Shown here piece by piece: positions 1 to 47,258 of a DNA stretch of 47,258 nucleotides (positions are counted from its first letter, which is position 1; every line of letters starts with the position of its first letter). Both the position numbers and the translations under genes were made by a program. This stretch comes from Carboxylicivirga marina (lineage in GTDB: Bacteria > Bacteroidota > Bacteroidia > Bacteroidales > Marinilabiliaceae): assembly GCF_016612505.1 (NCBI RefSeq), contig NZ_JAENRR010000038.1, positions 1 through 47,258 of the forward strand, given 5' to 3'. Under the pieces are notes generated by a model. It saw only the letters and a list, made by a program, of their open reading frames with translations. It made no database searches and had not been told where the DNA came from.

Positions 1-140
1 TTATGAGGCAGCTTGGAAGAGTATGGCTTAAGAATTGATTTGGTGGGGGTTGGTGGTGGAAAGTTTTTTAGATATTTTCGAAAGATAGACTATCGATGGT
101 GACCTTAGACCTTCTAAATAATATAGGAGGCAATTATTAA

Positions 141-204
141 CTGACATTTCCCATGTCTATTAGGCAGCACTTGAAAGCTGCCTAATAGACATGGGAAATG
201 TCAG
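141..204. repeat. Perfect 28-bp inverted repeat (hairpin) after the PPIase gene
   Basis: The left arm (141-168, starting CTGACATTTCCC) and right arm (177-204) are perfect reverse complements around an 8-nt loop, ACTTGAAA. The hairpin begins 4 bases beyond the stop codon of the minus-strand PPIase gene, so it would form at the 3' end of that operon's transcript. There is no clear U-tract, so it is not a textbook intrinsic terminator. It may be an mRNA-stabilising structure, a terminator of another kind or a small palindromic mobile element. Confidence 0.85.
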
Positions 205-208
205 ATTA

Positions 209-793
209 TTATTGTACTTCCTCAGCGTTCAACCTTCTTATACTTTCAATCTTCACCATTGCATCAAGCATTTGGTTGGTGTTCTCTAAAACATGTATCT
301 TTTTAACAACATCTATCCCATGAACAACCCGTCCAAAGGCTGCAAACCCCTTACCATCTGCATTTCTCTTTCCTCCATAATCTAATTCAGGTTGGCTACC
401 TATACATATAAAGAACTCTGAAGAAGCCGAGCCCGGCTCTAATCGAGCCATACTAATTGTTCCATCCAAATGTTTGATTCCAGTTACATTTGTGGGTTCG
501 TGTTGAATTGGCTGCAACTGCTCGATAGTCTCATCAACAAACAGGCCTCCCTGAATAACTTCAATCTTAACTGGGCTATTATTTTGATTTGAAAGTGTAA
601 CAACCCGATAAAAGATCGCTGAATCGTAACGTTTTTCATCGACATATTTTAGAAAGTTACACGCCGTTATCGGGGCTCGATCCTCATAAATCTCACAAAT
701 TACATCGCCTTTAGTTGTTTTTATTTCTACCCGAGGATTAGAACAACAGGATACAAAAGTTATCACAACCGATATTATCAATATATATTTCAT
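209..793 (-). CDS. Cyclophilin-type peptidyl-prolyl cis-trans isomerase lipoprotein
   Basis: The predicted product has 194 residues. It has a lipoprotein signal (hydrophobic stretch then FVSC, Cys16) followed by a cyclophilin domain: VEIKTTKGDV at the start, FYRVV carrying the catalytic Arg, IQGG, a SASSEFFICIG core strand and FAAFGRVVHGIDVV near the end. Members catalyse proline isomerisation in protein folding; here probably in the periplasm, membrane-anchored. I chose the ATG at 793 rather than 862 because it places the signal peptide at the N-terminus and overlaps the upstream gene's stop as ATGA, indicating translational coupling. It is the last gene of the sigma-factor operon, consistent with an envelope-folding role (inference). 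Confidence 0.9.
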   Translation of the reverse strand: MKYILIISVVITFVSCCSNPRVEIKTTKGDVICEIYEDRAPITACNFLKYVDEKRYDSAIFYRVVTLSNQNNSPVKIEVIQGGLFVDETIEQLQPIQHEPTNVTGIKHLDGTISMARLEPGSASSEFFICIGSQPELDYGGKRNADGKGFAAFGRVVHGIDVVKKIHVLENTNQMLDAMVKIESIRRLNAEEVQ

Positions 794-1827
794 TGTTTTC
801 GTTTTAATATTAATGAAGAGGCCAATGCAATGAGGATCATCCCGACTATTATAAATGCCCAATAATTTATGGTTCGATACTTCAAATAAAGTGTATGGTC
901 CTTATAGTAAAAGCGCCCTCGCTTAAATTGCCAATATGCAATATCTTTTTCTATTGAGGAGGCGTTGGTTTCGTATGGCAAACCTGGCACCTCAAGCGTA
1001 GCAAAATAATCCGATTCGCTAATGAAGATAACTTCATCATCCAATTGCCTCTCAAAGTTAGAAAAGTATTCATCGCAATAAGCCTGAAAAACCCACGAGG
1101 CATTCAGATGTTCATCCACTAAGTTGCAAATCTCATCAATATCGGGACCATTTTCCATGGATGAATCGAATAGTTGAATTACAAACAAAGAATCTGAATC
1201 GGATAACTTCTCTACTCCATTTTCAGCAGCATAATTGTTTAAAAGTTGCGAAAATTCAATCCCCATCGATACTGACAGGTACTTCCAAAATTTCTTTTCT
1301 CCTCTTGAATCAAAAGCGTTTTCCTCTTCTTTTGTCATCGACGCAACACATGTTGTATCATCTAAAAAGAAATAGGCATACTCTTCGTTGTTTAGGTAAT
1401 CATCGATGGAAGCATGCTTAAATGGGAAGCGTTGCAAAAATACCTCCGAGTATTCGTAAAAAGTAAAAAACCAGGCAAAGCGACTAGTTAACTCCACCTT
1501 AATATTATCCATAAATGCCGAATCCTGTTTAAGATGAAGTGTTTGATTGATGTCTTCAATTGACACAAACGTCTTTTCAGCAACGGCACAAAATATCGTG
1601 TCGCCACTTTCTGCATCAATTTCCTTGTCGTATTTCAGATTCCATCCTTCATTAGTATTAAATGAAAACGGCTTATTATAAACACTAGAAGAATCCCCTT
1701 GTGCTGTAATTCTTTTAAAAACTGTTCCATCTGCATTTATTCGCGTGTAATACCTGTAAGTTAAATCATCACACGCCGATAGGATGAACAGACCTATTAT
1801 TAGTATCCATTTTAGTTTCATAGTCAA
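790..1827 (-). CDS. Membrane-anchored lipoprotein of unknown function
   Basis: The protein has 345 residues. The N-terminus is a lipoprotein signal (WILIIGLFILSAC, Cys19), the bulk is acidic and hydrophilic, and the C-terminus has one membrane segment (about 322-341) ending in LKRKQ. It therefore seems anchored at both ends, with the bulk probably periplasmic. I do not recognise a family. It lies 4 bases downstream of the anti-sigma-like gene and overlaps the PPIase start, so it belongs to the sigma-factor operon and may take part in sensing or responding to envelope stress (inference from position). An alternative ATG two codons in (1821) is equally possible. Confidence 0.8.
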   Translation of the reverse strand: MTMKLKWILIIGLFILSACDDLTYRYYTRINADGTVFKRITAQGDSSSVYNKPFSFNTNEGWNLKYDKEIDAESGDTIFCAVAEKTFVSIEDINQTLHLKQDSAFMDNIKVELTSRFAWFFTFYEYSEVFLQRFPFKHASIDDYLNNEEYAYFFLDDTTCVASMTKEEENAFDSRGEKKFWKYLSVSMGIEFSQLLNNYAAENGVEKLSDSDSLFVIQLFDSSMENGPDIDEICNLVDEHLNASWVFQAYCDEYFSNFERQLDDEVIFISESDYFATLEVPGLPYETNASSIEKDIAYWQFKRGRFYYKDHTLYLKYRTINYWAFIIVGMILIALASSLILKRKQ

Positions 1828-1831
1828 TAGC

Positions 1832-2377
1832 TTATTTGGTTATCCATTCGCAGAAACCATATTCACGGCGGAGCTGCCATGCATTTAAATGAATATCCTC
1901 ACCAGACTGATAGGTTTGGAAATCATTTGGTGAAATTAGTTTGATGCGTTCAAGCATATCACTCACCCTTGCAAATAGCTCTGCATTTTCAACTTCAAGA
2001 AGCTTCATATTACTCTTATTAATAAGAACGCCATCGTTTTGACGAACAAGTGCATTCGTTTCAAAAAGCGATGCTACGATTTCATTAACTGTTTGCCGGC
2101 ATTGCCAATCAACATTATTCTGCAATTCATTGGGGGATACTCGTTGTTCAATAGCTAAGCGATTCTCCCAGGTATAAATCTCCATCCAAGCATAAGCTCC
2201 AAGACTCAATAGAATTAGAATACTTGCCGCAACCCTAATTAGATAGGCTATATTAGAAACAGATTTCTGTGTCCTAATCCTATTCATCACCTCATGCTTA
2301 AGCTTTTGTCCATTTTCCAACTGAGGCTTCTGCTGCCTTAATTGCTCAATAATTTTTTTATAATTATCCGCTTCCAT
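1832..2377 (-). CDS. Putative anti-sigma factor, single-pass membrane protein
   Basis: The protein has 181 residues: a charged N-terminal part of about 42 residues (presumably cytoplasmic), one membrane segment at about 43-64 (YLIRVAASILILLSLGAYAW) and a C-terminal part of about 115 residues. This topology, and its place 2 bases downstream of an ECF sigma gene, is typical of membrane-bound anti-sigma factors in Bacteroidota. No zinc-binding anti-sigma (ZAS) His/Cys motif is visible in the N-terminus, so the assignment rests on context and topology rather than on a recognised domain. Confidence 0.65.
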   Translation of the reverse strand: MEADNYKKIIEQLRQQKPQLENGQKLKHEVMNRIRTQKSVSNIAYLIRVAASILILLSLGAYAWMEIYTWENRLAIEQRVSPNELQNNVDWQCRQTVNEIVASLFETNALVRQNDGVLINKSNMKLLEVENAELFARVSDMLERIKLISPNDFQTYQSGEDIHLNAWQLRREYGFCEWITK

Positions 2378-2379
2378 CT

Positions 2380-2925
2380 CTACAGGCTTAATGTTTTTTT
2401 CAATCGTTCCCTTACTTGCTTACGCGCCACGTATAGATTGTCTTTTATCTGCTTTGCCGACAATCCTGTTATATACGACACTTCCACAACCTCCATCTCT
2501 TCAATTTCACGTAACACAAAAACAGCTTTTTGCAACTCAGTTAAAGAACTCGTCGCTTGCCTTACACTCTCCTCCAATTCATTATTACATAGTTGTGTAA
2601 ACCCATTATGATCTTCACTTATTATTGCAACACTATGCACATCAACCTGATTTTTTCGTTTGCGCAAGGCATCAATCGCCATCCGTGTTGCAATACTATA
2701 AAGCCAGGTTGTAAATTTTGCTTTTTGCGAATCAAAGCTTCTAATTTTTTGCCAAACGGTCACAAATGCATCTTGCACAATATCCTCTGCTTCAGCCTTT
2801 ACATTAATCATCCGATAAACTATTGAGTAGCAATAATCAGTATGCCGCTCAAGCAACACAGCAAAAGCCTGTTGATTGCCGGCTCTACTTTTTTCTACTA
2901 ATATTTCATCTGATAGTGACTCCAT
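2380..2925 (-). CDS. ECF-family RNA polymerase sigma factor
   Basis: The protein has 181 residues with the two-domain ECF layout. Region 2 (about 20-92) includes EDIVQDAFVTVWQKI and FTTWLYSIATRMAIDALRKRK. Region 4 (about 118-178) includes LTELQKAVFVLREIEEM and a helix-turn-helix around ITGLSAKQIKDNLYVARKQV. It would direct RNA polymerase to a small regulon and is probably held inactive by the membrane protein encoded just downstream. It heads a four-gene operon. A palindromic operator-like site lies about 80 bp upstream of its start. Divergent from it is an ABC efflux operon, a possible target. Confidence 0.93.
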   Translation of the reverse strand: MESLSDEILVEKSRAGNQQAFAVLLERHTDYCYSIVYRMINVKAEAEDIVQDAFVTVWQKIRSFDSQKAKFTTWLYSIATRMAIDALRKRKNQVDVHSVAIISEDHNGFTQLCNNELEESVRQATSSLTELQKAVFVLREIEEMEVVEVSYITGLSAKQIKDNLYVARKQVRERLKKTLSL

Positions 2926-3002
2926 AGATTCTTTACACCTTATACGATTAAGCAGGCTATTGGTCGAAAAGAAATTACTGAATTATATATAAAACATACT
3001 AT

Positions 3003-3018
3003 TGTTCGATAACGCACA
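3003..3018. promoter_or_regulatory. Operator-like palindrome, copy 1 (imperfect)
   Basis: TGTTCGATAACGCACA has the form TGTTCG-N4-CGAACA with one mismatch in the right half. It matches the perfect copy at 3084-3099 in 14 of 16 positions, and lies immediately upstream of a possible minus 7 element of the sigma operon, where a bound repressor would block transcription. Confidence 0.5.
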
Positions 3019-3083
3019 CTACGTACAGTGTAACCAAAGAATGCTCTTAATCGTCCAATTAACAAAGGATGACAAAAATCATC

Positions 3084-3099
3084 TGTTCGAAAACGAACA
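3084..3099. promoter_or_regulatory. Operator-like palindrome, copy 2 (perfect)
   Basis: TGTTCGAAAACGAACA is a perfect 6-bp inverted repeat with a 4-bp AAAA spacer, 81 bp from copy 1. It lies about 150 bp upstream of the ABC-exporter operon and about 160 bp upstream of the sigma gene. Two similar copies make chance less likely. The cognate regulator is not identifiable in the window. Confidence 0.55.
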
Positions 3100-3247
3100 A
3101 TATTCAGGTAAAATATAGGCATAATTAATCATTCAGCTAACAAGCAACACCTTAACACATTGACTATCTGTGATTTTATTTTATCGGCACAGGTATTGTT
3201 AAGTAGTTTTTACCCATTAGAATCGATTTATCTAAGAAAAAAATATT

Positions 3248-3955
3248 ATGAGCCAAAGCATTATTCGCGTGAATCAACTTCACAAATCCTACATTACAGG
3301 AAGTAACTCATTACATGTACTTAAAGGACTTGATATTGACATCCAGCAAGGCGAAATGGTTTCAATTATGGGATCATCGGGTTCTGGAAAATCCACTCTT
3401 TTGAATATTTTGGGCATTCTTGACAATTATGACAAAGGAGAGTTCTATTTAGGTGATACCTTAATTAAAGACTTAAATGAAAAGAAAGCAGCCTGGTATC
3501 GCAATAAGATGATAGGTTTTGTTTTTCAATCCTTTAACTTAATTACATTCAAAAATGCCATGGAAAATGTGGCCTTGCCCCTCTACTACCAAAAGGTTTC
3601 AAGAAAAAAAAGAAATCGTATTGCTATGGAATACCTTGAAAAAGTTGGTTTGACTGAATGGGCTCACCACTTGCCAAGCGAGCTTTCAGGCGGTCAGAAA
3701 CAAAGAGTTGCGATTGCAAGAGCCCTCATAAATAACCCTAAAGTAATCCTGGCAGATGAGCCAACCGGAGCACTTGATACTCAAACATCTTATGAAGTAA
3801 TGGAACTTTTCCATGAGATTAACCGGAGCGGAATCACAATGATAATAGTAACTCATGAAAACGACATTGCAGAAAAGACTGAACGGATAATACACCTTAA
3901 AGATGGTGTGATTGAAAAAGAATACAAACAGAACCATAGTATTAGATATGCTTGA
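3248..3955 (+). CDS. ABC transporter ATP-binding protein, MacB/LolD type
   Basis: The protein has 235 residues, usual for this family. Visible motifs: Walker A GSSGSGKST (42-50), Q-loop around FVFQS (Q94), signature LSGGQ (146-150), Walker B VILADEPTG (from about 166) and H-loop THEND (H203). It energises a type VII (mechanotransmission) ABC system together with the two FtsX-like permeases downstream. The stop overlaps the next gene's start by 8 bases, indicating coupling. Such systems export antibiotics, peptides or lipoproteins; the substrate cannot be told from sequence. Confidence 0.95.
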   Translation: MSQSIIRVNQLHKSYITGSNSLHVLKGLDIDIQQGEMVSIMGSSGSGKSTLLNILGILDNYDKGEFYLGDTLIKDLNEKKAAWYRNKMIGFVFQSFNLITFKNAMENVALPLYYQKVSRKKRNRIAMEYLEKVGLTEWAHHLPSELSGGQKQRVAIARALINNPKVILADEPTGALDTQTSYEVMELFHEINRSGITMIIVTHENDIAEKTERIIHLKDGVIEKEYKQNHSIRYA

Positions 3956-5177
3956 TTTAGGAGTTTGGCAAGAAATATTAAGCACGATGCGCAAAAACAA
4001 ATTACGCACCTTTCTGACCAGCTTTAGTGTTTTTTGGGGTATTTTCATCTTAATGATACTTTTAGGTTCAGGCACTGGCTTACAAAAAGGAGTTATGCAC
4101 AACTTTAGTGATGCAATGAATAGTGTATGGCTTTGGGGAGGTAGAACAACGATAGCACACGCTGGCTATAACACTGGTCGACAGATAAGCTTTAAAAATG
4201 ATGATCTTGAATTCATCTCTAATCATTATGAAGCTCTTGAGAACATATCCGGCCGAATTAACCTTTGGGGTGGTGCCTATTCAACAAACTACAGGAATGA
4301 ATATGGTGACTTTGGCATTCAAGCCATAAACGTTGGCTTTCAAACCACTGAAAACTTAAAACTAACCAATGGTAGGCTATTAAATTTCATTGATATTGAG
4401 AAATACAGAAAAGTTGCTATTATTGGTCGAATTGTAAAAGAACGCCTATTCAAAGAAGAAAATCCAGTCGGTAAATATGTTAACATTAACAAAATACCTT
4501 TTTTAGTTGTCGGTGTCTTTGATGATGTTCATGATGGAGAAGTGGAGCGATTATACATCCCAATTTCCGTTGCTCAAAAAACATTCAGACCAGGCACACA
4601 AATTGGTACCATGACATTCACCTGTGGTGATTTATCGGTTAAAGAAAGTGAAGCTTTACTTGAAGATATAAAAGTTAAATTAGCTAATAAACACAAAGTT
4701 GATCCTGAAGATCAAAGCGCACTGGGCTCTTTCAATGCCTTAAAAGAATACAAACAAATGCAAGCTCTCTTCGCAGGCATCAAACTTTTTGTCGGCATTA
4801 TAGGTGTTTTCACTCTTATCGCCGGCATAGTAGGCGTTAGTAATATTATGCTGATTGTAGTAAAGGAAAGAACTAAGGAATTTGGCATTAGAAAAGCCCT
4901 AGGAGCAACACCTCGTTCAATTATCGGTTTGATTATTCTTGAAGCACTAATAATTACTTCAATTGCAGGCTACCTTGGAATGCTTTCAGGCATCTCATTA
5001 CTAGAGCTCATTGCTAAAAACATGCCAGCCTCTGAGTTTTTTAGAAACCCGGGTGTTGACTTTAATATTGCCATAGGCTCAGCGATACTTATTGCCCTTG
5101 CAGGTATGTTAGCCGGATTCGTTCCAGCCAGAAGGGCTTCTCGTATTAAACCCATCGTTGCTTTGCACGATGAATAA
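3948..5177 (+). CDS. ABC transporter permease, FtsX/MacB type (first of two)
   Basis: The protein has 409 residues: one N-terminal membrane segment (about 22-45, SVFWGIFILMILLGSG), a large periplasmic MacB-PCD-like domain and three C-terminal membrane segments with VVKERTKEFGIRKALGATP between the first two, the typical FtsX cytoplasmic loop. It ends PARRASRIKPIVALHDE. I start it at ATG 3948 (MLDLGVWQEIL), which matches the paralogue's MIDIDKWQEIF; the upstream ATG at 3912 lies inside the ATPase gene. With the next gene it probably forms the heterodimeric membrane part of a MacB-like exporter. Confidence 0.93.
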   Translation: MLDLGVWQEILSTMRKNKLRTFLTSFSVFWGIFILMILLGSGTGLQKGVMHNFSDAMNSVWLWGGRTTIAHAGYNTGRQISFKNDDLEFISNHYEALENISGRINLWGGAYSTNYRNEYGDFGIQAINVGFQTTENLKLTNGRLLNFIDIEKYRKVAIIGRIVKERLFKEENPVGKYVNINKIPFLVVGVFDDVHDGEVERLYIPISVAQKTFRPGTQIGTMTFTCGDLSVKESEALLEDIKVKLANKHKVDPEDQSALGSFNALKEYKQMQALFAGIKLFVGIIGVFTLIAGIVGVSNIMLIVVKERTKEFGIRKALGATPRSIIGLIILEALIITSIAGYLGMLSGISLLELIAKNMPASEFFRNPGVDFNIAIGSAILIALAGMLAGFVPARRASRIKPIVALHDE

Positions 5178-5189
5178 CTCAACAAGATT

Positions 5190-6446
5190 ATGATTGATAT
5201 AGATAAATGGCAAGAAATATTCCACACCTTAAAGCAAAATAAGTTACGCACAACTTTAACAGCTTTTGGTATCTTTTGGGGCATCTTTATGTTGGTTATC
5301 ATGCTTGGTGCAGGTAGCGGATTGGAAAATGCTGTGTACGCCAACCTTGGAGATTTCTCAAGAAACAGTATGTTTATCTGGGCTCAACAAACAACTATGC
5401 CCTACAAAGGGTTTCCTCGAAACAGACAATACTATTTTGAATATAGTGACAAGAAAGCATTAGAACAAAACATTCCAGAGATTGAAATTGTAGCACCTAC
5501 GGTTAATGGAGGAGGCTATCGCGAAAATACACTTTTGGTACATCGCCACAAAAAAGGGAATTTTAATGTGCTTGGTAAAACACCAGACGAAAACTTTATA
5601 GACCCTGTTATTTTGGAATATGGGCGTTTTTTAAATGAATTTGATCTTAAACTTAATCGAAAAGCTGTTTTACTTGGTTATAGGGCTTACGAAGAATTAT
5701 TTGATAAAGATGAGAATCCAATTAATAAATATGTTCGACTTAATGGTATCTACTTCCAGGTAATTGGCGTATATAAGTCAAAGCATTCTGGTGGCTGGGG
5801 AGAAAACCAGAACTCTCAGGTATGGATTCCATTCACAACAGCACAACAGGTATATAATTACCCTAACCGGGTTGATCATTTCTCAATTGTAGTCAAGCCT
5901 GAATTTGAGGTTAAGCCTGTTGAAGGAAAGGTTATGGCCATACTTGCCAAACGCCATAAGATTCATCCTGATGATAAAGGTGCTTTTGGCTACAATAACG
6001 TAGGAGAAGAATTCAAAAAAATGAATGGACTTTTCCTTGGCATCCGCGGCTTAATATGGATTGTCGGAATAGGCACATTATTAGCAGGAATTATTGGTGT
6101 TAGTAATATTATGCTCATCATATTACGAGAACGAACTGTTGAATTTGGTATCAAAAGAGCAATTGGTGCCAGTCCACGTAAAATTATAGGTAGTGTACTT
6201 TCAGAATCTATTTTTTTAACAACTATTTCCGGCATATCTGGCCTTATGATAGGTGTTTTTATTATTGAACTAGTAAACAATGCTTTGCCTCCAGAGAGTG
6301 AAATGTTCAGAAATCCTGAGATTGATTTCCAGCTAGCCATTACAGCACTTATCATTATTATTCTATCAGGAATGTTTGCTGGCATAATACCATCAAGAAG
6401 AGCTGTCTCTATTAAACCCATTGAAGCAATCAGAAGTGAAAATTAA
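5190..6446 (+). CDS. ABC transporter permease, FtsX/MacB type (second of two)
   Basis: The protein has 418 residues and the same plan as its upstream neighbour: N-terminal membrane segment (FGIFWGIFMLVIMLGAGSG), a periplasmic domain, three C-terminal membrane segments and an ILRERTVEFGIKRAIGASP loop. It ends PSRRAVSIKPIEAIRSEN. The two permeases are clear tandem paralogues. It starts 12 bases after the previous stop and is followed 14 bases later by the adaptor gene, so all are probably one transcript. Confidence 0.93.
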   Translation: MIDIDKWQEIFHTLKQNKLRTTLTAFGIFWGIFMLVIMLGAGSGLENAVYANLGDFSRNSMFIWAQQTTMPYKGFPRNRQYYFEYSDKKALEQNIPEIEIVAPTVNGGGYRENTLLVHRHKKGNFNVLGKTPDENFIDPVILEYGRFLNEFDLKLNRKAVLLGYRAYEELFDKDENPINKYVRLNGIYFQVIGVYKSKHSGGWGENQNSQVWIPFTTAQQVYNYPNRVDHFSIVVKPEFEVKPVEGKVMAILAKRHKIHPDDKGAFGYNNVGEEFKKMNGLFLGIRGLIWIVGIGTLLAGIIGVSNIMLIILRERTVEFGIKRAIGASPRKIIGSVLSESIFLTTISGISGLMIGVFIIELVNNALPPESEMFRNPEIDFQLAITALIIIILSGMFAGIIPSRRAVSIKPIEAIRSEN

Positions 6447-6460
6447 ACTTTCTCCATATC

Positions 6461-7555
6461 ATGAAAAAAATAGTTAAAATTTTTATCAGCGTTTTATTTG
6501 TAGGATTAGTAATATTCGGATTTGTTTACCTATACAACAAGTCTAAAGTAAAAGATATCATTTACGAAACAAAAAATCCTTCAGTAGATAATGTAATTCA
6601 AAAAACAGTTGCAACAGGCTCTGTTACGCCTCGTAAAGAGATTCTGATTAAACCACAGGTTTCAGGAATTATTGCAGAATTATATGTAGAACCCGGTGAC
6701 CATGTCAAAAAGAACGATCTATTGGCAAAAATTAAGATAATTCCAGATATGGTAGCTCTTAATGCAGCCGAATCGAGGCTTAACAAGGCTAAATTGCGTT
6801 TAGAAGATGCTCAATTGGTCTATGATCGACAAAAAGGAGTGTTTGAACAAGGTGTCATTGCAGAAGCAGAATTCCAAAATTATCGGATTGATTACAATAC
6901 CGCTCTTGAGGAAGTTGAAGCAGCTGAAAACAATCTGCAATTGATTAAAGAAGGTATCACCAAAAAATCAGGTGAGATTACGAATACTCTTATACGTTCA
7001 ACCATTGAAGGAATGGTTCTGGATGTTCCAGTAGAAGTCGGCACCTCAGTTATACAAACCAACACCTTTAATGAAGGAACGACCATAGCTTCGGTAGCCG
7101 ATATGAATGAAATGATTTTTGAAGGTAAAATTGATGAAACTGAAGTAGGCAAGATCAAAGAAGGAATGAAACTAGAATTGACAATAGGCGCAATTGAAGA
7201 GGAAAAGTTTGATGCAGAACTTGAGTACATATCTCCTAAAGGTGTTGAAGAAAATGGAGCTGTTCAATTTGAAATCAAAGCAAAAGTAAAGCTCTCATCC
7301 AGCAATTTCATCAGAGCTGGTTATAGTGCTAATGCTAACATTGTACTTGATCGACGAGATAGCGTCCTGACAGTGTCTGAATCATTAATTCTGTTTGAGA
7401 ACGAAAACAAAGACTCTATATATGTTGAGATTGAAACTGCACCTCAAGTATTTGAAAAACGGTTTATTTCTACTGGTTTATCTGACGGAATCAAAATTGA
7501 AATTAAGGAAGGGTTGACAAAAAAAGATAAAGTAAAAGTTCCTCAGGCTAGTTAA
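6461..7555 (+). CDS. Periplasmic adaptor (membrane fusion protein), HlyD/MacA family
   Basis: The protein has 364 residues: an N-terminal membrane anchor (about 5-25), a biotinyl/lipoyl-like segment (VSGIIAELYVEPGDHVKKND), a helical hairpin (about 95-165), the second lipoyl half (IEGMVLDVPVEVGTSV) and a beta-barrel with GYSANANIVLD near the end. It would link the inner-membrane ABC permeases to the TolC-like channel encoded next. It lies 14 bases after the second permease gene. MacA is the closest named relative by architecture; orthology is not claimed. Confidence 0.9.
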   Translation: MKKIVKIFISVLFVGLVIFGFVYLYNKSKVKDIIYETKNPSVDNVIQKTVATGSVTPRKEILIKPQVSGIIAELYVEPGDHVKKNDLLAKIKIIPDMVALNAAESRLNKAKLRLEDAQLVYDRQKGVFEQGVIAEAEFQNYRIDYNTALEEVEAAENNLQLIKEGITKKSGEITNTLIRSTIEGMVLDVPVEVGTSVIQTNTFNEGTTIASVADMNEMIFEGKIDETEVGKIKEGMKLELTIGAIEEEKFDAELEYISPKGVEENGAVQFEIKAKVKLSSSNFIRAGYSANANIVLDRRDSVLTVSESLILFENENKDSIYVEIETAPQVFEKRFISTGLSDGIKIEIKEGLTKKDKVKVPQAS

Positions 7556-7580
7556 ATAATAATTGATACATTTATTATCT

Positions 7581-7615
7581 GAATATTACCTCTGTATATA
7601 GCAGAGGTGATATTC
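7581..7615 (+). other. Intercistronic hairpin between adaptor and TolC-like genes
   Basis: GAATATTACCTCTG (7581-7594) pairs with CAGAGGTGATATTC (7602-7615) over 14 positions with one G-T pair and a 7-nt loop. No U-run follows (TTCAGAAG), so partial termination, RNA processing or stability control is more likely than a full stop within the efflux operon. Confidence 0.55.
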
Positions 7616-7658
7616 TTCAGAAGATAAGTTAAGCTCACACCAATCAAAAGAATTATCT

Positions 7659-9020
7659 ATGAAATCAATAATTGCTATTGCCACCATTCTTTTAATGGCA
7701 ATCAACATGCAAGCTCAGGATTCACTGAAAATAGAATGGCAGGGACAAAAAAAGCAATGGCCTCTATTAGAGTGCATTACTTATGCTCATGAAAATAACA
7801 TAACGATTAAGCGCGAGGCTGTTAATACCGAATATCAGGAAAATATATTAAAACAGAGCAAATTAGACCGACTGCCTGATTTAAGTGCCAGCTCCAATGG
7901 CTCACTGAGTTTTGGGTATACCTGGGTTCAGCAAGAAGCGCAAAACGTAGACCAAAACATCCGTTCGCTTGGAATAAGCGCCAACAGTAATGTCAATGTT
8001 TTTAGTGGTTTATCCAACTCCAACAGAATAAAGCGCAATAAGGTTGACTTATTAGCTGCAATTGAGAACATGGAAAAAACTAAAAATGACATTGGGCTTT
8101 TAATAACAGGTCATTACCTACAAATTCTATTTAATAAAGAGTTGTTGAATGTTGCAAATGAACAATACGAAACCAGTAAATTGCAGGCCGATCGCACCAA
8201 GAAACTGGTTGATGCAGGCAGTCAGGCTATGGGTAGTTTTTTAGAGATAAAATCCCAGGCTGCTAAGGAAGCTTTAAATGTGACGCAACAAGAAAATGCC
8301 TTAGCTATGTCATTACTAGACTTAGCTCAATTACTTGATTTAGAACGCCCTATTGAATTTGACATTCAAACACCAGAACTTCCTGAATTAACAGCATTCA
8401 CACCTGAACCTCCTGCTGATATTTATTCTGTTGCATTAGAGATAATGCCAGAGATTAAAAGTGCCACATACAATACGGAGAGTAAGGAATATGATTTAAA
8501 AATTGCAAAAGGCAACTACTACCCAACCTTAGGAGTAGGTGCAGGTATATCAACCAATGCCAACTGGCTGGCCGATGACCCTTATGACTCAAACCGCCCC
8601 TTGGACGAACAGTTTAAGACTAACCAAAATACATACATTGGTGCCCGCTTAAGCATTCCAATCTTTAATCGTTTACAAACAAGAAACAACGTGGCAAATG
8701 CTAAACTTGGCTTAATGGATGCTCAATACCAGTTAAAGGCCGAAAAGCTAAGCTTACGCAAAAGCATTCAACAAGCTTATGCTGATGCTGTTGCAGCATA
8801 CAATAAATACCTTTCGAGTGAAGAAGCAGTTAGTTCATTTGCCGAATCATTCCGATATACCGAGAAGAAATTTAATGTAGGATTAGTAAACTCAGTTGAT
8901 TATAATGTTGCAAAAACTGATTTTACCAGAGCACAATCTGATCTTCTTCAATCAAAATATGAATATATTTTACGAACGAAGATCCTTGACTTCTACAAAG
9001 GCATTCCTATAAAACTTTAA
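7659..9020 (+). CDS. TolC-family outer membrane efflux protein
   Basis: The protein has 453 residues. The signal peptide ends near MQAQDS (about residue 20). The rest is the usual duplicated coiled-coil and beta-strand pattern of the outer membrane efflux protein family, with LECITYAHENNITIKRE in the first repeat, ISANSNVNVFSGLSNSNRIK in the first strand region, LSIPIFNRLQTRNNVANAK in the second and FRYTEKKFNVGLVNSVDYN late. It would form the outer-membrane duct for the ABC exporter and adaptor encoded upstream. A strong terminator follows. Confidence 0.93.
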   Translation: MKSIIAIATILLMAINMQAQDSLKIEWQGQKKQWPLLECITYAHENNITIKREAVNTEYQENILKQSKLDRLPDLSASSNGSLSFGYTWVQQEAQNVDQNIRSLGISANSNVNVFSGLSNSNRIKRNKVDLLAAIENMEKTKNDIGLLITGHYLQILFNKELLNVANEQYETSKLQADRTKKLVDAGSQAMGSFLEIKSQAAKEALNVTQQENALAMSLLDLAQLLDLERPIEFDIQTPELPELTAFTPEPPADIYSVALEIMPEIKSATYNTESKEYDLKIAKGNYYPTLGVGAGISTNANWLADDPYDSNRPLDEQFKTNQNTYIGARLSIPIFNRLQTRNNVANAKLGLMDAQYQLKAEKLSLRKSIQQAYADAVAAYNKYLSSEEAVSSFAESFRYTEKKFNVGLVNSVDYNVAKTDFTRAQSDLLQSKYEYILRTKILDFYKGIPIKL

Positions 9021-9057
9021 AATTTCATAATACCCTTTTTACCCTTTAATTATAGAG

Positions 9058-9089
9058 CCGGATATTGCAACTCAAATATCCGGTTTTTT
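9058..9089 (+). terminator. Rho-independent terminator after the TolC-like gene
   Basis: CCGGATAT (9058-9065) pairs perfectly with ATATCCGG (9076-9083), followed directly by six T. It separates the TolC-like gene from the second adaptor gene, which therefore probably has its own promoter. Confidence 0.85.
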
Positions 9090-9170
9090 AATGTTTACAA
9101 AACTTCTGCCTCTCACCTCATTCTCTAATCAACTTATTTCTTAAATTAGCCAATATAAAATACCGAATCT

Positions 9171-10442
9171 ATGAAGAAACCTGTTGTTATTGCCATCGTT
9201 GCAGTCATTGTTATTTTTGTTTTATTGGTAGTGGCTAAAGAACAAGGTTGGGTTGGCCAGGAATACCAAGAAAAGGTATTGGCTGAAAAAGCTCAACTCA
9301 GAACCATTACAGAAGCCATTACAGCCAACGGAAAAATCAAACCGATGGTTGAAGTAAAAATTAGCTCAGATGTTTCGGGCGAAATTCTAGACCTACTGAT
9401 ACAAGAAGGGCAAGAAGTTAAGCGTGGACAAATATTGGCACGCATCCAGCCAGATATCTATGAGCGAAACTACGAAAAAATGGAAGCCTCGGTAAAATCA
9501 GCCGAAGCTAACGTACAACAAGCGAGAGCCCAGTTACAGCAAAAAGAACTTAACTACAAACGCAATAAGCAACTATGGAACGATAAGACCATTTCTGAAT
9601 CTGACTTTGAACAGATAGAATCAGAATATGAAATTGCTCGTGCCAACTTGGCCTCAGCAGAAGCGGCATTACGAAATTCACGCGCATCATTAAAAGAAGC
9701 AAAGGATAATCTCAATCGTACTACCATATATGCACCTATGGATGGTACTATCTCGCGCCTCAACGTTGAAAAAGGTGAGCGCGTAGTAGGTACTGCTCAA
9801 TTTGAAGGAACAGAAATGATGACCTTAGCTAACCTGCACCAAATGGAGGTATTGGTTGATGTTAACGAAAACGACATTATCCGCGTAAGTCATTACGACA
9901 CCTGCTTAATTGAGGTTGATGCTTATTTAAAAAAGCAGTTTAAAGGTGTTGTTACACAAATTGCCAACTCGGCAAAAACGCAAGGTGCCAGTGCCGACCA
10001 AATTACAAACTTTGAAGTTCGTGTTTTAATTCTACCTGAATCGTATCAACATTTGATTGCCAAAGAAGCCAAAAACATTTATCCGTTTCGTCCGGGAATG
10101 TCTGCAACCGTTGACATTCAAACCAATACACGCTATAACACACTTACGGTTCCTATCCAATCTGTTACTACCAGACCTGACAGCATTCAATCCGATTCTA
10201 CAAAAATTGAGGTCGACAAAGATAAGCGCATTGAAGTAGTGTATATCGTGCAAGAAGGCAAAGCTATTCAAAAGAAAGTCGTTCCAGGCATTCAAAACAC
10301 TAAGTACATCGAAATATTGGAAGGCATTGCCGAAGAGGATGAAGTTATTAGCGGACCTTATTCAGCCATTTCTCGCAAATTAGAAAATGAAGCAGCAGTT
10401 CAGGTTGTAGATAAATTATTCGAGGAGAAAAAAGATTCATAA
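9171..10442 (+). CDS. Second periplasmic adaptor, HlyD/MacA family
   Basis: The protein has 423 residues: N-terminal anchor (VIAIVAVIVIFVLLVVAKEQ), first lipoyl half (VSGEILDLLIQEGQEVKRGQ), a long alpha-hairpin (about 100-185, many Glu/Ala/Gln), second lipoyl half (APMDGTISRLNVEKGERV) and a barrel with YPFRPGMSATVDIQT. The second lipoyl half and spacing resemble MacA-type adaptors. It follows a strong terminator, so the efflux cluster has two adaptors under separate control. It may serve the same ABC permeases or a transporter encoded elsewhere. Confidence 0.9.
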   Translation: MKKPVVIAIVAVIVIFVLLVVAKEQGWVGQEYQEKVLAEKAQLRTITEAITANGKIKPMVEVKISSDVSGEILDLLIQEGQEVKRGQILARIQPDIYERNYEKMEASVKSAEANVQQARAQLQQKELNYKRNKQLWNDKTISESDFEQIESEYEIARANLASAEAALRNSRASLKEAKDNLNRTTIYAPMDGTISRLNVEKGERVVGTAQFEGTEMMTLANLHQMEVLVDVNENDIIRVSHYDTCLIEVDAYLKKQFKGVVTQIANSAKTQGASADQITNFEVRVLILPESYQHLIAKEAKNIYPFRPGMSATVDIQTNTRYNTLTVPIQSVTTRPDSIQSDSTKIEVDKDKRIEVVYIVQEGKAIQKKVVPGIQNTKYIEILEGIAEEDEVISGPYSAISRKLENEAAVQVVDKLFEEKKDS

Positions 10443-10490
10443 GCATCAAACACCAGATTTTAGATAAAAGACAACATACAATCTTCTTTC

Positions 10491-10530
10491 AAAAGCTAAT
10501 AGACGATAAGCATCAGCTAATAGCTTTTTT
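10491..10530 (+). terminator. Probable terminator after the second adaptor gene
   Basis: AAAAGCTA (10491-10498) can pair with TAGCTTTT (10521-10528), and a T-run extends to 10530. The loop is long (22 nt) and the element holds a direct repeat of AGCTAATAG (10494-10502 and 10516-10524), so efficiency is uncertain. Confidence 0.55.
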
Positions 10531-10557
10531 AGTATTACTATCTTCGAAACAATTTAT

Positions 10558-10565
10558 TATTTTTG
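10558..10565 (+). promoter_or_regulatory. Possible minus 7 promoter element of tsaB
   Basis: TATTTTTG matches the Bacteroidota minus 7 form TAnnTTTG and lies 18 bp before the tsaB start codon. I see no good TTTG at the usual minus 33 distance. Confidence 0.4.
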
Positions 10566-10582
10566 CGCAATAATCTACTAAC

Positions 10583-11284
10583 ATGGCAAAGATATTAAGT
10601 ATAGAAACGTCTACCGGCGTATGTTCGGTAGCCTACAGTGAAAATGGAGAAGTTGTTGCTTCAAAAGAGTTGTACCAAATCAATTCGCATGCATCTAACT
10701 TAACTGTATTGATTGAGGAGTTGTTTGCTCAAAACAACACACCTGACATGAAAGATATTGATGCTGTAGCTGTAAGCAGTGGACCTGGCTCATACACAGG
10801 CCTTCGCATTGGTGTTTCTACGGCGAAAGGCATTTGTTACGCACTCAATAAGCCGGTGATTGCCATTGATTCGATGCACATTTTAACACAGCCTTTGGTA
10901 AATAAAGAATGGGAGAAGTCAGAACTGCCAACTGTGTTTTGTCCCTTAATGGATGCACGCCGCATGGAAGTATACACCGCTGTATTCGATAGTGACCTAA
11001 ATATAATTGAGGAAATATCAGCCAAAATTGTTGATGAAGAAACCTTCTTAAAGTGGCTTAGTGTGAATCGGGTTGTATTTTTTGGCAACGGTGCTGATAA
11101 GTGTAAAGAAGTCATTCAACACGAGAATGCTATTTTCGTAGATGACTGTCATCCACTTGCTAAAAACCTGGCACCTCTTGCTGAACAATATTTTGCTGAG
11201 GAAAAGTTTGAAGACGTAGCTTACTTTGAACCGTTTTATCTGAAGGATTTTGTGGCTACAACGCCGAAGAAAAAAGTATTGTAG
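10583..11284 (+). CDS. tsaB: tRNA threonylcarbamoyladenosine biosynthesis protein TsaB
   Basis: The protein has 233 residues, normal for TsaB. The N-terminus ILSIETSTGVCSVAY is the ASKHA nucleotide-fold phosphate 1 loop, and VAVSSGPGSYTGLRIGVSTA is the strongly conserved TsaB segment. The protein is a partner of TsaD and TsaE in making the universal t6A modification at position 37 of ANN-decoding tRNAs, acting in the cytoplasm. TsaB is usually essential. It appears to be transcribed alone or with the DUF3108 gene 79 bp downstream. Confidence 0.95.
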   Translation: MAKILSIETSTGVCSVAYSENGEVVASKELYQINSHASNLTVLIEELFAQNNTPDMKDIDAVAVSSGPGSYTGLRIGVSTAKGICYALNKPVIAIDSMHILTQPLVNKEWEKSELPTVFCPLMDARRMEVYTAVFDSDLNIIEEISAKIVDEETFLKWLSVNRVVFFGNGADKCKEVIQHENAIFVDDCHPLAKNLAPLAEQYFAEEKFEDVAYFEPFYLKDFVATTPKKKVL

Positions 11285-11363
11285 CAGATTTCATAAGTAA
11301 ACTCATGTATTTGTTTGTCATATAGAGGAAGTAATCATAACTTAATCTCTAAAACAAAGGCTT

Positions 11364-12173
11364 ATGAGAAAGCTTACGACAATACTAACTGCATTCTTTT
11401 TTTGTGCTAACCTACTGGCAGCACAAGAAGAGGAAAAAGACACTGTGTTTATTGCTCCTTACCCAACCACCAGTCACCAAGCCTATCAGGGTGGCGAACG
11501 CTTAGTGTTTAAACTTAATTATGGGATTGTAACAGGAGGTAAAGCGACATTAACTGTCAGTGATTCCATTTATAATAACACTCATATACACCATGTTGTT
11601 GGGCGCGGCGTAACAGTTGGCATAGCAGATGTATTATATAAGATACGTGATCGTTACGAAAGCTTCATCGACGTTGAAACCAACCAACCGGTAAAGGCTG
11701 TTCGCAGCATTCGTGAAGGACGTTATCGTTATTATAACGAAGTAGAATACAATCGTGATTCATCGCAGGTCATGTCCAAAAAATCAGGTGTCCACAATGT
11801 GCAGGAAGGCATATTAGATATCCTATCTGCCTTTTACTTTGCCCGCAACCATAAATTCAACGACAACCTGCAGGTTGGTGAAGTCATTGAATTTATGACC
11901 TATTTCTCTGATGAAAACTTTCCTTTGCGTATCCGATACCGAGGTACAGAAGTTATTAAAACCAATTTTGGAAAAGTAGTATGTTATAAGTTTTCTCCGG
12001 TAACTGAAGTGGGCCGGGCCTTCAAAACCGAAGATGACATGCATGTATGGATTACCAAGGATAAAAACCGCATTCCTATGCGCGTACGCTTTGACCTGGC
12101 AGTTGGCTCTTTCACTTGTAACCTCGAAGAGTTTAAAGGATTGAAACACCCGTTTAGCAGTGTTAAATTTTAA
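11364..12173 (+). CDS. Exported DUF3108 domain protein
   Basis: The protein has 269 residues with a signal peptide (LTTILTAFFFCANLLAAQ). The mature part has features of the DUF3108 family: GGERLVFKLNYGIVTGGKAT near the start, then VGRGVTVG, MTYFSDENFPLRIRYRG, and DDMHVWITKDKNRIPMRVRF near the end. The family is thought to be a periplasmic beta-rich fold; its function is not established. It lies between tsaB and efp and could be transcribed from the tsaB promoter. Confidence 0.85.
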   Translation: MRKLTTILTAFFFCANLLAAQEEEKDTVFIAPYPTTSHQAYQGGERLVFKLNYGIVTGGKATLTVSDSIYNNTHIHHVVGRGVTVGIADVLYKIRDRYESFIDVETNQPVKAVRSIREGRYRYYNEVEYNRDSSQVMSKKSGVHNVQEGILDILSAFYFARNHKFNDNLQVGEVIEFMTYFSDENFPLRIRYRGTEVIKTNFGKVVCYKFSPVTEVGRAFKTEDDMHVWITKDKNRIPMRVRFDLAVGSFTCNLEEFKGLKHPFSSVKF

Positions 12174-12213
12174 AACATGTTTTTTTTGCTTTTTGAGCTT
12201 TTAGTTAATACAA

Positions 12214-12244
12214 TTCGTTTTTTACACTAATTAGCTTATTTTTG
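12214..12244 (+). promoter_or_regulatory. Probable efp promoter (Bacteroidota type)
   Basis: TATTTTTG (12237-12244) fits the minus 7 form TAnnTTTG. TTCG (12214-12217) lies 19 bp upstream, within the usual spacing to the minus 33 element TTTG, with one mismatch. The efp start codon is 40 bp downstream of the minus 7 element. Confidence 0.55.
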
Positions 12245-12284
12245 CAGCGTTTTTTACGATAATAATAATCACAATTTCAATAGT

Positions 12285-12851
12285 ATGGCAACTACAGCTG
12301 ATTTTAGAAACGGGATGTGCATTGAGTACAATGGACAGTTATTTTTCATTGTACAGTTTCAACATGTGAAGCCCGGCAAAGGAGCTGCGTTTGTAAGAAC
12401 TAAACTTAAAAACGTATCAACTGGTAAGGTTATTGAAAATACATTTAATGCAGGTGTAAAAGTTAATGAAGCACGTGTAGAGCGTCGTCCACATCAATTT
12501 TTATATAAAGATGATATGGGCTATCACTTTATGAATGCTGAAACATTTGATCAGGTTCCTATCGAAGAAGGACTAATTGGTAATACAGCATTATTAAATG
12601 AAGGAATGGAAGTTGAAGTCGTTTACCATGCCGATACTGAAACTCCATTAATGGTTAATCTTCCTACTAACGTGGTGTTTGAAGTGACCTATACCGAACC
12701 AGGTGTTAGAGGTGATACATCTTCAACCAACTCATTAAAACCAGCTACCGTAACAACGGGTGCACAAATAATGGTTCCATTATTTATTAACGAAGGCGAT
12801 AAAATTAAAATTAACACGAGTGACAACTCATATGTTGAGCGTGTAAAATAA
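12285..12851 (+). CDS. efp: Translation elongation factor P
   Basis: The protein has 188 residues, the normal length. The N-terminal KOW-like domain has [17 protein letters not shown], with Lys32 at the tip of the loop that reaches the peptidyl-transferase centre and is the modification site in many EF-P proteins. Two OB domains follow, ending [16 protein letters not shown] relieves ribosome stalling at polyproline. No modification enzyme (EpmA/B or EarP) is encoded nearby. Confidence 0.97.
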
Positions 12852-12870
12852 TTTATATCACAATATTAAC

Positions 12871-12919
12871 CCCTGTTATAATCTTAATACTAAACAGTTA
12901 GTTAAGACATATAACAGGG
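12871..12919 (+). terminator. Hairpin after efp, possible terminator
   Basis: CCCTGTTATA (12871-12880) pairs perfectly with TATAACAGGG (12910-12919). The loop is 29 nt and the following sequence, TATTTTGTT, is only moderately T-rich. Confidence 0.5.
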
Positions 12920-13006
12920 TATTTTGTTGGTACCCCAAGGCATCTATAAGAAATACTGACTTTTGTAGGTTTTTTTTAATACCTTAGTTGGAAAGAGTTA
13001 TCTCCT

Positions 13007-14239
13007 ATGGTTACGCAATTAAAAAAGAAAAGACTTCGATTATATAAGGATAGATTAAATATTATCCTTGATATTGCGCAAACCATAAATGAAGATCATA
13101 GTATTGATGATCTACTCTCTGAATTTGAAATATTACTGCGTGAAGAGCTTGAAGTAGGGAAAGTACTTGTTTTTACTTATTCTAATGATATCTGGAAAAA
13201 CCTTTTGGTATCAGGTGTTACAGAGCAAGAAGCATCGGCAATTGATGTTGAAGAAGATTTGCTGCAATACGAAACGATTGAAAGCATTACCCTTTCGCAT
13301 CCACCAAATTTAAAAGGGTTTGATGCTGTTATTCCATTGTTTCATCGATATAAAGCAATTGGCTATGTATTAATTGGCGATATTGAAGAAGAGCAGCAAG
13401 GTATTAGCCCAACAATTAAACACTTAAAACTCATCCAAATTATTTCTAACCTGATAATTGTATTTGTTGAAAACAAACGCATGCAGCAGGAACTACTTGA
13501 ACAAAAAGCCATACAAAAAGAGATGGAATTGGCTTCGCGTATTCAAAACCAATTGGTGCCCAACAAGCACCAGTTACCTAAAACATCGAAGCTGGATATA
13601 CATACTTATTACGAGCCACACATGGGGGTTGGTGGCGATTATTACGATGTTTTTCAGCTATCGCGAAACACTATTGGCTTTTGCATTGCCGATGTATCAG
13701 GAAAGGGAATATCTGCTGCCATGCTAATGTCAAATTTTCAAGCAGTAATACGTTCGCTTTTTTCATACAGCTGTAACCTCAAAAAGCTGGTTCACCAATT
13801 GAATGCCCGCGTGAATGAAAGTGCCAATAATGAAAAGTTTATTACACTATTCATCGGACGCTATAACCTTATCACCAGGCGCTTGAGCTATGTGAACGCC
13901 GGACACCTGCCGCCATTATTATATGATGCGCGAAAACAGCACTTGGTTCACCTTGAAAATGGTTGTATTGGTTTGGGTATGCTTGATTTTATCCCATCCA
14001 TAGAAGTTGGAAAAGTACACATACCTAAAGGCTCTAAATTACTTGCATTTACTGATGGATTAGTCGAGTTAGATGATGGCCACCATGTAGAATCTGGTGC
14101 TGAAGAGGTAGAAGAGATAATGAATAACAACCATCCTTTAGAGCAAAACTTCCTGCGCTTAAGAACCATTATCGATCGCATCGAGAATGATGGCGCTGCC
14201 TTTGATGACATCTCACTCATCGGGCTTGAATTTAAATAA
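13007..14239 (+). CDS. GAF-like sensor with SpoIIE/PP2C-type serine phosphatase
   Basis: The protein has 410 residues. An N-terminal GAF-like region (about 15-155) is followed by a helical linker (about 156-190) and a SpoIIE-type PP2C domain (about 195-410). Phosphatase motifs with metal-binding Asp are clear: GVGGDYYDVF (about 207-216), IADVSGKGISAAM (227-239), YVNAGHLPPLLY, FTDGLVELDDG and a final FDDISLIGLEF. Such proteins usually control anti-sigma-factor antagonists in partner-switching pathways. No STAS protein or anti-sigma kinase gene is adjacent, so the substrate is unknown. A terminator follows. Confidence 0.92.
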   Translation: MVTQLKKKRLRLYKDRLNIILDIAQTINEDHSIDDLLSEFEILLREELEVGKVLVFTYSNDIWKNLLVSGVTEQEASAIDVEEDLLQYETIESITLSHPPNLKGFDAVIPLFHRYKAIGYVLIGDIEEEQQGISPTIKHLKLIQIISNLIIVFVENKRMQQELLEQKAIQKEMELASRIQNQLVPNKHQLPKTSKLDIHTYYEPHMGVGGDYYDVFQLSRNTIGFCIADVSGKGISAAMLMSNFQAVIRSLFSYSCNLKKLVHQLNARVNESANNEKFITLFIGRYNLITRRLSYVNAGHLPPLLYDARKQHLVHLENGCIGLGMLDFIPSIEVGKVHIPKGSKLLAFTDGLVELDDGHHVESGAEEVEEIMNNNHPLEQNFLRLRTIIDRIENDGAAFDDISLIGLEFK

Positions 14240-14243
14240 TAAA

Positions 14244-14267
14244 AAAGCAGACATCACTGCCTGCTTT
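14244..14267. terminator. Bidirectional terminator between SpoIIE-type gene and tyrS
   Basis: AAAGCAG (14244-14250) pairs with CTGCTTT (14261-14267). On the minus strand the stem is followed by six T (for tyrS); on the plus strand by TTTCTTC, weaker. The flanking genes converge, so it can serve both. Confidence 0.75.
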
Positions 14268-14290
14268 CTTCAAATATATCTTTTCTAATA

Positions 14291-15583
14291 TTATTGAGCA
14301 ATCACCAGGAAATAGTTTTTCTTGCCTTTTTGCACTAATAGATATTTATCATTCAATAATGCTGATGCATTTATACTTAGTTCAGCATCTGTCACCTTTT
14401 CTTTATTAATACTCATTCCACCACCTTTTATGGTACGGCGCAATTCACCTTTCGATGGAAATACAGAAGATTTCTCAGCCAATAGATCAACTACATTTAC
14501 ACCGGCTTGAAATAATGCTTTATCGACCGTAAACTGAGGCACTCCTTCGAAAACAGCCAATAAGGTCTGCTCATCAATTTTACGAAGGGCATCTGTTGTT
14601 GCTTTTCCAAATAAAATCTGTGAAGCTTCAACAGCTGAATCGTAGGCCTCACGACCATGCACCATAACGGTGACTTCTTCGGCTAAACGCTTCTGCATCG
14701 CACGCATATGTGGAGCTTCGGCTTGTTCTTTTGCCAATCCTGCCACTTCATCCTGCGTTAGCATTGTAAATATTTTAATGTATTTCTCAGCATCCGAATC
14801 AGAAGTATTCATCCAGAACTGGTAGAAGTGATACGGACTAGTTTTTTCAGGATCTAACCACACATTACCACTTTCTGTTTTTCCGAACTTACCACCGTCG
14901 GCTTTGGTGATCAATGGGCAGGTCATAGCAAAGGCTTCACCTCGCTCCTTACGACGTATCAATTCAGTACCAGTTGTGATGTTACCCCACTGGTCAGAAC
15001 CACCCATCTGTAATCTACAGTTCTTCTCTCGATACAAGTGTAAAAAGTCAAAACCCTGAACCAACTGGTAAGTAAACTCAGTAAACGACATACCAACGCG
15101 TGATTCTTCACCAAGGCGTTTCTTTACTGAATCTTTCGACATCATGTAGTTGACGGTAATGTGCTTACCAATATCTCGAATGAACTCAAGGAAGGAAAAA
15201 TCCTTCATCCAGTCATAGTTATTCACCAACTCGGCACCATTAGGCAAGGATGAATCAAAGTCAAGAAATAAAGCCAATTGATTTTTTAAACATTCCTGAT
15301 TATGACGCAATGAAGCTTCATCAAGCAAATTACGCTCCTGTGACTTTCCTGAAGGATCACCAATCATACCGGTTGCACCACCTACAAGCACCAATGGTTT
15401 ATGACCACAGGCCTGAAAATGCTTTAGCATCATTACCCCAACAAGGTGACCTATATGTAATGAATCTGCTGTTGGGTCAATACCCACATAAGCTGACGTC
15501 AGTTCTTTCTTTAATTGTTCTTCGGTACCGGGCATAACATCGTGAATCATGCCACGCCATCTTAGTTCTTCAACAAAATTCAT
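14291..15583 (-). CDS. tyrS: Tyrosyl-tRNA synthetase
   Basis: The protein has 430 residues, normal for bacterial TyrRS. The class I signature is SLHIGHL (HIGH-equivalent His43-His46), with [10 protein letters not shown] just before it and [14 protein letters not shown] after. [13 protein letters not shown] (about 193-205) forms part of the tyrosine site. The KMSKS-equivalent is KFGKT (232-236). An S4-like RNA-binding domain is at the C-terminus (about 360-430). The enzyme charges tRNA-Tyr in the cytoplasm. It is monocistronic and convergent with the phosphatase gene. Confidence 0.97.
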
Positions 15584-15644
15584 GCTTGTGCTTTTATTTA
15601 TTGTCGCTTACGACGCTATTATACATTTTTATTAATTGCAAACG

Positions 15645-15652
15645 CAAAGATA
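15645..15652 (-). promoter_or_regulatory. Possible minus 7 promoter element of tyrS
   Basis: On the minus strand TATCTTTG matches TAnnTTTG exactly, about 62 bp upstream of the tyrS start. No clear TTTG is seen 19-21 bp further upstream. Confidence 0.4.
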
Positions 15653-15828
15653 ATAAAAACCACATGCCTAGATACCTACTTTTTTAATGTAAATATTGCG
15701 AAACAACAGCAAAAACACACATCCGTTATCAATATGTTAATTTTAACAAGTGTTTAACCACTTATTTATTATTTTTTGAATATTTTTATTGCTCTTAATG
15801 AACACACTAACTAGATCTCCTTTATCCC

Positions 15829-18240
15829 ATGAGAATCATACACCTATTGGTATTCATCTGTTTATCAACAATACTTTTAGCACAAAAAAAATCGGTGCCC
15901 AGCCGATATATAAATGAACCCTTAAAAATTGATGGCATACTTTCTGAAGAAGAATACAAGACAGCCACACCAGCCACTGACTTTCTTCAGCTAGAGCCCT
16001 ATAATGGTCAACCGGCCATGCAGAAATCAGAAGCTTACTTTTTTTACGATCAATCAGCGATATACGTAGGTGCCATGTTATACGACACAGCACCGGATAG
16101 CATCTATAATTTTCTGTCGGAACGCGATAACATTGGTGGTTCTGATTATATTGGTATTTATATCGATCCGTATAATGAAGGCCAGCTATCTTATGGATTC
16201 TTCTTGACGCCAGCAGGAGTTCAAACAGATATTAAAGCGATTAAAAGTGATCGGGATCGGGAAGATGGCAATTGGGATGCCGTTTGGGAGAGCTCAACTA
16301 AAATTAACGATCAAGGTTGGTGTTTTGAGATGCGTATCCCCTACTCGGCACTGCGTTTTCCAGAAAAAGATGTACACACCTGGGGACTTAACATGTTCCG
16401 AAATATCAGACGTTACAACTCCAATAACTCATGGAATTTTATCGACAGAAATATTTCCGGTTTCATCCACCAACAAGGTGAGTTAACAGGTATTGAAAAT
16501 ATAAAACCGCCAACACGACTATCCTTTTCGCCATACGTAGCAACCTATCTTGAACACAATGAAGCAAATGGCGAAACTGATTTCATCTACAAAGGGGGCC
16601 TTGACCTAAAATATGGTATTAATGAGAGTTATACACTTGATATGATGCTTATACCCGATTTTGGTCAGATTCAATCAGATGACAAGCAGCTTAATCTTGG
16701 GCCTTATGAAATCTATTATGATGAACGACGCCAGTTTTTCACAGAAGGGATGGAATTGTTTGATAGAGGTGATGTTTTTTACTCGCGACGTATTGGTAGC
16801 CGCCCTAAGTTTGGTGGTGATGCCAACGATGTATTAGAAGAAGATGAAATCATCAGCGATCGTCCATCTGAAACGCAATTAGTTAATGCCACTAAAATAT
16901 CAGGTCGTGGTAAAAATGGTTTTGCGGTGGGTTTTTTGAATGCCATGTCGATCAATTCATACGCCACATTGCAAGATACAATTACCGGAGAAACACGTAA
17001 TGTATTGATTCAACCATTCACCAATTATAATGTATCTGTTATTGACCAAACATTAAAAAACAACTCATATATCAGTCTGATAAACACCAATATGTCGATG
17101 TATGATAATCCTTTTATGGCCAATGTAACAGCTACTGAATTTCAATTAAGAGATCGAAGTCTGAAGTATGCTTTTACCGGTAAAGGAGGAATTAGCCACA
17201 GAGGAGCCACAGAGAAAGAAACGGGTTGGTTTGCCGAAGTTGAGCTAGCCAAAAATGGTGGCAAATGGCAATATGGTGTTTCGCAAGAAGCTTATTCCGA
17301 TGATTACAACCCAAACGATATGGGTTACCTTCGTCGTAATAATTTATTCGATACTGATGCCTTTCTACGGTTTAATCAGGTTGAACCTTTTGGCATTTTC
17401 AGAGAGATGTCAGCTGAACTGGCGGTTAAGAATGATATGGTGATGGAGCCTTTTGAGGTCAAATCACAAAGAGTTGAGTTGGACACCGATTGGTTATTCA
17501 TGAACAATTATGGCTTCTCGTTATATGGCGCCTATATGGGTGAAGAACACAACTATGACGAGCCTCGTGTTGAAGATCGTTACTTCTATAAGCCACAAGG
17601 ATACATGTACCGTACTATGTTTCACTCTGATCGCACAAAAAGATTTGGCATTTACGCCTATTTTGGAGGGTATGAAAGGCCTGACAGAGATCAAAGTGGA
17701 AACTGGATGGGTACCGGATTTGACCTGCGCGTGGGGCAAAAGCTAGCATTTGACTACGAATTGAGCTATAATGGTGAAAATAATGACTATGGCTATGTTA
17801 GTAAAAACGAAGAGCAGGACTCTATCCATTTTTCAAGACGCGATTTGGGCACAATAGAAAATGTATTGCAAATGGCCTATACGTTTAATAACAAATTGAG
17901 TTTGCAACTCAGGGGACGCCATTATTGGTCAAGTGTTGAAAATAAATCATTTTATTTATTACAAGACGATGGCACATTAGAACCAGAGGATGACTACGAG
18001 GGCGAGCATGATAATAATTTTAATGCATTTAATGTTGACATGGTGCTTCGTTGGGTATTTGCTCCAGGATCAGAAATGACCTTTGGCTGGAAAAACTCGA
18101 TCTTTAACTTAGATGATAGCGTAGTAGACAACTATAAAGATAACATTGAGATTGTACGAAACAGCCCACAAACCAACACTCTTTCATTCAAAGTTTTGTA
18201 TTACATCGATTTTAATTCGCTTCGGAAAAACAGGATATAA
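15829..18240 (+). CDS. DUF5916 protein with CBM9-like N-terminus (first of two)
   Basis: The protein has 803 residues with a signal peptide (LLVFICLSTILLAQ). The N-terminal part (about 25-225) resembles carbohydrate-binding family 9: INEPLKIDGILSEEEYKTA, AYFFYDQSAIYVGAMLYDT and WCFEMRIPYSALRFP. The remaining 570 residues are the DUF5916 region, rich in alternating aromatic strands suggestive of an outer-membrane barrel (ERRQFFTEGMELFDRGDVFYSRRIG is near its start). Function is not established. A paralogue is encoded at 25028-27265 (-). Confidence 0.88.
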   Translation: MRIIHLLVFICLSTILLAQKKSVPSRYINEPLKIDGILSEEEYKTATPATDFLQLEPYNGQPAMQKSEAYFFYDQSAIYVGAMLYDTAPDSIYNFLSERDNIGGSDYIGIYIDPYNEGQLSYGFFLTPAGVQTDIKAIKSDRDREDGNWDAVWESSTKINDQGWCFEMRIPYSALRFPEKDVHTWGLNMFRNIRRYNSNNSWNFIDRNISGFIHQQGELTGIENIKPPTRLSFSPYVATYLEHNEANGETDFIYKGGLDLKYGINESYTLDMMLIPDFGQIQSDDKQLNLGPYEIYYDERRQFFTEGMELFDRGDVFYSRRIGSRPKFGGDANDVLEEDEIISDRPSETQLVNATKISGRGKNGFAVGFLNAMSINSYATLQDTITGETRNVLIQPFTNYNVSVIDQTLKNNSYISLINTNMSMYDNPFMANVTATEFQLRDRSLKYAFTGKGGISHRGATEKETGWFAEVELAKNGGKWQYGVSQEAYSDDYNPNDMGYLRRNNLFDTDAFLRFNQVEPFGIFREMSAELAVKNDMVMEPFEVKSQRVELDTDWLFMNNYGFSLYGAYMGEEHNYDEPRVEDRYFYKPQGYMYRTMFHSDRTKRFGIYAYFGGYERPDRDQSGNWMGTGFDLRVGQKLAFDYELSYNGENNDYGYVSKNEEQDSIHFSRRDLGTIENVLQMAYTFNNKLSLQLRGRHYWSSVENKSFYLLQDDGTLEPEDDYEGEHDNNFNAFNVDMVLRWVFAPGSEMTFGWKNSIFNLDDSVVDNYKDNIEIVRNSPQTNTLSFKVLYYIDFNSLRKNRI

Positions 18241-18298
18241 TATCATTTAAGACAATTATTGCATAACTTTGCTGCTCCTAATTGTAAAACTATAACCT

Positions 18299-18709
18299 AT
18301 GCCACGACTTATTTTAATCATGGTTATGATTGTATTTGCATTGAGCAACAGTCATTGTTACGCCCAATATTCGCATGTAAATGATAGCCTCATAAACAAA
18401 ACCGCCACAAACCTAAGTCTCAAGCTGGAATACAAACCACTACAGCTACAAATCAATTCGCTAGAGATACATCATGCCACGCAGCCAATATTTGTATATA
18501 ATCAAGCTGGCATGCATGAGCACTACAATATACTAGATAATAAAAGCCAATTAACAATACCATACAAGGCCTATTACCCATCAGGTATAATAAGTTACGT
18601 TGGGAATAACCGACGTAGAGACAGCTTTAACCCACATGGTGTAGATGACATTGGCAGTGCACTCCTAAATGGATTCATTAATGGAATTCTGCTAGGCCAT
18701 AAATATTAA
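18299..18709 (+). CDS. Small exported protein of unknown function
   Basis: The protein has 136 residues with a signal peptide (LILIMVMIVFALSNSHCYAQ) and a mature part of about 113 residues with several His and Tyr. No family is recognised. A TAACTTTG sequence at 18264-18271 could be its minus 7 promoter element, 28 bp before the start. The gene is followed 48 bp later by another exported His-rich protein, possibly co-transcribed. Confidence 0.6.
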   Translation: MPRLILIMVMIVFALSNSHCYAQYSHVNDSLINKTATNLSLKLEYKPLQLQINSLEIHHATQPIFVYNQAGMHEHYNILDNKSQLTIPYKAYYPSGIISYVGNNRRRDSFNPHGVDDIGSALLNGFINGILLGHKY

Positions 18710-18757
18710 GCAAGCTCCCTTCCCCTCCCTTCATCTTAACTAATTAATTATTAAAGA

Positions 18758-19342
18758 ATGAAACAACTATTTATTTTAGCAATGTTGGCACTTAGCTACA
18801 GCGCTAATGCTCAACACTCGGAGCACAAATCAGGGACTGAACACCATGCCCAAAACCAGCATGAACATGCACCTCATGGGAAACACAAATTATCTGTTTA
18901 CACGGGTTTTACCCATATCCCTTCGGCCTTTTATGAGCATGAAACACATGAAGAAAGTACTGGGAAATGGGTGCCTACCATTGGTATTGATTATTTTTAC
19001 TCTTTAAGTCACAAATGGGAGCTGGGTATTATTGGTGATATGGAGCTTGACGAATACTACATCGAATCAGATAGTTTTGAAGAATTAGCTCGTAATAATG
19101 TGGTGGTACTTTCAGCGGTGGGTAAATATAAACCAACACATCGCATTGGACTAATTGCTGGACCTGGAGTTGAATGGGAAATGGGTGAAAAAGACACCAA
19201 GACCTTCTTCGTTTTAAAAACCGGAATTGAATTCGAAGTAGCCATCGAAAAAGGATGGGAATTAACGCCTGTATTCACCTATGATTTAAAAGAAGAATAT
19301 AGTGCATACGCCTTCGGTATAACCATTGGCAAGCGATTTTAA
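18758..19342 (+). CDS. Exported protein with His-rich N-terminus and beta-barrel-like body
   Basis: The protein has 194 residues. After the signal peptide (ends SANAQ) comes a His-rich stretch (about 19-44, nine His including EHHAQNQHEHAPHGKHK), which could bind metal ions such as Zn, Cu or Ni. The remainder alternates polar and aromatic residues (GIDYFYSLSHKWELGIIGD, YAFGITIGKRF at the end, with a C-terminal Phe), typical of a small outer-membrane barrel. Substrate and partner are unknown; a role in metal handling is a guess. A terminator follows. Confidence 0.7.
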   Translation: MKQLFILAMLALSYSANAQHSEHKSGTEHHAQNQHEHAPHGKHKLSVYTGFTHIPSAFYEHETHEESTGKWVPTIGIDYFYSLSHKWELGIIGDMELDEYYIESDSFEELARNNVVVLSAVGKYKPTHRIGLIAGPGVEWEMGEKDTKTFFVLKTGIEFEVAIEKGWELTPVFTYDLKEEYSAYAFGITIGKRF

Positions 19343-19364
19343 AAAATTATTGCTCAATAAAAAG

Positions 19365-19388
19365 AAGCCGGCAAATAGCCGGCTTTTT
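19365..19388 (+). terminator. Rho-independent terminator
   Basis: AAGCCGGC (19365-19372) pairs perfectly with GCCGGCTT (19378-19385), loop AAATA, followed by TTT. It closes the transcript of the His-rich barrel gene. Confidence 0.85.
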
Positions 19389-19448
19389 AGTTTTCATCGT
19401 CTAAAAAAAGAGTATCTTTAGTTGATTTAGTTCATAAACCTCATCGTT

Positions 19449-20906
19449 ATGAGAATACATATTACCTCTTTTTTAGTAATTGTTTCTTTGATACCATGCA
19501 TTGCGCAATCAAAATTTAAAGCAAAATATCTGGAACCAATAAGTGCTGTTAGTCTTAAAGAAAATGTATACGCATTGGCTTCTGATAGTCTTAAAGGACG
19601 TGCCACAGGTAGCGAGGGCGAACACAAAGCAGCTCTATTCATAAGGAACCAATTTATTGAGGCAGGACTGTTGCCTTACAACGATACATCCTATTTTCAG
19701 AACATTGGTTTATGGAGCTGGCGATGGGATGATTTTACTTTTGAGCTTAACGATGAGAACTTAAGCAATTATGACGATTTCGTTTACCTCAGCTCAAGCC
19801 CGATAGCAGAACCCATACAGGCACCATGTGTTTTTATTGGCAATGCATCTGACACCATTTTAAACAAAATTAAGCTAGATGGTAAAATTGCCTTTATCTT
19901 AATTGATAATTTAAAGCGCTGGTACTCGGCAGCAAATAAAGCCAGACAAAATGGAGCAATTGCCGTTGTTATGGCACATAAGAACGACCCCACATCTTTT
20001 CATACTATTTCGGAGCGTTTGAAGGTAATGCACCAAAAGGCGTCCATCGGCTCTTCCAAGCCTGAGTATCCAGAAAATTCCATTAAAGCTTTTGCCGTTA
20101 ATTCCGACCTAAGTAAGCGATTGTTTGGTTTATCAATAGATAGTCTAATAAACCTAAGGCGGCCCAAGGACATTAAGCAACTGCCTTCTCCTAAGTTAAA
20201 ATTATATTGCCCACTAATTGTTGAAGAAGCCAATGCCAATAATGTGGTAGCATACTTGCCTGGCAAAAACAGAGATAAAGAAGCCTTGGTAATATCGGCT
20301 CATTACGATCATATTGGTGAACACTATAATGGCATTTGCTTAGGGGCCGACGATAACGCCAGTGGAACAGCAGCTGTTATTGAACTGGCTAAAGCCTTTG
20401 CCCCATTAAAAGGAAAACTCGATAAAAACATTATTTTTATTGCCACCTCTGGTGAAGAAAAAGGTTTATTAGGCGCTTTTTACTTTGCCGATCATGCGGA
20501 TGAACACCACTTTAATTTAAAAGCCAATATCAATATTGATATGATTGGGCGATTAGATTCAACCCACAAAGCCAACTATATTTATACGATAGGCAACAAT
20601 CATTACCCTGAGTTTGACTCCTTGCTGCATGTGGCTAATAATATGGTGGAACCTCTCATTATCCAATATGAATACAATAAGTCACAAGGCTTCGGAAATT
20701 TCTTACGCTTATCAGATCATTATGCGTTTCATCGCAATAACGTACCCGTTATGGGTTTTTTTAGCGGACTACATGCCGACTATCATAAACCCAGTGATAC
20801 ACCTGATAAAATAGACTACCAGGAAATGGAAAAGCGTGTTAAATTAATATTCACCACTGCCTATCTGGCGGCTCAAAAAACAGCTTTTAGTTCACAAACT
20901 GACTAA
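19449..20906 (+). CDS. Exported M28-family zinc aminopeptidase with PA-like insert
   Basis: The protein has 485 residues with a signal peptide (ends CIAQS). An inserted PA-like region lies at about 115-225. The catalytic domain shows the usual dizinc set: SAHYDHIG (His285), GADDNASG (Asp301/302), TSGEEKGLLG (Glu336/337), NIDMIGR (Asp364) and HADYHKPSDT (His446). It would release amino acids from peptides in the periplasm. A possible minus 7 element TATCTTTA lies at 19413-19420. The peptide transporter gene follows 66 bp later, so hydrolysis and uptake are plausibly linked. Confidence 0.93.
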   Translation: MRIHITSFLVIVSLIPCIAQSKFKAKYLEPISAVSLKENVYALASDSLKGRATGSEGEHKAALFIRNQFIEAGLLPYNDTSYFQNIGLWSWRWDDFTFELNDENLSNYDDFVYLSSSPIAEPIQAPCVFIGNASDTILNKIKLDGKIAFILIDNLKRWYSAANKARQNGAIAVVMAHKNDPTSFHTISERLKVMHQKASIGSSKPEYPENSIKAFAVNSDLSKRLFGLSIDSLINLRRPKDIKQLPSPKLKLYCPLIVEEANANNVVAYLPGKNRDKEALVISAHYDHIGEHYNGICLGADDNASGTAAVIELAKAFAPLKGKLDKNIIFIATSGEEKGLLGAFYFADHADEHHFNLKANINIDMIGRLDSTHKANYIYTIGNNHYPEFDSLLHVANNMVEPLIIQYEYNKSQGFGNFLRLSDHYAFHRNNVPVMGFFSGLHADYHKPSDTPDKIDYQEMEKRVKLIFTTAYLAAQKTAFSSQTD

Positions 20907-20972
20907 TTCCATTTGGTTTATACACTAAAGAGACTATTTTAGCCGTTTCTAGAAAAAATAAACTAATAAAAT

Positions 20973-22427
20973 ATGTCGGGAATTATAAAGACGATTAAGA
21001 GTTTTCCAAAGGTATTTTGGGTATCCAATACCATGGAATTATTTGAACGATGGGCATGGTATGGATTTTACATGGCCTTCGCTCTTTACCTTGTGGGCTC
21101 AAAAGATACAGGTGCATTAGGTTTTTCTTCAGCTGAAAAAGGTACAATAATGGGTACAGGTTCAATGCTTTTATACCTGCTACCACTATTTACAGGTGCC
21201 ATTGCCGATAGAGTTGGTTACAAAAAAATACTCATCTTATCTTATGCCATGTACGTAAGTGGCTATTGGATGGTGGCTACTTTTAATAGCTTTACAATGG
21301 TATTTGCTGCGTACATCTATTTAGCGGTTGCAGGTGCATTATTTAAGCCTATCATTTCAGCTATGATATCAAAAACTTCCACAGCAGAAACTGCTTCAAT
21401 AGGTTTTGGTATTTTTTATATGATGATTAATATTGGTGGTTTTATAGGTCCGTTTATTGCCGGTGCTATTTACCAGAAAAGTTGGGATTGGGTATTCTAC
21501 ATTTCTATGATTACCATCTCCATCAACTACATATTCGTTTTCTTCTTTTTTAAAGAACCAGGTAGAGAAGATAACAAAGATAGTGAACCCTTAGGACAAG
21601 TATTTTTGCAATCACTTCGTAACATTGTTATTACATTAAGTAACTTCAAGTATGTATTGTTCCTATTAATAATGGTTGCCTTTTGGACAGCATTTAACCA
21701 GCTTTATTATGCATTCCCGGTATTTGTTGATGATTGGGTAGATACATCAAACCTATACAATGCGCTGCATGCTGTGTGGCCATGGTTGGCCGAAAGCATT
21801 GGCACTCCTGAAGGAACCATTACTGCCGTTACGATAGGTAGTTTTGATGCCTTCTTCATCATTATCTTCCAAATTTGGATCTCAGGCATCGTAATGCGTT
21901 ACAAACCATTGAATGCTATGATGAGTGGTATATTTGTATTGGCCATTGGTGTTGGTATGATGTTCGCTTTCCAAAACAGTTTCTTTGTAATATTGGGTGT
22001 GCTTATTTTTAGCATTGGTGAGATGGCCAGTAGCCCTAAGTTTACCGAATACGTTGGTAGCATTGCTCCGGCTGATAAAAAAGCACTGTATATGGGAACA
22101 TCCTTTTTACCAATTGCTGTTGGGCACCAATTAGCAGGTGTTGTATCAGGAGATATTTACGATAAAGCAGCAGGTAAACTTTACCTATTAAAGCAAGAAG
22201 TTGCCAAACGAGGTTTAGAAATTCCAGAAGTTTCAGACACGTTCACTAAGAATGACTATTGGAATAAAGCAGCTGAAATGATGGGCATGAATAACTCTGA
22301 GTTAACAAACTTCATTTGGGTTAACTACAATCCTTCAAAAATATGGATGCTTTATGCAGGAATTGCCGTTAGTGCTGTTGTTGCTTTGTTTATTTACGAT
22401 AAGTTCATACTTAAATCAAAAGCATAA
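20973..22427 (+). CDS. POT/PTR-family proton-coupled peptide transporter
   Basis: The protein has 484 residues with at least 12 membrane segments (MFS fold). The diagnostic POT motif ExxER is in the first helix: MELFERWAWYG (Glu22, Glu25, Arg26). IADRVGYKKILILSY is the MFS loop 2-3 signature, and SSPKFTEYVGSIAPADKKA resembles the PTR2 second signature region. Such carriers import di- and tripeptides with protons. The preceding gene is an exported M28 peptidase, giving a hydrolyse-then-import pair. Confidence 0.9.
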   Translation: MSGIIKTIKSFPKVFWVSNTMELFERWAWYGFYMAFALYLVGSKDTGALGFSSAEKGTIMGTGSMLLYLLPLFTGAIADRVGYKKILILSYAMYVSGYWMVATFNSFTMVFAAYIYLAVAGALFKPIISAMISKTSTAETASIGFGIFYMMINIGGFIGPFIAGAIYQKSWDWVFYISMITISINYIFVFFFFKEPGREDNKDSEPLGQVFLQSLRNIVITLSNFKYVLFLLIMVAFWTAFNQLYYAFPVFVDDWVDTSNLYNALHAVWPWLAESIGTPEGTITAVTIGSFDAFFIIIFQIWISGIVMRYKPLNAMMSGIFVLAIGVGMMFAFQNSFFVILGVLIFSIGEMASSPKFTEYVGSIAPADKKALYMGTSFLPIAVGHQLAGVVSGDIYDKAAGKLYLLKQEVAKRGLEIPEVSDTFTKNDYWNKAAEMMGMNNSELTNFIWVNYNPSKIWMLYAGIAVSAVVALFIYDKFILKSKA

Positions 22428-22445
22428 AAATTATCATATGACTTT

Positions 22446-22476
22446 AAGCCCGAAGCACATTGCTTTGGGCTTTTTT
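22446..22476 (+). terminator. Rho-independent terminator after the peptide transporter
   Basis: AAGCCCGAAGCA (22446-22457) pairs with TGCTTTGGGCTT (22461-22472) with one G-T pair, and the T-run extends to 22476. Confidence 0.85.
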
Positions 22477-22526
22477 AATGCCAAAAAATATAATAACGCC
22501 ATAGTGAGTTATACCGTTTGGTCAGT

Positions 22527-22614
22527 AAAAATGAGCCTCATTTTCAACTACACTCTTTATTGAACCAACGGCATTTACCATTCTTATAAGCAAAATGATT
22601 TAAAGCTCATTTTG
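22527..22614. repeat. Two related inverted repeats with AAAATGA arms
   Basis: The first is AAAATGAG-C-CTCATTTT (22527-22543), a near-perfect palindrome. The second is CAAAATGA (22591-22598) and TCATTTTG (22607-22614) around an 8-nt loop. Both lie in the gap between convergent genes, so they are unlikely to be promoters; possible binding sites or decayed repeats. Confidence 0.5.
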
Positions 22615-22638
22615 TAATTGATTGGTATTAGATACAAC

Positions 22639-22667
22639 AAAGCCTGAGTTATAATGACTCAGGCTTT
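22639..22667. terminator. Terminator hairpin for the RRM-protein gene
   Basis: AAAGCCTGAGT (22639-22649) pairs perfectly with ACTCAGGCTTT (22657-22667). On the minus strand it lies 27 bases beyond the RRM gene's stop and is followed by TTTGTTG; it may also work on the plus strand. Confidence 0.75.
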
Positions 22668-22693
22668 ATTATATAAGAATATAATCGTCTTAA

Positions 22694-22993
22694 TTAACGG
22701 CGACGGTTTCCTCCGCGATTTCCTCCACGGTTACCACCACCTTGTCCACCTTCTTTTGGTCGGGCTTCTTTAATGTTGATAATTTTTCCATCGTACTCAG
22801 CACGATCTAGTTCTTTAATAGCTTTACGAGCTGCCTGATCATCAGACATCTCAACAAAACCAAAACCACGTGATTTCTTAGTCTCACGATCCTTGATAAC
22901 TTTAGCGGATGTTACCTCTCCGTACTCTTCAAATAGGTCTACCAAATCCTCATCCCAGATGTTATCTGTTAAACCAGCAATAAAAATATTCAT
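22694..22993 (-). CDS. RNA-binding protein with one RRM and Gly/Arg-rich tail
   Basis: The protein has 99 residues. The single RRM has RNP2 NIFIAGL (2-8) and RNP1 KSRGFGFVEM (about 40-49). The tail is GGQGGGNRGGNRGGNRRR, similar to cyanobacterial cold-inducible Rbp proteins. It probably binds single-stranded RNA as a chaperone or stabiliser. Its well-supported promoter gives a leader of about 160 nt with an internal direct repeat, suggesting post-transcriptional control. Confidence 0.93.
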   Translation of the reverse strand: MNIFIAGLTDNIWDEDLVDLFEEYGEVTSAKVIKDRETKKSRGFGFVEMSDDQAARKAIKELDRAEYDGKIINIKEARPKEGGQGGGNRGGNRGGNRRR

Positions 22994-23019
22994 GTATTAC
23001 ATTTAAAAAATTAAACCCC

Positions 23020-23038
23020 GGCACCATCCAGGCACCAT
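23020..23038 (-). repeat. Direct repeat in the RRM-gene leader
   Basis: GGCACCAT occurs at 23020-23027 and 23031-23038 (ATGGTGCC on the transcribed strand), 11 bp apart and about 30-45 nt upstream of the RRM start codon. It could be a protein-binding or pairing site in the leader. Confidence 0.4.
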
Positions 23039-23156
23039 ACTATTTTGTATTTAAAAAGAGGAGAATTGAAGATTTGAAATGTAGTTGACTTCAGAAGAAA
23101 CGAAGAATGTACTAGTATTCAGGAATTTATCAAAAACTTGTCTTTTAAATATGCAA

Positions 23157-23189
23157 CAAAGGTAGATAAATAATCAAGAGTGCAGCAAA
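23157..23189 (-). promoter_or_regulatory. Promoter of the RRM-protein gene (Bacteroidota type)
   Basis: On the minus strand TACCTTTG (23164-23157) matches TAnnTTTG exactly and TTTG (23189-23186) lies 21 bp upstream, a good match to the two-part Bacteroidota promoter. The predicted leader before the start at 22993 is about 155-160 nt. Confidence 0.65.
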
Positions 23190-23222
23190 ATGGTAATATA
23201 AAGAGTGTTAAAACAGTAGCAA

Positions 23223-23770
23223 GTAGTTGCAAGCAAAAGCAATCGTCAGATTGGTTTCAGGCATTGTCAGATAGGTATCAATGAATGTAACAGGTTTTTA
23301 AGTGATTGTCAGATGGGTAATCGCTAATGTCAGATGGGCATTATTGGATGTTAATGTGGTTTTAAGCGTTGTAACTGGCGTTTTAACCATTGTAAGTGGT
23401 GATTTATTTATTGTGAGACACGATATTTCGAGTGTTACATGGAGTTATGGTGATGTCAGACACGATTTAACGACTGTCAGCAACGATTTTGCAACTGTAG
23501 ATTGTGATTCAGAGACTGCAACATTGGATTCAGCCATGTGATGGATGGATTTATCGTACGTCAGCAACATTTTTTTTGTGTGTAAGCACGTATATTACAA
23601 CTGTCAATGTCAATTATTTGACCTTCACTCGCTATTTAGTCATTGTTTCATATCATTTGGAGGATGTAGCATTAATAATGGTTAATGTATTTTTGATATT
23701 AGAGCAAAGTCGACCTACTCATTTAAGTGTAATTGAAGGTCGGAAGACTGTAAGGACCTAACAAGCGATG
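23223..23770. repeat. Degenerate tandem array with 21-bp period, about 25 units (array 1)
   Basis: Units begin TGT, often TGTCAGATGGGT or TGTCAGACACGA. The G of this TGT falls at 23245, 23266, 23287, 23308, 23329, 23350, 23371, 23392, 23413, 23434, 23455, 23476, 23497 and 23518 (the last unit reads TGC): 13 intervals of exactly 21 bp. The phase continues with small slips to about 23750. Unit sequences diverge strongly. On the plus strand one frame reads as seven-residue repeats of the kind IVRWVIA, NVRWALL, IVRHDIS, DVRHDLT, but stops and slips interrupt it and no credible start exists. It fills the gap between the RRM promoter and the NUDIX gene. It is not a CRISPR array. Confidence 0.8.
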
Positions 23771-23879
23771 ATTGCAACGCGAGCCTATTGAAAAATTTTA
23801 TTCATAGCAGAACGACTTTAGGCTTGGTCGTGGTCAATCATTCAAAAAATAAACTTACTTTTAAATAAACCTTCACAAC

Positions 23880-24494
23880 ATGGATTACCTCAATACGATT
23901 AAAAAAATAAAGGCGCTGGCCGAAACCGGATTGGTTTATGCGCAAAACGGCTATGAAGTAGAGCGCAACCAGGAGCTAGTTGACCTGAGTAAAGAATTAA
24001 TGGCTGCCATAGCCAATAAACCCATTGAAGCAATAGATAAATTCTATTTACCACCTAAGGAATATCCCACACCAAAAGTTGATGTTAGAGCATTGATTTT
24101 AAATGAGAAGGATGAAGTCTTATTGGCTAAAGAAATGATGGATGGTAAGTGGTCGATACCCGGTGGTTGGGCCGACATAGGGCACAGTCCATCAGAAGTT
24201 GTTGTCAAAGAGGTGAAAGAAGAAACAGGTCTTGAATCAAAAGTTGAGCGTGTACTAGCCATCTATGATAAACGCTGTCATCCACATCCGCCACAGCCAT
24301 GGTACGTTTATAAAATCATGTTTCTATGTAAATCAACTGGTGGAGAACTAAGGGGCAATTTCGATATTGAAGAAGCCAATTGGTTTGCCCTTGATAAACT
24401 ACCTCCGCTATCGGAAGATCGCATATTGAAATCTCAGATTAAAGAGTTGTATCAACTAGCTAAACACCCTGAACTTCCCATTGTGTGTGATTGA
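23880..24494 (+). CDS. NUDIX hydrolase with N-terminal extension
   Basis: The protein has 204 residues. An N-terminal helical region (1-60, NUDIX_N type) precedes a Nudix fold. The Nudix box runs from Gly96: GGWADIGHSPSEVVVKEV then KEETGL (to 118). The catalytic-helix Glu pair (Glu114, Glu115) is present, Lys110 replaces the usual Arg, and the Glu expected five residues after Gly96 is His102. Members split nucleoside diphosphates linked to another group, often ADP-ribose or nucleotide sugars; the substrate is not predictable here. The start follows the 21-bp array by about 110 bp. Confidence 0.88.
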   Translation: MDYLNTIKKIKALAETGLVYAQNGYEVERNQELVDLSKELMAAIANKPIEAIDKFYLPPKEYPTPKVDVRALILNEKDEVLLAKEMMDGKWSIPGGWADIGHSPSEVVVKEVKEETGLESKVERVLAIYDKRCHPHPPQPWYVYKIMFLCKSTGGELRGNFDIEEANWFALDKLPPLSEDRILKSQIKELYQLAKHPELPIVCD

Positions 24495-24550
24495 TTTATT
24501 AAAGATTTAAAAGTTAAACGCTCAATATTTAACAACTAAATACAAACTCT

Positions 24551-24868
24551 ATGTCATTTGCCGGCCATGTATTAGCAATGATTCAAACCATGCGAAATAA
24601 CCGAAATCTTGTCCATAAACGAGATAAACTATTTACCGGTCTGAACAAGCGTATTTCAAAAAACTACCGTCACCATACAAAGCAACAAAAGAAGATGAGT
24701 GCTGAGCAGCTTGAAGCATTACGTTCTAAACTTATTAAAGAAAACAGGCAATTGTTCGTCAAGAAAGTTATTGTTCTGAGCCTTGTAATTGGTTTTATCG
24801 TTGTATTCTTTTTGTGGTTGAATAATGCTATGGATTTAAACGTCATCAATGAACGATATGGATTTTAA
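24551..24868 (+). CDS. Small single-pass membrane protein of unknown function
   Basis: The protein has 105 residues. A basic N-terminal part (1-48, rich in Arg, Lys and His) is followed by a short helix (MSAEQLEALRSKLIKENR) and one membrane segment (about 72-91, KVIVLSLVIGFIVVFFLWL). No family is recognised. It starts 57 bp after the NUDIX stop and ends before a strong terminator, so the two genes probably share a transcript. Confidence 0.7.
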   Translation: MSFAGHVLAMIQTMRNNRNLVHKRDKLFTGLNKRISKNYRHHTKQQKKMSAEQLEALRSKLIKENRQLFVKKVIVLSLVIGFIVVFFLWLNNAMDLNVINERYGF

Positions 24869-24874
24869 ACAGAA

Positions 24875-24906
24875 AAAACCTGCTCTCCACCACGAGAACA
24901 GGTTTT
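24875..24906. terminator. Bidirectional terminator between convergent genes
   Basis: AAAACCTGCTCTC (24875-24887) pairs with GAGAACAGGTTTT (24894-24906) with one mismatch. On the minus strand six T follow; on the plus strand TTTTCGATTTT. It can serve the small membrane protein gene and the convergent DUF5916 gene. Confidence 0.8.
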
Positions 24907-25027
24907 CGATTTTGATTTAAAATAACGTTTAACCAAATACCAAGCATCAAAATCCACTAAAGATGACTGGTCAAAATTAAACTACATAGTAGCCGTTGCC
25001 ACTTCTCACATATAACTTGTGTGTTCA

Positions 25028-27265
25028 CTATATATTTATCCAATACCTGATTTTGAAATTGACCTGAAAGCGTTTATTTCGAAAGTTTCCGGCTTCAAAA
25101 TCCTCTTTCACGACAATAAAAAAATCACTCATTGGTCTGAATCGCCATTGTATCATACTATTGATATTCATATTTTCTTGTTGGGTATTGTACTGAACCA
25201 ATGTCGTCCAGTTTAAATCTTTTTTTAAAGCAAGCTCTGAAGTAAAAGCTGCCAAATGGTAATTCTCCAATCCTTGTGGCTCAGGGAAATCGAGGCGACA
25301 ATAATTATAATCAAGCAGCAAGCGGCCCCATGGCTCAATGCGATAACTCAAGCCCATATGAGCTGATGTTTTCTTTCCATTGTAAAACGAACCGTACTCC
25401 AAGGTTGAGGATACCTGAAGTCGTTTTCGTCCGTCGCTCCGCCAATATGCACCAATACTCTGATAATAATATTCGCCTGCTGGCAATGGCTTATCGTTGT
25501 GTAAAATATCTCTCGGTGCTAAAAGGCTTGCTTTTTCATAATTTAAAAACAGATTAAAAGCACTCCGGCTTTCAAACTCACCCCAAAAGTTGAGCGTTCC
25601 ACTATAATCGCTTACCTCACCCGATGGGTTGGTAAATACACTAAAACGATGCCCGGGTGTGAAGTAGAGAAATACATCACTTTCAGGATAAAAAACAAGG
25701 CTTGTGAAATTAGTAAACTCTGTAAACCCTTGCCTGAACTCAGTATTATCTACATCATTTTTATGATACAAACGCGGCACAAAGCCCATATCGGCAATGT
25801 AATTATCACCTACCTGATAAATTTTATTGTTGATGCGAAGTTTTGAAGAAGCATAATTGAGTTCTCCTCCGGCAAAATGTGCATTGGAATAGTTCTCCGG
25901 ATTAAAACTATTATGATACTTCAAACTACCTGTCCAGCTGCCGGATGCATTCATATAATCAAACTCCAAACCAGCCGTGCGGTTATAGTCATCTTTATCA
26001 AACTTGTACACATCATATAGCGACTGACGATTGGTAAAAACGCCTTTAATTGCTGAGCGCTTAAATACGCCCCACTGAAAAGAAGCCGCTGAATAGTTTT
26101 GAGACGCCTGGTCTTTGTAAGATTCATTGGTAACATTTAATAAACCAATGCGCACATCGTCAGTTACATTACCAGAGAAGCGAACTCCATAAACCATGGG
26201 TACATAATCCCATTCGTACATACCAATACGTCGTGTATACAAAGATTTAATACGATTATCGCTGGCCACGGTTGTATGGTCGGAGTATGATCCAAAGCTT
26301 GAAAACAAATCACCATTTTCAAGAAAGAAGGAGCGCATTTCGGGCAAGTAATATTCAAAACGATAGAAATCGATGTACTGCCTGTCAACATAAACGGTTG
26401 AGAAATCGGGGTAAACAGACAGGTCGAGTGATAAATCGGAGCCGATACTCATTTTGGCATCCAGGCCACCCGTAATGTTTGACTCAAGCTCTGTACCTTC
26501 AAAAAAATCATTTACCAAACCTCCCGATAAAGATGGGATCATGATTAGCTGTCCTCCATTGTTTTCGGGCACATCATCTTTGAAAAACACTTCACCATTG
26601 TAGCCAAAATCGAGACCTGAGAAAGCCATGGGAAAGCGAGACCAGATATCATAAGCCGCACGTTTCATATCATTCCGAATGAAGTTAATGCCCCAATCTG
26701 CATTTTCTTCATTAAACTTAATGGACGTAAATGGGATGGCCATTTCGTATACATAGCCATAATCTGTTATACGCGCTTCACCTTCCCAAAACTCATCCCA
26801 GAAAGGATCGAGATATGGATTGGCACCTCGCTGTGCCAGCGTTCCATCAAGCTGAACACCCTGTGAGTTCATGCCAAATATATAACCGTTTTTATCATTA
26901 TTATTTGGGTCGAGGGAAACACAAAAAGCATCACTGCTCCAATAATTACCTTCATCGTCGCGCCTCATTGAAAGCGTTACAGGTTTTGGATCCTCTTCGT
27001 AACAGATGGCCCCAACATAGATATGAGTATCATCGTACGTAATGCGAACTTCTGTTTTTGCCATCGCCGGAATTGTATCAATTGGCCAGTGTTGCCAAAA
27101 CTCATCAATCAAGCGGGCCTTGCGCCATCCTTCCTCATCAAGCTGACCATCAATAATGAATGCTTGCTCTGTTTTAGTAATATGTATCCGGTTTAAACCG
27201 GGTGCCTGGCCCAATGACCAAACAGATATACACATAAACATTAATAGGCTTAGCACAGGACGCAT
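25028..27265 (-). CDS. DUF5916 protein with CBM9-like N-terminus (second of two)
   Basis: The protein has 745 residues with a signal peptide (LSLLMFMCISVWSLGQ). The N-terminal CBM9-like part shows FIIDGQLDEEGWRKARLID, VRITYDDTHIYVGAICYEE and YEMAIPFTSIKF. The C-terminal DUF5916 region includes EMRSFFLENGDLFSSFGSYS, LYTRRIGMY and many aromatic beta strands; it ends NFKIRYWINI. It is a paralogue of the protein at 15829-18240. It is divergent from the LytS/LytTR genes, so co-regulation through the shared gap is possible. Confidence 0.88.
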   Translation of the reverse strand: MRPVLSLLMFMCISVWSLGQAPGLNRIHITKTEQAFIIDGQLDEEGWRKARLIDEFWQHWPIDTIPAMAKTEVRITYDDTHIYVGAICYEEDPKPVTLSMRRDDEGNYWSSDAFCVSLDPNNNDKNGYIFGMNSQGVQLDGTLAQRGANPYLDPFWDEFWEGEARITDYGYVYEMAIPFTSIKFNEENADWGINFIRNDMKRAAYDIWSRFPMAFSGLDFGYNGEVFFKDDVPENNGGQLIMIPSLSGGLVNDFFEGTELESNITGGLDAKMSIGSDLSLDLSVYPDFSTVYVDRQYIDFYRFEYYLPEMRSFFLENGDLFSSFGSYSDHTTVASDNRIKSLYTRRIGMYEWDYVPMVYGVRFSGNVTDDVRIGLLNVTNESYKDQASQNYSAASFQWGVFKRSAIKGVFTNRQSLYDVYKFDKDDYNRTAGLEFDYMNASGSWTGSLKYHNSFNPENYSNAHFAGGELNYASSKLRINNKIYQVGDNYIADMGFVPRLYHKNDVDNTEFRQGFTEFTNFTSLVFYPESDVFLYFTPGHRFSVFTNPSGEVSDYSGTLNFWGEFESRSAFNLFLNYEKASLLAPRDILHNDKPLPAGEYYYQSIGAYWRSDGRKRLQVSSTLEYGSFYNGKKTSAHMGLSYRIEPWGRLLLDYNYCRLDFPEPQGLENYHLAAFTSELALKKDLNWTTLVQYNTQQENMNINSMIQWRFRPMSDFFIVVKEDFEAGNFRNKRFQVNFKIRYWINI

Positions 27266-27294
27266 ATAATCGTTTTTTAAATTTCATGAGCGAA

Positions 27295-27373
27295 TGTATG
27301 GTTAAAACTCGCCTGTGATTCGGGAAGTAGACAAACGTATGTCTACAGATGATAAACCGTATAAAACCATACA
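27295..27373. promoter_or_regulatory. Nested inverted repeats in the DUF5916 / LytS divergent gap
   Basis: An inner near-perfect palindrome (27327-27346, GTAGACAAACGTATGTCTAC, 9 of 10 pairs) is framed by TGTATGGTT (27295-27303) and AACCATACA (27365-27373), a perfect 9-bp inverted pair. The set lies 30-108 bp upstream of the DUF5916 start and 114-192 bp upstream of lytS. It looks like an operator; the binder is unknown, with the adjacent LytTR regulator as one candidate. Confidence 0.5.
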
Positions 27374-27486
27374 AAAGTGATTCAAAGTGAAAGAATCGGG
27401 TTGTTAGTCGCTTCAATAGTGCATTTTGTCGATACGAGTTGGAGTTGGCCTGTCTTATTAATATTTTTAAATCAAAATTAGGTTGA

Positions 27487-28545
27487 ATGAACAAAGCCAA
27501 CACACATATTTTATTTAAGTACCGCTGGTTATGGCACGTCATCTTTTGGGTAGTATCGTATTTGTTTTACTCGCTATCGTATGGCGAATACAACAACAAC
27601 TATGCTTTTGAGTTTCAATCGAACCTGTACTTTTTACCCGTTCGAATGATTGGTGCGTATACGTTTATTTACCTGGTAATACCTTTTTTATTAAAACGCA
27701 GATATTACCAGTTTTTTGGTTTAACAGCACTTCACTGGATATTTTATGGCTTTATAATTTGGATGGTCTACTACAAAGTTCCTCTTTACGGATTGGAAGG
27801 CGACTACCCGATTTTCTATTGGCCAAAGATTATTGTAGCTGCCTTAACCAACTATGAAGTTCCGGCATTGGTTGCAACAATTAAGTTATTTAAAGTATGG
27901 TATTTGGATCAAAATAAGAAGCAAGACCTGATAACACAAAAACAACAAGCAGAACTCAACTTTCTGAAAACTCAGGTGCACCCGCATTTTTTATTCAACA
28001 CACTTAATAACCTGTATGCGCTGACCTTAAAAAAGGCCGATGAAGCACCCGATGTAGTTATTAAGCTAAGTGACTTATTGCGTTATATGCTTTACGAATG
28101 TGGTGAAAAGTTTGTGCCTTTAACAAAAGAGCTCACTTTCCTGACGAATTATATAGAGTTACAAAGCATCCGGCACGATAAGAGCATAGTTAACATTAAG
28201 CACGAACGCATTGGCGAACCCGGGAATAAGGTCATTGCTCCCTTGCTTTTACTACCCATTATCGAAAACTGCTTTAAACACGGCATAACGCAAGGCGATA
28301 AGGAAGTGCAAATACAAATATTACTAAGCATCGAAGAAAATAAACTGACAATGCATGTTAAGAATACCCTTAACGAGCGCATCAAAAACTTTACCGACGG
28401 ATTAGGCATTAGTAATGTACGACGACGATTAGAGCTTATCTATCCCAATCAACATGCATTTGAGATTAATACCGATGAAGGCTTTTTTGACGTGATGATT
28501 GAGATTAGACAAATAGGAAAAGACTTAGAATTGAAAACTGATTGA
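27487..28545 (+). CDS. LytS-type sensor histidine kinase
   Basis: The protein has 352 residues. Four hydrophobic segments in the first 140 residues form the membrane sensor. A coiled coil (about 140-162) leads to the His_kinase domain with QVHPHFLFNTLNNLYAL (phospho-acceptor probably His167) and an atypical ATPase domain with LLPIIENCFKHGI and DGLGISNVRRRLELIY. It probably phosphorylates the LytTR regulator encoded 42 bp downstream. The signal is unknown. Confidence 0.93.
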   Translation: MNKANTHILFKYRWLWHVIFWVVSYLFYSLSYGEYNNNYAFEFQSNLYFLPVRMIGAYTFIYLVIPFLLKRRYYQFFGLTALHWIFYGFIIWMVYYKVPLYGLEGDYPIFYWPKIIVAALTNYEVPALVATIKLFKVWYLDQNKKQDLITQKQQAELNFLKTQVHPHFLFNTLNNLYALTLKKADEAPDVVIKLSDLLRYMLYECGEKFVPLTKELTFLTNYIELQSIRHDKSIVNIKHERIGEPGNKVIAPLLLLPIIENCFKHGITQGDKEVQIQILLSIEENKLTMHVKNTLNERIKNFTDGLGISNVRRRLELIYPNQHAFEINTDEGFFDVMIEIRQIGKDLELKTD

Positions 28546-28587
28546 CAAAACGTATCGATACAAATTTAAACTAACGACTAATCAACA

Positions 28588-29310
28588 ATGCGAATCAACT
28601 GCCTGATTATAGATGATGAACCTTTAGCTGTAGAAGTCATTCAGAACCACATTAACAAACTGGATTCATTGAATGTAGTGGACACATGTCATCGGGCAGC
28701 CGAAGCATTTGACATCTTACGCACTAAAAAGATTGATTTGCTGTTTCTGGATATTCAAATGCCGGGCTTGACAGGTCTTGAGTTTCTACGCTCCTTGCGT
28801 CATCCGCCTAAAGTGATTCTCACAACAGCTTTTAAAGAATATGCTTTGGAAGGTTATGAGTTAGATATTGTTGACTACCTGATGAAACCTATTTCATTTG
28901 AACGATTTGTTAAGGCCGTGAATAAGTTTTTTGAGCAACAGCCTCGCGATATTGAATTGCACCAGGCCAAACCAGCCTGCGACGATAACAATTTTCTATA
29001 CATACGTACGGGTAAGATGGTGCACAAAGTTTTGCTGAAGGACATTGAGTATGTCGAAAGCCTTAAAGACTATGTGAATATTCACACATCTGACAGAACC
29101 ATTACGGCTCGTCAAACCTTATCATCAATTGAGAACATGCTGAATGAGGAACGTTTTATGCGCATTCATCGCTCATTTATTGTATCCATCAACCACATAA
29201 GTGGCTTTACAGCTACCACAATTGCCATTGCCGACAAAAACCTACCCATTGGTCGCAACTACAAGCAGCAGGTGTTTCATCAGTTAAACTACCATCCAGG
29301 AGATGAGTGA
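28588..29310 (+). CDS. LytTR-family response regulator
   Basis: The protein has 240 residues. The receiver domain (1-115) has LIIDDEP, the phospho-acceptor Asp55 in LLFLDIQMPGLTG, and DYLMKPISFERF. The LytTR DNA-binding domain (about 135-235) has YIRTGKMVHKVLLKDIEYVE, VNIHTSDRTITARQTLSSIE, RFMRIHRSFIVSI and LPIGRNYKQQV. It pairs with the LytS kinase upstream. LytTR proteins bind paired 9-bp direct repeats; I cannot point to a certain target. Confidence 0.95.
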   Translation: MRINCLIIDDEPLAVEVIQNHINKLDSLNVVDTCHRAAEAFDILRTKKIDLLFLDIQMPGLTGLEFLRSLRHPPKVILTTAFKEYALEGYELDIVDYLMKPISFERFVKAVNKFFEQQPRDIELHQAKPACDDNNFLYIRTGKMVHKVLLKDIEYVESLKDYVNIHTSDRTITARQTLSSIENMLNEERFMRIHRSFIVSINHISGFTATTIAIADKNLPIGRNYKQQVFHQLNYHPGDE

Positions 29311-29647
29311 AAAATAAGAGAGGCGAATTGAGATAAGAGAGGCGAGCGGAGTATAAGCTTAGGAGATGTTGGCGATTTGCGGCCCTGAATAAAAGATTGC
29401 CAGATCATTTCTCAATTTGCAGTTCACCAGTTCATCACTGCTTTATAAACTTTAAACTCTTAAACTAATCTACAATTCAGCAACTCCACAACATTTGATA
29501 AGTTTTATAGTTCTCTAACTTAACTAACCTTCGACAGGCTCAGGGTGCAATAAATTAAACAGCGATGTACCAATGCAACAGAGGTCTCTCTGCTCATTTC
29601 TCACTTCTCATCTCTAAATATTATCTTTACCGCCACAAAACAAAAAT
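29311..29647. other. Gene-free gap with degenerate repeats and a dispersed element
   Basis: This 337-bp gap has no credible gene. It holds a direct repeat ATAAGAGAGGCGA (29314-29326 and 29333-29345), a low-complexity AT-rich stretch (around 29440-29525) and the dispersed element at 29528-29548. TATCTTTA at about 29624 may be the minus 7 element of rarD. Confidence 0.5.
29528..29548. repeat. Dispersed intergenic element, copy 1
   Basis: This site contains CTTCGACAGGCTCAGGGTGC and matches the copy at 33835-33855 in 17 of 21 positions. Similar CTTCGACARGCTCAGG sequences are, to my memory, common between genes in many bacterial genomes; this was not checked. Confidence 0.5.
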
Positions 29648-30538
29648 ATGGCTTCACAACAAGAGCAAACGAGCGGTTATTTATACACATTTATGGCTTT
29701 TCTTACCTGGGGCTTATTCCCAATTTATTGGAAGATGTTAAGTCATATTGACGCCATGGAGGTATTGGCACATCGTATTTTTTGGTCGCTTATTTTTGTA
29801 TTACTGCTCCTGTTTTGGAAAAAGAAATTACACCTCACCCCTATATTTAAGAACAAAAAAGCGCTTTCAACACTGATTATAACAGGTATATTAATCGGTG
29901 CCAACTGGGGCATATTTATCTATGCCGTTAATGCCGGACATATTATTGAAGCCAGCTTAGGCTATTACATTACGCCATTATTAAATGTGGGATTAGGTAT
30001 GCTCTTCTTAAATGAGCGCTTAAATAAGGTTCAGTTTGTGGCACTGATTTTGGCCGCTGCGGCGGTTTTATATCTGACAATAGACTTTGGTCGTTTTCCA
30101 TGGATTTCGATTTTACTGGCATCAAGTTTTGCCATCTATGGACTATTAAAAAAGCTAAGTGGCGTTGAAGCTTTGCCTTCGTTAGCAATTGAAACGCTTG
30201 TGCTGGCCCCGTTGGCATTGGCTTTTATTATCTACAAAATGGCACAGGGCACAGGGGCCTTGTTTGCCGAAAACAGAACAATTGATTTTTTACTTATAAT
30301 GGCTGGTGTTGTCACAACCATGCCTTTATACTGGTTTGGAATAGGCGCCAAGCGTATTTCACTAACATCAGTGGGTTTTATGCAATATATTGGCCCAACC
30401 ATTATGCTGTTTTTAGGTATTTTCATGTACCACGAAGGTTTTCCTCAGGAAAAACAGATTGCTTTTGCAGCAATTTGGGTGGCACTGGCATTGTATAGTT
30501 ATTCCGTTGTGACAGGATACAGAAGACGAAAAGCATAG
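29648..30538 (+). CDS. rarD: RarD-type EamA-family transporter
   Basis: The protein has 296 residues with about ten membrane segments (two EamA repeats). Features typical of RarD: FLTWGLFPIYWKML near the N-terminus, VLAHRIFWSLIFVLLLLFW, GANWGIFIYAVNAGHIIEAS, LGYYITPLLNVGLGMLFLNE and MQYIGPTIMLFLGIFMYHE. In E. coli RarD is named for chloramphenicol sensitivity, but the physiological substrate is unknown. The gene stands alone, followed 87 bp later by an acetyltransferase gene. Confidence 0.93.
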   Translation: MASQQEQTSGYLYTFMAFLTWGLFPIYWKMLSHIDAMEVLAHRIFWSLIFVLLLLFWKKKLHLTPIFKNKKALSTLIITGILIGANWGIFIYAVNAGHIIEASLGYYITPLLNVGLGMLFLNERLNKVQFVALILAAAAVLYLTIDFGRFPWISILLASSFAIYGLLKKLSGVEALPSLAIETLVLAPLALAFIIYKMAQGTGALFAENRTIDFLLIMAGVVTTMPLYWFGIGAKRISLTSVGFMQYIGPTIMLFLGIFMYHEGFPQEKQIAFAAIWVALALYSYSVVTGYRRRKA

Positions 30539-30625
30539 ATTAAGAGTTACTTTTAAAGCTTCAATTCATACGCCCACATCAAAAAAGGTTTTAACTTCAT
30601 TGTTCACTTTAATTGATAATAAGAT

Positions 30626-31081
30626 ATGCAGTTTAAGGTCATTCCGTTTAAAGAACTTTCATTGGAAGAGTTATACCAACAACTACAATTAAGAGCCGAG
30701 ATATTTGTTGTAGAACAAAATTGCGTCTATAATGATTTGGATGGCAATGATGAATTGGCCCATCACCTTTTAGTACTTGATGAAGGAAAATTAACGGGCT
30801 ATGCGCGTATGTTGCCTCCAGGTAGTCGATTTAAAAATGCATCCATTGGACGATTAGTTGTTCATGCTGATTACCGTTTTAAAGGCCACGCTCGCAAAAT
30901 TATGGAAGAGGCAGCTAAGTTTTGCTTTTCAAGCTGGAACATCGAATGTATTAACATTAGTGCACAGAAATATTTAAAAGCTTTTTACACTAGTCTTGGC
31001 TACAAGATTGTCTCTGACGAATACCTCGAAGATGGCATTCCGCATTTAAAAATGGAACTTAAAAAATCTAATAACCAGTAG
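30626..31081 (+). CDS. GNAT-family N-acetyltransferase, ElaA type
   Basis: The protein has 151 residues, normal for ElaA. The N-terminal FKELSLEELYQQLQLRAEIF and VVEQNCVYNDLDGNDELAHH are typical of the ElaA family, and ASIGRLVVHADYRFKGHARK is the acetyl-CoA pyrophosphate-binding segment. The acceptor substrate is unknown. It is probably co-transcribed with the small gene 43 bp downstream. Confidence 0.92.
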   Translation: MQFKVIPFKELSLEELYQQLQLRAEIFVVEQNCVYNDLDGNDELAHHLLVLDEGKLTGYARMLPPGSRFKNASIGRLVVHADYRFKGHARKIMEEAAKFCFSSWNIECINISAQKYLKAFYTSLGYKIVSDEYLEDGIPHLKMELKKSNNQ

Positions 31082-31124
31082 CTAACAACTAAAAAATTGT
31101 ATTTTTAAAGTCAAACAACTTTTC

Positions 31125-31349
31125 ATGAAAGACCAAAAAGCCATCTTACACAAATGCCTGAAGAATGATTGGCCGGCATTTGTCATTTCTGGAACCGATA
31201 TATGTGCAGTTGAAGCCATGGAGGCCTACCTTAAAGTTGCCAGGCAAAAAGGTTGTAGTAAAGAGTTTCTGGATGACATGCAATTGGTCATTGATGAAAT
31301 GCGCCAGTTCCAGAGCGAAGAACCAGAACACATTAAGGTGCCGGATTAG
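31125..31349 (+). CDS. Small protein of unknown function
   Basis: The protein has 74 residues, acidic and apparently helical with no signal peptide or membrane segment; it has Cys at 12, 28 and 40. No family is recognised. It lies 43 bp after the ElaA-like gene and 51 bp before the sensor kinase gene on the same strand, with normal codon use for the region. A TATTTTTA sequence about 20 bp upstream could be a promoter element. Confidence 0.6.
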   Translation: MKDQKAILHKCLKNDWPAFVISGTDICAVEAMEAYLKVARQKGCSKEFLDDMQLVIDEMRQFQSEEPEHIKVPD

Positions 31350-31400
31350 ATTTCATAGACTGTTAGAACTTAGACATAAGACAAAAGACTTATTTATTAA

Positions 31401-32960
31401 ATGTCAAAACGTTTCATTATAAAACCATGGTTGATTGTTGGATTACTTCTGGTTATCCCAACATCACTTTTTACGGCCATTGAGCTTCTAACACTGAATG
31501 ATCAGGAGGAAGTAATTGAATCGATTTATACCAAGCAGCTGGAATCAGTTTTATCTTCCATCAACCAACACACTGATGACATTGCCAATAATTGGATAGA
31601 TGATCATGAATCAAATACAGATCTTTCAAAGCTAACAGGCACCTTTGAAGAATCATTATCTGGCTTTCCATACATCCGATCCTTTATACTTCACCCGATT
31701 GATTCAATATCACTCAACCTGGGGAGTTTTTCTATATCCAACGACACCCTAAAAAAGGAGATTGTGAATCAGTTATTAGCTCACAACAACGAAATAGAAC
31801 AACTAAAACGATACATTAAAAGCGGTTACCGTAAGATTATAGGTATTGATTTGGAGTACCAACAACATCTCTCGATGCTGGTGTATGTTAGCCAGGTACA
31901 AACGCAAACCTTCCTCAACATCTTATTATTAGATGCCCGCCAATTTATTAGTGAAGTACTTTCGCCACGTATTCAAATGGTGGCCGGAAACGATTTAATC
32001 ATCGTCGTTAGACATAACAAAACAAACGAGCTTATTGCTTGCAGCTTACTTAATGAAGCACCTGATGAAGTGGTGAAAGAACAGGCCATCTGGTTACTAC
32101 CGGACTATTATTTGGGTATTCAACCGGTTGGCATAAGCATTAGCGAGCTGGCTAACAAGCGAGCCACACAAAACATCGGTTTGCTAATATTAGTCGACAT
32201 ATTATTGATAACTGGTGCATGGCTGTTTTATCGAAATGTTAAAAGAGAGCTACACCTCGCTAAGGTAAAATCCGACTTTGTATCTAATGTATCCCACGAA
32301 ATCCGAACACCGCTTGCTTTAATAAGTATGTATGCCGAAACACTTCAGCTAGGCCGATTAAAAGAAGAAAGCAAGCGACAAAAATATTACAACATCATTT
32401 ACCGCGAAACCCAACGCCTTTCTGGCATCGTTAACAACATCCTTAATTTCTCGCGCATTGAAAGCGGTCGGCAAAAGCTTAGTTTTGGAAATGTGAATAT
32501 TAACGACATAGTGGAAGATGTAAACAACAACTACAATTACCATTTTAATGAAAAAGGTTTCACAGTAGATACTGACATCAACCATGAGCTAAGGTCTATT
32601 AATGCCGACAAGCAAGCACTTACCGAATGTGTCATTAATCTGGTTGATAACGCTGTTAAGTATAGTGCGGATACAAAAAAAATACATCTACGAACCGGAG
32701 TCAGAGCAAGCTACCAATTTATTGAAGTCAGTGATGAAGGCATTGGCATATCGCCCAAAGAACTCAAGCACATATTTGATAAATTCTATCGGGTTACCAA
32801 AGGTGCCTTGGCTCATCATGCCAAAGGCTCAGGCTTAGGACTTAGCATTGTTAACCATTTGGTACAGGGGCACCAGGGCAAAATAGAAGTTGAAAGCACA
32901 GAAGGGAAAGGCAGTACCTTTAGAATATTATTACCAATCAATAACTCTGCAAAACCATGA
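31401..32960 (+). CDS. Two-component sensor histidine kinase
   Basis: The protein has 519 residues. Two membrane segments (about 10-30 and 257-278) enclose a periplasmic sensor domain of about 225 residues. The HisKA domain has VSNVSHEIRTPLALISM (phospho-acceptor His299). The ATPase domain shows the N box NLVDNAVKYS, G1 DEGIGIS, F box IFDKFYR and G2 KGSGLGLSIV. Its stop overlaps the response regulator start as ATGA, so the two are translationally coupled. The signal is unknown. Confidence 0.95.
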   Translation: MSKRFIIKPWLIVGLLLVIPTSLFTAIELLTLNDQEEVIESIYTKQLESVLSSINQHTDDIANNWIDDHESNTDLSKLTGTFEESLSGFPYIRSFILHPIDSISLNLGSFSISNDTLKKEIVNQLLAHNNEIEQLKRYIKSGYRKIIGIDLEYQQHLSMLVYVSQVQTQTFLNILLLDARQFISEVLSPRIQMVAGNDLIIVVRHNKTNELIACSLLNEAPDEVVKEQAIWLLPDYYLGIQPVGISISELANKRATQNIGLLILVDILLITGAWLFYRNVKRELHLAKVKSDFVSNVSHEIRTPLALISMYAETLQLGRLKEESKRQKYYNIIYRETQRLSGIVNNILNFSRIESGRQKLSFGNVNINDIVEDVNNNYNYHFNEKGFTVDTDINHELRSINADKQALTECVINLVDNAVKYSADTKKIHLRTGVRASYQFIEVSDEGIGISPKELKHIFDKFYRVTKGALAHHAKGSGLGLSIVNHLVQGHQGKIEVESTEGKGSTFRILLPINNSAKP

Positions 32961-33652
32961 ATACAAAGCGCATTTTAGTAGTTGAGGATGAACCGGATAT
33001 GCAATCAGGCATTAAAGACAACCTGGAGTTTGAAGGCTATGAAGTAGAAACAGCATCTGACGGAAAAGAAGGTTTAGGCAAGATATTAACGAATAGCTTT
33101 GATTTAGTATTGTTAGATGTGATGCTTCCACTCATCAGCGGCTTTGATGTATGTAAAAAAGTACGCCATGAAGATAATGATACCCCTATCATCTTTTTAA
33201 CAGCAAAAGGAGAAGAGATCGATAAGGTTATCGGCTTAGAGTCAGGTGGCGACGATTACCTAACCAAGCCATTTAGTCTGCGTGAATTGTTAGCCCGTGT
33301 AAAGGCAGTGCTTAGGCGGACAGAAAAAAAAGAAACCAGCAATTCTTCTAAAAAGATAGAAATTGGCAAACTTACGGTTGACTTTGAAACCTATACAGCC
33401 ACTGTAAATGGTGACGTTGTAAAAATGACCAGTAAAGAGTTTGAGATATTGCAATACCTGCTCAAACACAAAAATGCCACTATCAGTCGCGACAGCCTTC
33501 TGGATAATGTTTGGGGATATGATTTTCAGCCAACAGCGCGTACCATTGACAACTTCATTTTAAAACTTCGACATAAAATAGAAGATAACCCCAATGATCC
33601 GGAAATCATCATCACAGTACATGGCATGGGGTATCGATTGGTTAGAAGTTAG
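32957..33652 (+). CDS. OmpR/PhoB-family response regulator
   Basis: The protein has 231 residues. The receiver domain has ILVVEDEPDMQSGI, phospho-acceptor Asp54 in LVLLDVMLPLISG and DDYLTKPFSLRELLARV. The winged-helix domain (about 130-230) has VKMTSKEFEILQYLLKHKN, WGYDFQPTARTIDNFILKLR and VHGMGYRLV. It pairs with the kinase upstream. About 310 bp downstream of its stop, TGACA repeats at 10-11 bp spacing precede the next gene; these are of the sort OmpR/PhoB proteins bind as tandem dimers (inference). Confidence 0.95.
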   Translation: MNTKRILVVEDEPDMQSGIKDNLEFEGYEVETASDGKEGLGKILTNSFDLVLLDVMLPLISGFDVCKKVRHEDNDTPIIFLTAKGEEIDKVIGLESGGDDYLTKPFSLRELLARVKAVLRRTEKKETSNSSKKIEIGKLTVDFETYTATVNGDVVKMTSKEFEILQYLLKHKNATISRDSLLDNVWGYDFQPTARTIDNFILKLRHKIEDNPNDPEIIITVHGMGYRLVRS

Positions 33653-33961
33653 AAGCTGTACACAGAATAGATTTACTACTTGATGTTCTTTTGTCGAACT
33701 AAAAAACCGTCGAATTGGTGAATCGTAATATTGTTGATGGTCTACAAGTTGAAGAGTTTAAATAATATCAGATGAACTGTGAATTGGTGAACCAGAAACC
33801 GGAAACATAGAACAAAGAACCTGAAACTTTTTACCCTTCAACAAGCTCAGGACGCTCCAGATCAAGCCACTAAACCACAAAAACCCAAACATGTAAACTC
33901 TTCAACTTCTATACTTTTAACCAGTTAACCAGTTCTTCAATTCTGCGCTTCGACTATAACG
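33653..33961. other. Gene-free low-complexity gap after the response regulator gene
   Basis: This 309-bp stretch holds no credible gene. It has recurring words such as GAATTGGTGAA (33712 and 33781) and AACCAGTTAACCAGTT (near 33920), and the dispersed element at 33835-33855. It resembles the gap at 29311-29647 in texture. I see no strong terminator for the kinase/regulator operon. Confidence 0.5.
33835..33855. repeat. Dispersed intergenic element, copy 2
   Basis: This site contains CTTCAACAAGCTCAGGACGC and matches the copy at 29528-29548 in 17 of 21 positions, in the same orientation. Both copies are intergenic. Confidence 0.5.
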
Positions 33962-34009
33962 ATGACATTTTGATGACAATTAATGACAACGTATGACATC
34001 ATTTTGACG
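33962..34009. promoter_or_regulatory. Five helically phased TGAC repeats (response-regulator-like box)
   Basis: ATGACA occurs at 33962, 33973, 33983 and 33993, and a related TTGACG at 34004, giving spacings of 11, 10, 10 and 11 bp, one DNA turn each. On the other strand the repeat is TGTCAT, close to the half-site of the E. coli Pho box, which also repeats every 11 bp. The set lies directly upstream of a promoter-like sequence for the gene at 34079 and downstream of an OmpR/PhoB-type regulator gene, the natural candidate to bind it. Confidence 0.65.
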
Positions 34010-34037
34010 ATGCGGTGTTATGCCCCCCATACATTTG
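34003..34037 (+). promoter_or_regulatory. Possible promoter of the small exported protein gene
   Basis: TACATTTG (34030-34037) fits TAnnTTTG exactly. TTTG (34003-34006) lies 23 bp upstream, slightly longer than usual, which would suit a promoter needing an activator bound at the adjacent TGAC repeats. Confidence 0.5.
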
Positions 34038-34078
34038 CTTTTGTAAATAAGTTAATAACCACAATAAAAACTTTAGTT

Positions 34079-34441
34079 ATGAAAGCAAGAAATCTTTTTT
34101 CAGTATTGGTGATTTTAATCGGATTAAGTACCACCGCTATGGCACGCACACCTGAAGAGGTAGCCATGAAAAAATGTTGTAAGCAATTGAATAAAGAATT
34201 AAGAAAGAGTTTACGCGGCCCTAGCTTTGATTATTTAAAACCTGATTGTTGCGAAACCTTGGTTGTAAAATTCAGAGTTGACAAAGACAACAAATTGATT
34301 TTCCATAAAATTGTTGGGGAAGATGAAGAATTAATGAAGTATGTTGAGAATACACTTAAAGACAAGGAATTTTATGCTGTAAACTCATCTCTACAAGGAA
34401 AAATGGTTCGTTTCCCAGTTAACTTCCAACATGTCGAATAG
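34079..34441 (+). CDS. Small exported protein, possibly TonB C-terminal-like
   Basis: The protein has 120 residues. I start it at ATG 34079, which gives a clean signal peptide (ARNLFSVLVILIGLSTTAMA); the longer frame from 33983 would run across the operator repeats. The mature part has four Cys in two CC pairs (MKKCCKQL and KPDCCETL) and a segment VVKFRVDKDNKLIFHKIVG followed by a helix and a VRFPVNF strand, reminiscent of a small TonB C-terminal fold. Its promoter carries the phased repeats, so it may be the main local target of the two-component system. Confidence 0.75.
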   Translation: MKARNLFSVLVILIGLSTTAMARTPEEVAMKKCCKQLNKELRKSLRGPSFDYLKPDCCETLVVKFRVDKDNKLIFHKIVGEDEELMKYVENTLKDKEFYAVNSSLQGKMVRFPVNFQHVE

Positions 34442-34519
34442 TCAATCTCCGTCGCCTGGATTTTTACTGTTTTTTGGAAAATTACCGATTATCCTTACTT
34501 TTAATCGTCGATATACAAC

Positions 34520-35590
34520 ATGATAGCTAAAACACTAAGATATTTCACCGTTATTGGTGCGCTCCTACTCTCGTTCGCAAATGTTAACTCCCAAGTACTT
34601 CAGGAAGAACAATCCCTTGAAGGCCACTGGAAGTTCTCCATCGGCGACAATGAGCAATGGAAAAACCCAGACTATGATGATAGCCATTGGCAACACATCA
34701 GAGTTCCCGACTCGTGGGAGTCACAGGGTTACAGTGACTACAACGGTTTCGCCTGGTATCGAAAAACTATCCGCCTCGACATTGTTCCTTCAGAAGATTT
34801 AATACTTATCATCGGTAGTATCGACGATGCTGATGAAGTATATATTAATGGTCGCTTTGTTGGTCGTACCGGCGGTCTTCCTCCTCACACCAAAACTGCC
34901 TATAATCAAGAACGGCGTTACCTTATTCCTCAAAGCTACTGGCAAAAGGGCAGCAACCTCATCGCTATACGAGTATATGACCTTTATAACAACGGTGGAA
35001 TCATGGGCGGTCCGGTTACACTTAACTCAAACCTGTCTAATAAAATATTAAACCTCAACCTGGCCGGCAACTGGAAATTCGCTGTGCATAATCAAGCAGG
35101 GGCACATGAACCCAATTACGATGATTCAAACTGGAGTTCCATCGAGGTTCCTGCCTATTGGAAAAGTGCCGGTTGGCCCGATTATGACGGGGTAGCATGG
35201 TATCGCAAATCGTTTACCATACCACATGAGCTAAGAGATAAAGAATTGATTTTACTAGTCGGTAAAATTGATGATGAAGATAAAACATGGTTTAATGGCA
35301 CTCGCATTGGGGGTGTTTCACCTAGTGGCTCACGCTCTTCGTTAGCCCGTGGGCTAATGGGTTCATATCAATCACACAGAACATTACGTGCCTATAAAAT
35401 ACCTGACTCTGCTATTAATTATAACGGAACAAATACCATAGCTGTACGTGTGGTCGACACTGGACTTGACGGCGGTATTTATGAAGGTCCGGTTGGGATA
35501 ATGACCAAAGAGCAATACAAGAAGTTTGAGGAGATAGTTCGTAAAGAACCTAATTATTTTGATGTTTTCTGGGAATGGCTAAACAACTAA
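34520..35590 (+). CDS. Exported protein with two beta-galactosidase-like sugar-binding modules (first paralogue)
   Basis: The protein has 356 residues with a signal peptide (VIGALLLSFANVNSQ). Two similar modules follow (about 30-165 and 178-335). Each starts LxGxWKFxxxD, then IRVPDSWESQGYSDYNGFAW with YRK, a GSIDDADEVYINGRFVGRTG segment and IAIRVYD plus a GG-I-GPV end. This is the jelly-roll sugar-binding domain found at the N-terminus of family 2 glycoside hydrolases and in sialate O-acetylesterases. No catalytic domain is attached. It probably binds glycans outside the cytoplasm. Confidence 0.85.
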   Translation: MIAKTLRYFTVIGALLLSFANVNSQVLQEEQSLEGHWKFSIGDNEQWKNPDYDDSHWQHIRVPDSWESQGYSDYNGFAWYRKTIRLDIVPSEDLILIIGSIDDADEVYINGRFVGRTGGLPPHTKTAYNQERRYLIPQSYWQKGSNLIAIRVYDLYNNGGIMGGPVTLNSNLSNKILNLNLAGNWKFAVHNQAGAHEPNYDDSNWSSIEVPAYWKSAGWPDYDGVAWYRKSFTIPHELRDKELILLVGKIDDEDKTWFNGTRIGGVSPSGSRSSLARGLMGSYQSHRTLRAYKIPDSAINYNGTNTIAVRVVDTGLDGGIYEGPVGIMTKEQYKKFEEIVRKEPNYFDVFWEWLNN

Positions 35591-35592
35591 TT

Positions 35593-36615
35593 ATGAAGAG
35601 AAGACATCTACATATCATCACCATCGTTGCACTGATGCTTTCAACAGCATTGAGCGGTTTAAATGCGCAAAACCTGCGCGATTATATGTCGCTAAATGGT
35701 AAATGGTATTTCTCTATTGGTGATGACCCTGATTGGGCACGTTATCACTACAACCATTTTAACTGGGAAGAAATACGTGTACCATCCATGTGGGAGCAAC
35801 AAGGATTTAATGGCTACGATGGATTCGCCTGGTATCGTAAAGAAGTGAACATACCGCAAGACGCTGAAAATTTAAGCTTATGGCTCGATTTGGGTTACAT
35901 CGATGATGCAGACGAATTGTATCTAAATGGTGAACTCATTAACGGCTCAGGAAAGTTCCCTCCTGAATTCGAAACGGCCTATAACGCCCATCGACTGTAC
36001 AAGCTTCCTGAGCAACATTTAAAATACGGACAAACCAACGTTATAGCCGTACGCATATACGATGCCTATAAAGAAGGTGGTGTTATTTCAGGCAACATAC
36101 GCCTCAGGGCTGAAATAAACCCCTTACGTCCCGACCTTTCGCTAGAAGGCAAATGGAAATTTAAAACAGGCGATAAATCTTATTACAAAGAAGCCAGCTA
36201 CAACGATAGCAACTGGGACGAAATAATGGTACCCGGTGCCTGGGAAGCACAGGGCTACGACAATTACGATGGCATGGCCTGGTATCGTCACACTATTACA
36301 CTTCCGCACGAGTTGAAGGATGAACGCCTGGTTATATTATTGGGTAAAATTGATGATGTAGATGAAGTATACGTCAATGGTGAGTTAATTGGTCAGACGG
36401 GCGAAATCAGTGAAAATTTCTTCTTTGTTTATGGTGAAGCCTGGCGCGCTTTAAGAGGGTATACCATTCCTCCTCATCTGTATAAAAACACCCAGAAAAT
36501 GACGATTGCTGTCAGAGTGCAAGATCAAACGCAAACAGGGGGTATTTATGAAGGTCCGGTGGGTATTATCACCATGGATAAATACATTGAGTATTGGAAC
36601 GAGAAAAGGAGATAA
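35593..36615 (+). CDS. Exported protein with two beta-galactosidase-like sugar-binding modules (second paralogue)
   Basis: The protein has 340 residues and starts 2 bases after the previous stop; I prefer ATG 35593 (MKRRHLHIITIV) over one 18 bp earlier because the signal peptide then begins correctly. It has the same plan as its neighbour: LNGKWYFSIGDDPDW, VPSMWEQQGFNGYDGFAWYR, IDDADELYLNGELINGSG, then a second module with LEGKWKFKTGD and IDDVDEVYVNGELIGQTG. The pair arose by tandem duplication of an already duplicated module. No catalytic domain is present. Confidence 0.85.
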   Translation: MKRRHLHIITIVALMLSTALSGLNAQNLRDYMSLNGKWYFSIGDDPDWARYHYNHFNWEEIRVPSMWEQQGFNGYDGFAWYRKEVNIPQDAENLSLWLDLGYIDDADELYLNGELINGSGKFPPEFETAYNAHRLYKLPEQHLKYGQTNVIAVRIYDAYKEGGVISGNIRLRAEINPLRPDLSLEGKWKFKTGDKSYYKEASYNDSNWDEIMVPGAWEAQGYDNYDGMAWYRHTITLPHELKDERLVILLGKIDDVDEVYVNGELIGQTGEISENFFFVYGEAWRALRGYTIPPHLYKNTQKMTIAVRVQDQTQTGGIYEGPVGIITMDKYIEYWNEKRR

Positions 36616-36816
36616 TAAGTCTGAAGCTCAAAGTCCAGAATCCGGATCATTTTATTGAAAAGAGAGAGACGAATGATATAAAAACGTCTTCACTTTAGCC
36701 ATTAAGCGAAGTTCTATAACGCAGTTATAAGGATGGGGCGCAAATATTCAAATATTGCAAGCTAGTTTATCAGTCACTATATCCATACCCATTCAATTAT
36801 CAATTGTTTATAGGTA

Positions 36817-37341
36817 TTATCGTAATTTAATATCCTCTATTTTAACACCTTCAGGTAAACCACCAGGAAAACGAGCGAATTTATTCATTTGATTCCAGGA
36901 TATATCTGAAGGATACATTATAGAATAAGGACTTAAAGCTGTATCGTATGATATACCAGCACCAACAATAATATTAAGAGGTAATGTAATAACACCATAC
37001 GCACCATGTGATAGTGGTAGTAACATGTTAGCAGAACTCCACATACTAATACTATTCGCATTATTACTAGATAAAGCAACATAAATCAAACCATCCTTAA
37101 CATGGTGCTTCTTAATCAATACAATCGTGTTTTTCTTATTGTTTAAGGTCATCAGTGTCATTGTACTATCATCAATACAAATAATTTCCCCTTCAACATA
37201 TCTCCGTTCTTCTATTTCTGTTCCTTTAAAATAAGATCCAAAAACGTACTGTTCCATCTCGTTGGGTTTAGGCAAGTGCCACATAGGGGAACAAGCCATA
37301 AATATTATACAATGAGCTATTATGAAGAAAACCTTATTCAT
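36817..37341 (-). CDS. Lipoprotein of unknown function
   Basis: The protein has 174 residues with a lipoprotein signal (VFFIIAHCIIFMAC, Cys17). The middle has a short beta-rich region (VEGEIICIDDSTMTLMTLNN) and a hydrophobic stretch (HGAYGVITLPLNIIVGAGIS) that may be a membrane helix or buried strand. No family is recognised. It lies 5 bases after the stop of the larger unknown gene upstream, so the two are probably co-transcribed. Confidence 0.7.
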   Translation of the reverse strand: MNKVFFIIAHCIIFMACSPMWHLPKPNEMEQYVFGSYFKGTEIEERRYVEGEIICIDDSTMTLMTLNNKKNTIVLIKKHHVKDGLIYVALSSNNANSISMWSSANMLLPLSHGAYGVITLPLNIIVGAGISYDTALSPYSIMYPSDISWNQMNKFARFPGGLPEGVKIEDIKLR

Positions 37342-37346
37342 GATGG

Positions 37347-38942
37347 CTATTTAAAAGATTCTCGCAATCTACTGTTCCAAAACGCCCTTTCCATATCATC
37401 CTCTACCAACTTAAATTCGCGGGCCAAAGCTTTCCATTCTCCGGCATGATTCATTAACATCCGCTTTAACCTTTTATGGTCTTTATACTGCATCCATTCA
37501 CTTCGTATCCACTCCAGGTAATAACCTTTTGACAATAGGAATACAGTATTTGAATATTCGGCAGGTAAAGCAGGTAATTCAAACACAAAATGATAGCGTT
37601 CACCAGGTAATGACACCAGATAATCGGCATCATTGTCGCACACCAATGATAGTAATTCTTTGTCCATACTTTTATCATAGGACAGGCATGCACATGGATG
37701 TACTATTTCTGCATCTGCTTCCACTATATTATGTGATAATCCAATATAATCTAGACGCCAGAGCCCTCGTGTCATATTAATTTTCAGATGCAAATCATCA
37801 CCTATTATCATATTATCTGGTAATGGAACTAATACCTGATTACTGGCAATGGGGCCTGTTTCATAAATTTCATCCACTTTCTTCCATTTCTTATTCTTTA
37901 GGCAATAATAACTTATTTCTATACCACCCAACAACTCATATGGTTTACTAACCATTTTACGTTTACTTTCATCTCTTTCAATCTGAGATAAAAAATCGCC
38001 AACTTCATTTCCCATGTACGAATAGCCTGTATAAAGCAGGAAGGTTGTTAATAGGGTTTGCCTATATTGCAGCACTATACCTTTCGGTGCTGAGCTGTTC
38101 GTATTGAATCGCATAATGATTTCTTCCTTTACTGACAGGTCATCATGATCTGATTCGGAGAAGTACTCAATTCCATCTGAGGCGCAAAGTTGGGGTAGAA
38201 TATTGTGATCATTAACAGATACACTGCTAGGCGACATGGGGTGTTCTGCCGTATAAAAACGATTGTCTTGATCTACAAAGGCAGATTCATGCTGAGCCGT
38301 CTTTACAGCCAACAGACTTAATTGATTGACTACATGCGTTTCTAAAGCCTCATTGGTCATGATTAAATTAAGATATGATTCTGTTGTTACGGTTCTCAAA
38401 GCATCAATATCTTTCATTTCCATCGATGGGGTGATAGCACTAGAGAATCCTTCAGCCCTTGTCTCCAAAAGCTTATTATTATTGCCGATAAAAAACGTAG
38501 GACAAGAGCCCCAACAGGCTTTTGGGTTAGTGGCACACATTATTGTTAGAGCCATGTTAACACCCGTTATTAAGGCTAAAGCGCTAAACCTACTTTGATC
38601 CAATGATTGTAATACTGAATAATTATTTGTTTCAAGCAGTGTTACCTCATCAAAGACATATGCCAAATCCCCTTCATATTTAACTTCTCGATTATAATCC
38701 CATTCTATACCTATGCCCTTAAGGCAATCTTGCTCAGCATAAACTTGCCAATTCTGTAAAATACTAACACCCCCATTTTTAAGATGAACTTTTATAAACG
38801 GCACTTGTGTTGAATCCAAATGCACCAAATCGTTCATTGAAGAGTAATTTGTTCTTAGATTGTGAGAGACAAAACGCTTACTGCACAATGAAAAAATAAT
38901 AACGCTTACAAATAAACCATATCTTAGGAAAGAACTCTTCAT
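37347..38942 (-). CDS. Large exported protein of unknown function
   Basis: The protein has 531 residues. The N-terminus is a signal peptide or anchor (YGLFVSVIIFSLC); the residue before Cys20 is Leu, so a lipobox is doubtful. A second hydrophobic stretch (about 120-138) is followed by the motif NPKACWGSCPTFF (about 139-151), a Cys pair typical of some Bacteroidota surface proteins. The rest is mixed alpha/beta. No domain can be named. It forms an operon with the lipoprotein gene downstream. Confidence 0.7.
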   Translation of the reverse strand: MKSSFLRYGLFVSVIIFSLCSKRFVSHNLRTNYSSMNDLVHLDSTQVPFIKVHLKNGGVSILQNWQVYAEQDCLKGIGIEWDYNREVKYEGDLAYVFDEVTLLETNNYSVLQSLDQSRFSALALITGVNMALTIMCATNPKACWGSCPTFFIGNNNKLLETRAEGFSSAITPSMEMKDIDALRTVTTESYLNLIMTNEALETHVVNQLSLLAVKTAQHESAFVDQDNRFYTAEHPMSPSSVSVNDHNILPQLCASDGIEYFSESDHDDLSVKEEIIMRFNTNSSAPKGIVLQYRQTLLTTFLLYTGYSYMGNEVGDFLSQIERDESKRKMVSKPYELLGGIEISYYCLKNKKWKKVDEIYETGPIASNQVLVPLPDNMIIGDDLHLKINMTRGLWRLDYIGLSHNIVEADAEIVHPCACLSYDKSMDKELLSLVCDNDADYLVSLPGERYHFVFELPALPAEYSNTVFLLSKGYYLEWIRSEWMQYKDHKRLKRMLMNHAGEWKALAREFKLVEDDMERAFWNSRLRESFK

Positions 38943-39156
38943 CTCGGGGAAATGATTTCAGGTCTTTTTCTTTCAGTTGTAAACAAGTTACTACCATAAC
39001 GCTTCTAAGTCAATAGATACCATATTTACCTGCCTGTTTTGTAATGGTAAAAGAGAACTATAGAGTCTCTATTATTGGCATTCGATGCTAGAAAATTTCA
39101 GTCGGAGCATGGTCATCAGCCAATGTAATCCGAAAAAGCATTAATCAACACACGTT

Positions 39157-40161
39157 TTAAGTAATAATCTGCTCTACCATACCTGCTACTTCAAGCCCCA
39201 CGTTACGTCCTATATCATGCAAAAGTAAACTACCATTTTTATTACTTAGCCATATTTCCACAGTGGAAGTCATACTCTCGCTGATACGTCCGTCCATAAA
39301 ACCATTGATTGGTGAAGCCAGCTCAGTGGCATCTTGTCGGTGAGCAATTATTTCAAGTCTGTATTGCTTATTCTCCATGAACAGTTCAACCACCTTCTTA
39401 TCGGCATACGATCGCAGCAATTTGGTGCGGTTATATGTGGTAAACTGAATCAATTGCCCATTAAAATACAAGCCGGCTATAAAACCAACGAACGAGCTGC
39501 CCAGCCAGGGAATATTAGCAATCGATGCTTTTAAGGAAATGCCTGGTTTAGAAAAATGATTGCTCTGTACCCAAAAGTAAGCACTCGGAAATGAGCGCCC
39601 CCAGTCTTTTTCGATATAACCACGTCCACCTGTAAAATCAATAAGCTGCCCAATAATTTCAAGTGCGCCTTTAATACAATGATCCATGCTTACAATACCA
39701 TGGTAACACTCCATAAAAGGGATAAAAGCATAAGGTCCCATTATGCCCGGCGAGTACCAATTACTGGGCCAGGGAACATCGTTTTCAAATTGCAGATGCC
39801 CTTTCAATCCAGGTAAATCCAATGTCAACTCTGATGACCGGAAGCGATTATCATCAATAAGAACATCAAAGCTATCTGAGCGTGGCACAAAACTATCTGC
39901 CGGAAAACGAAAATAATTGGCTTCGCAATTTTTACCATCCAGTACTTGTACAAAGGCGTGCTTTTGCCCCTGCTTATCCATGGCAATACCCGGAATAAAA
40001 GCAAAGGCATGACACTCATCAGCACTGATAACTTTGTAATACCAGCCCTCAAAATAATTACGATTAATACCCCAGCCGTGGTAACGCTCGGGGTGAAATA
40101 AGGCTTTTAGTTTTTTTATAAACATATTACTCGGTAATTCAATGATGCCAATCATGTACAT
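39157..40161 (-). CDS. Tocopherol cyclase-like (VTE1-related) protein
   Basis: The protein has up to 334 residues; ATG at 40125 (MFIKKLKALFHPERYHG) is an alternative start giving 322. Features of the tocopherol cyclase-like family are YFEGWYYKVIS, AFAFIPGIAMD, GYIEKDWGRSFPSAYFWVQS followed by NHF, and FVGFIAGLYFNGQLIQFTTY. In plants and cyanobacteria VTE1 closes the chromanol ring of vitamin E; distant bacterial members have unknown function. No tocopherol pathway genes lie nearby, so true cyclase activity is doubtful. No signal peptide is evident. Confidence 0.8.
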   Translation of the reverse strand: MYMIGIIELPSNMFIKKLKALFHPERYHGWGINRNYFEGWYYKVISADECHAFAFIPGIAMDKQGQKHAFVQVLDGKNCEANYFRFPADSFVPRSDSFDVLIDDNRFRSSELTLDLPGLKGHLQFENDVPWPSNWYSPGIMGPYAFIPFMECYHGIVSMDHCIKGALEIIGQLIDFTGGRGYIEKDWGRSFPSAYFWVQSNHFSKPGISLKASIANIPWLGSSFVGFIAGLYFNGQLIQFTTYNRTKLLRSYADKKVVELFMENKQYRLEIIAHRQDATELASPINGFMDGRISESMTSTVEIWLSNKNGSLLLHDIGRNVGLEVAGMVEQIIT

Positions 40162-40270
40162 GAAAGGTAATCAGATTCTGTTATTATACAACAACAATAA
40201 TCCTAATACCATTGTACTGAAGCAGATAGACTTATGACACTAATCATACAAACTATATTATGCCTTCAAG

Positions 40271-41362
40271 TCATTTAGAGTTTTGCTTTATTGGTTCTAT
40301 ATTGATAAAATGACATTTATTACAAAATTCCGGAGAAATGTTTTTAAACCATAGCTGCCTGAATCGTTGGTAACTGTCTGAATTAAGAACATCGATAACG
40401 TTAGTATTAAATACATTCCCGAAGTTTAATTCTTTAGGAAAAGGCTTCGCACAACATGGTGCAATATAGCCATCCCAACAAATATAGAAATGAGTCCATG
40501 GGAATGAGCATTTTTGAAAACTGTTATCAGTACTAAATTTTCGCTTTGTCACAATAACGTCAGGGGTATTTGATATTGTCTCCTCAAGCTCATTTAATGC
40601 GTAATTAAACTCAGAAGATTGATAAAAACTATAATACGATTGTTCTATATCAGTAACCGAAGCAAGGTTGAAAAGTGTAAAATCCAGATATTCAACTTTA
40701 ATTTCTTGCGCATATTCGACTAGCAAAGGCATGTGCATATAGTTTTCTTTCGTTACAACCATATTTAACATGATGTCAGTATCTGACTTAGCTGCTTTCT
40801 TTGAAAGGATTCTAAGATTATTATCTAAAATCCTAAAATCTGATTTTAAACGGATCTGGTTATAAACATCATACAACCCATCTATCGAAACCTGAATTGT
40901 ATCAATTTGCCCTAACAAATCATCAACTCTTTCGATGAAATTAGGTAACACTGCATTCGTTGACACAGAAATTATTATTCCTTTATTCTTCTTTTTAATG
41001 TAATCAACAATTTCTTTAATGTCATTATATAAAAAAGTTTCTCCCATTCCGGTCAATCCAATGGAATCTAAATAAGGCCATACCTCATCAATTATTTTTT
41101 TTGCAGACTCAACATCCATTCTCCCTTTGTCCATAGACCGTCCATAATCATATTCACGAGGACAGGTGGTGCACTCTAGGTTGCAATGATTAGTTAATTC
41201 CATCATAATGGTTGATGGATAAGCTACTCTTGTTGACTTGACAGTTTTCAGAAATAAATGATAAACCTTATTGAAAACATATAAGAAGAAGTATTTTCCT
41301 CTAGGTAAATTCGTAAGCCTTTTTATTGCTTTTTTTACTTTACGTTTGTTCATAATTGACAC
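40271..41362 (-). CDS. Radical SAM enzyme with SPASM domain
   Basis: The protein has 363 residues (ATG at 41353 is an alternative start). The radical SAM cluster motif is CNLECTTC (Cys60, Cys64, Cys67), followed by GLTGMGETFLYNDI. The C-terminal part has Cys285, Cys295, Cys303, Cys304, Cys347 and Cys350 (ICWDGYIAPCC and FCNKCHF), fitting a SPASM domain that holds an auxiliary iron-sulfur cluster. Such enzymes often modify peptides or sugars. No precursor peptide is obvious next to it, so the substrate is unknown. Confidence 0.9.
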   Translation of the reverse strand: MSIMNKRKVKKAIKRLTNLPRGKYFFLYVFNKVYHLFLKTVKSTRVAYPSTIMMELTNHCNLECTTCPREYDYGRSMDKGRMDVESAKKIIDEVWPYLDSIGLTGMGETFLYNDIKEIVDYIKKKNKGIIISVSTNAVLPNFIERVDDLLGQIDTIQVSIDGLYDVYNQIRLKSDFRILDNNLRILSKKAAKSDTDIMLNMVVTKENYMHMPLLVEYAQEIKVEYLDFTLFNLASVTDIEQSYYSFYQSSEFNYALNELEETISNTPDVIVTKRKFSTDNSFQKCSFPWTHFYICWDGYIAPCCAKPFPKELNFGNVFNTNVIDVLNSDSYQRFRQLWFKNISPEFCNKCHFINIEPIKQNSK

Positions 41363-41607
41363 AATAGTTCACATTCCACTAACCCAAAATTCATTAATAA
41401 CTTGCTAATTATAGCTTCAGCAATCACCTATCCATAGATTATAATGGAGTTCGAAATTAACAAAAACATATACTTAATTAGCCATAACACTTTATTTATA
41501 CATCAACTATAACGTGATACTTTTGAATGTATTACAAATGTTAATAAAATGGTTAAGACCAATTCTGTTTTCTTCATGAAATTATTTATTTGGCTTGGAA
41601 GAATCGT

Positions 41608-42201
41608 CTATTTTGCAAATCCCCCATACCTGTAATGACCAATTATCTTATAATCAAACAGGCAGTCTTGCAAAACTTGTCCGGCTCCAATATTATGAAC
41701 TATCAGATGACGACTGCCATCACTTGATTTCTGGCGAACCACAATGCCAATATGCGTTAAGCCACGGCCCAAATCCCAACAAACAATATCGCCGGGAAGG
41801 TAGTCTGCTGCATTTTGGGTCATCGCTAATTCTTTTCCATAGCGCGAAAAGAAAACCATCAGATTAGGAACACGCCTATGGTCTATGTTTTTATCGGGTC
41901 GTGTTAAGCCCCAGTTTTGAGGATATAATTCAAAATTATCACGCATATCTTCATGCACCATTTTTTGTAAGTCGATGTCAAGCTTGCGGTAGGCACGAAT
42001 AACTACATCGGTGCACACACCTCGATCGGCTGGCACATCGCCATTGGGGTAGTCGAGGCGAAAATACGAAGGATCGTAGATGACTTTTTGCTTTGTGAGT
42101 GTTAAAGTGGAGTCGGCTAATAGCTGTTGAAAAGCAGATTGGGCACACAGACTCTGGCCAATAACAATGAGAAATAAAACCAGTATAGTGTTTATGTTCA
42201 T
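41608..42201 (-). CDS. DUF1287 family exported protein
   Basis: The protein has 197 residues with a signal peptide (ILVLFLIVIGQSLCAQS). The mature part is a DUF1287 domain: YDPSYFRLDYPNGDVPADRG, then VCTDVVIRAYRKLDIDLQ, DHRRVPNLMVFFSRYG, LPGDIVCWDLGRGLTHIGIV and LIVHNIGAG. The fold is related to NlpC/P60-like cysteine peptidases, and the Cys of GVCTD and His of THIGIV could be catalytic; activity is not established. It is transcribed away from the small gene cluster upstream. Confidence 0.88.
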   Translation of the reverse strand: MNINTILVLFLIVIGQSLCAQSAFQQLLADSTLTLTKQKVIYDPSYFRLDYPNGDVPADRGVCTDVVIRAYRKLDIDLQKMVHEDMRDNFELYPQNWGLTRPDKNIDHRRVPNLMVFFSRYGKELAMTQNAADYLPGDIVCWDLGRGLTHIGIVVRQKSSDGSRHLIVHNIGAGQVLQDCLFDYKIIGHYRYGGFAK

Positions 42202-42229
42202 AATTTGTATTTCTAAAGAATTGAAATAA

Positions 42230-42280
42230 AAAGCCTTTCCTTAAATGGTTTTATTCAAATGGTTCTTTTGGTAAGGCTTT
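42230..42280 (-). terminator. Possible terminator overlapping the 3' end of the small gene
   Basis: On the minus strand, GAAAGCCTTACC-like bases at 42280-42270 pair with GGAAAGGCTTT at 42240-42230 (10 of 11 pairs), followed by TTATTTC. The stem's first arm lies within the last codons of the gene at 42251. The 29-nt loop carries a repeated AAATGGTT. Confidence 0.45.
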
Positions 42281-42505
42281 CAAGTTTTTAACATAGCGCT
42301 CATTGTTATAGGGCTTTTTGTATTTCAACACATCAAATAACTCAACTACCAGACACTGCCCTATTAACTGCCTGGTTTGAAAATCATCAAACCCTTGATT
42401 TACTAACCGGTCGTATGTCAACTTTGTCTCAGGAGGATCATCATTAGTGAGCTGGTTATTAACAATCTCAAAAATCTGCTCTCTTAATTCTTCATTCACT
42501 TCCAT
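42251..42505 (-). CDS. Small cytoplasmic protein of unknown function
   Basis: The product is 84 residues from ATG 42505 (MEVNEELREQIFEIV); an ATG at 42550 would add 15 residues of atypical sequence. It is acidic and helical, with YDRLVNQGFDDFQTRQLIGQ and ends ALPKEPFE. No domain is recognised with confidence. It follows the DUF6155 gene closely on the same strand and is probably co-transcribed with it. Confidence 0.6.
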   Translation of the reverse strand: MEVNEELREQIFEIVNNQLTNDDPPETKLTYDRLVNQGFDDFQTRQLIGQCLVVELFDVLKYKKPYNNERYVKNLKALPKEPFE

Positions 42506-42567
42506 AGCTTCGGCATTTAATGTATATGCAATATCACATGATGTAATCAACTGGCAATAACTATATT

Positions 42568-43077
42568 TTACTCATAATACTGATAAAACACTTCACTCAA
42601 ATAATCATGAAAACCCCACCCCATATGAATTGTATCATCAACAATCCCTAAGGCTCTATCGTGAAACTTATCAAGTATACTATTCTTATCTGCTTCCTGT
42701 AATGCTTTTACATAGGCATTTTCCAGGCTCGTATAATAGGCTTCATCAATATCTCCAAATTCGCAAGTAAACTTTACTCCACTTTCAACATACTGAAGCA
42801 ATAAGTCAATTTGCGCATTAACCGAAACACCTAACTTTTTAAATGCAGTGATAGCATTTCGAGCAGTAGACAGTTTGTAACCATAACCACGTTTAGGGTA
42901 AAAGGCTTCATGCACCTTTATTTTATACTCTTCCAACAGCCCTTCTTCATCCGGATTGGCATAAAAATCAAAATACTCTTTAACGGGTTTGTATTTCTTA
43001 TAGAGCTCACCTATATGCTTTATTAGCTCAGCCTTATCCAGTTTGTTTAATTCTGATTTCACTTCTCTGAATCCCAT
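42568..43077 (-). CDS. DUF6155 family protein
   Basis: The protein has 169 residues. The N-terminus MGFREVKSELNKLDKAELIK and the following LYKKYKPVKEYFDFYANPD are typical of the DUF6155 family, as is FYPKRGYGYKLSTARNAI. It is soluble and mostly helical; function is unknown. It starts within the 3' end of the transporter gene (19-bp overlap), suggesting translational coupling. Confidence 0.8.
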   Translation of the reverse strand: MGFREVKSELNKLDKAELIKHIGELYKKYKPVKEYFDFYANPDEEGLLEEYKIKVHEAFYPKRGYGYKLSTARNAITAFKKLGVSVNAQIDLLLQYVESGVKFTCEFGDIDEAYYTSLENAYVKALQEADKNSILDKFHDRALGIVDDTIHMGWGFHDYLSEVFYQYYE

Positions 43078-44295
43078 TGATCTATAATTGCGGTTTCTAT
43101 TTTATCAAGCGACATTTTTTTGGTTTCAACCAATCGGTTTTCAAATAAAAAATAACTCGTGATTAAGACTACTAAACTAGTAATGGACACAATATAAACC
43201 AGGTATTCTGAATCAAAAATTGAAGGGTATATAGCTGCATTGTTTATCGTATTCGGCACCCAGCAAATCAATGCAAATAAAATCATACCTCGTCCTCTAA
43301 TCGCATTTGGCAGATACTCTAATATAATGATTGTTGCAGTTGTGGTGATAGTATAAATTGATAAGAAATAATATAAACATATAGAGACCCAAACTACCAT
43401 CGGACTATTTGCTACCAAAGAGACCACAATAATTATGGCAGCAAATATCATAAGAGCAATCATTCCAAATTGTAAAAGCCCTTTTCTACCAAAATAATCT
43501 ATCGATAAAACGCCTGTTATAGCGGCGACAAGCCAAATAGCAAGAGAGATGGTATCTATATAGTTTCTTTGAACATCTATGGATTTTTGGAGTAACATCA
43601 GAAAAAACAGTTGCGAATTAGCGAATGATAACAGAATAGCCAATACAATCATAGCAAGTAATAATTTTTTCCTAATTGGCTTAAAAAAGTAGCTAAATGT
43701 TAAAGCGTTTCTTGACTCATTTATTCGTGAACCTGGCAGATACTTTATCACCAACAAAATCAATAATGGCAGGATAAAATAGGGTATTTGAAGGTGTGCA
43801 TATGTAATATCCAATTCAGCGATGTTGATTTCGAATGAACCATACCAATAACGGTAAATCAATACACCAACAATGGAGATATTAAGAAATCCAAACAGAA
43901 TCTTTCCTCGGTGCAATGGATTGGCAACTTCGGTAATTAAAACCTTGAAACCAATCATCAGATAACCAAAAGTAAAACACAGTACGAAGCGTTGAAGAAT
44001 AATTAAAATGAACGAATCATTAAACTGTAATATTAAGCTAACAACAGATAGGCCTATTAAATCAACTAAGGCGATTTTTTTTAAAATTCCATTTATCAAT
44101 GGCTAAGCCCCCAATTAAAACTCCAATAGCACTCGCTAAAAAAGTGGTTAAATTAAAAAGCTGTTGATACCACATATATGTACCTTCATCAGATAATAAG
44201 TGACGGTATAAAATGGATGCGCTATTATCAAATCCTTGTAGAATTGGAATAATACATAGGCAAAGAAACACTAAAAAAGTTGTTGTTGTCTTCAT
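43059..44295 (-). pseudogene. MFS transporter (sugar-porter-like), split by a frameshift at an A8 tract
   Basis: Two overlapping frames together encode one MFS protein of about 411 residues. The first frame (44295 to about 44080) gives two membrane segments and GGLAIDKWNFKK, the MFS loop 2-3 signature. The second (to 43059) gives the other ten segments and the loop PNAIRGRGM, ending FENRLVETKKMSLDKIE, as in sugar porters. The break is at eight A on the coding strand (44075-44082 as T8 on the plus strand); seven A would restore IALVDLIGLSV in frame. Options are a true mutation, slippage-based on/off control, transcriptional slippage or a sequencing error. Confidence 0.75.
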
Positions 44296-44385
44296 TATGG
44301 GTCGATTAAAAAGATGTATGTATTACAATGATGCACAACAAAAAGTTGCTCAATGCAAGATGTATGATATGCCAGATTATTTTCA

Positions 44386-44721
44386 TTACATGACTGCTCT
44401 AATTAACAGAAACAGTGCTATACCCCAGGTCAATAAACCCACCCAATTGCTCTTTACCTTAATTAAGTGATAATGGTATATCGAACTTGGAATACCCAAT
44501 AGAATCAAACCTGCAATCAAGGCGGTGGTGTTCCACCCATCATCGATTAACTCAAAATAGCCATCGAATACAAAACCATAGATTATAAAAGCGTTGATGT
44601 TGAGCATGTCATAAATAGCCAGTATCTTAAGTAAGGTTGACTGATTGTATTTCTTGTTTTTTAAATATTCTAATACCGTGTAGGCAATAATGGCAATGGC
44701 TGGTAGATAGATAAATGGCAT
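44386..44721 (-). CDS. Small multi-pass membrane protein of unknown function
   Basis: The protein has 111 residues with three or four membrane segments (about 1-18, 36-54, 63-82 and 91-109). FIYLPAIAIIAYTVLEYLKN begins it and WVGLLTWGIALFLLIRAVM ends it. No family is recognised. It lies about 90 bp upstream of the split transporter gene on the same strand. Confidence 0.65.
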   Translation of the reverse strand: MPFIYLPAIAIIAYTVLEYLKNKKYNQSTLLKILAIYDMLNINAFIIYGFVFDGYFELIDDGWNTTALIAGLILLGIPSSIYHYHLIKVKSNWVGLLTWGIALFLLIRAVM

Positions 44722-44920
44722 AGGTAGATAAATTTAGCTAACTGATTTTTCTCTTTCTTAAAAATGCACAATACCAAACACTTAACCAAGCCTCTTACGT
44801 ATTAAAATATTATGAATACTTTTTCACACCCAATAAAACCATGACATTTATCATATTGACATTCACAATTAACTCCCATAATTTGCCGCCTTGTAATCGT
44901 TTAGCCTAAAAACAATTTTC

Positions 44921-45562
44921 ATGAACAAATCTCACGACCGCTACTGGCGGATGTTTAATAATGTGGAGACGGTGCTGGATGAAAACAGTGCTGTCTGGAC
45001 ACCGGTTCCGATTATAACGGAACAGAAGAACCTGCTGGATGAACTCATCCAGCGCATTGAAGGGGTATATGGCAATAACCATGCTGATGCAAACGCCATT
45101 ACCCGTAATAAAGCCAACATTAAAGAAGCCTTGATGATGAAAGCCTCTATTCTGGCAGCTGCGCTTTATGTATATGGCGACATGACAAACAATGAGGTGC
45201 TAAAGAGCTTTAAAAAGGTAAGTAAGTGGAACCTTGATAATATGAAGGAAACAGAGTTGGTATCAACGACTCAGTCCATTATACAAGCGGCTAACGAAAA
45301 CCGGGAAGCTTTAGCGCCTTTTGCAGTGGCAGAGCCGCAAATTACTGAGCTTGAAACCTCACTGGATGATTTCAGCGCATTGATTGGCCAGGCGCGTAAC
45401 GTGCGTAACAATGTATACGCCAACATCAAAGAGGCCGACCAGCTATTTGACGAAGCCAATAACTTGCTTCGTAACCGAATGGATAAAGTGATGCGTCTGT
45501 TTGAAATTAACAACCCTAAGTTTTTCGATCTATACACGCGTGCCCGTGTGATAGTCAACTAA
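44921..45562 (+). CDS. All-helical protein of unknown function, GC-richer than neighbours
   Basis: The protein has 213 residues, no signal peptide or membrane segment, and is predicted to be almost entirely helical (for example LLDELIQRIEGVYGNN, EADQLFDEANNLLRNRMDKV). It ends PKFFDLYTRARVIVN; similar about 200-residue proteins ending in ARxIVD are, to my memory, common in Bacteroidota with unknown function. Codons and base composition are visibly more GC-rich than in nearby genes, suggesting transfer or strong expression. A good terminator and then the second 21-bp array follow. Confidence 0.75.
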   Translation: MNKSHDRYWRMFNNVETVLDENSAVWTPVPIITEQKNLLDELIQRIEGVYGNNHADANAITRNKANIKEALMMKASILAAALYVYGDMTNNEVLKSFKKVSKWNLDNMKETELVSTTQSIIQAANENREALAPFAVAEPQITELETSLDDFSALIGQARNVRNNVYANIKEADQLFDEANNLLRNRMDKVMRLFEINNPKFFDLYTRARVIVN

Positions 45563-45590
45563 ACCAGACTTCTAAACGATTACAGTACAC

Positions 45591-45625
45591 AAACACCCAA
45601 AGACGATGCTCTGCGGGTGTTTTTT
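45591..45625 (+). terminator. Rho-independent terminator after the helical protein gene
   Basis: AAACACCC (45591-45598) pairs with GGGTGTTT (45615-45622) with a 16-nt loop, and the T-run extends to 45625. Confidence 0.75.
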
Positions 45626-45630
45626 AGTGC

Positions 45631-45861
45631 ACTATTACACAAGTAACTTTACGGATTAATCAATTAAAACGCCGGAACGTCCAACATTTATTACGGGGTA
45701 AACAAAACACTTGACGGATTAAACCCCGCGAGTACCAGGTTGTACAATCAACAAGGCGGACTAGCCACCAAAGTATACGGATTGAACATTACTTATAGCG
45801 GATCGTACAATCAACCTAACGGGTTGGCTGATTGAACTGACGGGTTGGCAGTTGCTTTTCG
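45631..45861. repeat. Degenerate tandem array with 21-bp period, 10-11 units (array 2)
   Basis: Units begin CGG, most often CGGATT or CGGGTT. The first base falls at 45652, 45673, 45694, 45715, 45736, 45757, 45778, 45799, 45820 and 45841: nine intervals of exactly 21 bp; 45631 is a probable weaker unit. In one plus-strand frame the units read as seven-residue repeats with G-L first (for example GLNPAST, GLATKVY, GLNITYS), but stop codons interrupt it in units one and nine and there is no start. The array lies between a terminator and the next lipoprotein gene. Confidence 0.8.
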
Positions 45862-45918
45862 TGTTGTGCTTTTTTTTACCACCTTTATACGGTACGATTA
45901 TTCAATGACACCATCTTT

Positions 45919-46959
45919 ATGAAACACTTCTTTTATATTCTGCTTAGCATAGTGCTATTTTATAGTTGCAAGCAGCAATCGCATCCAAGGTTTGTCTTCA
46001 ACGAAATAGAAACACCTACCCAGGCCTCCATTCGAGGTTTATGCGTTGTTGATGAGCAGTGCCTTTGGTTGTCGGGATCGGGTGGCACAGTTCTTAGAAG
46101 CATGGATGGCGGACAACACTGGAAGGATTGTTCAATAGCTTCAGAAGCAAAAAATGATTTCCGAAGCATACATGCCTTTGATTCGCTGCGTGCCATTGTA
46201 ATTGGCATTAATAACCCGGCTGTAATTTATTCAACATCCGATGGTGGTACAAACTGGAATACCATGGACACTTTGGTTGCCGATGGCTTATTTTTTAACT
46301 CCCTAAAATTTGCCGATGACTTGCACGGTCTGGCGGTTTCCGATCCTATTGATGGTCGTTTTTTAATAATCAGGACAGAAGACGGTGGTATGAACTGGAC
46401 AAAGTGCGAAACGATTCCAATGGCGCTTACCGGCGAAAGTAATTTTGCTGCTTCTAACACCTGTATTGAGTTTTTACCAAACGGTAAAGCCTGGATGGCC
46501 AGTGGCGGAAGTACGGCCAGAGTTTATTCAAGCAACAACTATGGCAAAACATGGACGGCTTACAATACCCCTATAAAAGTGCAGCATGAAGCGGATGGCA
46601 TATATTCAATCGCTTTTAATGACCAGCTGCATGGAATAATGGTTGGTGGCAATTATGAGCATCCCGAGCGAAACGACAGCATTGCTGCCTTTACCAATGA
46701 TGGAGGTAGTAACTGGCAACAATGCGATAAAATGCCACAGGGCTTTCGTTCCTGCGTACAACACTTTAGCGATGGCACTAGGTCAATAGCAATTGCCATG
46801 GGCAAAACCGGTTTTGATTATTCAACCGATAATGGACAAAGCTGGCATGCAGGCAACAATAATGGCTACTACACTATACGACCGATTCCCGGTCAACTGA
46901 GCGCTTACACTGCTGGCTCAAATGGACGACTGGCTCATATGCAAATCAAAATGCAATAG
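45919..46959 (+). CDS. Ycf48/BNR-repeat-like beta-propeller lipoprotein
   Basis: The protein has 346 residues with a lipoprotein signal (FYILLSIVLFYSC, Cys17). Several repeats contain Asp-box-like motifs: RSMDGGQHWKD, STSDGGTNWNT, RTEDGGMNWTK, SNNYGKTWTA, TNDGGSNWQQ and STDNGQSWHA, which fit a six- or seven-bladed propeller of the Ycf48/BNR kind. WLSGSGGTVLRS and GLAVSDPIDGRF are typical of this family in Bacteroidota. It is probably an outer-membrane or surface lipoprotein; its partner is unknown. Confidence 0.88.
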   Translation: MKHFFYILLSIVLFYSCKQQSHPRFVFNEIETPTQASIRGLCVVDEQCLWLSGSGGTVLRSMDGGQHWKDCSIASEAKNDFRSIHAFDSLRAIVIGINNPAVIYSTSDGGTNWNTMDTLVADGLFFNSLKFADDLHGLAVSDPIDGRFLIIRTEDGGMNWTKCETIPMALTGESNFAASNTCIEFLPNGKAWMASGGSTARVYSSNNYGKTWTAYNTPIKVQHEADGIYSIAFNDQLHGIMVGGNYEHPERNDSIAAFTNDGGSNWQQCDKMPQGFRSCVQHFSDGTRSIAIAMGKTGFDYSTDNGQSWHAGNNNGYYTIRPIPGQLSAYTAGSNGRLAHMQIKMQ

Positions 46960-47001
46960 TTAATGAGGTAACTATTTATACCAGATTTTAATATTGACAA
47001 T

Positions 47002-47070
47002 AATGTTGTCGCAAAATAAAGGTACTGAATGGGCTATTCGCCCAATTGATAAAATATTTAGGACAACATT
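47002..47070. repeat. Nested inverted repeats after the propeller gene
   Basis: AATGTTGTC (47002-47010) and GACAACATT (47062-47070) form a perfect 9-bp inverted pair. Between them TGGGC (47030-47034) and GCCCA (47040-47044) form an inner hairpin. GACAA/TTGTC (46996-47010) is a further local pair. The region could be a structured transcript end or part of a mobile element. Confidence 0.4.
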
Positions 47071-47143
47071 CATTTAGAACGTATTGAAAAAGACAACTAT
47101 TAAAGACGGTTAAAAAAGAGCCTGATGCTAACATCGGGGAACG

Positions 47144-47258
47144 TTAGGTAGTGCCACTATCTTCATTGGGGTAAAGTAGATAGGGTGCAGTTCTCATATT
47201 ACGCAGCATTTTTAGTGTAGTATACGTCAGAAAAATGTTTCCAAAAACCATCCCATCT
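47144..47258 (-). CDS. Possible C-terminal end of a gene running off the window
   Basis: On the minus strand a frame stays open for 37 codons from the window edge to a TAA at 47146-47144, ending KMLRNMRTAPYLLYPNEDSG and TT. No motif identifies it. It is short enough to be chance. Confidence 0.25.
   Translation of the reverse strand, partial: DGMVFGNIFLTYTTLKMLRNMRTAPYLLYPNEDSGTT

Follow-up and report, generated by a model that had tools for sequence, protein, structure and literature searches.

The question raised by this locus is what kind of element could hold degenerate sequence units in strict 21-bp register while the units themselves diverge. The window, by which we mean the whole 47,258-nucleotide stretch of the Carboxylicivirga marina genome that was analysed (contig NZ_JAENRR010000038.1), contains such a repeat, array 1, between an RRM gene and a NUDIX gene. 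A preliminary description placed about 25 units there over nearly 550 bp, with 13 successive intervals of exactly 21 bp. Lag-21 self-identity over 23223-23770 was 0.452, whereas 500 dinucleotide shuffles averaged 0.272 (sd 0.019; z 9.6), so a 21-bp peak above the shuffled control was indeed present. The next-ranking lags were 42, 84, 63, 105 and 126, lags 20 and 22 were at background, and the maximum reached by any lag from 5 to 129 over this stretch in 200 shuffles was 0.353. The strict part of the array (23244-23537, + strand), delimited by lag identity and unit layout, comprises 14 head-to-tail degenerate units of the type TGTnAG..GG.GTTTTA (lag-21 identity 0.553, z 10.6 against base shuffles), whose starts run from 23244 to 23517 and bear out the 13 exact intervals. 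The rest is a weak 3' tail (23538-23770, + strand; lag-21 identity 0.344, z 2.3), in which TGT starts from 23581 on stand one base out of register and which possibly consists of decayed units. About 14 of the 25 units described are therefore firm, the remainder being a decayed or doubtful tail. The units are degenerate throughout and include no constant repeat, which rules out a CRISPR array, as had been held, and no Rfam match at the gathering score was found in the window.

Comparison with congeners bore on how this array came to lie where it does. The NUDIX gene was present in 12 of 13 congeners, each time with the RRM gene upstream, and in none of these 12 was there a 21-bp array (lag identity >= 0.42) between the two genes. 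The gap measures 886 bp in C. marina versus 302-352 bp in the six congeners that were aligned; judged from coordinates, four other congeners have a gap of about 510 bp, L291 has one of about 1.3 kb, and in L293, whose NUDIX gene is broken, the gap is about 320 bp. Because the gap is array-free in 12 of 12 congeners, we consider array 1 to be an insertion. Relative to the six aligned congeners, the inserted stretch extends approximately from 23213 to 23840 (strand not assigned), with edges uncertain by tens of bases, and neither a target-site duplication nor defined ends could be delimited for it. Thus, where alignment to an intact coding gene in relatives had been envisaged, the congeners have an array-free site instead. 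Among relatives, array 1 DNA itself had no match in the 59 genomes searched besides its own.

Within its own genome, the closest kin of array 1 is a stretch of contig C148 (77 percent identity over 192 bp), an array that lies near a fragment of a gene family described below, the gene being cut at the contig end. The first seven of nine units match in order between the two arrays, and across all nine there are 45 mismatches in 189 positions and no indels. These mismatches fell in 15 of 90 positions in columns that are conserved in a separate array on contig C162, which resembles array 1 in consensus only, versus 30 of 99 elsewhere (p = 0.04), and mismatch was negatively correlated with C162 column conservation (rank correlation -0.51, p = 0.019). 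As mismatches are rarer in the conserved columns, array 1 seems to have stayed under selection for its motif, for which this sequence comparison provides modest evidence. Identical or near-identical stretches of 28-76 bp were also observed near three contig ends (window 138-213, L036:4823-4904 and L038:1-76); they are probably copies of a dispersed repeat that broke the assembly, and it is there that the C148 gene is cut.

A search of the genome for six TGT triplets spaced by 21 bp, in which at most two mismatches were allowed, yielded more arrays with other consensus sequences on contigs C77, C111, C127, C135, C162 and C175. When laid out, all of these had a period of 21, not 20 or 22. Several of the two-mismatch matches (for example on C120, C126, C195 and C200) look like chance, and the reversed TGT pattern was uninformative as a control, since the pattern is symmetric and returns the same counts. 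The C77 and C127 arrays lie within a duplicated block, more than 1 kb long, which includes a 225-codon gene. Near the ends of the C77, C127 and C111 arrays (L032:4155-4191, L034:4238-4295 and L033:4094-4136) we observed a REP-like palindrome of the CTTCCCCAGGGAAG type, which may be a separate repeat or an edge mark of the element. The end of the C175 array (L038:615-656) carries an inverted copy of the core, CTACGGAAG, and a hairpin with the last unit is possible.

A homology search with the product of the C77/C127 block gene identified a second such locus in the window itself. The gene at 44921-45562 (+ strand) encodes a 213-aa protein, predicted to be all-helical, of a family that we designate family A. 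About 75 bp downstream of it lies array 2, with about 10 units of 21 bp and the core ACGGATTnnnCAA, placed by unit models and lag identity at about 45644-45853 (widest extent 45620-45912, + strand; lag-21 identity 0.455, z 6.5). Gene and array together represent the complete form of the element. A gene of a linked family was thus present within about 1 kb of array 2 and absent for array 1, beside which own-genome searches gave no family-A match, leaving it an orphan flanked by the RRM and NUDIX genes. That such arrays normally adjoin a gene for a helical protein was the point that escaped the preliminary description. In the own-genome search, family-A genes adjoined the arrays on C77, C127 and C148 (the fragment) as well as array 2. 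On C127 there is a further copy, in whose array 21-bp units alternate to give a 42-bp version; the copy on C15 is truncated at a contig end, and more distant relatives lie beside the arrays on C175 (E = 4e-5) and C135 (by alignment only). Two additional arrays have no adjoining family gene: one, at C111:146 kb, has a consensus like that of C77, and the other is at C162:7 kb.

The association of gene and array was evaluated in relatives with a family-A profile built from five own-genome members, which gave 71 matches in 27 of 60 genomes (own included). We examined 60 relative loci that had been picked by the protein profile and not by an array, leaving out the own genome. Period 21 ranked first among periods 13-39 in 52 of the 60, and unit models likewise detected an array, 7-30 units long, in 52 loci, 48 of these within 600 bp of the gene. 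The arrays were upstream of the gene in 46 of 52 cases (median 226 bp) and downstream in six. With a fixed cut-off, 49 loci had period 21 within 1.2 kb of the gene and one locus had it at a greater distance; periods 14, 28 and 35, which have lags or a 7-bp component in common with 21, reached this cut-off in 10-11 loci each, and every other period in at most one. In the six loci whose proteins have the highest identity to the window protein (L210, L246, L213, L211, L217 and L218), the array is downstream, as it is for the window gene, at a distance of 1.9 kb in L217. Eight of the 60 relative loci and two of the eight own-genome loci had no array at the cut-off; these ten comprise three gene fragments, two contig ends, L160 with its 42-bp version, and otherwise real misses. 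In L160 (3265-3516) two unit types alternate to form a 42-bp higher-order repeat of 21-bp units, and a similar alternation (TGTAAG, TGCGAG) was observed in L037.

The consensus sequence of the arrays varies from locus to locus, and its likeness tracks the similarity of the neighbouring proteins when read on the gene strand (Mantel rho 0.309 for 52 arrays, with 0 of 500 permutations as high) and not on the opposite strand (rho 0.024). This correlation may reflect plain co-inheritance of the whole locus.

Database searches placed family A in no characterized group. Nothing exceeded the cut-off in Pfam or NCBIfam and nothing was found in PADLOC; a single weak PHROG match (E = 0.003) is to an entry with no function given. 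The window protein had no match in plasmids, and in viral contigs 85 pattern matches led to no confirmed family-A member. Solved structures gave no match by sequence, and a Foldseek comparison of two models of modest quality (pLDDT 78.9 with 2 sequences and 81.9 with 7) gave none in the PDB at E <= 0.001, so that a known DNA-binding fold was not recognized. One member that was found via its array, L092, carries an additional C-terminal part, and three further members have about the same length. The proteins are mostly acidic, with a median pI of 5.45 and a pI above 8 in only 7 of 61, which is not suggestive of DNA binding and speaks against direct contact with the array.

The genomic neighbourhoods did not supply a partner. 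None of the four proteins encoded around the window module had a match beside any of the 60 relative family-A loci, and among 401 neighbouring ORFs there was no specific common partner gene: the largest clusters occurred in 7 and 6 of 68 loci, at 0.04-5.3 kb, and the members scanned were histidine kinases and S9 peptidases. This lack of common neighbours fits a self-contained movable unit.

Arrays of the same kind accompany other protein families. The gene products beside the C175 and C135 arrays weakly matched the NCBIfam model NF052641, 'PQLLE family protein', whereas the window family-A protein did not match it. Of 40 genomes searched, C. marina among them, 25 had PQLLE genes, often in several copies; C. 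marina has six. Among 40 PQLLE loci, of which two places are represented twice, period 21 was first by rank in 29. An array was present at the cut-off for 36 of 44 gene rows, in 30 upstream by 38-303 bp; tandem genes share an array in five cases, so that the 36 rows correspond to about 31 distinct arrays, and the lowest of them (unit identity below 0.42) may be chance. Two of the six own-genome PQLLE genes (L315 and L318) had no array. An even draw of 198 genomes from the phylum contained a match to the profile in 9 (own included), most below the curated cut-off, which was exceeded in only 3, again including C. marina. Period 21 ranked first in 9 of 10 PQLLE loci from the other genomes of this draw, although one, L338, is AT-rich and might be simple sequence. 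PQLLE loci thus mostly have the same kind of upstream 21-bp array as family A, but the name exists in a model library only, with no stated function.

Family B (about 114-168 residues), which was met in a pattern scan of named genomes among the matches listed, lies beside arrays in Nostocales cyanobacteria, a Desulfobulbaceae bacterium and two other loci. Its proteins are basic in 6 of 7 cases. The family-B profile gave 3-18 matches in each of nine genomes that had been selected for arrays, and an array was found in 28 of 30 loci examined, upstream by 66-370 bp (L271 shares the array of L256); minus the 11 loci holding the pattern by which the genomes were found, the count was 17 of 19. Two more families, C with 4 loci and D with 2, were met only in loci picked for having an array, and a search of 148 phylum genomes with the family C profile was fruitless. 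Profile comparison did not establish homology among families A, B, C and D. Heptamer arrays (lag-7 identity of 0.5 or more) were left out before counting. Such heptanucleotide arrays (L047, L053, L057, L061 and others) were observed in diverse bacteria and match the 21-bp pattern because 21 is a multiple of 7.

What, then, are the arrays? The preliminary description had left two readings of the 21-bp spacing, sites presenting the same face to a protein or a decayed heptad-repeat gene. A coding sequence, decayed or living, would account for a period of seven codons, and 20 of 49 indel-free family-A arrays do have a stop-free frame on at least one strand. The other 29 are closed in all six frames, and the stop codons on the two strands (848 and 880) are as many as expected when columns are independent (856 and 876); likewise, 34 PQLLE rows contained 953 stops against 973 expected, 24 of them being closed in all six frames. 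These counts contradict the coding interpretation, to which we give very little credence, and the heptad-gene half of the earlier proposal falls away. The array is a real, non-coding DNA array of 21-bp units.

The other half of that proposal gained support, since the pitch is kept under sequence drift and conservation within the unit follows the helical turn. Indels were found at only 9 of 756 unit junctions in family A, 2 of 295 in PQLLE and 3 of 253 in family B, counts that are lower bounds, as the unit models allow shifts of 1-2 bases only and larger breaks end an array. We evaluated conservation along the unit in 57 family-A arrays, including six own-genome ones (all but one of which had been located by the array itself), after dropping L195b, which is the same array as L195, and L221, a near copy of L220. 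The power at a 10.5-bp period was 0.281 versus 0.10 (sd 0.011) for permuted columns, a permutation that destroys any smoothness along the unit; one cycle per unit was also enriched (0.177), below two cycles. In 36 PQLLE rows the corresponding power was 0.201 versus 0.10 (sd 0.015, a null spread that is somewhat too small given the shared arrays). The mean profile has a main block of six or seven conserved bases and a weaker block one turn away. The combination of fixed pitch and 10.5-bp modulation is the pattern expected from a protein on one face of B-DNA. Units showed no dyad symmetry (mean z 0.28), which rules out palindromic dimer sites and points to direct monomer sites. Direct half-site repeats within the unit were also rejected, as self-similarity at shifts of 10 and 11 (0.054) was matched by several other shifts. 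There was no 10.5-bp modulation of A/T content, and phased A-tract curvature is thus not the common denominator.

It would be quite improbable for these arrays to be neutral slippage minisatellites that lie near such genes by chance. Some family-B arrays do resemble young slippage products in that their units are nearly identical (in many, unit likeness is 0.8-0.97), but chance slippage would account neither for one exact period across families nor for the link to particular genes. Family-A units, at an identity of about 0.4-0.8 and partly conserved throughout, also have few indels at 40-60 percent unit identity, whereas alignments of the left, array-free portion of the RRM-NUDIX gap, over 208-218 bp at an identity of 0.63-0.70, contain 3-5 gap runs each. 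A transcribed array working as RNA, in the manner of TIGR-Tas guide arrays or type III toxin-antitoxin repeats, is improbable too, if a little less so. A single small gene adjoining the array, degenerate units with two better conserved blocks, and folding z-scores below -2 in 7 of 57 arrays on the gene strand and 5 of 57 on the other would suit it. The mean folding z was only -0.38 and -0.13, respectively (first 210 bp per array, 30 shuffles each), there are no constant repeats with free spacers, and the 10.5-bp modulation speaks against a role as RNA, as does a period of 21 in every family when set against the 36-nt TIGR RNAs given in PMC12045711. A type III toxin-antitoxin system was rejected on the unremarkable average folding, together with the finding of no toxin family in Pfam above the cut-off or in PADLOC.

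More serious, if still unlikely, is that the array serves as a platform for a host nucleoid-associated or regulatory protein, the helical protein acting on the resulting complex or merely being controlled by it. The acidity of family A is consistent with this, a mostly upstream position suits a promoter-linked control region, and orphan arrays without a gene exist. On the other hand, a single host protein would not explain a consensus that differs at each locus and follows the similarity of the neighbouring protein.

Among known systems, the arrays resemble sites of replication and partition. Iteron replicons combine direct repeats of 17-22 bp with a Rep protein, a monomeric binder of these repeats that initiates replication, and parC-ParR complexes are built on partition sites. 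By analogy, direct asymmetric repeats of about two turns, one adjoining protein gene and a system-specific consensus would be shared with these; the 21-bp arrays differ in being chromosomal, in having many copies per genome and more units, and in being much more degenerate. Members of families A, B, C and D that were scanned had no match to a Rep or ParR family in Pfam or NCBIfam, and the 401 neighbouring ORFs included no ParM or TubZ type motor gene as a specific partner. According to the published account (PMC12045711), TIGR-Tas arrays have edge and loop repeats of 8-12 nt, 9-nt spacers, 36-nt RNAs and Nop-domain proteins, and occur mostly in phages and parasitic bacteria. They are alike in being tandem arrays beside one gene with two better conserved blocks per unit, and unlike in that here the period is 21, there are no free spacers and no viral relative of family A was found; on this description, the 21-bp period and the absence of free 9-nt spacers rule out a TIGR guide array. 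A Nop domain was found neither in Pfam above the cut-off nor by Foldseek at E <= 0.001 with a model of modest quality. TAACTGA heptamer direct repeats are intergenic, occur in Cyanobacteria and Bacteroidetes among others, and have no known role (MacGregor 2015, PMC4679880); they consist of one fixed 7-bp word with no partner gene family, and a post-transcriptional role has been proposed. Those intergenic direct repeats are similar insofar as 21 is three times 7, but the arrays retained here have a lag-7 identity of 0.16-0.42 versus a lag-21 identity of mostly 0.5-0.8. TIGR-Tas and the TAACTGA heptamers are the nearest systems that we met in print, and neither fits. Among the PubMed Central papers listed in literature searches, we found no description of such 21-bp arrays. 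The arrays and their protein families lie outside any described system known to us; PQLLE has no more than a name, and the working analogy that comes closest is an old one.

We slightly favor the interpretation that array 1 is the orphan DNA half of an undescribed two-part element, consisting of a 21-bp array and a nearby gene for a small helical protein, with protein binding along one face of the DNA. In such an element, the array would be read as double-stranded DNA, and each unit would offer exactly two helical turns to one protein contacting one face, mainly over 6-7 bp and more weakly at a distance of one turn. Proteins bound in this way would line up head to tail in a polar filament. The first candidate for the array-coating protein would be the product of the neighbouring gene, which may also act on orphan arrays of like consensus. 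It is conceivable that such a filament regulates the gene that encodes it and serves to mark or tether the locus, in the way of iteron-Rep or parC-ParR complexes, and that the element is a small mobile module spreading within the chromosome, a notion derived from one array-free site and from missing shared synteny.

More broadly, and with confidence falling a little short of even, we suggest that several phyla carry an undescribed nucleoprotein element in which a fast-changing 21-bp array is paired with a matching filament-building helical protein, with many distinct copies per genome that spread and whose orphans are addressable in trans. The module is common, as family A occurs in 27 of the 60 genomes searched among C. 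marina and its relatives and PQLLE in 25 of the 40 so searched, yet it has no assigned function, which represents a gap in annotation. The arrays predict a testable DNA ligand for each protein of these families, and should every protein be specific for its own array, the families would constitute a large natural set of protein-DNA specificity pairs.
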